Origin: Nymphaea colorata
Taxonomy: Eukaryota > Streptophyta > Magnoliopsida > Nymphaeales > Nymphaeaceae
DNA length: 64,000 nt
Assembly: GCF_008831285.2 (NCBI RefSeq)
Contig: NC_045143.1
Coordinates: 4,163,503-4,227,502, forward strand
Reading direction: 5' to 3'
Below the pieces are notes generated by a model that was not told the DNA's origin, made no database searches, and saw only the letters and a list, made by a program, of their open reading frames with translations. This document shows positions 1 to 64,000 of this stretch, one piece after another (positions within the stretch are counted from its first letter, which is position 1; each line of letters opens with the position of its first letter). The translations under genes and the position numbers were made by a program.

Positions 1-289
1 TGTTGTTTTTTACTTGTTAATGTGCAAGTGCATAACTAACTTTTTTTCAATAAAAGAAAAATGCAAGACCGATTGTTTTATGCAAGCAACCTTTTTATAT
101 TGTGTGTCTGTATAAAAGATATTGTAAGGACATGGAATTTTTTAAATGCGCTTTTATTTATAAAGTTTATATGGAAGGTATTGTTAAGACAGAAAATAAT
201 AAAACAATATTACTCTTCTTTTTTTAATTATATTATATGTATAATTATGTTCCTATGTGTATGTATGTGTATATATTACTCCGTTCCTG

Positions 290-460
290 AAGTAGTGGTG
301 AAGCCAAGTATGGGTCGATGTGGGCAATTGCCCACACCAGGCCACTTGTCTTAATTACATATTGGTACCTTATCAATTTTTACTTATTTTATATACGAGT
401 GCTCCTTCAAGATTAAATTTTCCAACACTGGTACTTTAAGATTAAATGGGAGCGGGTAAG
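290..460. mobile_element. Possible degenerate MITE-like relic
   Basis: The block begins with 'agtggtgaagcc', has the palindrome 'tgtgggcaattgcccaca' just inside, and then a 'tacgagtgctcc' phrase. The same order of phrases recurs in the relic at 47.40-47.56 kb (agtggcagagcc ... tacgagcgcccc ... ctccgccact), and a fragment recurs near 49.44-49.50 kb. The edges are guesses and no target-site duplication is visible. It may be a decayed hAT-like or other TIR element. Confidence 0.3.
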
Positions 461-1281
461 TTGGGATGTCAACTGATCGGATTTGAGTGAGATGTATTCT
501 TTGGAGGTCGTTTGGCAAATCAAACACTTTGTGAGTGTTTCATGAATCCACCTCAGATTAAATTAAAATAGATTCAAGGAACACTAGTTCTTCAATCTCA
601 AATTTTGCAGTAGATTCATGAGTGTTCCAACTACCAAAAGGCCCTTGCATATCCAACTTATCGGGTGTTTAACATTTTGGTTTCAAATTTGAATTTGAAT
701 AAGATGGAAGAAAAATCAAAGATAATATTCAAATCTCTATTTGAATCCATGCCAAATATGACTTTCTCTCACAGCCGATTCCAAATGAAACAGTATGTTC
801 ATATGTCAAAAACCAACTTTTTGGAATGAATAGATATGAGGAAATAAATAATTTATTTGAAACTGAATTTGAATATAAAAACTGAATCTGATCAGATTTT
901 TACTTGCCTGAATCCAATTTCCTGTCTAACCAGATGTCATTTCTTAAATTCAAATATGAAATGATTTCTTATAGAATGTTAAATTATTTCTTTATAACTG
1001 ATTTTTCCTTTTTAACATTTTGGAGCTAAGATTATTTCAACGAAAGACGGGTTAATAGCCTTTTATACGCAAAAGGGTCGCTTTGATAAGTTACTAAGAG
1101 GGTTTAGCTCTTCTTTTTCTCATGCATATTGCAGCTGAAGAGCTGTTAACTAAGTTCTTGCCGCCTTCATGTCAAAGACTTTAAACGACGCTTCCTTACC
1201 TAGCGGGAATGTAATACAGCTAGCTTCATCCAAGCAGAGAGAAACGCGTTTTGGAACTCTCCAACTCTGCTTCTGAAACTC

Positions 1282-1306
1282 ATTATTATTATTATTATTA
1301 TTATTA
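1282..1306. repeat. (TTA)n microsatellite
   Basis: Eight uninterrupted ATT/TTA units in intergenic DNA. Confidence 0.9.
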
Positions 1307-3433
1307 CACATGAATAAACAATTACTGCAAATTTTACAACTACAGTGACAGAAAATATTTATTAATAGTAAAATTGTTTCTTGCCATTACCATAAAGGAA
1401 ACAGATCTCTTTAAGTTCTAAAGACAGAACAATCAGAGAAAGATATTCAGTTAAGATGCTAATTAATGTTTCATTTGCATGAAGAGGAGGTCGACGCCTA
1501 GTATAGCAAAAGCCTTGACAATAAAGAAAAATGATTTTCTTGTTTAGAGATTTCTCCTTTGAGTATTGCCAAATAAGTAAATATATACACAGCTGACATC
1601 TGCTATGAAGATCGGTTACAGGGCAGGGCAGAAGAAGGAGCAAGCAGGCAGGGGAGAGAAACCTACCAAACTGATTCTTCTTGCATGTGCGCGGCTTCCA
1701 AAATGAAAAGAGGAGAAAAGCAATGAGGAAAGCTTTCCGGGTTACGCAGGTCTCATGCTTTTAATACGATATACAAAGCAAACGCGTCGTCACTTTCCAA
1801 GAGTTTCTTTTCGTCCCCCAACCTCCTTCATGGCCAGCCTGGCCTGACCTGGGCCAATTAGCCGCTAGCGGTTAGCTCTTCCTCCTCCTTCTAGGAAGGA
1901 CCGTTCCTCCGGCGACAGCTAGCGGTCTCTCCCCCCCAGCTGTGCGTGCCGATTCATGTAGACGCGTGTTTGTTTGAGGCTTTTTTATTATATAATTAAA
2001 ACACGAACTTTGTGAATTGCGAGCTTTAGTTGAAACGGTTACGCCACATTTGGAAAAAGTAATCTTTACATTTTTGTCTACGCATATACAATTGAGGGGA
2101 AATGATTGTAATTCCTAGTTTTTTTTTTTTGTTATTAATAAATCTAATGCATCGTATAAGTTTGTATGCTTAACTATCATTTATAGTGTAATAAACAGTA
2201 TAGCCATGCACATTTCTAAAAGAATAATTTCATACATGCGACTTGTAGACTGTTACGGCAAATGAGTTAGTACGCGCAGCTAGTGCTTATATTTACTAAC
2301 TAAGTTTACATATTTTTATAAAACTTGAGTGTGCATAATACATGAAACATTAAAAAACGCTGCGGTGTACTCAACTCATGCATAATAACATCGGTGATGA
2401 CCATGTCAAACATGCCATAATGTGTCTACATGTTCTTCAGCCACACGAGCAAATGTTTTAACCAAGTCTTGCCGCTTATTGGTAAGAGTAATATTTTGTT
2501 ACTGTTTCATTCATAAAGTGCTATTACAAGTATTCGATGAATTTGTTTTTAACTGTGTTATGTGAATTTACTTTAAAAATTAGAACAGATTTATGAAACA
2601 TTATTAAAATCAATCGCTCGGTGGCCAACTCAAGACCGCTGCATGTCAGCTCTTGACTATTTCCTAAATATTTTCAGGTTTTTTATTTTTGTCAATTTAT
2701 ACCCATTATTTATTTTTTTTATAATTATTTTAATATTTTTGTTGATTGGGAACTGGTTCAACTGAACCGGATGAATAAGCAGCCAATCCATTGAAGGGAC
2801 ATTAATTAGCATCACAAATCAAAAGGTCGTTTGTTGAATCAAAATGGTCATGACTCGTGAATTCCATCGTGTCCGTCGGAGACCAATTTTAACGGCAGTC
2901 CTTTAAGCATCACAAATCAAAAGGTGGAGGGCATTTGATTACTTTAAATTTGAAATCCATGGATTTGATGAAGCATATCTTTCACCGATATTGCAAAAAA
3001 TTCAATTTATGGCAAATTCAATGCTTTATCAAACTAAGGATTTGAGATCTGACCTAACATCCAAACTTCAAATCCTTATTTTTGTTTGTGAATCTGGATC
3101 CAAAGTGAGGGTCCAGACCCGATCGGTTGCACCGACCCCCCTTTTCTCCCCAACCAGATCCGAAGGAGCGGCTGCTTGCAAAGGGGATCTTCCAACTTCT
3201 TGGTCAGCAAAGAACGGCATCGGTGGCAGCCAACCAGGAGGCGACAGGTGGACCGAACCTCTCAACAAGCGCGCCCAAACTGGGAATGAAGGAACGAAAT
3301 GGGACCGAAGATCCAAAGTAGAGAAGAAAAAGTGTGTTACCAAATTCTAACTTTTTCACATTTCTCTGTTTTTTCTACATGGCTTTTGGAATTCATTTCT
3401 GTAAAGAGATGCATAGAATGAGAGGCGGAGCCT

Positions 3434-3440
3434 TATAAAT
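3434..3440 (+). promoter_or_regulatory. TATA box of the boron transporter gene
   Basis: TATAAAT lies in a GC-richer setting about 470 bases before the ATG. A start site near 3465 would give a leader of roughly 440 bases. The leader contains 'catccag|gtctctctct' at 3637, which could be the donor of a leader intron. It also holds several upstream ATGs with short frames. Confidence 0.55.
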
Positions 3441-3638
3441 CACGGAGCGAGAGAGGGAGCGATAGTCTCGGCAGTGTTGGAGAGAAGGGAGGAGAAGGGT
3501 GGTGGCCTGCTCTTCCCTCCCACAAAAGAACCGGCGGCCCCCGAGCAAGTTTTTCCGATCGATTCCCTCCGTTCCGCCGGAAAAGTGACCGGTTCATGCT
3601 CTTTACCCTCCGCCGGCTTCTTCCCACTACCATCCAGG

Positions 3639-3664
3639 TCTCTCTCTCTCTCTCTCTCTCTCTC
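3639..3664 (+). repeat. (TC)n tract in the 5' leader of the boron transporter
   Basis: About 13 TC units directly follow the string CCAG|GT at 3633-3638. If that GT is a leader-intron donor, the tract begins at intron base +3. A second, shorter CT-rich run lies at about 3834-3850. Confidence 0.85.
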
Positions 3665-3906
3665 GTGTGAAGGGATACATCGTCCCCTCCTTCGACCTTT
3701 AGTTTCGCCCCATTGCCTTCTTTTCTATCTTTGGCTTTGTTCTATTACTGCAAACAACAAGGTTGTATTTGGAAACACAGGGAAATGCGGTTTTCTTTCT
3801 TCCATTCCTTCTTTCTTTCTTCTTCGATGTTTGTCTCTCTCTCTCTCTTTTCAACGTTTTGATTGGTTGCCGCGATTGAAGAGGTTCTTTCTCTGTGGTT
3901 TTAGTG

Positions 3907-4700
3907 ATGGGTCGGTGGTGTTCTCCGTTCAAAGGCGTGGTCGAGGATGTCAAAGGAAGATTGCCCTGCTACAAGGAAGATTGGGTGGCCGGATTTCGAT
4001 CCGGATACAGGTTTTTTCTTCCTCGCTTTCTCTGTCTCTCTTTCTCTTTCTCTTTTTCTTTTTGTCCGCGTTCCCATGCGTGTTCGTCTCGAGAGAAGAG
4101 AGACAAAGCGGCGATCAGTTATCACAGTGCAAATCTCCAAGAGAAGAACCCATAGCACCAATTTCATGTGAGCAAATCATTCATCAATTGCATCGTGATA
4201 TTCCGGCATACTTACGATGGTCATGGTTACCTTCATCTTCCATACGGATATATATTTCAATATTTCAACCATAAGTTATTCATAGCATAAATAAATCATG
4301 ATACTACAAACTACTCTCTTTGTCTTATGTCTATATGTGTATCTGTGGTTGGGGTGGGGCGCGTCCCACGATTCTTGTGAATGTTTTTTTTAGTAAATTG
4401 GAAACAAAAAATAGTGTTTGGAATATTTGGTTTTCCACAAACCGTTACTTTATTGCGTTTCCTTAATAAAGACACATGAATGCTTGTTTCTTAAAATATA
4501 TTGGCAAGGTCATGGCGAACCACTGAATTCGGAAATCCTCAACAAACTAAATAATGTGGCCGCGGTTGGAAGCAGAAAAGTCAATTCATTAGAAATGAAA
4601 TGTTCATGCGCATGCACCACACACTTACAAAGTAAAAGAAATTCCTTAAAATGTAGGTGCATATGGGCAGCCAACATCTACATCACACTATAGTTTGAGT

Positions 4701-4775
<75 letters not shown>

Positions 4776-7700
4776 CAGAGAGAGAGAGAGAGAGAGAGAG
4801 AGGAAACCATGGTCAAGCAATTGGGTGTCACAAATACACTTTCTACTGTGGTTTTGACGACAAAATAAAAAATAAAAAGACAATCTGGGAGGCCTTTACT
4901 AATGAAGAGCTCCATCTTCAAACTGGCTTCGTTCAAACAGATGGTCAGAGACGCCACATTTTAAAAGTGATACGCTTTCTGCATAGGGAAGTGAAAGGTG
5001 TGTTTGATATACAACATAAATAATTTTGTATGGTTGAATTGCAGGATTTTGGCACCAACGACGTACATATTCTTCGCCTCTGCACTTCCTGTCATCGCTT
5101 TCGGTGAGCAGCTCAGCAGAGAAACAGGTTTGCCCACTTGCCTTATGTTTTACTCTTCCAATGTAAAGGAAAATTTTATGGTTTTCCTTTTCTTTTTCTT
5201 ATGGATGCCAAGAAAAAGACGTAGTGATAAACAAAGAATATATAGAAAGAAATTTAATGTGCAGTTGATTTTTTCTGCAGAAAGTAGCGATAGCAAGAGA
5301 AATTTTAGCTGTCAATGTGGAAATTAATTCACTGTTCAAGTCAAGTTGGTCAGTTGATGTATGGGGTTTGTCCTTTTCTTTTACTTTCTTCATTTTTTCC
5401 ATGGGTTTTGGTTTGGACGGCCGGACCCATCACCATGGAAAACGTGCTACAAGTCCAAAACTTCTCAAAATTATATTGGCCAAAAGAGAAGAACCGCAGC
5501 TGAAATCCAATTATACAGATGTATGCAAGATGCCAGATCTTACAGAGAATCAAAATCAGTATTTCATATGTTGTTCAAAAATATGAAGGGTCATAAAATT
5601 GCATTTCAAATAAGATTTCTACGATCTCAAAGAACATTTCATAAATCTTATGTATATATGTGCATAGCTTTAGCAAAGGAATGTGTTGGACCTGTTGGTC
5701 ACTCCTTAGAGTGCCTGTGAACTATGCATTTCTTCCAGATTTGAAAGGAGAAGCACAAGAAAAGTGACCTTTGTTGTTAGAAAGGTCGACCTTGTGGGTT
5801 GAATTTTTTATCGATCGAGAGCATTTGGGGAGGATTAGGAAGGTGCGAGGAGACAGCCAGACAGGCGGCGCGCTCGCCAGGCAGTGGTCCACGGAATGAA
5901 GAGATTCCTTGACCAGTAATCGCGCCGGTTCACATGCTTGGCGTCACGCGGTCCCGCAACTCTCGATGGAATGTATTTGCATGGCGACGGTGAGCGGGGC
6001 TTAATCTCCGCCGCTCGTCCCATTTGGTGTTTAGCGGCGACTATGCTGCTCCGCCGCTATCGTGTTATGGCGGAAACTGAACATCACCAGTCCACCTGTG
6101 GACAGTCTGGCCCGGTCTGGAACTGTCTCCATGGACCCTGCAAGATTTGGAAAATGGTTTGATCCCATCCATTTTGCTAACGGGTTGGACCCGAATATGA
6201 AAGAAACCGGGTTCCAGTCCCCCTTATATCTACAATAAATCGGAACTAGTTCTTTTTTCCCCGAAAAATAAAAAAGGGGTAAAATTTAATTGCAGTCTGG
6301 ACATGCTAAATTTCAAGTGTTTCTGTGTTATATGTTACGTGGCTGAATCTATGGCTGCAATCTTTCAGATGGGAAGCTCAGCGCAGTGCAGACGTTGGCA
6401 TCGACTGCCCTTTGTGGCATCATGCACTCGATACTGGGGGGGCAGCCATTGATGATAGTGGGCGTTGCAGAGCCCACTGTTATAATGTATATTTACCTGT
6501 ACAATTTCGCAAGGCAAAGGAAGGATCTTGGCGAGGGCCTGTATTTGGCATGGGCTGGATGGTACTATATATCCAATTCCACTTCTGGTGTCATACTTAG
6601 CTTCTACAGCTATTGATAGTTCAAAAACTACAAATGTTTGCAGGGTTTGCATTTGGACTGCTCTCTTGCTTTTTCTCCTGGCCATATTCAACGCATCTGC
6701 TATTATCAGTCGATTTACAAGGATTACAGGGGAACTGTTCGGCATGATGATCACTATACTCTTCATCCAAGAAGCAATCAAGGTACATTGAGTTCTTCCG
6801 TTAATGGAAGAACTAAAAGTTGTTCAACTCTATCCTGAATACTATTCTGCATGCCAAAACGATGCTTAAAATGATGCTCCTACATAGAGATGAATATAGA
6901 AGCAACCAAAAGTTAATGGCTGGAAATGTTTTTTGTATATGTAGCGTTTCTGGATTTGATGTTTGTTATGGCTTTCAATTGGGAAAACAATGACAGGGGC
7001 TGGTAGATGAATTCAGAATACCAAAAGGCGAAGACGCAAGCGTGGAACGCTACCAATTTCAATGGACATACGCGAACGGGTTGCTTGGGATCATCTTCTC
7101 GTTTGGGCTACTCTTTACTGCTCTGAGAAGTAGAAGTGCCAGGTCATGGAAATATGGCACAGGTTGGTTCAGAAGCTTCATTGCTGATTATGGTGTTCCT
7201 TTGATGGTCCTGGTGTGGACTGCGCTCTCATACAGTGTACCAAGAGAAGTACCACAAGGGGTTCCTAGGAGACTCGCTAGTCCTGTCACTTGGGACAAAA
7301 GGGCAGTGACTAACTGGACGGTTATCAAGGTTGGCCAACTTAATGGAAATTTAGCCATTCATGCTCACATTTATTTCATCTTGTTTCAATTCAAGGGAAT
7401 TCTTAAAATAATCGAATGCCTCTGAAAACTATTGCGCGCTTTCTTTCTAAGATCCTTGTGACTGACGCTTTCGTTCGTTCATCAGCATGTTCTATATACT
7501 GATTCAGATAGCCATACTGACTCTGTAGGATATGGCCATGGTGCCACCTCTGTACATCTTCGTCGCCTTGGTGCCTGCAATAATGATCGCAGGACTCTAC
7601 TTTTTTGACCACAGTGTATCAGCTCAGATGGCACAGCAAAAGGAATTCAATTTGAAGAACCCAGCTTCTTACCACTACGACATTTTAATGCTCGGGTTTA

Positions 7701-8911
7701 TGGTAATCCTTGTTGATCGATTGTACCAGGAATAGGATCTTTACTTCCTCCTGGGTTCATGTTTGCAAAGGTGATCCTCAACTGTTTGAATCTGGATTTG
7801 GCAGGTCCTGATCTGTGGTTTGGTAGGTCTTCCTCCTTCAAATGGCGTCATACCACAGTCTCCCATGCACACAAAGAGCCTAGCTGTTCTGAAGCGGCAG
7901 GTCTGTCATAACTTCTAACCTCCTGCCCAACTTGTATGTGCATGCTTCAGCTTTCTGCTCATGGTCATGGCCAGGGCCACATGAACATTGGGCATTATAT
8001 CATAGATGGAAGCACACGAGGCCTCTAATTTTTATTTATTTCCCATGTATTGGAACTCAAACGCATCCTCTACTACTGATCTGCGTTCGTGCCAAATAGT
8101 CTTCATACCCTTTCTAATGATCAGTAGCATTTTTCTTGGATAGTTAATCAGAAGGAAGATGGTAGAAAGCGCCAAGGAGGGCATAAAATTGAAGGCCAGC
8201 AACAGTGAAATATATGGCAAGATGCAAGAAGTATTTATTCAGATGGACAGTAATCCAGAAGTATGCACTTCCACCACTGCCATTCGATGTTTTTCTTTTA
8301 CACATTCCATGAAGTTGCTTCCATCGTTAACTATTTTTCATTTTTTGCATCGGTAAGAAACTTCTTATGTTCATAATGTAAAGTGTAAACAATTCAAAGG
8401 ACCTTTTGAGATTGAGTAGTTTGGTACCATCAAGAGGTTAAGAAATTGGAAAAGGTTCAGGAGAACCACGAAATTTTGCAGAACAATAGGCAATATCTGT
8501 TAATTAGCTTCTCCCAACAGGCACATTAAGTAGTTGTATGTCAGGATTCCATGGTACATTATTGATGAGCTGGTTTTTTTTACTGCAGAACGCCGTAGTC
8601 ACCAAAGAACTCAAGAACTTGAAAGAAGCTGTATTGGGGAGCTCTGGTAATAATGGGGCTAAGGACGGTGGTTTTGATCCTGAAAAGCACATAGATGCTC
8701 ATCTTCCAGTTCGCGTTAATGAGCAGAGAGTTAGCAACCTTGGCCAATCTTTGCTCGTTGCTGGCTGTCTTGGTATCATGTCCATCATCAAGATGATACC
8801 AACATCTGTTCTTTGGGGTTATTTTGCTTACATGGCTATTGATAGCCTGCCAGGCAACCAGTTCTGGGAGAGGCTGCTCATGCTCTTCATTACTCCCACT
8901 CGCAGATTCAA

Positions 8912-8964
<53 letters not shown>

Positions 8965-9878
8965 CTCTCGCTCTATGGCTCTATGGCTTATGTTTGTGTT
9001 GGACATATTACAGGGTTCTACAAACGGGACATGCTTCATTCGTCGAATCAGTGCCATTTAAGTACATAGCCTATTTTACTTTGTTCCAGCTGGTTTACCT
9101 GATGGCGTGCTTCGGCATCACGTGGATACCTGTAGCAGGGATACTCTTCCCTGTTGCTTTCTTTCTTCTCATAGTCATTAGAATATATATCCTACCCAAG
9201 TTATTCTACAGACACCACTTAATGGAACTTGATGCTGCTGAGTATGAAGAAATTGCTGGTGCTGCAATGTTTGAGAAGAATCTCTCCATCAGGGTAATAA
9301 CCTTAAACTCATCACCTTGAAATTAATTAACGTTGAGGTTGGCCTTCTGCATTCTGGAGAATATGACCACATTTTTCGTTCCAAATTCATAATCGCCATT
9401 GGTGGAATTTCTGCAATTCGTTTCTGTTCTTCGTTCATATGCAGGAAATATAGAACTGAAAGTTAACTTTCCATGAGTAACAACTTTTTCTGGGGGTTTA
9501 ATATGAACCCCGTTATTAAGTTGAGTATGCTGACTATAATTTTTTTAATTTTAAGATGCTGACAAAATAAGTTGATGGCATTAGGAACTGGAAATCCCCC
9601 AAGGTGGTGAGGAGGAAGGGTGCATGGAAGTCTGTGATGCAGAGATCTTGGATGAGATTACTACTCATAGAGGAGAAATCAAGGTCAGAAATTTTAGCGG
9701 AGACCTTGATATGAAGCATTTTCAGGCAAGTGACTTGATCCTACGCACTCATCCCTTGCAAAAAAAGGCTTTCTTGTCTCTCCTCAGTAAAATTCAATTT
9801 CTATTTCTTTAGTTGGCATATAATTATGTCCAATTCTTGCTGCAGGTTCATCCGTCGCAAGAAACAAACCACGAATGA
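3907..9878 (+). CDS. BOR4: Boron (borate) transporter, BOR4-like, SLC4/HCO3--transporter family
   Basis: Twelve coding exons join in frame: 3907-4010, 5045-5127, 6369-6561, 6644-6782, 6997-7329, 7529-7702, 7805-7900, 8144-8260, 8589-8911, 9014-9293, 9585-9725 and 9846-9878. The product is 671 aa, close to the family's usual ~680-710. I started at the ATG at 3907 because the family motif [11 protein letters not shown] follows about 20 residues later. Landmarks in order are [97 protein letters not shown] and LDAAEYEE. Plant BOR proteins are plasma-membrane borate exporters used for xylem loading or for shedding excess boron. The C-terminal [14 protein letters not shown] resembles the BOR4/BOR5 class (boron tolerance) more than BOR1; this is judged from memory, not from a tree. 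The eleventh intron has a GC donor, and intron 9 is nearly all CT repeat. Confidence 0.93.
4703..4802. repeat. Compound (TA)n-(GA)n microsatellite in intron 1 of the boron transporter
   Basis: A run of about 34 TA units (4703-4770) is followed after 'acatac' by about 13 GA units. Long frames seen on the reverse strand here are only translations of the repeat. Confidence 0.95.
5820..6160. other. GC-rich block inside intron 2 of the boron transporter
   Basis: Between AT-rich flanks, this stretch is rich in CG dinucleotides (ggcggcgcgctcgccagg, gcgtcacgcggtcccgc, ccgccgctcgtcccatt). It has no coherent exon and no resemblance to the transporter. It may be inserted DNA, for example part of a transposon or a captured fragment. 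I found no clear ends. Confidence 0.4.
8915..8961 (+). repeat. (CT)n tract filling intron 9 of the boron transporter
   Basis: The intron runs from 8912 to 9013, only 102 bases, and the CT tract starts at intron base +4. The exon join on either side (TTCAA|G) keeps the frame and the family sequence RRFKVL, so the intron is real. Confidence 0.9.
9726..9845 (+). other. GC-AG intron (intron 11 of the boron transporter)
   Basis: The exon ends CAG and the intron begins GCAAGT, the strongest known form of a GC donor. It ends in TGCTGCAG. Splicing adds [10 protein letters not shown] before the stop. Retention would instead give a tail of about 29 residues ending near 9812. Confidence 0.65.
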
Positions 9879-11890
9879 GTTGGAAGAAAGAGAGATGTAA
9901 ACACATTGATGCCTTCTTTGCATAGAGGAGCTTCTTGTTGGGAAATGAAAAGACATGGAGCAACTCTTTAATGTTCAAGGGATCAATGACAGAAAATTTT
10001 ATAGTTTTGTTAGCCTAGATTGTGAAGAAAAATCGCATGATATAGTTCACTCAAAATAAGGGAGAAAAAGTGAAGATACGATGTGGCTGTGAATCTGTGA
10101 TGTGTTACTGCTCCATTGCAGTACCATTTTTATCTGTTGTATGTAAATGTGTACTGAGCAAAGATAAAATCCCAATACCATGCTGTTAATCGAAGGCTCT
10201 GTGGAGCTTATGGTATTTCAAGCGTAGTCCTGCCATATGTTTACCCATTCTCTCTATTTATCCAAGATAGAAATAGAAGATTGCTACATTTTGCCTAGTA
10301 CAATATTCCACTAACTCTTCTGCGGTTCATGTATCAAACAAAAACAATTTTTCTGGAAACGAATTGATCCTAATGAATTTTGATCTCCTGTTCTTTTTGT
10401 ATTTATATGGAAGAGATTTTTTCCCTTCCCATTGATACGCTTGAGAAAATAAGGTATTAAGCATTCATGTGGTCAACAATCTGTTGAGGTTCCTATTCTC
10501 AAATAAGAAAAGAAATTCATGGAAACAGAAAAGGTTTCTGATACGGTCTAAATGCCACACTTCCAGATGTATATACGCCAATCACATTCTTCTAAATTAA
10601 TAACCTACTTGATCTTGCTTATTTCATAACCTTCAGCAGAAAATGGACCGCAAAGAAGTCCGACCGATCACAGATTGCAATGATTTATTTATGGTTTGGT
10701 TGTCATCTTTGTCCCATTTGTCAGCATTTAATTGATTGGTTTTTTAATCATCTCATTCTAACCAGGGTCACATGCTGAACTTCCATACCTCAGTTGACTT
10801 AATGTCTGATGATTTTGCTCTTAGATAATCCAAACTTGCAGCAACCTAAATACTGTGCGAATTTCAATATCTGTAAAAATTACATAGATGTGAATCTTGT
10901 ACCAAGTTGGTTCTGAAAAATCATTTGCGTTTTCCTTTAACAAGTCACATCCTTGTATATTCAAATAATCCTGTAACTCAGAATTTTTTCATCATTAGCC
11001 AAAATATAACATGACCCAAGTTTAGGAGTTGGTTTTAAAATAAAATGCCAAGAATGTTATGTACATTAGTATGAACTTGGAGCCTGATGGAGTGCGACCT
11101 ACAAAAAGACATGGAAGGACGTGTTCAATATTATATGCCGGTGAGTGCTGTCAATCTTGTGTTTATTGTTCAAGTGGCTAGGGATTTGGTATCCACCTTG
11201 AGAAATTAAATGATTGTCTAATCCTGAGTCTAGATTGGAATCAAACAACCAAATCTTTGCTACCAACGAGAGGGCACTAGTCCATTTTCATACCGATTTA
11301 TATTACACAAACTTGCCCTTTTGATTGACAGTCGCAATGTTTATACCTTCAAATTGATATCGCCCATGAATATATCCAGATTATAAAAACGAGGAGATCC
11401 CGAAACTGCAAGAAATGAACACTCGCAGCATGAAGAATGGATGGATCAGGGGATGTCGTAAAACTAGCATCTCTTGAAGCATCGGAAATGAGGTGCAACA
11501 AGCAGGATGAGCTCTCTCTTCACGATCTTTCAGTGATTGATGCTAGGTAATGGAGTTCCGTCACACACACGGTTCTATGGGCTCAAGTCTGTAGAAAATT
11601 TTATAGCAACGTAGCCAACATCAAGCAACCATGTAAGACAGTCAGCGACCCCAAAATTGAATGGCAAGCATTACATTATCACATCAAACTCACACAAAAC
11701 GCCATGGTGGATAAGGGAACTACAGAAGCACATTTAACCATTTCGACTCCAGCGGAAACAGTACGATAGCCCCCAAGGCTTGCTTAATTAGAACATCATT
11801 AAACCAACTTGCCAATCATAAACGAGACAAACTCTCACTCATTTTTTCTCATCACCATTTCTCCACGAGCATCCCTGGACATAACTCGCA
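9879..11890. other. Space between two convergent genes
   Basis: It holds the 3' untranslated regions of the boron transporter (probably to about 10.15-10.2 kb) and of the thioesterase (probably to about 11.4 kb). The rest is AT-rich DNA in which I see no gene. Confidence 0.6.
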
Positions 11891-14800
11891 TTATGATTGT
11901 GAAGTCTCAAGGCCCAGTGTTGCAATGATCCATTTGCAGACATCATCCATTTCTTCGGGGACTGTATAATGACCCAGCCTGCTTGCAAAACTCAGCCGTA
12001 TAAGTTTAAAACTCAAGGCATTTTATTGAAAATGTAATTATAGACGTACCCATTGTAAGATTTGAAAGTTAAGCTTCGGAATCCTGAAGATGTCAAAACC
12101 TCTGCTGATTTCTCTCCATGCTTGTAATGGACTACATCATCCCCTGAAACCAAAAGGGAAGACCTTTTGTGTAACTATAAGCAGTAAATACAGCTTAAGA
12201 TGTTCAAACTTGAAGCATACAACACAGAAGTACGCTGAGCTAGAACTAGAGATGGCAATTAAATAATGCCCTTTGTCTTCTTTCACCAATAAATATCTGG
12301 ATTTTAGATATCTGACAAGCTAATCATCCCCCAAATCAATTGATCAGCAGTATTTATCTTGACTTGGATTAATAAATTGACATGTAAAAATGCTCACACA
12401 TACAAGTAACGTCTGTGTATTATGCATACCACTAAATATGGGCCACAGGCAGCTCATAGGACTCTATGCCCTTGTAGATTTTCCATTTTATGCTAAACTA
12501 AACAGGATGACTTGTAGAAGTTCCCAAATCAGCTAGGAATAACAAAATGCTGGATAATTTTTGAGATCAATACACTGTTGGAGAAGCTTTTCAAACACTA
12601 AGTCAAATTATTAGCAGAAACTAGGCGCATAAAGAACTAAGTTAGTATGGAATGTATGTGGCAACTTTAAAATGGGTGGCAAAGATTTAGGAGGTTCATG
12701 CAGAAGAAAAGATTAGGTGCAGGGTCTCATTTACCATTTGTAATCTATAAAGCAACTTTATCATAATATAGATAGAAGAACTAATTATTCCTGATCATTG
12801 AACTGGAGAAACAAATCACCATTGTGAAGTTCTCACTTAGCAGACATATGAACGGAAGATATGGAAATAGCATGATTTTATATTTATTTTATACAAGGAG
12901 ATCAACATCAATGAAATGTAACATTGAGGGAAGAAGAGAGTCAGAAAGAAAGAGAAAAAGAGATCCATAATAATCGGCTCAGAAGGGGCATACAAGGTGA
13001 ATCACAAAAGACACCCAAATGAAAGGTTTAATAGAGATGGAAGAATTTTCTAGCCTGTATCTCTTTCAAGGTAATCTCTAACAAGTTGTTTCCAAGTGCG
13101 ATGCACATTACTTGTTACTTCAAATTTTTAAACTGATTCTCTAAGTGTGTCTTCTTGCAATTGATCCTATCACCTCGTCATGAATTATGATACCACCAAA
13201 TCTTCACACACTTCATTCCATCCTTCTCATGTTTGCTGCTTGGTTTCTATATCTTGGTCTACTGCATCTCACTACTCCTACACCGAACTATGCAATGACT
13301 CCGGGTTGTTAAGCACTGGTTCACCCCAGACACAGGTGTGCATGCAATGACAAGAAGAGTGTGGGGATAAATGCAACCATACAATGACAAAAAAAATTAG
13401 ATCCTCAAAGAATCACAAGTTTCTCACTTATATAACTCTCAGTAGGTTCTCAACATTTTTTTTGTTTATATCAACTAAATTGGATATCTTTATTACACAT
13501 TTGTCTATTCCATGGGGATATGATAAAATTCAGGAGATGCAATAATCTCTGTGACATAGTTGCACATTCTTCCTATAGAGATGGTCCTCCCATCAACTCA
13601 ACTAGTTCAACGACATAGAACTTTTGACTCTGGAAATCATATCAGCTTTCAACTCTAGCACAGAAAAACATACTTCTATTTATTGGTAACTATTTGCTAG
13701 CTTGGAGAGTTTGACCCTGACTCAGAATAAACCACTGCCATCTTGCCATATAGCCTTGCCTTTTTCCATTCCTAACAACCATCTACTACTTAATATAAGT
13801 AACTAACCAGGTTGAATTCATAAAAAAGTTACAACTGACCAGGAGCAACTGACCCCTTCTTTTGTTGTCAACTGTGTCTAGTGCTCTATGCTTCTTCATC
13901 AACTAATTTGACATTTAGAACTTGTTAACAATATTGAAAAACACAAACTGATAGTGCTTTAGATTGTCAGTGCACTAAAGAAAGCCAAGACTATCCTAGA
14001 GTATAGACAGAACAAACCATGCCACGAAGGGTGCAGAGCAGCAGAAGTCATTCAGTGGTGAACCTGCATTCCTCTCACCAATTTATACTTGCAGTTAATA
14101 ATCACACTGAAAAATGTGATGCATCGTTTAGAACTAGGAAGTTGCTCCAAGGAATCCCTACTTTCTTGTCAATTCCAAAAGTTTCATATATACAAATGTG
14201 GATTTACAGGTGATAGTTTCAGAAAGGAAATAAAACAAATAGTATTCAACAGCATTCAAGAATGAATATAGATCTGCTGGCAGATGCTATTCAAAACTCT
14301 ATGAGACACTAAAACAATACTAAGAGGTACATGTGGCAACAGCTCTAAGAGCCATTAATGCAGAAGTAATGCCAAGATCTAGAAGAGAACGAATGACAAA
14401 AGCTCCATCCATCAGGACAGGCAGGGCTGGTTTACAAACTTCACAGTGAAGGAGGACATGAGTTAGATACTAGGGCTGTGTATATTGGCATAATCTGCTA
14501 GGAGAATTGGCTGACTGCAAATGTTTAATATACTGCGCCTGCGCGCACAAGATAGAGAGTCTTCTAGCTTGATTGTTTGCAGCGTTGCAACATTTTTTAT
14601 GAGAGAACAAATACACAATCTAGTCATCCAAAATCTCACAAAGAACTTATTAACAGGATATGACACGATATAGTTGTCTTGTCGCTCAACAAATAAAGAA
14701 AATTCATTCTATATATCTTATCTTTTTATATCAACACAATCACACTTAACCTAAACTTCCTGATATCAAAGAGAAACTTCTTCATTTATCACATAGCAAG

Positions 14801-17381
14801 ACCAAAATAACATAAGGGCCCTGTGCTTTTTAAGACTCTCTTGGTCCTTGATTGTCCATGTATGCTTTTACTCTTCCATTTGACTATTGAAGCTTGAGGT
14901 TAAGGACATATTTATGACGCCCACAATTAGGATAAAAACAGAGGACTACAAGAGTGAAGAGATTGATGAGCCACAATTAATTTTATAACACAGGGCTTTT
15001 CTTTGAAGGCAAAAGGTCTGCTTTAGGCAAAACTTTTGCCAAAAAGAATTATGGATCTACTCTCCCTAAAACTTACAAGCATGGCAAAAGTTTTTGCTAT
15101 TGCAAAATTGTTAGCATAGTACTTGTCTTTGCCTTAAAAATTCTAAACTTTTAGTCACAAGAGTTCTGTATTAGGTAAAATTTTTGCACATATAAAACTT
15201 TTGCAGTCAGGCAAACAGTCCTTAAATGAAAAAAATAACAATAAATAAGTAAATAACAGTAGAAGCAGAAACATGTACCTTTTCCATGTAGGAGTAGAAG
15301 AGGTAAAGATGCTGCACGTCTTTTAGCCTCTTCTGACTCTCCAATTTTGTTGCCGAGGCTCCTGATGATAAACAACAATTGACATACTAAAAACGGCAGA
15401 GAAGAGAAAGATGTGCTTTAAAATTGATATTCACAAGACAAAAGTTGCTAATTACATAAAAGTGACAAGAAGAAGATATATACAACATAATTAAATGGGG
15501 AAACAAATTTTGTACAACTCAATGTTGTAAATAATAGTCTTGGAGCAGCATTGATTTTTTTCACAAATATGGCATATGGCTGATATGTGTTGTTGCATAT
15601 CAACCCATATCATTCTATTTCTCATTTTTTTTAATTTGAAAATTAATTTTAAAATAAAATTATCACAATTATAGAAACCTGTATTGGCTTTATATTGCAT
15701 TGGCCAACACAGTCCAAAAGCAAAGCACTTTTTACAACTTTGGTGTATCTGTTCTAGTAATCTCTTTATGTTGATGAAATTTTAGCTTTTTGGGCTTAGA
15801 AAAGGGACAGAGCAGGAGGAAAAAAATCACAGACCTTGCACATGGAAGCCAGCCACTTAGACCAACAGCAGCACTGATATTGACAGGGTAAGGATTTCCA
15901 TTTGCATATTTCCCATAAGCACAGCAAGTTGCAGAATATAAGGCAGTTGCAGCACCCATACTAAACCCTCCAACCCCAAGTTTGACTGGAAATTTTGAGA
16001 AGCAAATAAGAAATCAATATTAGATTTTAAAGCTATAATTTCTACTTTAGCAAAATAATGAGATGAGGTATTCGAAAAAGTATATCATGGATGCACTAAT
16101 GCCATACTAATTAAAAGAAGTAATTCACTGTCTGCAAGCAACTCATCTAAACATTCTACATCTGTGCGAAAAAGAAAGAACAGTTCCCCATTGGTAAACT
16201 ATGGAGCCCAAGGTTGCTTTCTTTCAAAAAAGCCTCAAATTCAGAAACATAAATAGAAACGAGAATAGAAGTATGATACAGTATGTAAAAGGAGCATACT
16301 GTCAGCAGGTTCAGTCGACAACAAGTTTGCAACATGTGCTGCTGAAGAATCCAACCCTTCTACATCAGCGGGACCTTCCTCCGAAAGATCTCCGACATCA
16401 AACCCTGTTAGTAATGAGTAGGTCAAAAAGTTGCACGCGTTTGTAGCTCAAGAATTACTAAAGTTGAAAATGGCAGAGAACTGCACATGATAATAGTAAA
16501 TATCTTATGGTGGGAACCTTACATGCAGTGCACGGAAATCCACCAAAGATGGCTACTGGCCTACTAGGCGCCGTGGGGCATATCCATTTGATCTTCAAAA
16601 ATTTAGGGTCACAAAAGATATTACGTCACTATTTACATCTTAAATCATGTCGGTGAACAATATACTAGCTAACATCGATATTCACATGTATACTTACATT
16701 AGGAAGAGGCAGCGCTTCCAAGAGCTGTGACCAACTGCAGAAAAAACGGACAGAGGGATTTTGTGATTCATACAAGAAAATAGAAGCATGAACAACGATA
16801 CACGTCTTTTGACATTGTCAGATAGATTTCCTCAACAGCACTAGGAAGTTTGGAGCTGTGGAAATAATCTTGTTAATTTGGTAATAATGAAAAAAAGCAA
16901 AATCTACAACATTAACAACGCTTCCACATTTTGAGAACAATGATGGGCTATAACCGCAGGCTTTCATTTTAAGAATTTTTTCCAACGTTTGGAGCCAATT
17001 TTGAAAATTTGATCTATACAAGTTCTTTACTACCAGATATTTTTTTTTTTTCTTGGAAAATTGAAAAACAATGCATGGTAGCCAAGAAGCTGAATGAAAG
17101 CAAAGTATGAAAACAAGAAGAAGATTAAGGGCTGCAAGGCATGCCTCAAGCCATTGTCGCCGAGGCCGTGAAGCCAGACAATGGTCGCCTGATGTTTGCC
17201 CTTTGGTCTAACGACATGAGTCCTTCCAAACTCAAACGCCCTTGCACCTCTGCTCCCTGCATCAAGTACCCAAACCCAAAATAAAAATCCCCACTACCAA
17301 CATTAGGTGAGCCAAAGGAATCATAAATTCAATAGATAGAACAGACGAGCTGAGCCAACCAGAACTGCTTCCGAAGCTCAT
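11891..17381 (-). CDS. Acyl-protein thioesterase / carboxylesterase (alpha/beta hydrolase, APT/SOBER class)
   Basis: Nine coding exons on the minus strand join in frame: 17381-17360, 17256-17145, 16734-16698, 16592-16523, 16404-16300, 15985-15835, 15361-15279, 12143-12050 and 11978-11891. The product is 253 aa, the usual family length. It opens MSFGSSSGSRGARAFEFGRT. The nucleophile elbow is GFSMG, the catalytic Asp lies in GKGDDVV, and the catalytic His in GLGHYTVPEE. Other family signatures are IVWLHGLGDNG, WICPTAP, FGGFPCTAWFDVGDLSE and GLSGWLPC. These enzymes hydrolyse thioester-linked acyl groups (protein depalmitoylation) or small acyl esters; plant relatives include SOBER1/TIPSY. Which member this is, and its substrate, cannot be told from sequence. 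Intron 2 appears to have a GC donor, and intron 7 is 3,135 bases. Confidence 0.93.
12144..15278 (-). other. Large intron 7 of the thioesterase gene
   Basis: The intron is 3,135 bases and AT-rich, between the exon ending HGKG and the exon beginning DDVVHYK. I see no coding exon inside and no clear transposon ends. It sits just before the catalytic Asp codon. Confidence 0.75.
16735..17144 (-). other. GC-AG intron (intron 2 of the thioesterase)
   Basis: On the minus strand the exon ends GGCTTGAG and the next bases are GCATGC. The acceptor TTTTTTCTGCAG is strong. Joining gives DNG-L-S-WSQLL, matching the family. The nearest GT donor lies about 34 bases further on and would add about a dozen unrelated residues. 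Confidence 0.6.
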
Positions 17382-18040
17382 CTTAAAGCAGTGGAGAACT
17401 CGCTGTCGCGGCCTATGCTGCTTCTGCAGTCTACAGAAAGCACCTACTGCAATGAAAAGAACAGAGTTGACATTCTTATATATACCCACTAGAAGAAATG
17501 AACTAAAATCATTGAACAGAAACTGAAATTTCCACCAACTCAAAAGCCAAATGCGCAACAATATCTCAAACGCATCCATGCAAAGAAAGAAACCAATAAG
17601 CAAGAAAGGAAAAACTAAGGAATATTGAACAAAATCGGCGGCACCTACACTCTCTACCAAGGAGAATAATCCTTCTTTAGAATCGACTCTATCGCTGGTG
17701 TTCCCGCTTTTGACAAGATGGAAGAGTTGAAAAGCAGAAAAGAAAGAAATTTGGGACTTTTGTATTGATTACTGATGGTGCAGAACCGACCAAGAACGGA
17801 AAATGTAAAAGTGGGAGAAGGAATCCGACAGAGGGAGTGGAATTTTAAGCTTTTAAGTGAAACACGATAGCTTGCTATTATTGTAAAAAGGATGCAAAGA
17901 GACCAACAAAACCTGGTGGATTCTCGTCGAGCCCCCAAAAGCATTCGACCTTTTCTCTCTCCCTCTCTCTCCTTGGGTTGTTTCTTAGTACTGCCGTGCC
18001 TGGGGAAATGCTTTCTGTGAAAAGTCTGCTCCCTTTCCAA
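17382..18040 (-). other. 5' leader of the thioesterase gene, probably with a leader intron
   Basis: On the minus strand a pyrimidine-rich region near 17.95 kb is followed by about 600 bases before the ATG at 17381. A possible leader intron runs from TTG|GTAGAG near 17.66 kb to TGTAGACTGCAG near 17.43 kb. Long frames here (17654-18040 and 17262-17660) fit no family and are explained by leader and intron sequence. Confidence 0.45.
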
Positions 18041-21000
18041 AGACCCCCATCAAATTACTTATCACCACCTCCTTTTTGAGTGAGTTGGCCTACCCTCACC
18101 CAGGGCACAAACTTCGTGACCTTTGATAACACGTTAATTGTAATAACAATATCAACCTGTAATCCCAACTCCCTCATTTTGTTTGAGCTGTTCAATGGTG
18201 CTGGTTTTGGAAGGCTTGATTGATGGTCGATAATGAAAATATAATATCCGTAACAATTATACCTTTATTAGAGTTTAAAAAGAAAAAAACATTAGAAGGT
18301 CATTTTCAACTGCCTCGTAGAAATCATAAGAAGTTTGTATCTGAACCTAATCAGACACTCCACTTAACTCACCAACGTCGCTGTAGAAGTCCATTATTTT
18401 CTGGTGGTGTGGGGGATGACTGACCATACCATTCCGTTCCTCCATTATTGGACCTCGATCATAAGTGGAAGATGACATCTGCAGATCATGCTAGGCGGAT
18501 CAAAAGGTGGATTTGAGAATGTCAACTCTTTCTTCCAAGTGCTTCACCTTATATTCATTTTATATATTTCTTTAATGATTGTGCTCTTGCCATAAGCAAA
18601 TGAAAACTTTTGGAGAACACTAGTTAAGAGAAGTGAATACAGAACAGCCAGATCGTTTCCAGTCTAACTCCAGGGTGAACATTGTTTATACTGAAGTTGA
18701 AAAGGGAATGTGGATTGGAAATAGTTTGAATAGTTTGTCTTCTGTTATTATGATAAACCTTATTTTGATTCGGTCTCTTATATGTTTTCCTGATCTGGGT
18801 CCGATCTGTTTGAAGCCCTACTGCCTACTTTATTTATTTGTAGACTCGAATCTTCTACTGAAACGGGCTCATGTTAAGGTGGACATGTGTCTACCCTAGC
18901 TCCTACGTGGCTCCACGACTGAATCTGCCATTTTTTCCCCTCCAAACTTAAACTATTAGAAGTTGATAAAGTATTCGGTCTTGTTTTATATTGATAAAAT
19001 ATGGGCATTGAAGAATCAGTTCAGACTTAGGTTCAGTATAATAAGCCCAAAAAGGCACAATAGATCTAAACCTGGACCTAGTGAAGCCTGACCATAACTG
19101 GATCTTAGTCTGCTTCACTTGGGCTTCAATGCAATCCAATCCTGTGAAAGTTAAAGCATCAGTTATCTTCTCCCCAGCTGCTTGAATTCACATGCTCTGG
19201 ATCTTGGATCCAATCAAGTCGCCGACTAACGTTGGTAGCCTTCAAATTCATCTTTAGGTGTCAAAAGATTCGAAACTTAAACCTCCTTCATCAAATCAAT
19301 ACGATTCTTGCCACTTGCTTTTCTTTCACAACATTAGCCACCTTATTGAGTCAAATAGTTGACAAAAATCCAGATCCAAACTAGCCTGCCAAGCATGAGA
19401 TGAAGGCGCTTTCCATGTCATGTTGCTAACATGATATCACATATTTTTCACTTTTACTAAAGGGACACTTTGGTAATTTTCCATGTGCTTTTTTTTTTTA
19501 GTATTCTATTTAACCAATAAGGCCATTTTTCGTCATTTTCAACTCATAACACAGTTTGTTGTTAGGGTTCGTAACATATATTCCATGACATAATATAACC
19601 TCCGCATTCTGACAATATTCTGCTCATACCTAGGGATGTAAATGATTTGGATTTAAATAATGAATGTGGGATGTGCTTCAATTCAGTACAACAATAAAAA
19701 CTAAATGCCAAATTCATGTATATCCTAAAGATTTACATTCTTATTCATACAAATTCCTACTTACCTTGTGTACAAGATGCGAATGGTCGGGTCTCGTTCT
19801 TAGCAAAATGACGGTGGGCAGTACACTGATTCTCTGGAACATTATTGGAGAACTTTCGATTAAAAAATGCCAGTGGACCAGGCGCAGATGTATGTGCACT
19901 ATATGTCCCTAGGGCAGCTAGGGTTCCAAGCGGGGCTGGGCATAGTACAGCAATTTATGAATTTATGAGAAACTATTTAACATTTCAAATAGTATAAATA
20001 ACTGCTCAGAGTTATAAAATAGTTAACACATACATGCTTCAAAATTCAAATGTAATGAAGAATTAAGACAACCATTTCTCTTTCAATGAGAAGAAATCCA
20101 TTTAGACAAAAAAAAAAAGTTTTTCTCGGTTCACATTTTTGGTCTGGGATTTTTTTTTTTTTTCAATCTCAAAGACAAAAAGGCCAAGAGAGAGTTGTTG
20201 AGAGATCAGCTTAGAAAAAAATAAAATAAGAGTAAAAATACTTTGTTCGGCATATCTTAACATTTTTCATTTAACAAGCATGTGCTGGTAAACAATGTTA
20301 GCAGTGTAAATTATTTATTATTATTTATTATGACATTTCACATGCAACAGTAGAATGTCATAATCAACTAACAATATGCAGCACTAATTTACCACATGTA
20401 TGTCGGTTAATTATGACATTCCACCATAAAGGGTGAATGTTGATAAAATACCTAAGTAAACCTTTAAAAATGAGGCTATCATTTGAATTTCACAAACATC
20501 AAGCAGTTATTTGCAAATACATCACAAGTTAAATCTCTTACATTTTCTAATGTGCAATATGCTAATTGGTGCACCCTTCTAATGGATTTGGTATGAGATC
20601 CATTTGCATCCTTTCTCATGGATGTGAGCAACATCATATCTTGTACGTTTATAGTTTCCCTATCAATGGTAGCGTCGTTTTAGTATATATATATAACTTA
20701 GAATTCAAAACCTTCTTTGAGGAATACGATTTGATCAGTCAATTTGTGTCAAAGGCAATTTAAGTTATAACCAAGTCTAATGCAATAAAAGCTTAATCCA
20801 ACCGCCTAAAAGCACTACAACGTATTTGGTTGAGTAACCGCCTAAAAGCACTACAACGTATTTGGTTGAGCAATGAGCCTGTATAAAGGAAGGTATTTAG
20901 TTCGATTTTTGTGAGGGATATGTTCATGTGTCTTAAAATAATAAAGCGCACATTTAAATTAAATGGTATACCGTTGCTATCATCGAATACAACTTAGGAC

Positions 21001-23249
21001 CCTAAAGACATGAAAATGCGGGGCTTAATGCGGGGCTTTCTAGCCAGCCTCCCTTTCAGTGGTGGGATGAACATCTCGACTCACCCGAAAAAAGTGAATC
21101 CAATGAAAGTCTAAACCGTTTAAGGTCCTCATAAATCATTTGAAGCACCACCAAAATGGCAAAAAAAGAAGACTGAGTGAACATGAGAACTTGAATTCGA
21201 TGGCAATAATTGACAGCTCCCATCGTTTCAGCAGTCAAGGTTGGGTGCCCGAATTGTTCAACGTTTTGTCTAGCTAGCTGCCCAAACAAACACGTCCATA
21301 TCAATCAATCTTTCGACGACCAACGCGCTCCTCATGGCCTAGAGAAGTTCCCAACTCTTCCAACTGGATTAAGTGAAACCAGGAACTGGTGGGATTAAAC
21401 AAAAGTTTAAAATGAAATGGATCAGGAAGGCCTGGTTGCTTCTTTTCTTTCTTTGGCCATTTGGGATTTTGGAGCTCAAGGCATAACAGGAATGTGTTGC
21501 TTCATGAAAATGATCACCTCACCATGAGATGTGAGCTTCATTATGGTCTGTGAGATGAACGTTCAAAACATCTTTTATAGTGCAGTTCCCACGGTGCAAA
21601 TGGATGAACACATCTATAAGGCCAGGGCCTTCAATTGATGATGAAGGGTGGTGGATATCTATGGCCTGTATGCTAAGAAAAAGGTAGACAGAAAAGCTAG
21701 CAGAAGAGTTGAACTGTTGCATTGTTGCAGGCGTCTATTATGAGTAGCAAGAATCTGGAAAGTAGGGGAAGTGCTCGACGCAATGTTGGTGAGAGTCCTT
21801 GACATCAAAGGTGTTGTGAAGATGTCCTGGAGATCTTCCCTAAGACTTTCAATTCAGTGGGATTCCTGTTTTCTGAAATTTACTGGTGCAAACTGCAGTT
21901 CAAGTTTAGTTTGCTTGATGTTAGTCCTTGTCACAGACGACTTTGCAGCAGCGGCACCACTGGGTACTTCCGTTTGGAAGAGCTAAGAGATCTTACTGTT
22001 GGAAAATTCGATTATGCAACCAAGTTCGTTTTGCCACTAGAGTTGCTAGTAAGCAATGAATGCAAATAAGAACTTACAGGAGAGCTATCCAAGAATTTAT
22101 TGGAAGTTAATCTTTCTCTGTTTTCTAGTGGAAATATGGCCATTTCCCTTCCATTGAATCAGAGACGTGATTATCCTACTACTTTCAAACAAATACGTCT
22201 CTTTCTCACACTCTGGCTATGGAAAGTTAAGTTTGAGCCCATATATAATGGTGGAGCCACGCTAATATAATGTATTTTGCAGAAGGAAAAGGAAGGCAGT
22301 GCAGTTGAAAGCAGTTCTCTTGATACGCTGCCCTCTCGGCTGTGTTTCACAACTGAAAAACTGGGTTTACTTTATACTGTGCACAATGCAACGGTATCAA
22401 GTGTGTGGCAACCGTCCAACATAAAGAACCAACGGTGGAGATCCAATAACTCTCTTAAGATGTAATTATCTTTTTTTTTGGTGTTTTATCCTCGTCGTCG
22501 ACGGGGTCCAGCCACGGTATGGACAGAACCTTTAGTTGACGTTCTACACGGCGATTCTACGTAACCCTAAGACTTGACATGAACGACACGTTTACCTTCA
22601 CCTTTAGGCCACGATAAAATGTATAACAAAGCGTGCAACTTTGGAAGTTTGCTTTACTCTTCTAACACTTCTTCATTTGCATACTTTCGAAATTCAAGTT
22701 CCGATTATAACGCCTTTAAATTACTTGGTCATGGAAAAACTAAAGGCACGTTTCCGGAATAAAGGATATTCCGGGATATTTAGGAAGCGTCGCTCCCCGA
22801 GCCCCACCAGGTAGGCAGCCAGTCAATGGCAGCTAGCGATACGTTCCAGACCCCACGACGATGTGTCCACTCGACCAAACCCCGAAGGAGGAGGAGCGGA
22901 GTGCTCGGGCTCACGTCGTCCGCTCGAATATCCGGGACAAACCGGGATATTGCAAACCGCGGCGGCGTTTGGGGGTCCGCACGCGGTTTAGGACCACGAC
23001 TCTTCCCGGCGAAGCGAGGGCAGTATGGTCATTCGAAGTTGAAAATATCGCCAAGAAACAAAAATAAAATGTGTGGGTCCGAAAGAAGCTGGGAAAAAGT
23101 GTAAAGGCCTTCTTGTGGGGCCCATTCACAAGCTTCCACGTGCCCGCTGAGACCCCTCCCCCTCCGGCCTTCTTATCCATCTCCCCATCCCCCACTCTTC
23201 TGCAACTGCCTGCCTCCTCCCCATCCCATCCCTCTCCTTCTCTCCGATA
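18041..23249. other. Gene-free stretch with the GC-rich promoter of the 23.25-kb gene at its end
   Basis: I recognise no gene between 18.04 and 22.8 kb. Frames are short and without family signatures. A 36-bp tandem duplication lies at 20.80 kb. From about 22.75 kb the DNA becomes GC-rich and CpG-rich, and CT/CCT-rich from 23.15 kb, which looks like the promoter and leader of the gene starting at 23250. Confidence 0.5.
20801..20870. repeat. Exact 36-bp tandem duplication
   Basis: A 34-base string beginning accgcctaaaagcac and ending tttggttgag occurs at 20801-20834 and again unchanged at 20837-20870, joined by TA. No mismatch suggests a recent event. Confidence 0.9.
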
Positions 23250-23744
23250 ATGGCGTCGTCTACCTCATCCCTCATCCTTCACACCTCCAGCACCCCTTCA
23301 ATCTTCCTCCCAAGATGCCCCCCCACCGTGAAGCGGAGATCCGTCGGTGGAGCTCGCGCCACTGCCTCCGGCTCGGCCGGCAATGCCAGGCCGTCGTCGT
23401 CCTCTTCGTCCACCTCCAATTGGTTGAGCACGATCTTCGGCTGGCCGTCGGAGCCTGACTACATCGACGGCGGCGATCCGAAATCCGAAGAGAATCAGCC
23501 GCCACCTCGTTCTGCAGGCGGAGGAGAAGAGAACGAGCTCGCTAGCCGGAGGAGCGGATCGTCGCGGTTCACGCCGGGTTGCTTCACGGAGGAGAAGGCG
23601 AAGCAGCTGCGGATGAAGACGATGGAGACGTCCGCATTCCACGACGTCATGTACCACTCCGCGATCGCCGCCCGCCTAGCTTCCAGCTTCCCGGATCCCC
23701 CCCGCGGCAAGGGTTCCCGCCGATCGCCGCCGCTGGACCCGTAG
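23250..23744 (+). CDS. Hypothetical plant protein, 164 aa, likely plastid-targeted
   Basis: A single uninterrupted frame in GC-rich DNA. The ATG at 23250 follows a CT-rich leader and is the first in the frame. The first ~50 residues are rich in Ser, Thr, Ala and Arg and nearly free of acidic residues, as in a chloroplast transit peptide. A Ser run and a motif NWLSTIFGWPSEPDYIDGG follow. After a charged low-complexity middle comes the best candidate for a conserved core, CFTEEKAKQLRMKTMETSAF, then HDVMYHSAIAARLAS. I do not recognise the family with certainty and assign no function. The gene reality rests on base composition, codon regularity and the ordered motifs; no intron is needed. Confidence 0.65.
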   Translation: MASSTSSLILHTSSTPSIFLPRCPPTVKRRSVGGARATASGSAGNARPSSSSSSTSNWLSTIFGWPSEPDYIDGGDPKSEENQPPPRSAGGGEENELASRRSGSSRFTPGCFTEEKAKQLRMKTMETSAFHDVMYHSAIAARLASSFPDPPRGKGSRRSPPLDP

Positions 23745-26700
23745 GCCTATTTCCTGCAGCCTCTACGGTGGCGATACCTCCCCCACCTCCAATTTGCCGA
23801 CATAACCGAGATGTTCCTCCTTTCTTTTTCCAATTTCCCTTCTGTATTATTTTAATATACCCGAGTGTTTTGGACCTCTGATCTTCATGATGCACGGCCC
23901 AGATTTGTTCTGGTTCATTGAGGCTCTCCTGTTACCGACGACACTACAAATTTTGTATATAATCTTTAAGTTTAGTTTGGGGGATCTTCGTTCTGCCAAT
24001 AGAATATGCTTCTTGATTTCTCAAGACTGATCGGATCTGGCCGACTCTGATTGCTAATCTTTTGTCTGATTATCCGGGGAACCCTTGCACAATTTTCCAC
24101 GTCTAAATCGTTGGATCGGTGGAATGATTCTGGAATCTGGACAGAGCAGTGCAGGTCGAAATCACTCGACCACTCCATCCCATGCCCGCAGATGCCGGAT
24201 CCGCTGAATTGGCGTGTCTGGTCCTTAAACGACGTTCACAGAGACTTTTGATCTTCGATTTTTTTTTTCCAAAGAATTTTTGTTCCACCGTTCTTTCTTT
24301 ATCGCACAGTTTAGGCGTGGACTAATTCTGGGTAACTCGGTGGCGACCTGCCCAAAACACTTTTTGGGAAAACAAAATGAACTCCCAAATTACAAGTCCA
24401 ATCCCCGGCTCTTTTCTTCTCTTCTCGAGAATCTGTATATACCTTTCATACGACTTTCTTGATCTTCCCTTCTCAAAATGAAATGAAGAATCTGAAACAC
24501 TTTTCCCTTTTCGTGTGCCAAAAAGTTGGCTTAGACATAGGAATAACACTTCGTATTCGTTAAATTTCTTCTTACTCTCCAACCCTCATACACTACGAGC
24601 GCCTCCCAATAATGCAACACAGTAAAGATCATAATAGAAAAAACTAACAATCAATAATTGCAAAACAAAAATTCTTCAAATATTTTAAAAAATAGTTAGA
24701 AAGTGGACGCATATCACTATTGAATTCGCTATCGATTGCCAATTATTCGATTTTAAGTAGTCAATTTTGATAAAGCCAAGTAAGATTATGTACAGGCACT
24801 CCTAAATTCCAATAGTTGCATAATGTTTTGACAAAATTTGACCGAGCGGATGTGATGCACAGAGTTGACATAATAAGAATATATCCCTTAATAACGACAA
24901 ATTTGACATGTGTATGATTTTATAGTGGTTTAACAATCAATTTATGAAGAAGCTGAAGCTTTACAACTCAGAAGAGCTAGTTTGCTTCAACAAATTACAA
25001 TTCCATCACCAGCTACAATTAAACTACGTAACGGAGATACCATGGCCAAATTTGCACTTATATTAGCATCATTTAGTAGATCCTGACTTGTCCAACCACC
25101 GACAACATGATATCAATTACCGAGCACACTGATTTTGTGCCAAGCTCCAATGCAACAGTAACAGAACACTTGACCCCACACAAAAAAAAAAATACTGATA
25201 AAACACCCAGGAAGATTGTGAATGAAAATTTTGGGGCAGATTGTCTCCAGTGAGCACATCGTAGTGGCCGGATCATTCTTAAAGACTCCATCCTTTCTGG
25301 TTACCTGGATTCTCTGGTTAACCAGTACATTATGGATTTTCTTTGACAGCCAAGACATGGAGCTACTTTTCCTGTGTTTGAGCAGCATCCAAACAATCTA
25401 AATGGAAAAAGCAACCAAGCAAGCTACAGTAACCTGAAAATGTCCATTAGGATGGTGGAAAAGAAAAACATCGACGTACATGAAAGCATAAAAACCATTC
25501 CACTTCATCAACCCATAGCACATCAACTAGTCAGGTCTCTGGCGGAAGGTATTGAGCAAACTCTTGACACTTCTGAGTAAGTTACAGAAACACACAATAT
25601 ATCATGTATTCAAAATTTTTTCCTTCCCAACATTGTTTGCCTCAAGTAAATGAAAAAAAGTTCCCCATGTCAAGGGGTTAACAAAATTCAATAAATTACA
25701 AAAATCAATGTTTCACTTATTAGACGGCCGTTGCAAATGACATTGCTCATAAGTAAACAGTCTTTTAGGAAATATAAACTGGAAAAAGAAAAAACACCAA
25801 ATGAAGGTTACGCCATCACAATCTCAAACCTCCAGATGACCATAAGTGCAGGAACCTGGCTGGAACATAGAATCTGGAACCAAACTATTGGCAAGACTTT
25901 ATGATTTGCTCTCCACATCATACAGATCGGTTCTGAAGTTTAAGTCAAGGAAGAAAAAGGGAAATACACAATGTAGCATTGTCAGAGAATATACATCAAA
26001 AGCATCAAACACACATGCATTACCATGTTAAAATTTCCAATGCTAGAGAAGCAAAAGAGATAAAAATCGCATAGCTTCATAAGACAATGAAGGCAAGTAA
26101 TCAGCTATCATGTGTTATATGGCCTCTGGTCACTCGGCAATATATAAAAAGAAACCATTTCTCCACAATAACAGATTATGTTTATGCCCATTAAATCTCC
26201 CACAATGGAGTCACCCCAGGAATGAAACAACACTTGGGCTCTGGAAAACATACTTGTTAAGTGCAGCGAAGATCACCATGAATGACACTTTATCTGTCAG
26301 ACATCAGCCATGGTACCACCACAAATGTATTATAGTTTCCTTCCATCATTAGGCATTGCATATTGCTAAGCACAAATGTCAACAAGGCATCAATCTACAA
26401 ATTTTTCAGAAAGTAGCAGCAATTGAGGCCATTACAAACTACGTTGAACAGTAACCAGTATTCAGAAAGTAGCTTCCACTACGCCTTTTTTTTTCTGGCA
26501 ACCATCAGCTTCCCTGTTTCCCAACAATGACTGGCAATGAAAGCATTTTCATCCTATTTGCTATGGACACTGTACACTTTCCGCTACCAGTGAGGTTAAG
26601 CTGAATGTGGTCTCAGCAAATCATCCAGATCAACAACAGGAACAGGACGTATGATTTGTTTGAAGGCATGGTGGCCTATCTATAACTGGTATCTCTGCAA

Positions 26701-27541
26701 ATTTCATTGGTCAGTTCATTTCTCATGTCATTCAGCTTGACCTAGAGCAATGCAAACAGGTTTCCATCTGTTCTCTATCTTTCCTTGATCGTTTGATGTG
26801 CTGAATTTAATCAAATGTTGCGTTCAATATATTTAGATTATCTTAATTCAAACCATTTACATCCCTAATTTTCCTGGATACATGCACCAGAAGAAAGACA
26901 TGATACATGTACAAGAAAATGTCACATTTAGAACAAACGTAAACATGCTGAGGCAAGAATTTTGAGATGAAGACGTGTACTACACATATGCATGGAATGT
27001 AAAAAACAGAAAATGTGGCAAGATGATAATATGCATATGAAGAAGCAACAGGAGTTATATCTGTCGTAAGCAATACTATTACGGAAAATTTTGATAGTTT
27101 AACTTTGTGAAGAGTATACTCTTCAGATTTTTAATGCATGTTTAATTAGCAGGCAACACTATAATGAAGAATGCCACTAAGAACAATAGTTAGCTGAAGC
27201 TTTATGAATGAAATTCGAGTTTACAACAGATTAATATGGAAAAGGTTATACCATTTTGATCAGTAGACTGAAGCAACTGTTAAATTGAGGAGGTTCGCCT
27301 CTGGGAAGCATGAACCACATTTTTTTGCAAAAGAACTAGGATTTTAGATAACTGCAAAGTTGATATGGCATGGGCTACAACAGATATCAATTATTCATAT
27401 AGTCACCAATAACAGCTTTGTGGATATAAACATCAGCAAAAGGTATACCTTTCATCAACCATGCAACTTCAAGACAGCTGATACATATTCACATTTCTAG
27501 GTTCTATCATATTGATCAGAGAAACAGGTTCAACTGTACAT

Positions 27542-27578
<37 letters not shown>

Positions 27579-28585
27579 TATGTATATACATATACAAATG
27601 ACTGAAGTAATTTGATGTCTGATTCTGCCCTATATGATATGGCCAATTGATAGAAATACTCCATTGCCAGTCTGTGTGTCATATATTAAGTTATCATACT
27701 AAATAGGCATCACATTCAAGGAATGAGATTCATTTTAAAGACGTATTGACGGTGAAATGGTATACACAATTTACTCATGGAACTCAAAATCTAGTGCTAG
27801 AGGATGTGGAGGATTGAATACTCTTCAAGGCATAACATTGAAAATATTCATTGGATGAGCAAATTCCAAAACAAACCTCATGTATCTTGAAGAATGAAGC
27901 TACGACTTCCAAGATATATGCATAAAACATAAAGACAATTACAATAGCAGAGGACAAGCACTATTCCTGTGCTGCAACAGAACTAATAGAAACCAAGCGC
28001 TACTCGTTTGCAGCTCAAGGTTTCGATGATGAAGAAATCTATGTTTGGGACGGCACAAGGAAATTGAATTTAGTTGTTTTTTTTTTTTTTGCAAAAAATG
28101 AAAATAATGTAAACATAAGCATGCCTAGATCGAGATATGCACAATAACACCAGGAACAGGCAACTCAAGTAGCCAATTTTCAATTTGTCATCCTGTCCAT
28201 CATTAGACATGATGATGATGCTCTTTCAGCCAAAGAGAACAATAAATTAAATTTCAGTATATCCCCGTGCCAAACGACTAACAAACTTTGCACATGCGAA
28301 CTTTACATTCCAGTTATCAGTTCCTTGGACGAGGTCCATTAGTTGCATAAACATCGATCGCTTGAGCTGTCAAGCTCTACCTTATTGACCATGCTGCAGA
28401 ACAAGATCAAAATTTAACGGCAAGGGTATACGTCAAACTTCAACCTAAAATTGATCCTCTCGTGATAAAAGAACTATTGCTTCGCGATTTCCATATGACA
28501 ACGAGACAAGCAATACCAACATAGAAAGGCAATTCAAGCTGGAAACAAGTTATGTAAGAAAGGTAGCCTAGTTCAGAAAAGAGAG
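23745..28585. other. Long stretch without a recognised gene
   Basis: The first ~150 bases are probably the 3' untranslated region of the 23.25-kb gene. From 24.3 to 28.58 kb the DNA is AT-rich. All frames are shorter than 100 codons and match no family I know. A possible terminal exon of the minus-strand gene at 28.6-29.0 kb begins at about 28395 (acceptor TGATCTTGTTCTGCAG on the minus strand). Several runs on that strand look intron-like, so the stretch may contain downstream introns or a long 3' region of that gene. Confidence 0.45.
27545..27576. repeat. (TA)n microsatellite
   Basis: About 16 uninterrupted TA units, followed by TATG/TATA variants. Confidence 0.9.
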
Positions 28586-28645
28586 TTAAAGAACCAATTT
28601 ACAGGGAACAATCATTGCAGTCAGACATGTAGCAAAAGGATACAC

Positions 28646-29007
28646 TAAGTAAAAACCATGAAGAAACCCCCCTGCCAGAACAGCCGTGAACAATCGATCC
28701 CGAACGACCGGGTTCCTCCGAAGTCCTATCCTAACTGCATACCAAATAAAACAAAAGGTAAAACAAATACCCACATAATATTAACCCCAAAAAATGACAA
28801 ATATCAAATTTGATGGTAACAGCGCCATCATGGTGACAGAAAACCTGGTAGATTCCAAAAGACCTTAAATAAAGGACAAAGAGAAGAGAGAATTGGGGTG
28901 AGAAGATATGTACTGAGTGGAAGAATGGGTGCATAAATCAGGGGCGCAAGGAACTTCAAAGGTGGTCCCCTGTTCTGCTTCTTCGCGACTACTCCTTCTC
29001 TGCTCAT
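28646..29007 (-). CDS. Small plant membrane protein, function unknown (C-terminus unresolved)
   Basis: Exon 1 is 29007-28914 and starts MSREGVVAKKQNRGPPLKFL; exon 2 starts at 28734. They join in frame with good splice signals (CTCA|GTACAT and ATGCAG|TT). The peptide has a basic start, a hydrophobic stretch LAPLIYAPILPL, then IRIGLRRNPVVRDRLFTAVL and GGFLHGFYL. This gives two short hydrophobic segments around a basic loop, as in a small membrane protein. The end is unclear. Donors at 28645-28644 or 28643-28642 would join to an exon near 28395 and stop within a few or about 20 codons; reading through stops at 28586. The family is one I half-recall as short uncharacterised plant proteins. It is head-to-head with RAN. 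Confidence 0.6.
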
Positions 29008-29040
29008 AAAAAAGCCAGCCAAACGAAAGAGAGGAACCAT

Positions 29041-29062
29041 GAGAGAGAGAGAGAAACCATGC

Positions 29063-29096
<34 letters not shown>
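29041..29096 (-). repeat. (CT)n tract in the 5' leader of the small membrane protein gene
   Basis: On the plus strand it reads as two GA runs (29041-29053 and 29067-29096) split by 'aaaccatgcgaaa'. It lies 34-90 bases upstream of the minus-strand ATG. Confidence 0.9.
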
Positions 29097-29098
<2 letters not shown>

Positions 29099-29798
29099 AC
29101 CCAACAGAGACATCCGAACGGGTCGCCATGGCAAGGGAAAACAAGAGACCGGAGCACCTTCTCCCCTGTCTCTCTGACGTTGCGTAGAGAACTTCGCTCG
29201 CTCCAACTCCTCTTTCTTCTGCTCGTTGGTTCCGGATCTGTCCATAAAATATGACAAAATGATTATACCCAACAAGCGTACTTTCCTTTCCCCCTAATTC
29301 ATAAATACGTCCTATAGTTATATTAATTTAACATCACCGCCCTTATTTATTCATTATCTCAAAAAAACACCCCATTTGGGGCAATTCATTTGAAATATTG
29401 CACCCAATATTCATTTAATTATGTCAAACCCCTTGAGACGGCTTTAACTTTTATGTAGGTTGTTTTTAATTATGTCAATCAAGTTGTGAGGAATTTTTAA
29501 TTAAGGATTGCACAAATTAGAACCCGATGGATTGCATGATTCTGAATGAATCCAAATTGAATATGAGCGTGACCGGAAATATTTGCAGATGGAAGCCAAC
29601 GTCATTGTTTGGTTTTGTAAAAGTACTTCCATTCCAAGACGAATGCACACCAATTCAATTCCGATAGAGTCGGATCTGGTAATACTTAATCAGACCCGAT
29701 CCGACCCGTTTATCTGGGCGGGATCCGAGGTCAGAACCGTACCGAGAGATGGACGGCTGTTATAGTCGCGTCCATTCAAAGCGATCTGCTGGCTCGGG

Positions 29799-29804
29799 TA
29801 TAAG
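29799..29804 (+). promoter_or_regulatory. Candidate TATA box of RAN
   Basis: TATAAG in the context 'ctcgggtataagagg', about 105 bases before the ATG. A start site near 29830 would leave a leader of about 70 bases. Confidence 0.45.
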
Positions 29805-29867
29805 AGGTCGACCGCCGCTTCACTGCGGCCAAAGGCACCCGTTGTCCCTCGTTGCATTCCGAAGACG

Positions 29868-29875
29868 AAACCCTA
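29868..29875 (+). promoter_or_regulatory. Telo-box (AAACCCTA) in the RAN leader
   Basis: AAACCCTA lies 29 bases before the ATG, with a second 'aaaccct' at about 29888. Telo-boxes near the start site are typical of plant genes linked to growth and translation, which fits RAN. The role here is inferred. Confidence 0.55.
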
Positions 29876-29903
29876 GAGAGAGCAGAGAAACCCTCAGAGG
29901 CTA

Positions 29904-29907
29904 ATGG

Positions 29908-29941
<34 letters not shown>

Positions 29942-32900
29942 CTCTCTGTCGTTTGATCGTCTATCTTGGGTCTTGGGTCCTGATCGATCGATCTTCGGAT
30001 GTCCGCTGTAGCAAAAAGTCTTCTTCTTCGTCGTCGTTCTTTATTCTCTCTTTTCTTGTTCTTTCGGGGAGGTAGATCTCCTCGATGAGGAACATGTTTT
30101 GTTTTTCGTCATTTTGGTTGATCGACGTCTGGGTTCTCAAGGTTTTTCTTTTTGGGCTTTCATTTTCTTCACATTTTGGAACTTTTCTTTACGTGTCATG
30201 ATTTTTGGATGCGGTGAGTTAGTTTCTGTATTTAATAGGGTTGCGTTCCAGTGGATGTCTGCGTCTGATTCTTTTATTTTATCGGCCTTTTCTAGAGTTT
30301 GAGTTTGGCTCTGTGTTGCTGTTGATATTGATATCGTCTGTGCCGTTTTCTTCTCTAATGGATTCTTGCCTACTTAAGCGTTTTTTTTTTTTTGCTCTTT
30401 TCGCTGATGTTTGGATTTTCGGTTTCATAGGCGTTGCCTAATCAGCAACAAGTTGATTACCCAAGCTTTAAGCTTGTTATTGTTGGTGATGGTGGAACAG
30501 GTAACTGTCGCCTTCTCTCTAACACACACATACACGTTTATAGACACATAAGTTGGTCTCTAAATCTCGCTTATTTGAATCCTGAACAGGGAAAACTACA
30601 TTTGTCAAGAGGCATCTGACAGGAGAATTTGAAAAGAAATACGAACGTAAGTTGCTTTTACATTTTCCTGGTCTCGTTTAATTACCACAGCGGTAATTTT
30701 CTAAAATGGGAGATCGTTTGCTGTTGTGATCTTGATTTCCGATTATCATTAGGGTGTAAATGTCATTTAAGAATGTTATCGTGGTTGGCCTTGCTCCCTA
30801 TCTCTAACTGATTGATGATTGAGAATATTACTTCATGTCTCTGCAGCTACCATTGGTGTTGAGGTTCATCCGTTGGATTTCTTCACAAATTGTGGGAAGA
30901 TCAGATTTTATTGCTGGGATACCGCTGGGCAAGAAAAATTTGGTGGCCTTAGGGATGGATATTAGTAAGTACTAATTTATCAGTTGGACGTATATAAAGA
31001 ATTTATTGCTTGTTAATTTTGAATCTCATTAGCGCGTGGAGTTTGGGGATTCAATGTTGAGCTTCCAGTACTAATTTAATTTTAGTTGTTTTCCCACTTA
31101 TTTGATTGGAGACATAGCTCTTTATGTTGATTTGTTGACCTTATGTGCTTATTATGCATTGTTTAGTTAGAATGTTGTGCTCTGTTAACTGTTTTCAATA
31201 TTTCTGCCTCGTTGCTCTGGTCAGTTAAATTTTTTAAGATTGGGAAGACTTCTATTGCTGTTTTATTTGCTAGAACCTAGAAATGTATACTTAGATTGGG
31301 TGGTGAATGCATAAGATTGTTTATACTGTTACATGTCTGGCATGAAGATCTCAAAGTTCATTGAATATTTTGGGCTCATAAAAGCTCACAATGGTTTGGT
31401 CCCATTGGCAACTGAAATGTGACTGGTGTCGATGATCAGGATGAAAGTTAGGCTGAGCACGATCTTATTCTCTCTGAATGGGCTGTCGTCTGCATTATTA
31501 TAGCAAGTTCTTTGGCTTGTTTTGGTGATCGGGATTTGTTCCAACTCAGCTGTACTAAGCTTAAACACTCTTCTATTAAGCTTTTACTGTTATCGTTTTT
31601 TTTCTTATTTTTGATAATTGCCAAACTGTGGCAACATGAAATTAGTATAAGAAATCGTATATTTCTGGAATGCAGCTAGTGTTGGACGGTAGTCCTTCTG
31701 TCATGATTAATTTTTCCCTTGCTTGATACTTGTATTGATGAATCACTTTCCTTAACATAAGTCCAGTAATTATCAGAAGTTGCAATTTTGGTGCAGATCA
31801 GGAGTTTTATCTCTTGAAGTTCTTTGATACTTCTTATTCTATCTTGTGTTATTGTCTTGATTGGTGCTTCAAGCCCCTGCCCTTTCTGGATTGCCTTGCT
31901 GAGGAACCTAGTCATCCATGAATCTTTTTACTTATCTAATCAACGGGTCAAGTTATTACACTCTTGAGTGGAAACCTTAGCCTACTACATCTCTTTTGAT
32001 TTCCTGACAGTAACATGTTAATGTAGCTTTTCTGATTGAAATTTAAGAAGTTGCGAAGGTAGACTGTATGCACAGTCTGCAGCTTGCGAAGTTTAAGTTC
32101 TGATCAAATTGTAAAATCAATAGAAGATGATACTTTAGTGGATGGCTTTTGTACAATTCTGTTTAGAATCAATTGTGAATCAACAGTCACATCTATTGAG
32201 GTTTTTGAGTGTTTGTAGTTTCAGTTGGATATTTTCAATGAAATGTAAGTCAAATCTGAAGTTTGAAGGCTCTTGGCTCAGTTTTCTGTTTGTATAACTT
32301 GTTTTGTTAATAGTAATCTTCCTGGCTGATAATTCTGGACAAAGTTTGTATCTTATTCGAAACGTGACAATAGATGAGCCACTATGTCATGAGAGGTTGT
32401 ATATAGGCAGCTGAGTAGTTATGGATGTATTATTGACCATTGTGTCTATTCCATGCCCCTAACCTAATTGTCCACGTTCCTTTATAAGCTTATTTGGTAT
32501 AACTTTGCTACACATGCATCCACAGTATTTTGCACCTGCATTCAAGTGATTGTGGCTAATTGCTTAGGTGTTAAAGCGTGGACTAGTGCACACCTAGGCG
32601 CTGATTTGATATGATTTCTGTTTGAAATGATCCAAGTGAAATACTCTATAAGGTTTATAACTGAAATAGTTTATAAGAAATGCAAGCATTGTCCAGTATG
32701 TAAACAAGAATGTTGTGTTTTCTTTTGTGTATCAAACTAAGGCATAAGCTAGAACAGAACAACACAGTTTTCCAGTATCGAAACAAGCTGGAAATGTACT
32801 GTTAGTCTGTCATGTAACAAAAACCAAACAGTTTTTCATGTTTTGCTTTTTGGTTTTACTTACAGAGTATAATCTTTCAATTAGAACATAACAGAACAGT

Positions 32901-34620
32901 TTTTCAAGTTTTACTTGGAATAGAAGCTTTAATTATTTAATTGTTAACATAACTAAAGTCATTTTTTTTGCCTAGGAGTGCCAGGCAGTGTGCTGCCTGA
33001 GCGCCTTGACAACTATGCCATCTTCCCTTTATACATGCATGTATAAGCTTCTTTGATATGACTTTGCTATACATGAAGTCGCAGTATTTTTCACCTGCAT
33101 TCAAGTGACTGGCTCCTCTATATATATATGTATGTATATGTGTATATGTATGTATGTACTGTGTGCATGTATGTATTTTGTCAGACCTTGGAAATGGAGG
33201 AAAATTATCTTTGCTTGCAACCTAAGTCCAACTTCTTACTTTTCATCATCAAGCACATGCTTCTCTAATGTTGTGAATTAGATTCATAGATCTTTTGGAA
33301 ATTGTTATTTTGAGCAAAAGCAGGATATGCTGAGACAAAAACTCGAGTGTTTTTTCTGTTACCACTAAATTCATTTTGTGCATGGATGGCATTTGGAGAT
33401 GGACTTTCTCCTCTCTCCCAGTCAAAATTTGCATGTAACAAAATGTCAGTTGCTTTCTTATTATCAGATGATTGCTGAGATCACTTCTTGTAGTATGAAC
33501 CTTTCTTTGACAAATTCTGACATCAGCGATCCTAGGTTATTGAAATAGATCAAATTGTTGACCATACATTTTATGGTTTTGTTTTGCAGCATTCATGGAC
33601 AGTGCGCAATTATTATGTTTGACGTCACCGCAAGGCTTACATACAAGAATGTTCCTACCTGGCACAGGGATCTTTGCCGGTAAACTTTTAACATGCATAC
33701 GTGGGAAACCTTTCATCCTTCTTAGTGTTGATCTTTAACAACCTTATTTTTATTCAGGGTCTGTGAGAATATACCCATTGTTCTTTGTGGTAACAAGGTG
33801 GATGTGAAGAACAGACAAGTTAAAGCAAAGCAAGTTACTTTCCACAGGAAGAAGAATCTTCAATACTATGAAATTTCTGCCAAGAGCAACTACAATTTCG
33901 AGAAGCCTTTCCTGTATCTTGCGAGAAAGCTTGCAGGGTGAGTTTCTTGTGAATGTTTCTTTCTAATGCTTTTTTAGTTTGTCATGAGGAAACCTGTTGC
34001 TGATATTCTATTCGACAGGGATCCCAATCTGCATTTTGTCGAATCTCCTGCCCTTGCTCCTCCAGAAGTGACAATTGACATGGTGACACAGCAAAAGTAC
34101 GTCTTTTTTAACTATTACTTGCTTAATGTGGGTTTGAGTCAATAATGAGAACGGTGACTACTCTGGGGCTCATATAGCCCGAAAGGCAGGGGTGTTCAAA
34201 TTAATTATTAAATTCAAATGTTTGATAAATTTTAATTTGAGACAACCTAGATAGTCTTTCTCTAGCAAAAATTTTGCCTTTTGTAGATGGGGAAAACAAC
34301 AGGTAAAAAATATTTTCATGTTTAGTTAGATGATATGCTAGAGGGATGAGGTGGCTTAGTCAACACAAACGATTTTTATCTCGTAGATTGATGGGGAAAT
34401 TTTGTCTCAAAAATAGCAAAGAGGAGCCAAAATGTAAAAAATTTTGATAGATAGAACTAAGAGTACCTGTCTGCCTAGTTTTCGCACTAGCCTTTGTAGA
34501 TAGTTCTGTTACTAATCTCTTGCAAATTGATACGTCTGTTGTTATTTCAGGCATGAGGACGAGTTACTGCAGGCTGCAGCACAACCCCTTCCTGATGATG
34601 ATGATGATGCCTTTGATTGA
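29904..34620 (+). CDS. RAN: GTP-binding nuclear protein RAN
   Basis: Eight coding exons join in frame: 29904-29906, 30431-30500, 30590-30646, 30847-30964, 33590-33679, 33758-33937, 34019-34096 and 34551-34620. They encode 221 aa, the plant RAN length. The first coding exon is just the ATG, as in plant RAN genes generally. G-box motifs are in order: GDGGTGKTT (P-loop), the switch I Thr in [21 protein letters not shown] (switch II), GNKVDVKN (NKxD, guanine specificity) and EISAKSNY. The protein ends in the acidic tail DDDDDAFD and has no prenylation CaaX box, as expected for RAN. RAN drives nuclear import and export with importins and exportins, using RCC1-type exchange and RanGAP. Intron 1 starts with a CT tract and intron 4 is 2,625 bases. 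No break is seen. Confidence 0.97.
29911..29939 (+). repeat. (CT)n tract at the start of RAN intron 1
   Basis: The donor is ATG|GTGA at 29907 and the CT tract begins at intron base +5. Confidence 0.9.
32484..33108. repeat. Direct repeats flanking a transposon-like block in RAN intron 4
   Basis: A 66-base segment at 32484-32549 (starts ataagctt, ends gcattcaagtga) recurs at 33043-33108 with about eight to ten differences. Between and around them are phrases such as 'cctaggcgctg' and 'tgcctgagcgcc'. This looks like an old intronic duplication or a decayed element. Confidence 0.6.
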
Positions 34621-36831
34621 TGACCTTTCTGTAGTTTACAGTGGTCTGGGGTTGCCTTTATCCTTGGTTTTTGCTTGTTGCCTGAGTGATATTATGACAT
34701 ATGAAAGTTTTTACTCAGAAACTATTATTAAATTGAAGTCTCTGAGTTTTATAAGAGAGCGTTTTTAGTGTATCAAATGCTCGAGTGGAAAAGTAAAGAA
34801 GAGCCTTGCTTGCGCCTTGGGTATGGGAGGTATCTCTCTCTTTAGCATAAAACTCGAGAACCTTGCTCAGACACGCTTTTGCTGGTGGTACCAACCCAGA
34901 TTTAGGTGCTCAAGTTGAATTTGGATCCTTCCTCTTACATTTAAAACATTTTCTTAGCGGTTTGTTTGGTCTGCAAGAGAAGGATTGGTGCTATAGTTAA
35001 AGTGTACTCTACGACCGGTTATTTCCTGCTTGTAAAAAAAATGGGGCCTTTGAATGCGTTTTTTCAATCCTACGAACCGTTGATCAGCCAGTGGGATATC
35101 GTCGCTGTTTTTTTGGTCTAGAAACGAAGTATGCGATAATACCATACAGAGGTTTTAGCTGAGCCGCTGTTGGCATTACGTTACGTGGGGAGGCAACATA
35201 AAAACATTATTAAGGTGCGGGGCAACCACATTATAAGAGGACCCGCGAATCTCATACAATTCAAACTTTGTCACTGCGGTTTCATGAATGTGAAGGTGGA
35301 CTTATGTGGACGATTTCGTTTGCACCAAGTGAAAAGGGAACGTGGAACTTTTACTGGAAAATAATGTCCTTGGCACAATTCATGCCACTTGCCTAACAAA
35401 TACACAGCAGGGCTGTTCACACGCTCTCGAGTTTGTGGATCTAACACATGTTCTGAATGGACCGGTATGATTGAAGAAGAAATGGTCGTGACGAAGCAAG
35501 TGTTTGATCGCAGAACAAGTATGAACACACAATAATTTTTGACAGAATTTTTAGTTCAGTTAGGGCGACGGTAGTTGAACTTTATTCATCAAATAGACGG
35601 CTTGCAAGCACCTGCCAACCATCTCCGTACCTGTATGCTACAGAGTTCCTGTCTGACCGCATCCTGGTCAAGGAAGAAGATGTGAATACGGTGCCTTTTT
35701 CACAAGTTCAGGCTTTCTTTACCAGTCCTCACTGATATGGAAGATCAGATAACGGCTTTCCCATGTCATTTTTGAGAACGAAACTATTACCTTGGCGTTT
35801 GCAGCTCATCTCGTATGTTAGGTACTTTACTAAATTAAAATTTTCATTTTACCTTGAAATACTCCATTTTTTAAAAATTGGATTGGATTTACTTGAATAC
35901 TGCTCGAGCTTATTCCACTTTTTAAACGCTTGCCTCGAGCATGCTAATTCAGAAGAAGTGAAAGTTGGGACATAGAAGACTATAATACTGTTCAATTTGC
36001 AAAGGACTCCTTGTTTTACATGCTCAGTGACCAGGTGAGATACCAGCTACGCTTGTCCTTGACCAGATGACCAAAAAAATTACATTATTATGGACCAATA
36101 ATTAGTCTTCAATATAATTGTTGTTGTTTAGTCTGTAGAAACATTTCCTTGAAGCATCACGCTCTTCCTGAGAATTCAGTTCCTCAGGACATTTCTTACG
36201 TGGTTGGCTGAGTGCTGTGAACAGATTCGAGGTTGTGAATGATTATGTAATTTCCTGTATCGTCAGGTATAGCAGTAGTAGCCTGCACCATGAAATTAAT
36301 GATCAGGAAGAAGCCATTAGCCATGTGATGTGATGACGAATTGCAAACTCCGTGGAGGCACAAGGATACTGACGGTGGACTATGCAGACAGACAAGTTCA
36401 CTGCAAACTTGTTTGGTGGTGGACTTATACTATGGAAGGAAAGGCAAAAAAAATGGAGAGGAATCAAGCCAGGACCCGCGCAACGGCATTCCTCTGTCTC
36501 TTGGCAGGTATCAGGGTGCAAACAAATGAGTTTTAAGCTAATATCCTGTTCGCGAGCTGAATAATTATCTTCAGATTCAGATCACTCAAGCAAAATCTGT
36601 GATAAGTTCGGATTGGTTACTTGAATTCATTATGTACATTCAAGCTCAGCTGATGAGGTTATCCTAAAGTGAATAAAAACTATATATTTCACTGTTGGAC
36701 CCATCAGGGGTCGATTCACCACAATTTCCTGTACCACCTCAAGTGCAAGCTGGGCCTGCAAACGTAAGCCCAATAATCTAAATGCGGGTTTTGCTTTCAT
36801 GTATAGGTTAGAATATTGTAAGATCCTAGGC
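34621..36831. other. 3' region of RAN and intergenic DNA
   Basis: The first ~150 bases are probably the RAN 3' untranslated region. The rest has no recognised gene. Overlapping frames near 36.3-36.56 kb on both strands fit no family. Confidence 0.55.
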
Positions 36832-38801
36832 TTTGGTTCAATGATTAGGTTGATTTCCCAATAATTTACATAGTAAATTAAGGTATACTACTGCAATTAA
36901 AATGAATTAATGGCTCACACTCTAGTAGCACTTGAGGAAATAACTCATTAAGCCATTACATCCTGGAACTCAAATTTTTGAGTCTTGATAAAATCATAAC
37001 CACATAGATGAAATGAGACCTGAAGGCTCATAGGTGAGACAAATTTCCTAAACTCTGAGCACTACCACATAGTTCTATTTGTGTATTCTCTATCCGATTG
37101 TAATAAATTTTGTGGTGTAAAGATCGCCAACTAAAAAAAAAAAAAAAAACCACCAACTTAAAGGTGTCCGTTTGTTGGCGTTGTAAGTTACTTTACACAT
37201 GCCCATTATTTATGAATCCTTCAATCGGTTGGACTCGTACTCGTATGAAGCACAGGTACACCGAAGTATTCAATCATTCATGCAGTGACTCAAATTTTAC
37301 GGTGGAGTTTGGTGAGTAAGTGTCAAAAGAAAGGGACATGGAGGGATCCACGCTCCTCTGGAATTCCTAATTAGGTCGCGTTTGATTACCATGGATCTCA
37401 GATTCGCAGTGATCTGAGATCTGCAGTTTTCATGTCCGACCTCCTCTCCAATCCAAGTTCAAATCCATGTTTTTTACATTAAAGAGTAGATCTGAAATCT
37501 AAATTAGGGGTGGATGCTGAAATCCACAGTTTGATTTCAGCTATCATGGAGTTGAGATTCTCCTTGGATCCGAGATCCATGAGAAATCAAAAGCAACCTA
37601 AGAGTTGAAAGCAGTGGGCTAATGAGAGATGGCTCTAAAGCGGCCGTCTACTCTTCATGAGTCTTGCTTGCCTTTATAACCTTTATGTCTGATTAATTTA
37701 CGAGACATTATGACTTCAGTAGACACTAGTGGTTGTGATTTGCATCTACCATTCAAACATGAGAAAAATCATCCATAGACAGATCTATCTCTCAAGGTGT
37801 GGTCGAAGTCATGAGGGGTCAATTTAGAATTGATTTCCTCGGGCACATGCTCAGTTGCGTAAAACTGATTGGTTCTCAAATAACAGCACTGTTTTTGTTT
37901 TTCGAACAGCAGCATGGAAACGTTACTTTCAAGATGGAGCTGGGGTTAGGCTTGCATACTCATAATGGTGCACATGAACTCATACTTCAAAATTCACTAC
38001 AGGACTGGTATTTTTGATCCCAGAAGTAAACCCATACAACGTGCTACCCTGAGAGGAACATAGTAAAATTGATGTCAGAAATTAATAAAGCCTATTAAGT
38101 ATGGATCAGGATCCACGGACCACGCTCGAACAATGAGTAGATAGACAGGTGCATCTCTAACCCGATTAAAAGCTAACAATTATAGCGGACAGTCTTGAAT
38201 TCCAACAGTTAGATCAATTCGGAAAGCAGTTTGGTCCTTTGTTAATGTTTAATATAATAACTAGGTTTTGGAGATTGTGATACACAGTTTGGCAGCTTAT
38301 GTACTGGCGATCTAATCCAATGCATGGTGCTAGGAAAAGCTTTCTTGTGCATATATGGTCTTGTTACGTTGGCCTGAGAAGGACATACGCTGCCATGACC
38401 CATTTTGGTGGCTGCTCCAAGACGGTATGGTCCATTATACTGGTCGTCAATCTATGTCAGATTATATAGCTCCAGTTTACATAATATTTCAGTGATAAAC
38501 CAAAATTATATTTATTCCTTTTCCTACTCCAAGGAGTTGTGGGCTTTCTTTTACCAATCGGGACCCTCCCTTCACCACCTCCATGCGGATACTGCCGTTG
38601 ACTTCTTAATCTGAGAGCTCGGTTCATTCCAGTTCTTAGCTAGAGTGCGTGCTACGGAATTCAAGAACAGAACACCACATAAAGGCGAACCATTTTTGGC
38701 ATGTAAACGTTTGCTGGTTAAAAGTGTCTGCCATTGTAGTCAAATAAGCAGTATACTGAGCTCAGAATAATACTGGTTCCTATCCAACTTTGCATGGTCA
38801 G

Positions 38802-39232
38802 CTATGTCACATATGTACGGGTTCGGTACTAATCATTTTTAAAAAACTTGGGTGCAGAGGTACGACCGTGTATATATATATATAAATAATAAGAAATACT
38901 TAGAAAATATGTATCAAAATAAAAAATATACATCAACATAAACAAATAAATAACATAGAAAATATATATCAACGGCTCTTGCAGTAGTGTGTTTAAGAAA
39001 CCTATGGAAAACTTTAAACATATGGACAACCAAGCAACCCCCTAGTCAAATTTGAACATCAATCGAATTTACACATCAAAAAAATAGAATAAAAAGTAAG
39101 GTGGAAAAAATTAAATCAAAGTAAAATTAAGCAGTTTGGATCTATAGGAACCCAAGTGTCAAAGTACCTATTTTGGGTACGAGTACGGCGACACGAGTAC
39201 GTGGATCTTACTGAAGTACCCACGTGACTTAG
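38802..39232. mobile_element. Non-autonomous hAT-like element (431 bp) with 8-bp target duplication
   Basis: The element is bordered on both sides by ATGGTCAG (38794-38801 and 39233-39240). Its ends are inverted repeats: the left reads CTATGTCACATATGTAC, and the right, reverse-complemented, reads CTAAGTCACGTGGGTAC (13 of 17 match). The duplicated copy at about 56542-56549 has a single TTGGTCAG and no insert, which is a natural empty site. Eight-base duplications are typical of hAT elements. No transposase is encoded. Repeated GTAC/ACGAGTAC phrases near the ends may be subterminal binding motifs. Confidence 0.85.
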
Positions 39233-40830
39233 ATGGTCAGGAAACCCAATAATTGCCGACATTGCATTTCATCGGGCTGTCTCATGCAATAAAAAAGCCT
39301 TGTGTTTGAAAGACACTTTGACTAGCAAATTCATAGAACACCATGAATGTGGTTCAACTTTAACGGATGCTTAGTAACACTTTTCTTGAATAAGTGGGGT
39401 CCATAGGTTAAGTGCAGAATAAAATTATATACAATGCAAATGCACTATTCTAATATGAAACCACCAATCCCTTCACAATTGAACGGACACCAAAGGGTTC
39501 CTTCCCCATTTTGAAATTTAGGTACGACTAATCTAGACGTACTGAATTGGAAATTTCTTATTGGTTGATGATCATGGCCCTCCAATGTTAGAAGCTTAAT
39601 CCACCTGACTTTCCACTCCACAGTTGAATATTAGGTAGGACTAGAGGATGCATTTTTGTTCTAGCAAATTATTGGGAAATCTTTACACCACGTGCTGGAT
39701 GATTTCATGATGAGTAGTCATTTTCGAACCATGATGGATCTTTCTAGTAAAACATGGAGGATAAAATAACTTATAAGAATGATTTTTCAAATGGGGTGTC
39801 AGACTATCCGTTTTTTACGTCTCTTATATTTATTTCTGTTTTAAATGACTGGAATGCCGTTGACATGAGAGACCGTGAATAGTCGATGATATGCGTCCTC
39901 CGCACGATCGACCATCGATGGGAGACTCGAATTGTCAAAAGCTAGATTTTACTTGAATTTTGCTCGATTTCCCTCTAATGGAAAGTATGTGTTTCGATTT
40001 GATCTTCAGCTTTAAAATTTGCTCATTCGCTTCTTTTTCTTCCTCTTCCTGAGTACAACTCCGTTGAAGGCACAACGGTTGAGACATAGATTTGATGCAA
40101 TCACCGTAATTACTCATGCATTTAAGATACTTCCAATTACTTGTTATCCATCTCTACAATCTTCTATCTTTTTTACTTTCTCCAGCATAACCAATAAACT
40201 CCAAGTATACTAACAAAATAGCACATAGACCCAATAGCATATCAACCCAATGGGGAGGAGGACTCCATAAAAGAGAAAGGACCGAGGATGGTACAAGGAC
40301 TGACAGAGAGTCTTAGGATCTGCAAGTTAATCTCCCAAATGGAAATTTGTGGAAAGGGGGATCTTGTTGCTCATTTAAGCAAAATCAAACAGATGCAGCT
40401 TCGGGAATGAATCCGAAACTAGGTACATGCGTAAACACGTACACCAGTGCATTGTGCCAAGGCTTATGTGCACGACAGGTATTTCTGGGAGTAGGCTAAG
40501 AACCTTTCAAAAGTAGGCTAGGAGAACACATGTCATGCACCGTGAACTGTGCACAGTGCACCTGATGTAGGTTACTATGTCCCTAATTGAATAAGTAAAC
40601 ATTCTTTGACAGAATGAGAGAAGGAGAAACGAAAAATCCTTATATTTGATGAAATGCTCTTGTAGTTGGTGAAACCAAGTTTCTGTTAGGTGAACCGGCA
40701 ACTAATGCAGCCACTTGGACGTCCGGCGACTATGACAGGGGAAAGAGGGATTGTCTCACATTGCAAAAAAGAATAGTGGCTCCAAAAGCTACATTCATCC
40801 AGCAGCTAAATTCCATAAACGATTGTGTCT

Positions 40831-40838
40831 ATATTAAG
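40831..40838 (+). promoter_or_regulatory. TATA box of laccase copy A
   Basis: TATATTAA lies 51 bases before the ATG and is conserved in copy B (58044-58051). The leader would be about 20 bases. Confidence 0.6.
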
Positions 40839-40881
40839 GCTTCCCTTGCCATCAGGCATTTCAAAGACAAAGGCGCCGACG

Positions 40882-42003
40882 ATGGCTATGGAGCGGCAAC
40901 CGGCACTGCTGCGACTGCAAGTCCTCTTGCTTTTTCTTTCCTTCTTGCTTTTCCACCAGGCGGTTGCCGAAGTTCACTACCACGAGTGGGTTGTAAGTTC
41001 CTGCAAAGACATGATCACCCATTATTTTTCTACAAGAGCTAACTTCTTGTTTGAAGGAATCCTATTAGTAAATTTATGGTGCTATCACCCTTAAATTGAA
41101 AGTTATTTTGCTTCTTTCTTATTCTTTATTGAAGAGAGTTCATTCTAGACTTTCAACATGGAAAACTCTACGACTTGCTTTATTGGTGGAAGACTTGCTT
41201 TATTGGTGAAAGACTGAGAAACTCTTGCCTTTGCCAAAAGATAATAACTCCACATCTTGAGGTGATCTGAGATGGCATTCCACAGTGACGGTGACGGAGG
41301 TTCTGCTGTGGCTGCAGGTGGCTCCAACTTCATATACAAGGCTCTGTCGCAGCAACGACATCCTGACGATCAATGGGCAGTTACCAGGGCCGACCTTATA
41401 CGTTCACAGGGGTGACACTGTCATCATCAACTCCTATAACCATGCCAACTACTCCGTCACCATTCACTGGTACCCTTACTGCATAAATACCCTTACACCT
41501 CTGTCTCTCTCTCTCGCTTTCTCTCTCTCTCTCTCTCTCTCTTTATATATATATATATGAGTGGAGCATCAAGCATGCAAGCATGCAAGCAAGCACATGT
41601 GCATGTGTGGATGTGCAGTTTTACTTAGATGTGTGTGTGTGCAGCTGTGCGTGCATGTTTAGATCTGTGAAGTGGGGATGAAAACATATGGAAATTCAGT
41701 GGTGATATATGATTTGATGGGATACTGGAAACTTGATGTGAAATTGTAGGCATGGATTGAAGCAGCCTAGGAACCCATGGTCGGACGGGACGGAGTTTGT
41801 AACCATGTGTGGTGTTCCACCGGGAAAGAATTTCACCTACACTCTTCTCTTCACAACTGAGGAAGGCACCATTTGGTATCATGCTCACAGTGAATGGACT
41901 CGCGCCACCGTTTATGGTGCCATTGTCGTTTACCCTAAGATGGGAGCCACTTACCCTTTCCCAAAGCCAGACAATGAATACGTGGTTGTTATAGGTAAAT
42001 GTT

Positions 42004-42035
<32 letters not shown>

Positions 42036-45000
42036 TATATATATATATAGTTTAAAAGGTTAAACCTATGAATGAACAAGCAGTGGAACCAACGCGTGCT
42101 CAACTCCACCTTGTTAGTTTGTTTGATAAATTAGTAAAGCTCAAGCTCAAATTTTAACTTCAGCTTTTAACCTAGTTGAGTTAGAGCTACAGAAACTTGA
42201 CTCCTCTGAAAATTACAAAAACATTCCCATTCTTTTACTCTGTACATAAGAGGTGCACGCAACCTCTTCTCCATCAAAAAAGCCATTAATTTCTGGTTAA
42301 GGAGAAATAGTAATAAATTTTAAAAAGGAGCATCAATATAAGGTATCAATGTAAAATGAGTATTTTTTTATGCGTCTGTGTGTGCAATTGCCTACAAGAT
42401 GCCTCACACCTGGCTCTACTCCTGTTCTTCTGCTCTGACACTGCCGACCACCTGCCGCTGGCATTGCACAGCTTATCTCTCGCTCTTCTTCTTCTTTATT
42501 TCTTTAAGCGTTCGACAGTTTTATTTTCCAATTCTTTTGTTTCTGCTTCCCTCATTCTCATGACTCGTCGAAGTCTCCAATCTGCCAACCATCATCTGCT
42601 TGCAGGTTGCAGCTTTCAACCTTTCGCACTTCCTCGTTTTTATTGTTTAATTTGTGCATCTACATTATCTATTTCAAATCAGGTTCTTCGTAGTTTAGTT
42701 AGGAGGCTGGTTGTAATTATGACAGTTGTATTTTTGGAGCTCTGAGCTTGAGATTACAAGCAGTAATGTAGGAACATGATGTGCAGGGCCCGTTATCATT
42801 TGGTGGGCTTCTCTATGCTTTTCTTTTCTCGTTTCTTGGAAGAAAAATGGACTGTCATTTAGAGACGGTTCTGATATTGCCATCGCTAAGCATTTTGAAG
42901 GTGATATGTACATTGAAGCAAGAGGTTGCATTTTCAACGTTCTATATTTAAGAATTCCCAGAGTGATTGAGTGAATAAGCATGTCGATGTTACACAAGAA
43001 AGATAATTAATTTTAGAGGATAGGAGCATAAGCTTGAGCTGGATTTTGTCTAACCTAATCGAGTTTTAACCCCACCTTACCAAGCTTGACTCAAATTTTA
43101 TCCAAGCTCATACCGCACAAGCTCAGTTGGCTGATGTACATCTCTAGTCGCACCTAAGATCCACATTTATCGTTGTTTACTTTTTTGCATTGAGAGAAGA
43201 TCTGATTTAAGACTGGAGGTGGAGGATCGGTATTGTCCTCAAATCTTGAGACAGTGGGCCAGGCCTTATTAAATAGGCTCCCCAGTTGTGAGACGCCAAC
43301 TTACTTAATTTGTAGTGTGCCTGTTTAAGACAGGTTGGTGCTGAAGGGTCACCGTGGCTTACCCGGGAGTCGGGATATAATCTGTATCAGATCCCGTCTT
43401 TAATGAAGTCGTCCTACTCAAATTATCTGCGATCAGGTTCAGTTCATGCCATGGAAACCAAGATTTGCTTAGCATAAGAACAAACATGTATGTGTAATGA
43501 CATCGGATCGGATCATTATCCAAACCAGTTGGATATTTGGACTCGAATTCAGATCCACATTCATCCATGAAATTCTAGGAAAAGTAACCAGATGATCTGG
43601 ACCTTTTACCAGATGCAACCATGTGGATTTCAAATCAAACCAGTAGTCAGGTAAATGAGCCAAGTCATTTGCATCTCTAACTTCATCTTCACGCAAAATA
43701 ATTACCACTTAAATCTATTACTTACTAGTTTTTATACTTATATGAGCGTTTGGCTGACTGATGAAAGCATGCAATTTTTACTTTTGTACAAATGAATTAG
43801 GTGAATGGTGGAACAGTGATATAATGGACGTGTTTGTGGAAGGGGTGACGAGCGGGAAGGATTTCAACGTATCAAAAGGATATACCATAAATGGGCAACC
43901 GGGTGATCTGTATGAATGCTCACAATCAGGTAAGAAATAGTTTCTGCCATCTCTTTGTAATTAACAAATTCCCAGCATTCGCTGCTCGATCTAACTTGCC
44001 AGACATTTTATGAGACATGAAAAACAGACACGTAAATCAGATTTTCTGAGACTTTTAGGATTAATTGATGAAAAGAGCACGTACTTTGGGGGAGCGGGGA
44101 GAGAAAATGAAAGGAGAGAAAGAGTTGATCGTGTCTCTCTCTCCCTGTAAATAAATAAATAAACAAACAAATATAAATGTATCATACCCAGTCTCACATG
44201 CGAGACCTTTGATTAAGTTGCCAATTAATATGAAAGACAAGTTGTTGTTGTTGTTTTTTTTTTTCCAAGTCCGAATGCACCTCAAATGAATAAACACACG
44301 TGTTTCCTTTTTTAATCTCTCTTATCCCTTGAATGAGATTTCAACCTCTTCAAATGATAATAGGTCACCTCATATGTTTACAACTTAATTTCTATCCTGT
44401 GGATTGATTGGAATCAACGGCCAAAAGTATTCCCACTAAATATGGTATAGGAGAGCCTGTTTGCAAAACTAGTTGTGTGCACGCCCCCATGCACAAAAAA
44501 TTGTGCACAAAGGTGTGTAATCTCCAAAATACCTTGATTAAATATGAAAAAAAACTTTCCAAAAAGACAAAAAAGGGATTATGAAAAAATATAAAGAATT
44601 TAAAATGTACATTTATTTATAAAAAAAATTGTAAAATACCCCAATCCCATTTTTACTGTATTTTTGTTGCATGCACACTAGTTTTGGTGGCAGCTGTTTG
44701 AAATGACAAACCAATAATCAACAATTTCCGAACGAAATGAAATTGAAATCGTTTTCATTTGGTTTTTGATGATGCAGGGACAAGCCGGTTTGTGGTTGAG
44801 TATGGCAAGACGTATCTGTTCCGCGTTGTCAACGCAGTAATGAGCTTCGGGATGTTCATCGGCATAGCGAATCACACACTCAGAGTTGTTGGTCGAGACG
44901 GAGCCTACCTTAAGCCGTTTGAGAGAGAATTTGTCCTGCTAAACGTAGGGCAGACAATAGATATCCTTGTGACGGCAAATCAATCACAAGGTCTCTATTA

Positions 45001-46628
45001 TATGGCCACCGATACCTACAAAATTATAAAGTCAACTCATGATGCCAATAAAACAACAGCCATAGTAGAGTACAGGGGCTACAACTCCTCGCTAGCCTCA
45101 TCACCACCCTTACCATATCTTCCATCCAACACCGACACAGCTGCTGTGTATGAATTCAGCGAGTGGTTGAGAAGCCTGGCATCGGAAGAGCACCCCGTTG
45201 ATGTTCCCATGGAGATCGACACCAGGCTAGTCATCACCATGTCCTTGAACGAAGAACAGTGCAACACCAGTGCCTGCTCCGAGGGCTATAAACTGGCTGC
45301 CAGTATGAACAACATCTCTTTCCTCAACCCCCGGATGGACATACTCTCCGCCTACTACGAAAGCATCAAGAACGTGTACACGACCGACTTTCCGGCGTTC
45401 CCGCCGTATATGTTCAATTTCACGGCGGACACGTATTCGAATGATCTGTTAGTACCGGTGTATGGGACGAGGGCGTTGGTGGTGAAGTATAATGCGTCGG
45501 TGGAGCTGGTTCTGCAGAGCACGATGTTGCTGTCGGGGGATTATCATCCAACCCATCTGCATGGGTATCACTTCTGTGCGGTTGGACAAGGCTTCGGCAA
45601 CTTTGATCCCGTGAATGATCCGCACAATTTCAACTTGGTCGATCCTCCAAAGCTGAACACGATCGACGTCCCCTTCGGCGGATGGGCTGCTCTCCGTTTC
45701 AGAGCGGATAACCCCGGTAAGTAACTTTACTTTCCTGCTTAGCTTCCTGTTGGGTTTTTCCGATACGAATGCCTTCATATCTTCTTTTCCGGCTTCTCCT
45801 CGGTAACGAGGTTTAATTAACTAACTCCGAAAGTGGATACTTATAGTTAATTTGATGAAGTGAATGATAAAATTAAAGCTTTCCGAACAAAATAAATGGA
45901 CCTTATTCTTTGACTGGTAGCTAGGCATTTCTTGTAGCCCAAAGAAACATCTAGAAGATTGCCATAACATTGGTTTGGATCCAAGAACGCAGCAGTATTG
46001 CCTCGGGATCACAACATATTCATTTTCCACTTGATTGAATGGAAAGAAAGCATGGATAGGAGTCAATTTCTTGAGACTGTGGCTTAGTCAATTTCTTGAG
46101 AAGGTCCTGCCAGGCTCTCTCTCTCTCATCCTTTCTGCAATCCTCTTGGTCTTTTGTGTTTTACCATTGCACTTGAGAGAGACAAAATCATAGAAGGAGT
46201 AGCCAAAAGAAAGAGTAGATTATGGAAATTGTCTTTTACTTAAATATATCGTTCTTAGTATGCGCAAAATAAGATGTGCTTTTCTTCTGTAAAATCTTCT
46301 TACAAAAAACATATGGAACACAATTGAATATGATAACACGCCACAATTGAATATAGCGGACTGACTTATCGGGACAAGTGGCAATGCAGGTGTGTGGTTT
46401 CTTCACTGCCACTTGGAACGCCATTTTACTTGGGGGATGACGACGGTGTTAATAGTGACCGACGGCCCGAATCCTGAAACAAGTATGCTGCCTCCCCCAA
46501 CCGGCATGCCCAACTGTTCAGACCGAACTGTCCACGTTACTCGAGATCACAAGAGCAACGAGCCGCTGGAAGACGGCCTGATGCCGGCCGTCAACGTCAA
46601 TGAGGACGGTGTAGATGTGTCTGCGTGA
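40882..46628 (+). CDS. LAC: Laccase (multicopper oxidase), LAC14/15-like, complete copy
   Basis: Six exons join in frame: 40882-40992, 41318-41469, 41750-41994, 43801-43929, 44778-45716 and 46390-46628. They encode 604 aa. The first ~29 residues form a signal peptide (a Leu/Phe-rich core ending AVA|EVHYHEW), so the enzyme is secreted to the cell wall. All four copper motifs are present: IHWHG (split by intron 2), WYHAHSEW, HPTHLHGYHF, and HCHLERHFTWGM with Met as the axial type-1 position. NxS/T glycosylation sites are frequent. Plant laccases oxidise phenolics with O2, as in lignin or flavonoid polymerisation. Phrases such as PRNPWSDGTEFVTMC and SEWTRATVYGAI point to the LAC14/15 group, but this is from memory. 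CT-rich tracts follow the donors of introns 2 and 3. Confidence 0.95.
41503..41545 (+). repeat. CT/TA-rich microsatellite in laccase A intron 2
   Basis: A CT tract interrupted by CGCTTT, then a short TA run, starting about 34 bases into the intron. Copy B has a shorter version (58636-58681), so the length has changed since duplication. A similar CT tract starts at base +10 of intron 3 (42004-42048). Confidence 0.85.
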
Positions 46629-46913
46629 TAGCTTTAATGGTAAGTGCTGAGGAAATATTACTTACAACCTCCATTTTCTGTCTTTTCTTCAAGTAAATTT
46701 TTATATTTATTTAAGGGTATTTTTGGATTTTTCAAAGAGTAATTTCATGCCTAAAATGAGTGTTATATGCCAAGTGCACAACGTGTGTAAGTTGACGATA
46801 GACCCTTCTATCAATATATATATATTTACTTTCATGTCATGTCATAATATTCTACACCTGCATTCTTAACCTCATCATTATTTCATATCTCTATCATTAT
46901 TTCATTATAGTGT

Positions 46914-47018
46914 ACCTATTATCTTGTTCCCTACCTATTATCTTATTCCCGTATTACCTATTATCTTGTTCCCTACCTATTATCTTATTCCCGTATTACC
47001 TATTATCTTATTTCCGTA
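46914..47018. repeat. 42-bp tandem repeat, 2.5 copies
   Basis: Units at 46914-46955 and 46956-46997 are identical, with a partial third to 47018. Each unit is itself two related halves starting 'acctattatctt'. Confidence 0.9.
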
Positions 47019-47403
47019 TCATTATTTCATGCCCATAACCTCTGAGATAACGACAATAAGTGATATGAGATAATGATATATATGAGATAATGATAAATGC
47101 ATGAAACAATAGGTATGATAAATTATTTTTATTTTTTATATAAGAAATTTTACTTTTTAAACTTTTAATTAACTTTTTCATAACCTTTTTTACCCTTTTT
47201 AGTCAAAGGTTTTTTGGTCATTATATATCCCTACACGTATTTTTTTTATATTTTTGCGTAGGGATGTGCATATAACCATTTCCAAAATCACAATGGTATT
47301 GCAAAGCCAAAACAACACATGGAAGATCATCGAGACGCTCTTGACTGAACTTAGGCCAAGGAGATCATTTCACATATGTTTAAAGGAAAAAAAAAAAAAT
47401 CCT

Positions 47404-47564
47404 TCGAGTGGCAGAGCCATGTTACGCAGGCCACAAAATTTATTTTATGTACATATAAAAACTTCTATAATTTTCAGTTTTTTTACATACGAGCGCCCCT
47501 CAAAAATTTGAAATTTAAACTTAAAGTACCTTTAACTAGACATTTCTGACTCCGCCACTGATTG
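47404..47564. mobile_element. Short MITE-like relic with inverted ends
   Basis: The left end reads 'agtggcagagcc' and the right end 'ggctgac'-like sequence closing 'tctgactccgccact', which as an inverted repeat reads agtggcggagtcaga. About 160 bases long. No convincing target duplication is seen. It is related in phrase order to the relic at 0.29 kb. Confidence 0.45.
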
Positions 47565-48545
47565 CTCCCCCAGTTTGAAAGTTAAGTAATGCTGCCGCTA
47601 AATGTATTGAGTTTCAGATCTTTTTTGGATGAACTTAAGCCGACCCTTGAATACTATTGGAAGCTAGTGGCCATTAGTGGCCACCATAATTTCCATGATT
47701 GAACATTAAGGAAGTAGAACTAGAAGATGCATGTAAATCCTCCTGGGAGGAAGGCTTTGTGTAGAGCCCAACAAAACAAGGGAAGCAAAAAACAATCAAC
47801 CGAACCATACCAGCCATCTTAATTAGGCCATCGGTTCCCATTCATCACGAAGACAATTCCAACTCGGAAAACTATTTACGACAACTAGAAGATGAGTGTC
47901 TTTGAGTTGGATTTATGAGATAGAAATTAAGGACAGGAGTCAGAGGAAATCCAATAAATATTTTTTGAATTAATCAAGCTACCATCCTTAGGCTGTTTGG
48001 CTCAATCATTTTGTTGAGAAAGCTTGTCCGTCGGCAATGCATGAAAACAAAAGATAATGAAATAGGTTAATTATTTAAATAGGTTGAGTAATGAACCCAC
48101 TTCTGAAGAAGACTAGAAGGATCCGCCCTTTCCCCTCACACCAAATTCCCTTTTGTGTCTTATATCTTGGGTTAATTTAGGAGTTGGGTAAGATATGATA
48201 CACCGGCCTTTTAACTTAATGGATTTTACTTAGACATATAATTTTCAGTATGGGTAGGCAAGACGTGCTTTTTTTAAACTTATTTAAACATTTTTTCATG
48301 TTTCCATCTATTAAGACTATCTTTGTCGATTATTTTATAAACTTAAGCAGTTGTGCCTAAATGATCGGCAGTTCCATATAAACATACCAAAAGTTTGAGT
48401 GGCTTCCTTAAAATTCTGTAAAATCAGCATAAGAAACCTATTTAAGGGATGACTACGTATCATCTTTGATGAAACAACCAATTTTTATAAACAGCAAAAG
48501 ACTCGCATATAACAGACTGATTTAGCTGCACATGTGACAATGCAG

Positions 48546-48774
48546 GCGTGTGGCTTCTTCACTGCCACTTTGGAACGCCATTTTCATTGGGGATGACGGC
48601 GGTGTTAATAGTAACAGACGGTCCATGAATGGATCTGTCTCTCTAACGGGACTGGAGAATCCGCTGGGTCCGACGCTTCCTCATTACTCGAGACAAGAAC
48701 AGTAACTAATTGACGACGGCCTGCAGCTGCCGGCCGTCGATGTCCATGAGGACGAAGGGGATGTGTCCGCGTGA
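48546..48774 (+). pseudogene. Decayed extra copy of the last laccase exon
   Basis: An acceptor CAATGCAG is followed by sequence clearly homologous to exon 6 of laccase A (46390-46628). An extra T after the HCH codons shifts the frame and a base loss nearby restores it. As a result the third copper-binding His of HCHxxxH is lost, although GM is kept. A stop follows soon after the VTDGP codons. The final codons (GDVSA-like, ending GCG TGA) are still recognisable. No other laccase exon is near, so this is an isolated exon duplicate. The flanks also resemble laccase A's intron 5 and 3' flank. Confidence 0.88.
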
Positions 48775-51700
48775 TAGCTTTGAAGCTCTCAAGAACGAAA
48801 TAGTTCCAAGAAACTGCATTTCTTTTATTCTCTTCAAGTGTTTTATTTCTTTTCTTCTCCTCTTCGAGTGTTTTTCTTATATATTTGAAGGAAACTTTTG
48901 ACTTTTTCTTTATGCTTCCATAAAAACAAGGGCCGGGTGTCCATTTCATGTTGCTTTTCACCATCAATATATATATTTACTTTAATATCCAAACATTGAA
49001 CTGTCTATCATTATCTCATACCCGTTTGAGATAATGATAGTAATTAGTATCATATATTGGCCGGGGTATAAGATAATAATAAGTATGAAATGGGGTATAA
49101 GATAATAATAAGTATGAGAAAACAACAAATATATAAAATAACATATATGAGATAATAACAAAGGCATGAGATAGAGCTGTAAGTGAAGGAAAAAAGAGGA
49201 ATTTTTTTTTGCAATTTTGAAAAGTATATTAGTCATAATAGTATGCATATATAAGCTGACAAGTTTTGTCTCTATCAAATCTAAAAATCTTGTTTTTGTG
49301 CAGTTGTTTTTTTTTCTTTACAATATTTTTTCTATTAATCATAGACATTTTTTGTTGTTATTAAAATGACACATGAAAAATTCATACATGGCACAACATA
49401 TATAACATGCTTCGGTGTTTGCAGCTAAAAGGAATCTGCAATAGCGTAGCTACATGCCAACTTGTGTGGGCAATTGCCGCCACATTCTCACCTAAATTGT
49501 ATGTTTATGCATTAATGAGTCCATATAGTTATTTGCAAATTTTTTTCCTGTCAGAAGACTTTTGACATCCTTAGTTGTTAGAATATTTGTTAGAATATGT
49601 GGCATGTGCACCCCACCTCACCAAGCACTCAAAAGATTTTTGACATCCTTGGTTGTTAGGCCATGTGGCATGCACCATTCACTGCATGCACTCCACCCCA
49701 CTAACCACATGCATAAAAAAAATGGTCATCTTAGATATTTTATCTTTTTTACTTTTCACATTTTGTTTTGCTTTTACTTCGACAAAACTATTTTCCACCT
49801 TGGAAAACTTTTCGTTTGAAAAACTAAAGCTGCTGTGGTCATTTTTCACTTGCTCCAAAATAAGTGCACAAGGTTTGTACATGTAAGCTCGCTTCACTTG
49901 GTTAGTAGAAATATTACTATCCGATCTTTTTTTTTAAAGCTAGTAATATGCACCTCACCAAAGATATAATGACCAGAATACTCCTATGCAGTAAGAAAGA
50001 GAAGCGTCTTGTAGGAACAAAAAAAAAAAGGTTGTGAAAAGGGCAAAAAAATTAAGACCTTAAATCATAGGAGAAAAATATTTGAAAGAATGAAAAAGAT
50101 GAAAGATTTTAATATGAGAGTAATAAGAATAAATGAAGAAATAGAATGAGTAAGCACCAAAGATATAATGACCAGAATACTCCTTATTATATGAGTAAGC
50201 AATATAATAAGCATATTTTTGAAAATAAATGAAGAAATAGAATTTATTTCACCTTGACCACACTATTGGTGCACACAAAATGTAGCTCTCCATTTCATTT
50301 AGGAAATCATTTAAGCTTTTTGCATGGCCATGTGGAGGTGGCAAGAGGAAATGAGAAAAATGAAAAGAAGAGGAAGATTACATACCCTAAATATGGACAA
50401 TATTAAAAATGAGTCTCTTCCTTTAAATGATCTTATGGTAGCCTAGGATAAAACTTCAAGATGGTGAGAATATCGTCCCAAGAGATCCCTTCAAGATCAC
50501 TTGAAACGTTTGAGCTCGGAGAAGCTTGCTCTCAAAGTTGGAAAAGAAGAAGAAGAGAGAAATGAAGAGAAAAAACTCTAAAACTTCAAGTGAGAAAGAA
50601 TTAAAAGTTCTCAAGGACTAGCTCATGTTCAAGAGAGAGAATTGTAGGGGTATTTATAGGAAGTTTTGGAGCCAAAACTTAAAATTTGAATTCTCTAAAA
50701 TTTGACTAGATTTTCATACGAATTTTAAGTATTTTTGAATAATTTTATTTTTTTAAAATAGATTTTGACCAAGTGGAATTGTCATCAACCCTTCAAACAT
50801 CCATTTGAGGTGTGGGCAGAGCTAATGCCTACCAAAAAAAACCAAAACTACCACCAAGAGGTGGTTTTTGACCCAAAATAGGGCCTGCACCACGCACAAG
50901 CCTTGTCCTGGTGGCTGCTATCGTGCGCCGTCGTGTGAGTGCCCATGCATCACCTCTCTCTCTCTTTTTTTTTTTCAAAAAAAGTAAAATCAATAAGTAA
51001 AGTGAAATAAAATAAAAAAGTCTGTTTGATAAGGTGCATAAAGCAATTTTTTTTTTCTAAATGTGTTTAAAAATGGCTTTTGTTACAAATGGGGAGCCAA
51101 CTTCATTTTGAGTGACTTCGACCATGTTTTAAATTCAGATTGGGTTCAATTGCAAGATGAAGCGTTCTAGTGAGCGGTTTAAGCTCAAAATTATATTTTG
51201 GTGCTAGGACGAAACATAAAATAAAGGAAGGTCCGTCTATGAGTGCGCTCAATAGCATCAAATTTTGTCATTTTGATCTCATCTTTGCATTTTGAGTTTG
51301 AAATGCTCGATTTGGATTTAGACTATTGTTTTGGATCTGAGAATTGAATTTTGGATTTGAATCTTGAGTTTAAATTTGGGTTTTGAATTTGAATTTTGTG
51401 TTCATGTTCAGATAAAAGTTTATAAATATATTTTGGATTGAATAGTCACGAATTTGTTTTGGGTTTAAGATTTGGCTTAGGTCACATGAATGAAATCCAA
51501 ATAAAATAATTGAGATTTGATTGAAAATGAAATTTACTTTCTCTTTGAAAAATTTGGGGTGATAACATATGCCCTTCTTTGTTACTAAGCCGAAATTTGT
51601 CGTGCTTAATTGCAAAGGTAAACACCATAAATTTTGGAAATTTTGGCTAAAAAGGTTGAATTGTCGGAACTGCATTTCAGGTTTAACCCCTCGCCCGAAT

Positions 51701-53599
51701 GAATTGTTTGAGCTTATATTGCATGTTTAACCCCTTGCCTGCATGAGTTTGCTGAAATTGAATTCAGGTTTAGCCCATCTGAATGGATTGTTTTGGCTTG
51801 CATTGCAAGTTTAACCTCTTACCTGCATGGGTTGCTCTTGGCTTGTGTTGAGTCTAGCCCTTACGTGCATAGGTTGCTTTGGCTTGCATTACAGGTTTAA
51901 CCACTTACTTTGTGTGAGTTGCTCTTTTGTCCTTAATTTCAGGTTTTACTTTTTTTTGAATGGGTTGCTCGATAATAAATGGTAATGCCGGGAATGAACC
52001 CTCATCATCTCAAATACCTTTGTTGAAACTGGGAGTGAGACCCTATTGCTCTTACATTGTTTGAGACAAGAAGACTTGCTATCACCTTGAGTGCCTTATG
52101 GTGAAGTTTTTGTTTTCGGCAACGACTAGATTTTGAACTTGCTTAGTAAAATTCCCCAAACTAGCACTTGGGTTGAGCTTACTTTGAGAAGCCCTTGGCC
52201 AAATGACCAAGTTGCGCATGTTCCATCAGTTTCCCTTGTCTAGTGACATGGTTGAGCTAGCTTTGAAATGCCTTGAAGGTAGAAGCCGGACTGTGATTGA
52301 TGAAATCTTTAGCTTAGCAACTGAATTTTAATTGGGATATGACCCTTTTCTTGACGGACAATGATGATTTTGTAAAAAAAAAATGTCGTAAAATAATTTA
52401 AAAAATGCCTCAAAATATCCATAAAAAATGCCATAGTGTTGGGAATTGTCATGTAAGCGATAGGATATGATTCAAAACAAAATATGCCATGTACTAGGTA
52501 AAAGATAAATGGTTGATATCTGGGATTGAGATTGAGGTGAAGGAAATAATGGAAAAAGCCTCAATAAAAGAAGTGTGGAAAGTTGATATATTTTTTGCCA
52601 ATAGAAAAAAGAGGGTGCAAGAAATTTGTTATGGGGTCTAAAAGAATTTTTGATGTGTTTTTAATGACAAGCAATTGAGACAAAGCTTGTAGGAAAGAAA
52701 TTCGTTATAAGAATACGATCAATAGATAACGAAGTTGATATCATTCCAAAGATAATATAACAAAATAAAGAAAATTATGAGTGATCTATTATTTGTGAAT
52801 TTATTTTGAAATGATTAAATCTCAAGCATACATGTTGTTTGATTCATATAGACTCAACATGAGTGAATGAATAAGTTAAAATCACATGTCTAATGATTGA
52901 AAAATGAAGTAAACGAAATGTTGGCAATCAACTCGAAATAACTGGTGTCCTAATAAAATAAAAAAAGTAGTAAAATAGGAAGAAAGACACATCATGTGTA
53001 TTGAAACTAGAAAATTATTTGGCTAAATATAAATAAGAAAAAATGCATGATCTGAGTCAAACAAAGTTGGTAATCATGTTTAATAATAGAACATTGGACA
53101 AATGAATAAATGAGAGATTCAAAAGGTATGATGTAGATTTTGAAGCAATTTTTTAAAAAATAGACTTGCCGAATGATAGAATTTGAAAAATCAATGGGTT
53201 TATGACGTGATCAAGTTAAAAACTACATAGAGATGATCAAAGAAGACAAAGATTTAAATGAGGAATGTGGAATGTAAGGTTATTGAATTGATCAAGGAGT
53301 GAATGGAAGACACGCATGCATTCATCATAAATAAATATCTAGCATTTTCTAGGGTCATATACATTTATTATGCATATATTTGAAAAAAGAGCATAGAACC
53401 CCAATTAAGTTTGGTTTGATAAATTATGATTATTCTATATAAGATATGCCAATATATCTTAGCCAGGAGGCTTAGTACGAGCATAGACTCCTCCATTTAG
53501 GAACTAATGGTAAGATTTATTAATTTATTTTTGAACACTCGATACATCACAAGTTGCCACTCATGGTACTAACCAGGGGACTCTTCCACCCAAGGTGTG
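48775..53599. other. Gene-free AT-rich DNA between the duplicated blocks
   Basis: No coding exon is recognised. It includes 'gagataatgat'-type repeats at 48.99-49.17 kb, related to those at 47.03-47.1 kb. Also present are an imperfect tandem duplication near 49.56-49.67 kb and a 31-bp direct repeat (about 49957-49986 and 50157-50186). A degenerate tandem array lies at 51.67-51.97 kb. Around 50.64 kb, 'ggggtatttatagg' could be the TATA region of an old LTR, but no partner LTR was found. Confidence 0.5.
51671..51970. repeat. Degenerate tandem array, about six ~50-bp units
   Basis: The units share the phrases 'caggtttaacccc', 'ttgcctgcatggg' and 'gttgcttggcttgcatt'. Divergence between units is high, so the array is old. 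Confidence 0.65.
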
Positions 53600-54783
53600 G
53601 TTCAATGATTAGGTTGATTTTCCAATGATTAACATAATAAACTAAGGTATACAACAGCAACTAGAATGACTTAATGGCCCACACTCTAATAGCACTGGAG
53701 GAAATAACTTGAGCAAGAAATCCATGAGCATATATATTGTCTCAAAATTGATATGATTCTCAGTGGTACTAGGCAAGAGCAATGATAAGGTGCAAAACAT
53801 AATCGGACAAAAAATTGAGCCATTACATATCCTGGAACTCAAATTTTTGAGTCTTGATAAAATCATAACCACATAGATGGGTTGAGACCTAAAGGCTGAT
53901 AGGTGAGACACAATTCCTTATGAGCACTACCACATAATTGTATTTGTGTATTCTCTATCCGATTGTGCTAAAGTTGGTGGTGTAAAGATCGCCAACTAAA
54001 AATAGAAAAAACCACCAACTTAAAGTTGTCTGTTTGTTGGCATTTAGTAAGTTACTTTACACATGCTGAGTATTTATGAGTCGTTCAATCGGTTGGACAG
54101 GTACTTGTATGAAGCACAGGTACGCCTAAGTATCCAATCAAATACTTGGTCAGAGTTTGGGCATTCATGACAGTGACTCACTCAAATTTTACGGTGGAGT
54201 ATGGTGAGTAAGTGTCAAAAGGAAGGGCCATGGAGGGATCCACGTTCCTCCGGAATTCCTAATTAGGTCACGTTTGATAGCCATGGATCTCAGTTTCGCA
54301 GTGATCTAAGATCTGTAGTTTTCAAGCCCGACCTCCTCTCCTATCCAATTTCAAATCCATGCTTTTTACATTAAAGTGTAGATCTGAAATCTAAATTAGG
54401 GGTGGATGCTGAAATCGACAATTTGATTTCAGCTATCATGGAGTTGAGATTCTCCTTGGATCCGAGATCCATGAGAAATCAAAAGCAACCTAAGAGTTGA
54501 AAGCAGTGGGCTTCTACTCTTCATGAGTCTTGCTTGCCTTTATAACCTTTATGTCTGATTAATTTACGAGACATTATGACTTCAGTAGACACTAGTGGTT
54601 GTGATTTGCATCTACCATTCAAACATGAGAAAAGTCATCCATAGACAGATTCTTGACAAATGGCTCCTCCAATATTGTGGAAAGATAGCAAAGTATTTGG
54701 ATTTGTCTCCCAAGTGGTTGAAATCATGATGGGTCAATTTAGAATTGACTTCCTCTGTAGTTGCGTAAAACTGATTGGTTCTG

Positions 54784-55558
54784 GTTTTCAAAAAGTAGCA
54801 TTGTGGATCAATTCTGAAATGAAAATGCTGGAATCAAGATTCCATCGACCGTGCTCTGCTCCCTCGTGCCCCACCTTTTCCCAACCCTCACCCACGATGC
54901 CCTAACACGCCTTTTTCCTCCATCCATGCCGTTAGCTATCTTCTCTCTTTGTCCTTTATCCCCACCAGCAATGAAGTGCAGCTGATCGGGAGTTTTCAAC
55001 TCTTCAAACAGCAGGTTGCAGCAGGTATGTGAAGATCTTCCCTGCCCTTGCTCTCTCTCTCACTCGTTTTGTCAAAGGATTGACGAGGGATGGCCTTTTC
55101 TTTGCATAGAGAGAGGCTGCTCCAGAGAGGCCAGCTCCACCCAATACAACGTATGGAAGATGGAGGAAGCAACCAGAGAGGCCAGTTCCACCCAATATGA
55201 CGTATGGAAGATAGAGGAAGAAGAAGAAGGGACGAGAGTCGAAGAGAGACGAAGGTCGAACAAAAGGGGAGAAGAAGAGGCAGGCGAGCGGGCGAGCTTT
55301 CTTAAAAACTTAAAAATAAAAAAAAAACCTTAAAAATTGGACCAAAGTAGTCTGGTGCACATTTGACCGCACCCGACTCATGTCAAACAGGAGTAGGGTG
55401 CGAATAAAAAAAAGACGATTTTAACCGGGTGCGCCTGACCGCACCCGACTCTTGTTTGACTTATTTGGGTGCGCACCGAAAGCGCACCAGTACCCGCACC
55501 CACACCCGCATCGCATCGACACGGGTGCGAGGCCAAACGTGGCGCACCCTGGTATCAT
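54784..55558. other. Copy-B-specific block in the duplication
   Basis: It lies between anchors 'aaaactgattggttct' and 'catacaacgtgctagcc', where copy A has about 160 different bases (37.87-38.03 kb). It contains a 52-bp tandem repeat and a GC-rich part (55.36-55.55 kb) with repeated GGTGCG/CGCACC phrases such as 'gaccgcacccgactc' (twice). It could be one or more inserted elements; no ends are certain. Confidence 0.55.
55122..55225. repeat. 52-bp tandem duplication
   Basis: Units at 55122-55173 and 55174-55225 start 'ccagagaggccag' and contain 'cgtatggaagat'. They differ at a handful of bases. Confidence 0.85.
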
Positions 55559-55599
55559 AGCATACAACGTGCTAGCCAAAAAGGAAAGTAGTAAAATTG

Positions 55600-55935
55600 A
55601 TACCAGAATAGAAAGGAAGAAGAATGACACACAAAGTTTTTTTACATGGTTCAGTGACAAAGTTCTCTTACGTCCATGGGTGCATTCGGCTTTTTTTTTT
55701 TAATATCCCAAAAAGATTAGAGTACCAGAAAAAATTAATTGTGCCCTTTAAACATGGGAATTAGGAGTTTTCTCGAGCAGGCCTTTTATTTGGTAGGTAA
55801 TATCGATGAAGATACCATGAAGGCTATGTACTTAGAAGTAGAGAGCAAATTGAAAAAATGACCCTAAATCTTTGTATACCGACTCTACACCATAAAATGT
55901 AAACTTACATAAACACCTATACAAAATTTTTCGCA
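55600..55935. mobile_element. Possible LTR-retrotransposon fragment
   Basis: Present in copy B and absent from the matching place in copy A. It contains 'acatggttcagtgacaaagttc' in part and 'cttacgtccatggg', a phrase I associate with LTRs of plant retrotransposons. No paired LTR or coding part is seen. Confidence 0.3.
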
Positions 55936-58101
55936 TTATGAAAGCCTATTAAGTATAGATCAGACCCCACGGACCACGCTCTGAGTAGACAGACAGGTGC
56001 ATCTCTAACCCGATTAAAAGGTAAAAATTAAAGCAGACAGTCTTGAATTCCAACAGTTAGACCAATTCAGAAAGCAGTTTGTTCCTTTGTTAATGTTTTA
56101 TATAATAACTAGGTTTTGGAGATTGTGATACCCAATTGGCAGCTTATGTACTGGCGATCTAATCCAATACATGGTGCTAGGAAAAGCTTTCTTGTGCCTA
56201 TGCTCTTGTTACGTTGGCCTGAGAAGGATATATGCTGCGATGACCCATTTTGATGGCTGCTCCAATATACTGGTCGTCAATCTTTGTCAGATTACATAGC
56301 TGCAGTTTACATAATATTTCAGTGATAAACCAAAGTTTACTGCAGTTGATTTCCTAATGTAATATTCGGTTCATTCCAGTTCTTAGCTAGAATGCGTGCT
56401 AAGGAATTCAAGAACAGAACACCACATGAAGGCCAACCATTTTTGGCATATACATGTTTGCTGGTTAAAAGGCGCCTGCCCTTGCAGTCAAATGAGCAAT
56501 ATACTGAGCTCAGAATAATACGGGCTCCTATCCAACTTTGCTTGGTCAGGAGGCCCAATAATTGCAGACATTACTTTTCCTTGGGCTGTCTCATGCAATC
56601 AAAAGAGCTTACGTTTGAAAGGCACTTTGAGTCGCGAATTGATAGAACACCACGAATGTTGTTCAACTTTAACGGATGCTTAGGAACACTTTTCTTGGAT
56701 AAGTGGGGTCTATAGGTTGACTGCAGATTAAAATTATATGCAATATAAAGGCACTATTCTAATATGCAACCACCAATCCCTTCATAATTGAACGGACATC
56801 AAAGGGTTCCTTCCCCATTTTGAAAATTAGGTACGACTACTCTAAACGTACTGAATTGGAAATTTCTTATTGGTTGATGATCATGGCCCTCCAATGTCAG
56901 AAGCTTAATCCACCTGACTTTCCACTCCACAGTTGAATATTAGGTGGGACTAGAGGGTGCATTTTTGTTCTAGCAAATTATTGAGAAATCTTTACACCAA
57001 GTGCTGGATGATTTCATGAGGAGTAGTCATTTTTGAACCATGATGGATCTTTCTAGTAAAACCTGGAGGATAAAATAACTTATAAGAATGATTTTTCAAA
57101 TGGGTGTCAGACTATCCTATATTTTTTTCTGTTTTAAATGACTGAAATGCCGCTGACACGGGAGACCGTGAATAGTCGATGATATGCGTGCTCCGCACGA
57201 TGGACCGTCGATGGTAGACTCGAATTGTAAAAAACTAGATTTTACTTGAATTTTGCTCGATTTCCCTCTAATGGAAAGTATGTGTTTCGATTTGATCTCC
57301 AGCTTTAAAATTTGCTCACTCGCTTCTTTTTCTACCTCTTCCTGAGTACAACTCCGTTGAAGGCACAACGGTTGAGAGATAGATTTGATGCAATCGCCGT
57401 AATTACTCATGCATTTAAGATACTTCCAATTACTTGTTATCCACCTCTACAATATTCTATCTTTTTTACTGTCTCCAACATAAACGATAAACTCCTATAC
57501 TACAACAAAATAGCACATAGACCAAATAGAATATCAATCCAATGGGGAGCAGGACTCTATAAATGGAAATTTGTGTGAAGGGGGATCCTGTTGCTCATTT
57601 AAGAAAAATCAAACAGCCTTGGGAATGAATCCAAAGCTAGCTATATGCATGAACCCGTAAACCTGTGCATTGTACTCAGCCTGATGTGCATGACACATAT
57701 TTTTGGGAATAGGCCAAGAACCTTCCAAAAGTGGGCTAGGAGAACACATCTAATGCACTGGAAACACGGTTCGCCTGAATCCCTGATGCAGGTAACTACT
57801 TCCCTAATTGAATAAGCAAACTTTCTCTGACAGAATGAGAAACTGAAAATCCCCTTATATTTGGTAAATGATCTTGTGCTTAGTTGGTGAAACCCAGTTG
57901 CTGTTAGGTGAACCGGCAACTAAGGCGGCCAATTGGACGCCCGGCGGCTATGACGGGGGAAAGAGGGAATTGTCTCCTATTGCAAACAATAATGACTAAA
58001 AGGTACATCGATCCTGCAGCTAAATTACATAAACGATCCTGTCTATATTAAGGCCTCCCTTGCCACCAGGCATTTCAAAGACAAAGGCGCCGACGACGGC
58101 T

Positions 58102-59108
58102 ATGGAGCATCAACCGGCTCTGGTGCGACTGCAAGTCCTCTTGCTTCTTCTTCCCTTCTTGCTTTTCCGGCTGGCGGTTGCCGAAGTTCACTACCAGGAG
58201 TGGGTTGTAAGTTTCTGCAACGGCATGATCATTAAGTGCTATCGCACTTAAATTGAAGTTATTTTGCTTCTTTCTTATTCTTTAATGAAGAGAGTTCGTT
58301 CTTGACTCTCAAGATGGAAAAAACTCTACGATTTGCTTTTTTGGTGAAAGACTGAGAAGCTCTTGCCTTTGTCTGCCAAATGATAATAACCCCACATCCT
58401 GAGGTGATCTGAGATGGCATTCCAAAGTGATGGGGGTTCTGCTGTGGCTGCAGGTGGCTCCAACTTCATATACAAGGCTCTGTCGCAGCAACGACATCCT
58501 GACGATCAATGGGCAGTTACCAGGGCCGACCTTATACGTTCACAGGGGTGACACTGTCATCATCAACTCCTATAACCATGCCAACTACTCCGTCACTATT
58601 CACTGGTACCCTTACTGCATAAATACCCTTACACCTCTGTCTCTCCCGCTTTCTCTCTCTCTCTTTATATATATGTATATGAGTGGAGCATCAAGCATGC
58701 ATGCGAGCACATGTGCATGTGTGGATGTGCAGTTTTATTTAGATGCGTGTGTGTGCAGCTGTGCGTGCATGATTAGAGCTGTGAATTGGCGATGAAAACA
58801 TATGGAAATTCAGTGGTGATATATGATTTGATGGGATATTGGAAACTTGATGTGAAATTGTAGGCATGGATTGAAGCAGCCTAGGAACCCGTGGTCGGAC
58901 GGGACGGAGTTTGTAACCATGTGTGGTGTTCCACCGGGAAAGAATTTCACCTACACTCTTCTCTTCACAACTGAGGAAGGCACCATTTGGTATCATGCTC
59001 ACAGTGAATGGACTCGCGCCACCGTTTATGGTGCCATTGTCGTTTACCCTAAGATGGGAGCCACTTACCCTTTCCCAAAGCCAGACAGTGAATACGTGGT
59101 TGTTATAG
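58102..59108 (+). CDS. LAC: Laccase, second copy, exons 1-3 only in the window
   Basis: Exons 58102-58206, 58454-58605 and 58864-59108 match laccase A exons 1-3 with the same phases. The first ATG of copy A reads ACG here, so translation would start at the next in-frame ATG (58102), two codons later. The signal peptide remains (MEHQPALVRL, a Leu-rich core, AVA|EVHYQEW). IHWHG and WYHAHSEW are intact. Exons 2 and 3 differ from copy A at one and about two bases, while exon 1 differs at about ten. Intron 3 is interrupted by a Copia element at 60076, and exons 4-6 would lie beyond the window. Whether this copy still gives a full mRNA is unknown. Confidence 0.88.
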
Positions 59109-60070
59109 GTAAATGTCTCTCTCTCTTTATATATATGGTCCCTATGAATCTAGTTAAATCCACATTTTTAGACAACATGGACAAAAAGTGAGTCCCGCAA
59201 AGGGCAGGCTTAGTCTTGTCAAAAGTCTGATGTGTCATACTTTTGTTAGTATTTTAAAATCATAGGTTACACCTATGAATGATCAAGGAGTCGAACCATC
59301 TCGTGCTGGACTTGTTAGTTTGTTTGATAAATTAGTAAAGCTCAAGCTCAAATTTTAACTTGAGCTTTTAACCAAGTTGAGTTGGAGCTACAAAAACTTG
59401 ACTCCATTTAAAGTTAGATAAACATCGCCATTCTTTTTACTGTGTACATAAGAGGTGCACGCAACCTCTTCTTCGCAGAACCATAAATTTCTGGTTAAGG
59501 AGAAAAAAGTAATAAATTTCAAAATTTTAAAAAGCATCGATATATAACAAGGAAAATTGTTATAAGGTATCAATGCAAAAATAAGTATTTTTTATGCTTT
59601 TGTCTGTGCAATTGCCCACACTGTGCTACACACCTGCCTCTCCTGTTCTTCTGCTCTGACACTGTGGACCATCTGTCACTGGCATTGCACAGCTTATCTC
59701 TCCCTCTTCTTCTTCTTCTTCTTCTTCTTTATTTCTTTAAGCGTTCGACAGTTTTATTTTCCAATTCTTTTGTTTCTACTTCCCTCACTCTCGTGACTCA
59801 TCGAAGCCTCCAATCTGCCAACCATCATCTTCCTCGTTTTTATTGTTTAATTTGTGCATCTATATTAGGAGGCTGGAAGTCATTATGACAGTTGTATTTT
59901 TGGAGCTCTGAATTTGAGATTAAAAGCAGTAATGTAGGAACATGATGTCCAGGGCCCATTACCATTTGGTGCGCTTCTCTATGATTTTCTTTTCTCGTTT
60001 CGTGGAAGAAAATGGACTGTGTCATTTAGAGACGATTCTGATATTGCCATCGCTAAGCATTTTGAAGGTG

Positions 60071-60075
60071 ATGTG
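60071..60075 (+). other. Inferred 5-bp target site (ATGTG) of the Copia insertion
   Basis: The base after this string is the LTR start. Copy A reads ATATG at the same place (42904-42908) and continues into intron 3 sequence. The second copy of the target site would be just outside the window. Confidence 0.6.
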
Positions 60076-60088
60076 TGTAGAGAGTCAT

Positions 60089-60268
60089 CACCGACTCTCT
60101 TGTAAGAGTCGAGATGACTCAAGAGGCTTGTAGCCTCTTCATTTGTAAAGTCGGTGAGAGTCTCAATTTTAAGTCGGTGGTTATGTAATGATTAAAGAAG
60201 AAAAATAATAATTAAATAAAATAAAGAAAAGTAAATGTGGAAGTCGGTGGAAGCATCCACCACCGACT
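60089..60268 (+). promoter_or_regulatory. Cluster of five ACCGAC (DRE/CRT-core) motifs in the LTR U3
   Basis: CACCGACT or its complement AGTCGGTG occurs at 60089-60096, 60149-60156, 60172-60179, 60242-60249 and 60261-60268. The last two form a perfect 11-bp inverted repeat (60240-60250 and 60260-60270, loop 9) that ends seven bases before the TATA box. RCCGAC is the core bound by CBF/DREB factors of the AP2/ERF family. Stress-induced use is inferred. Confidence 0.6.
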
Positions 60269-60277
60269 TCATCTCCC

Positions 60278-60285
60278 TATAAATA
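60278..60285 (+). promoter_or_regulatory. TATA box of the retrotransposon promoter
   Basis: TATAAATA in 'ccctataaataggg'; it is repeated in the 3' LTR at 63818-63825. Confidence 0.85.
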
Positions 60286-60344
60286 GGGACGTTGGGTCAT
60301 AGTGAGAGTGTAAGGAGAAAAATCAAGTTGAGTGATCTTGGGTT

Positions 60345-60517
60345 CTCACTTTGTGAGTTGGGTGTGTTGTGTGATCTTAGGTTCTCACTTTGTGAGTTGG
60401 GTGTGTGCTCATTTTATGAGCTGGTGAGTGTTAGCTCGTGTGTTCACTTTGTGAACTCGAGTTAAAGTTTCAAGTGTATGCTGCAAGGGCGTTGGGTATG
60501 TTAGCTCACTGCGTGAG
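60345..60517 (+). other. Array of five 13-nt inverted repeats in R/U5
   Basis: CTCACTTTGTGAG at 60345 and 60384, CTCATTTTATGAG at 60408, TTCACTTTGTGAA at 60443, and CTCACTGCGTGAG at 60505. Each has a 5-base arm, a 3-base centre and a matching 5-base arm. Where an arm base changes, its partner changes too. The first two sit in a 39-bp tandem repeat. They may be small RNA hairpins in the element's leader or protein-binding palindromes in DNA. Confidence 0.7.
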
Positions 60518-60704
60518 TCGAGGTGAGTTTTCTTAAGCCCTCTTTTGTAATATCCAATTTGATGAATAAATAGTTTACTTGTTCAAGTATACTTTGCTAA
60601 GTTCTTATTAAGTATCAGTTTGGACGTCGAGACTCTGCTAGATTTTCTCCGCATAAATTTGAGTTTGTAGCTGAGTTAGGGCCCGCATTACGTTTTCCAA
60701 CAAT

Positions 60705-60716
60705 TGGTATCAGAGC
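60705..60716 (+). other. Primer binding site, tRNA-iMet
   Basis: TGGTATCAGAGC, complementary to the 3' end of plant initiator tRNA-Met, two bases after the LTR. Confidence 0.95.
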
Positions 60717-60765
60717 GAGGTTCTGTCCGAGGGCCGATTTATTGGAATAGATATATCCTGAAATT

Positions 60766-63620
60766 ATGGCGGCATTAGCAGTTGCATTAAACAATATTGA
60801 GAAACTTAACAATAGCAATTATGGCTATTGGAAATCTTGTATGGAGTCGTATTTTCTAGGACAGGAATTATGAGAGATAGTATTGGGATCAGACACTAAT
60901 ATTCCTGTCGACGAGGAAGCTAAAAAGAAATGGATGATCAAAGCAGGGAAAACTCTATTTGCAATTAAAGTATCAATTGAGAAAGATTTATTAGAGCATA
61001 TACGAGATGCTACGACTCTTAAAGAAGCATGGGATGCTTTTGCAACCTTATTTTCACGAGCTAATGATGCCCGCCTACAATTATTAGAAAATGATCTAGC
61101 TACATTAACTCAGGGAAGCATGTCGATAGCAGAATATTTTATGAAGGTTAAAAATATTTGTAGAGAGATATCTCAAATCGACCCTGAGTCTAAAATCAGT
61201 GAGGCCCGTATGCGGAGAATACTTATTCGCGGACTTCGTCCAGAATTTGGCAGTTTTATAATTGGTGTTCAAGGCTGGCCAGTTCAACCAACTTTGTTGG
61301 AGTTAGAAAATCTCTTGATCAATCAAGAAACATTAGCGAAGCAAATGGTCGGGCTTTCTCTCAAGGGAAATAATGAGGAAGCTTTATTTAGTAAGGGTCA
61401 GAGATCACGATGGCCAGCTAAGCCAGTCATTCGGTCTCCAAGTAGGAATATTGATGACAAGAAAGAGAAAAATGTACAAAAGAAAACAAGAGAAACTACA
61501 CAGCAGTGGAAACCAAAGGTGAAATGTTTTAGATGTGGAAGGCTGGGTCATTTTGCTCGTGACTGCAGAGTTAGAATAAATGAAGGAAATACAGTCACGA
61601 CGAGTAAGCAAAATGAGGGAGCTAATGAGACTGTACAGAAAAATTCGTTTTTGTACTCAATGGAGGTAAAAGAAAATATTACGCAAGAAGGATGCAATTC
61701 TGCCCATATAAAACCTCCAAAAGAAAAAGAAGAGAAGATCAATTATCAAACTGATTGGATAATTGATTCTGAATGCTCAAATCATATGACTGGTGATGAG
61801 AGCAAGTTTGTAAGTATGAAAGAATATGATGGAAATCGAGTTGTTGTTACTGCTAACAACACAAAGCTCCCGGTGGCACATATTGGAGAAGCAGAGGTTG
61901 TAGCCAACTTCGGTAAAGACCGGATTTTACGGAACGTTTACCATGTTCCAGGAATGACAAAAAATTTGTTGTCTGTGCCACAACTAATAACTTTAGGGCT
62001 CTATGTTTTGTTCGGCCCAAATGATGTGAAAGTTTATAAAGACGAAGATGTTCAAGGAACTCCCGTGTTTGAAGGAAGAAAAGTTGAGTCAATATATGTA
62101 TTGTCAGCAGAAACAGCATATATTGACAAAGCAAAGAAGCATGACACTGCAGATATCTGGCATGAGAGACTCGCTCATGTTGGATACAACAAACTTCGGG
62201 AGATGTCTAATAAGGGGCAGTTGATTGGTCTGCCCAAGCTTGAGGTACGAACAGATAAAGTATGCCCAGGATGTCAATATGGAAAGGCGCACAGAAGGCC
62301 ATACAAAGAATCAAAATATAGAGCTAAAGCGCCATTCGAGCTTGTGCATTCAGACGTATTCGGCAAAGTACCAGACCCATCAGTTGGAGGTAAGTGGTAT
62401 TTTATCACTTTTATTGATGACTTTTCAAGATATACTTGGGTCTATTTTATGAAAGAAAAGTCTGAAGCACTTGAAAAATTTAAGGAGTTTCACCAGATGG
62501 TGAAAAATGAACTTGGGCGTAGAATTCAGTGTCTACGAACCGATAATGGTAGCGAATATACATCAGACATGTTCATGGCGTACATGAAGCAACATGGTAT
62601 TCGTAGGCAATTTACATGCGCCTATACGCCTCAACAAAATGGAGTGGCAGAACGGAAGAACCGCCACATAGCAGAAACGTGTCGAAGCATGATGCATGCA
62701 AAGAACATGCCACCAAGATTTTGGGCCGAGTGTGTCAGCACCGCTGTACACGTAATTAATTGACTACCAATGCCGAGATTTAATTTTAAATCTCCATATG
62801 AAATGCTTTATAAAAAGATGCCATCTGTGAGTTATTTTCGAGTATTTGGTTGTGTTTGTTATGTCTTTATATCTGAGTAGCACAGGACTAAGTTCGACAA
62901 AAAAGCACAGAAGTGTGTCTTTGTCGGATATGACCCATATCGAAAAGGATGGAGATGTGCTAATCCTAGCACTGGACAAGTTTATGTTTCTCGTGACGTC
63001 ATCTTCGATGAAGCATCGTCGTGGTGGTCAGAAGAGAAGAAGACACTTCCAGACTCTCCAGTTCTTGAGAGAGATATTCAAAACAAAATACAATTTGAGA
63101 TGAATCAAGGAGAGCCTGAGCTTGAAGACACAGAAGCAAGACAGCCAGATAAGAAGTTCATTACCCAAGACAAGAAGAACGTACAGATCCATGGAGAACT
63201 GGAGTCAGTCCAATCCAACAAAGAAGTGCAGAAGAAGAAAGACCATCACAATTTGAAGAGCCAGAAGAAGCTGAATATAGAGCAGCATCTCAAGCAGCAC
63301 AAGAATGTGTGTGGTTGATGCGACTGCTGAAAGACATTAAACAAGACGTGGATTATGCAGTAAGACTCTACTGCGATAATCAAAGTGCAGTCAGACTTGC
63401 AGAGAATCCTGTCTTCCATGCTCTAACGAAACATATAGAGGTGGAGCATCACTTTATTAGAGAGAAGGTACTCAAAGGAGAGATTCAGTTGCAGCCAATT
63501 GCTTCAGAAGACCAAGTCGCTGACATCTTTACCAAGGGCTTACCAGTACAGACATTCGTAAAACTTCGAAGAATGTTGAGAATCATAAGTAGAGAGTCAG
63601 TAATGAGGGGGAGATTGTAG
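60766..63620 (+). pseudogene. Defective Copia gag-pol
   Basis: The likely start is ATG 60766. An in-frame TGA follows at 60871, then an open run to the TGA at 62761 and a further TAG at 62878. Visible domains are gag and the zinc knuckle CFRCGRLGHFARDC (61525-61566), and protease with DSE instead of the usual DSG at 61765-61773. Integrase has its HHCC finger and an intact D (62353), D (62542), E (62650) triad. After the integrase C-terminal part the frame shifts. The sequence then passes directly to the last part of RNase H (EAEYRAASQAAQ, YCDNQSAVRL, a DIFTKGL end). The whole reverse transcriptase and the start of RNase H are missing. The last stop overlaps the 3' LTR by a few bases. Confidence 0.92.
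63603..63615 (+). other. Polypurine tract
   Basis: 'atgagggggagat' directly precedes the 3' LTR, as needed for plus-strand priming. Confidence 0.85.
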
Positions 63621-64000
63621 AGAGTCATCACCGACTCTCTTGGAAGAGTCGAGATGACTCAAGAGGCTTGTAGCCTCTTCATTTGTAAAGTCGGTGAGAG
63701 TCTCAATTTTAAGTCGGTGGTTATGTAATGATTAAAGAAGAAAAATAATAATTAAATAAAATAAAGAAAAGTAAATGTGGAAGTCGGTGGAAGCATCCAC
63801 CACCGACTTCATCTCCCTATAAATAGGGACGTTGGGTCATAGTGAGAGTGTAAGGAGAAAAATCAAGTTGAGTGATCTTGGGTTCTCACTTTGTGAGTTG
63901 GGTGTGTTGAGTGATCTTAGGTTCTCACTTTGTGAGTTGGGTGTGTGCTCATTTTATGAGCTGGTGAGTGTTAGCTCGTGTGTTCACTTTGTGAACTCGA
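63616..64000 (+). repeat. 3' LTR, first 385 bases
   Basis: Identical to 60076-60460 except two bases. It carries all five ACCGAC motifs, the TATA box and four of the five 13-nt inverted repeats. The window ends inside it. Confidence 0.95.

Follow-up and report, generated by a model that had tools for sequence, protein, structure and literature searches.

The U3 of a Copia LTR retrotransposon family in Nymphaea colorata carries an array of DRE/CRT-type sites that is strongly enriched, widely retained among family members and extended at additional positions; no other stress element is strongly enriched there, and the more diverged copies carry fewer sites. We consider it probable, at a little under 0.6, that the array recruits DREB-type AP2/ERF activators to the TATA promoter of the element itself under stress, a reading built from sequence. 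Our starting point was a window, a stretch of 64,000 nucleotides (contig NC_045143.1, positions 4,163,503 to 4,227,502), for which a preliminary description had pointed to a motif cluster in a young Copia LTR; the conservation survey used the one genome from which the window comes (408 Mb in 783 contigs).

DRE Sites Upstream of the TATA Box

The octamer CACCGACT/AGTCGGTG matches exactly five times within 60089–60268, in the U3 of the LTR. Matches to CACCGACT start at 60089 and 60261 on the forward strand and at 60149, 60172 and 60242 on the reverse strand, and the TATA box TATAAATA follows at 60278–60285 (forward strand); the cluster upstream of the TATA box and its three-plus-two split of orientations are as first described. 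The last pair had been said to form a perfect 11-bp inverted repeat ahead of TATAAATA, and it does: the arms GAAGTCGGTGG (60240–60250) and CCACCGACTTC (60260–60270) enclose a 9-nt spacer, the whole spanning 60240–60270, and TATAAATA begins 7 bp past the proximal arm. The right LTR repeats all five copies (63629–63808), giving 10 matches to CACCGACT in the window against 0.66 expected and a maximum of 3 among 100 shuffles, in agreement with the earlier view that the recurrence exceeds chance. As each LTR of an element duplicates the other, the second set is no independent evidence, which has to come from other copies in the genome.

All five sites contain the RCCGAC core of the DRE/CRT element and lie in the U3, which upholds their original classification. 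We refer to them as S1 (60090–60095, forward strand, ACCGACTC flank), S2 (60150–60155, reverse strand, ACCGACTT), S3 (60173–60178, reverse strand, also ACCGACTT), S4 (60243–60248, reverse strand), which forms the distal arm of the inverted repeat, and S5 (60262–60267, forward strand), which forms the proximal arm 16 bp upstream of TATAAATA.

Structure and Insertion Site of the Element

The 5′ LTR (60076–60702, forward strand; 627 bp, with TG..CA ends) recurs at 63616 as the 3′ LTR, which is cut by the window end (63616–64000) and in the genome reaches 64242. The end of the U3 at about 60307 is an estimate from the position of the TATA box, with R/U5 after it. A 5-bp target-site duplication, ATGTG, occupies 60071–60075, and its second copy lies just past the window, after the right LTR. 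Between the LTRs, all on the forward strand, we found a primer-binding site (TGGTATCAGAGC, 60705–60716), which we take to be of the initiator-Met tRNA type; an open frame (60874–62763) in which Pfam searches on pieces matched gag, a zinc knuckle, a pol beta-barrel domain, GAG-pre-integrase and the integrase core; an SH3-like domain matched by Pfam together with an RNase H remnant (62881–63620), the latter read from the translation, with no Pfam RNase H match there; and a polypurine tract (GAGGGGGAGA, 63605–63614). With two LTRs, a target duplication, Copia-type gag and integrase, a primer-binding site and a polypurine tract, the element is a Copia LTR retrotransposon. A comparison of its LTRs shows 4 differences in 627 positions, which marks the insertion as young; with an assumed rate of 0.7 to 1.3e-8 substitutions per site and year, the age is roughly 0.25–0.5 million years. 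The label "young Copia LTR" in the preliminary description is thus well founded.

Reverse transcriptase had no Pfam match in the scanned pieces of the window element (62764–62880 lay outside the scan). The family is Copia, and this copy lacks the detectable reverse transcriptase expected of an autonomous member, so it would be mobile only through the enzymes of other copies. Its LTR starts are 3,540 bp apart, those of many other pairs about 4.7–4.8 kb and of some 3.4–3.9 kb, and the window copy seems to have arisen from a longer element by internal deletion.

Upstream of the insertion, laccase exons in two frames (Cu-oxidase_3 by Pfam) lie at 58403–59188 on the forward strand. The window holds a tandem duplication that contains two laccase genes (36834–42909 and 53598–60076; longer blocks 79–91% identical), the second of which received the element. 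The left flank matches the paralogue to 42909 and the right flank matches it from 42904, so the duplicate preserves the empty site (42904–42909, forward strand) and the insertion postdates the duplication. The next laccase exon candidate after the element occurs both in the duplicate and in the right flank, from a translation read by eye. With a laccase exon before it and an exon-like stretch after it, the element thus appears to be intronic and in the sense direction of the gene, the downstream exon being a reading of the translation. The association with a laccase made in the preliminary description stands, and its placement of the element near the gene gives way to one apparently inside an intron. 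The LTRs in the window could still act on the host laccase.

Family-Wide Occurrence of the Sites

LTRs were gathered with motif-free probes, one from R/U5 and one from RNase H, so that copies were not picked by the motif; counts from the genome searches are lower bounds. The R/U5 probe returned RCCGAC in the U3 of all 40 best-scoring LTRs, with five sites in 22 of them. With the RNase H probe, RCCGAC was present in the U3 of 55 of 59 LTRs (median 3, up to 6), a set in which distant family members are under-sampled: it was taken from about 92 places at 54% identity or more among the matches listed and consists of 54 of the top 55 and five lower ones, the omitted small-contig entry having matched another in score and identity. 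In contrast, RCCGAC occurred in 2 of 20 control stretches taken downstream of RNase H in other Copia elements, with one site each; these controls were part of the places at 42–51% identity, comprised the 450 bases that follow the RNase H match with U3 ends unmapped, and formed 10 groups at 80% identity. The interpretation in the preliminary description was to fall if the motifs were not conserved among other copies, and this comparison does not refute it.

A further GTCGGTA, which is ACCGAC on the opposite strand, stands just before the polypurine tract in 46 of the 59 family members, and the window copy has GTCAGTA at that place (63596–63601). It lies outside the U3, was excluded from the U3 counts above and may owe its retention to the coding frame.

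We then reduced the RNase-H-probed set to 29 representative U3s that share less than 85% identity with one another, 11 of the 59 U3s having been dropped because no polypurine tract or TATA box was found by the pattern used. The most over-represented 6-mer among them was ACCGAC, with 85 occurrences against 1.4 expected and a 100-shuffle maximum of 5, and it was present in 27 of the 29. Genome-wide, the inverted-repeat pattern (10-bp arms, at most two mismatches) matched at 99 places, and its reversed control matched at 1. Together with the octamer counts in the window, these figures rule out a chance origin of the cluster. Plain shared ancestry is likewise insufficient, given that identity among the representative U3s averages 0.67 and that sites occur at new positions.

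The positional record was drawn from 25 aligned elements, in which S1 is present in 24, S5 in 23, S3 in 21, S2 in 15 and S4 in 11. As five of the 25 are near-identical, a scan of the window U3 in 6-base windows (201 windows) was limited to 21 elements and gave a median of 3 identical. By this measure S5 was identical in 19 of 21, equalled or beaten only by windows on the TATA box and its edge, with TATAAA aligned and identical in all 21; S3 was identical in 18, on par with GGTGGA beside S4, and S1 in 16, a value partly due to an alignment gap that splits the site. The corresponding numbers were 11 for S2 and 7 for S4. At six additional aligned positions a DRE was found in one to three of the 25 elements, and several of these positions fall in stretches absent from the window LTR. 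The distance to the TATA box also recurs: a same-strand DRE starts 15–18 bp before TATAAATA in 40 of the 52 LTRs that contain TATAAATA, the remaining 12 comprising 11 without a DRE within 25 bp and one with a DRE starting at 23 (seven of the 59 LTRs lack TATAAATA and were left out).

The sites fall into 11 flank classes that share little outside the core, which was itself the search criterion. The preceding base is C (8 classes) or T (3), the two following bases are mostly T (8 of 11 each), and the commonest flank in the family is CACCGACTT. Copies below 84% RNase H identity carry 0–3 sites. The rich array may therefore be recent, and the lower numbers in diverged copies may reflect decay or a true gain of sites in young lineages.

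Among 15 types of promoter element counted in the 29 U3s, the DRE alone was strongly enriched (RCCGAC, 87 against 1.8 expected). The ABRE/G-box YACGTG was absent (0 against 1.2), the W-box (2 against 8.1) and MYB sites (1 against 6.0) showed no enrichment, and the HSE core (7 against 3.4) and the GCN4 type (3 against 1.1) were weakly raised, within the shuffle range; all remaining types stood no higher than expected. As none of them is enriched in these U3s, we rejected TGTCTC (auxin-type), ABRE, W-box, MYB, GCC and as-1 elements as the main input.

Palindromes in U3 and R/U5

The inverted repeat formed by S4 and S5 raises the question of whether a hairpin, and not the sites, is the conserved feature. 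Loss of the distal arm is far commoner than loss of the proximal arm, a difference that makes a conserved hairpin or palindrome unlikely and favors a binding site. Another palindrome of the U3, AAGAGGCT TGT AGCCTCTT, lies at 60121–60139, and AGCCTC, present in 18 of 29 U3s, ranks with the most enriched 6-mers.

An array of short palindromes in R/U5 (60345–60517, forward strand) adjoins the DRE array and is no part of it. It consists of CTCAC(TTT)GTGAG, present twice, GCTCAT(TTT)ATGAGC, GTTCAC(TTT)GTGAAC and CTCAC(TGC)GTGAG, all with three-base loops, and lies downstream of the expected transcription start. Such palindromes are found in other copies too, including GTTCAC(TTC)GTGAAC, and some copies have none or a single one. 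Both arms often change together between repeats and copies, so that pairing is kept. The RNA of 60305–60560 is predicted to fold better than shuffled sequences (z −2.4, with 2 of 200 as good), and only some of the hairpins appear in the predicted fold.

Substitutions and CpG Content of the Sites

Differences between the two LTRs of an element arise after insertion, and we contrasted them with the differences between elements. Within elements (32 LTR pairs), 16 of 862 motif bases and 85 of 4880 other bases had changed, equal rates overall. Between elements, all usable copies (22–23 matched pairs) gave ratios of 0.75–0.83 (p 0.40–0.50), and 16 young elements, a restriction chosen after the result for all elements had been seen, gave 5/201 versus 88/945 (p 0.021). 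With CpG bases set aside, the counts became 4 and 73 within elements and 4 and 87 between them (p 1.0). CpG changes fast and is abundant in the motif; the signal in the young elements is lost on correction and we do not count it as support.

When the within-element changes were divided by class, leaving out the doubtful pair L003/L007, the motif changed at 12 of 278 CpG bases and the other sequence at 12 of 118 (p 0.036); in the non-CpG class the figures were 4 of 554 and 73 of 4530 (p 0.14). Motif bases thus change less even within elements and free decay after insertion is not supported either, with the qualification that a site was counted only if intact in one of the two copies, which may by itself depress the motif rate. 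The retention of sites is real, and the substitution test gives no support for selection as its cause.

Two further arrangements of copies came to light in the genome. L003 and L007 (C2 of the same genome, 6.292 and 6.306 Mb) are near-identical LTRs 14 kb apart that share the same left flank, and so are probably a duplicated stretch and not one element. L082 and L098 (C9, about 12.1915–12.1955 Mb) form a tandem in which each of two RNase H segments is followed by an LTR and the middle LTR is shared, which suggests recombination between copies.

The DREs hold most of the CpG dinucleotides of the U3. Five of the six CpGs in the window U3 lie inside DREs, as do 87 of 147 in the 29 representatives, where the CpG observed/expected ratio outside the motifs is 0.46. 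Among the 16 motif changes in LTR pairs, 12 fell at the CpG, eight of these being C-to-T or G-to-A, which is the pattern expected if silent copies are methylated. With the CpGs so concentrated, DNA methylation could hold the array shut until silencing is relaxed. At ONSEN-type LTRs, DNA methylation hinders binding of the heat factor, according to the accessible part of PMC8101250; in the literature searched, available in part, nothing comparable turned up for DREB.

Candidate Mechanism and Alternatives

The U3 is organized as a compact promoter in which the TATA box usually has one same-strand DRE 15–18 bp upstream, and the richer copies have another two to five DREs on either strand. DREB-type AP2/ERF activators, made under drought, salt or cold, would most likely bind the DREs and thereby switch the element on, with the effects of several sites adding up or cooperating. 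Selection acting through transcription of the element may keep the sites, and methylation of their CpGs could keep the array silent until silencing is relaxed. The flanks agree with such binding: C or T before the core and mostly TT after it fit both A/GCCGACNT, given as the DREB consensus in the available text of PMC4287451, and CACCGAC, found de novo in two classes of dehydrin promoters (PMC4482647, accessible portion). Grape CBFs activated every DRE flank tested, unequally; the weakest variant with two of them, still above the mutant control, was TACCGACTT (PMC4196112, as far as its available text goes), which is close to CACCGACTT.

Other readings of the array have to be weighed against DREB recruitment. 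The sites might be bound by AP2/ERF proteins unconnected with stress, the LTR then following development, seed maturation or repression; ABI4-like factors prefer CACCG, and DEAR-type factors are repressors. The core in the 59 RNase-H-probed stretches is ACCGAC in 222 cases and GCCGAC in 2, usually after C, a preference that does not single out CBF/DREB1, and the ABRE, the usual partner in ABA responses, is missing from the U3s. Set against this are the dehydrin promoters, in which CACCGAC is the de novo motif of two classes (PMC4482647), and the unequal activation of all tested flanks by grape CBFs (PMC4196112), each as reported in the parts available, and on balance we find a non-stress factor unlikely, if the most credible of the alternatives.

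A less probable account is that the motifs persist by descent, by exchange between copies or through DNA or RNA structure, and not as selected factor sites. The perfect inverted repeat of S4 and S5, its 99 genomic places at up to two mismatches, the further palindromes in U3 and R/U5, and a CpG-corrected substitution test without sign of between-lineage selection all speak for it. The arms have, however, fared very differently (S4 intact in 11 of 25 elements, S5 in 23), several copies break the complementarity, isolated sites, sites on either strand and sites at new positions are seen as well, and ACCGAC persists in 27 of 29 U3s whose identity averages 0.67. It is more improbable still that the sites once drove a stress response and are now inert, the relic array of a silenced family spread by a few recent source copies. 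The CpG-biased motif changes in LTR pairs (12 of 16, eight of them C-to-T or G-to-A) are as for methylated silent DNA, but the window insertion is young at 4/627 differences, 16 of the 32 LTR pairs are no more than 1.5% apart in the U3, and some family members have long open frames.

Recruitment of DREB activators under stress thus remains our preferred reading, and within it the nature of the signal needs adjustment. The preliminary description named cold or drought. The behavior of the tomato element Rider in the cold (below) and the weak response of TACCGACTT to grape CBFs make drought or a general DREB input likelier than cold alone, and cold as the inducing signal appears weakened. We also put forward, tentatively and at less than even odds, a wider proposal: that this is a Copia promoter reading one host signal, in which a DRE array with one near-fixed TATA distance is kept for the element and repeatedly extended, and which acts as a methylation-gated DREB switch that spreads drought/cold modules, here into a laccase intron.

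Relation to Other Stress-Responsive Elements

ONSEN/ATCOPIA78 and other heat-responsive Copia elements of Brassicaceae likewise carry a cluster of sites for a host stress factor in the LTR, and in ONSEN the cluster of heat elements expanded as a proto-element was duplicated (PMC5059998, available portion). As in ONSEN, the cluster in the Nymphaea family consists of sites of one stress-factor type in the U3, and it is retained beyond the U3 background in both count and aligned position. ONSEN differs in having heat elements (nGAAn) and a measured heat induction, whereas the Nymphaea family has DREs and is known from its sequence. Rider, a Copia element of tomato, has dehydration-responsive elements and a CBF site in its U3 as well, and responds to drought and ABA and not to cold despite the CBF site (PMC6762207, accessible text). 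Rider, compared here by its description, also has ABA-linked elements, whereas in the window family the DRE is the sole strongly enriched class and the ABRE is absent.

In citrus, Tcs1/Tcs2 provide an LTR that acts as a cold-dependent gene promoter (Ruby of blood orange); the review consulted, in its available part, does not name the sites responsible (PMC5056178). Maize transposable element families tied to cold, heat and salt response are also enriched in A/GCCGACNT, for which the accessible text gives presence and mean number per element and describes no dense array or lineage-wide retention (PMC4287451). In the literature searched, available in part and mostly without subscription papers, no DRE-only Copia family is described. 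Among the viral_contigs, the pattern scan gave 0 matches and the RNase H peptide search no relative.

If DREB factors drive the family, it would be for drought and cold what ONSEN is for heat, a family of retrotransposons that captured a central stress pathway and went on accumulating binding sites for it. Its copies would then form a natural promoter series ranging from 0 to 6 DREs in known places, through which the number and orientation of sites and their distance to the TATA box could be related to stress output, and the family would be a clear case of mobile elements bringing stress-response modules into host genes.
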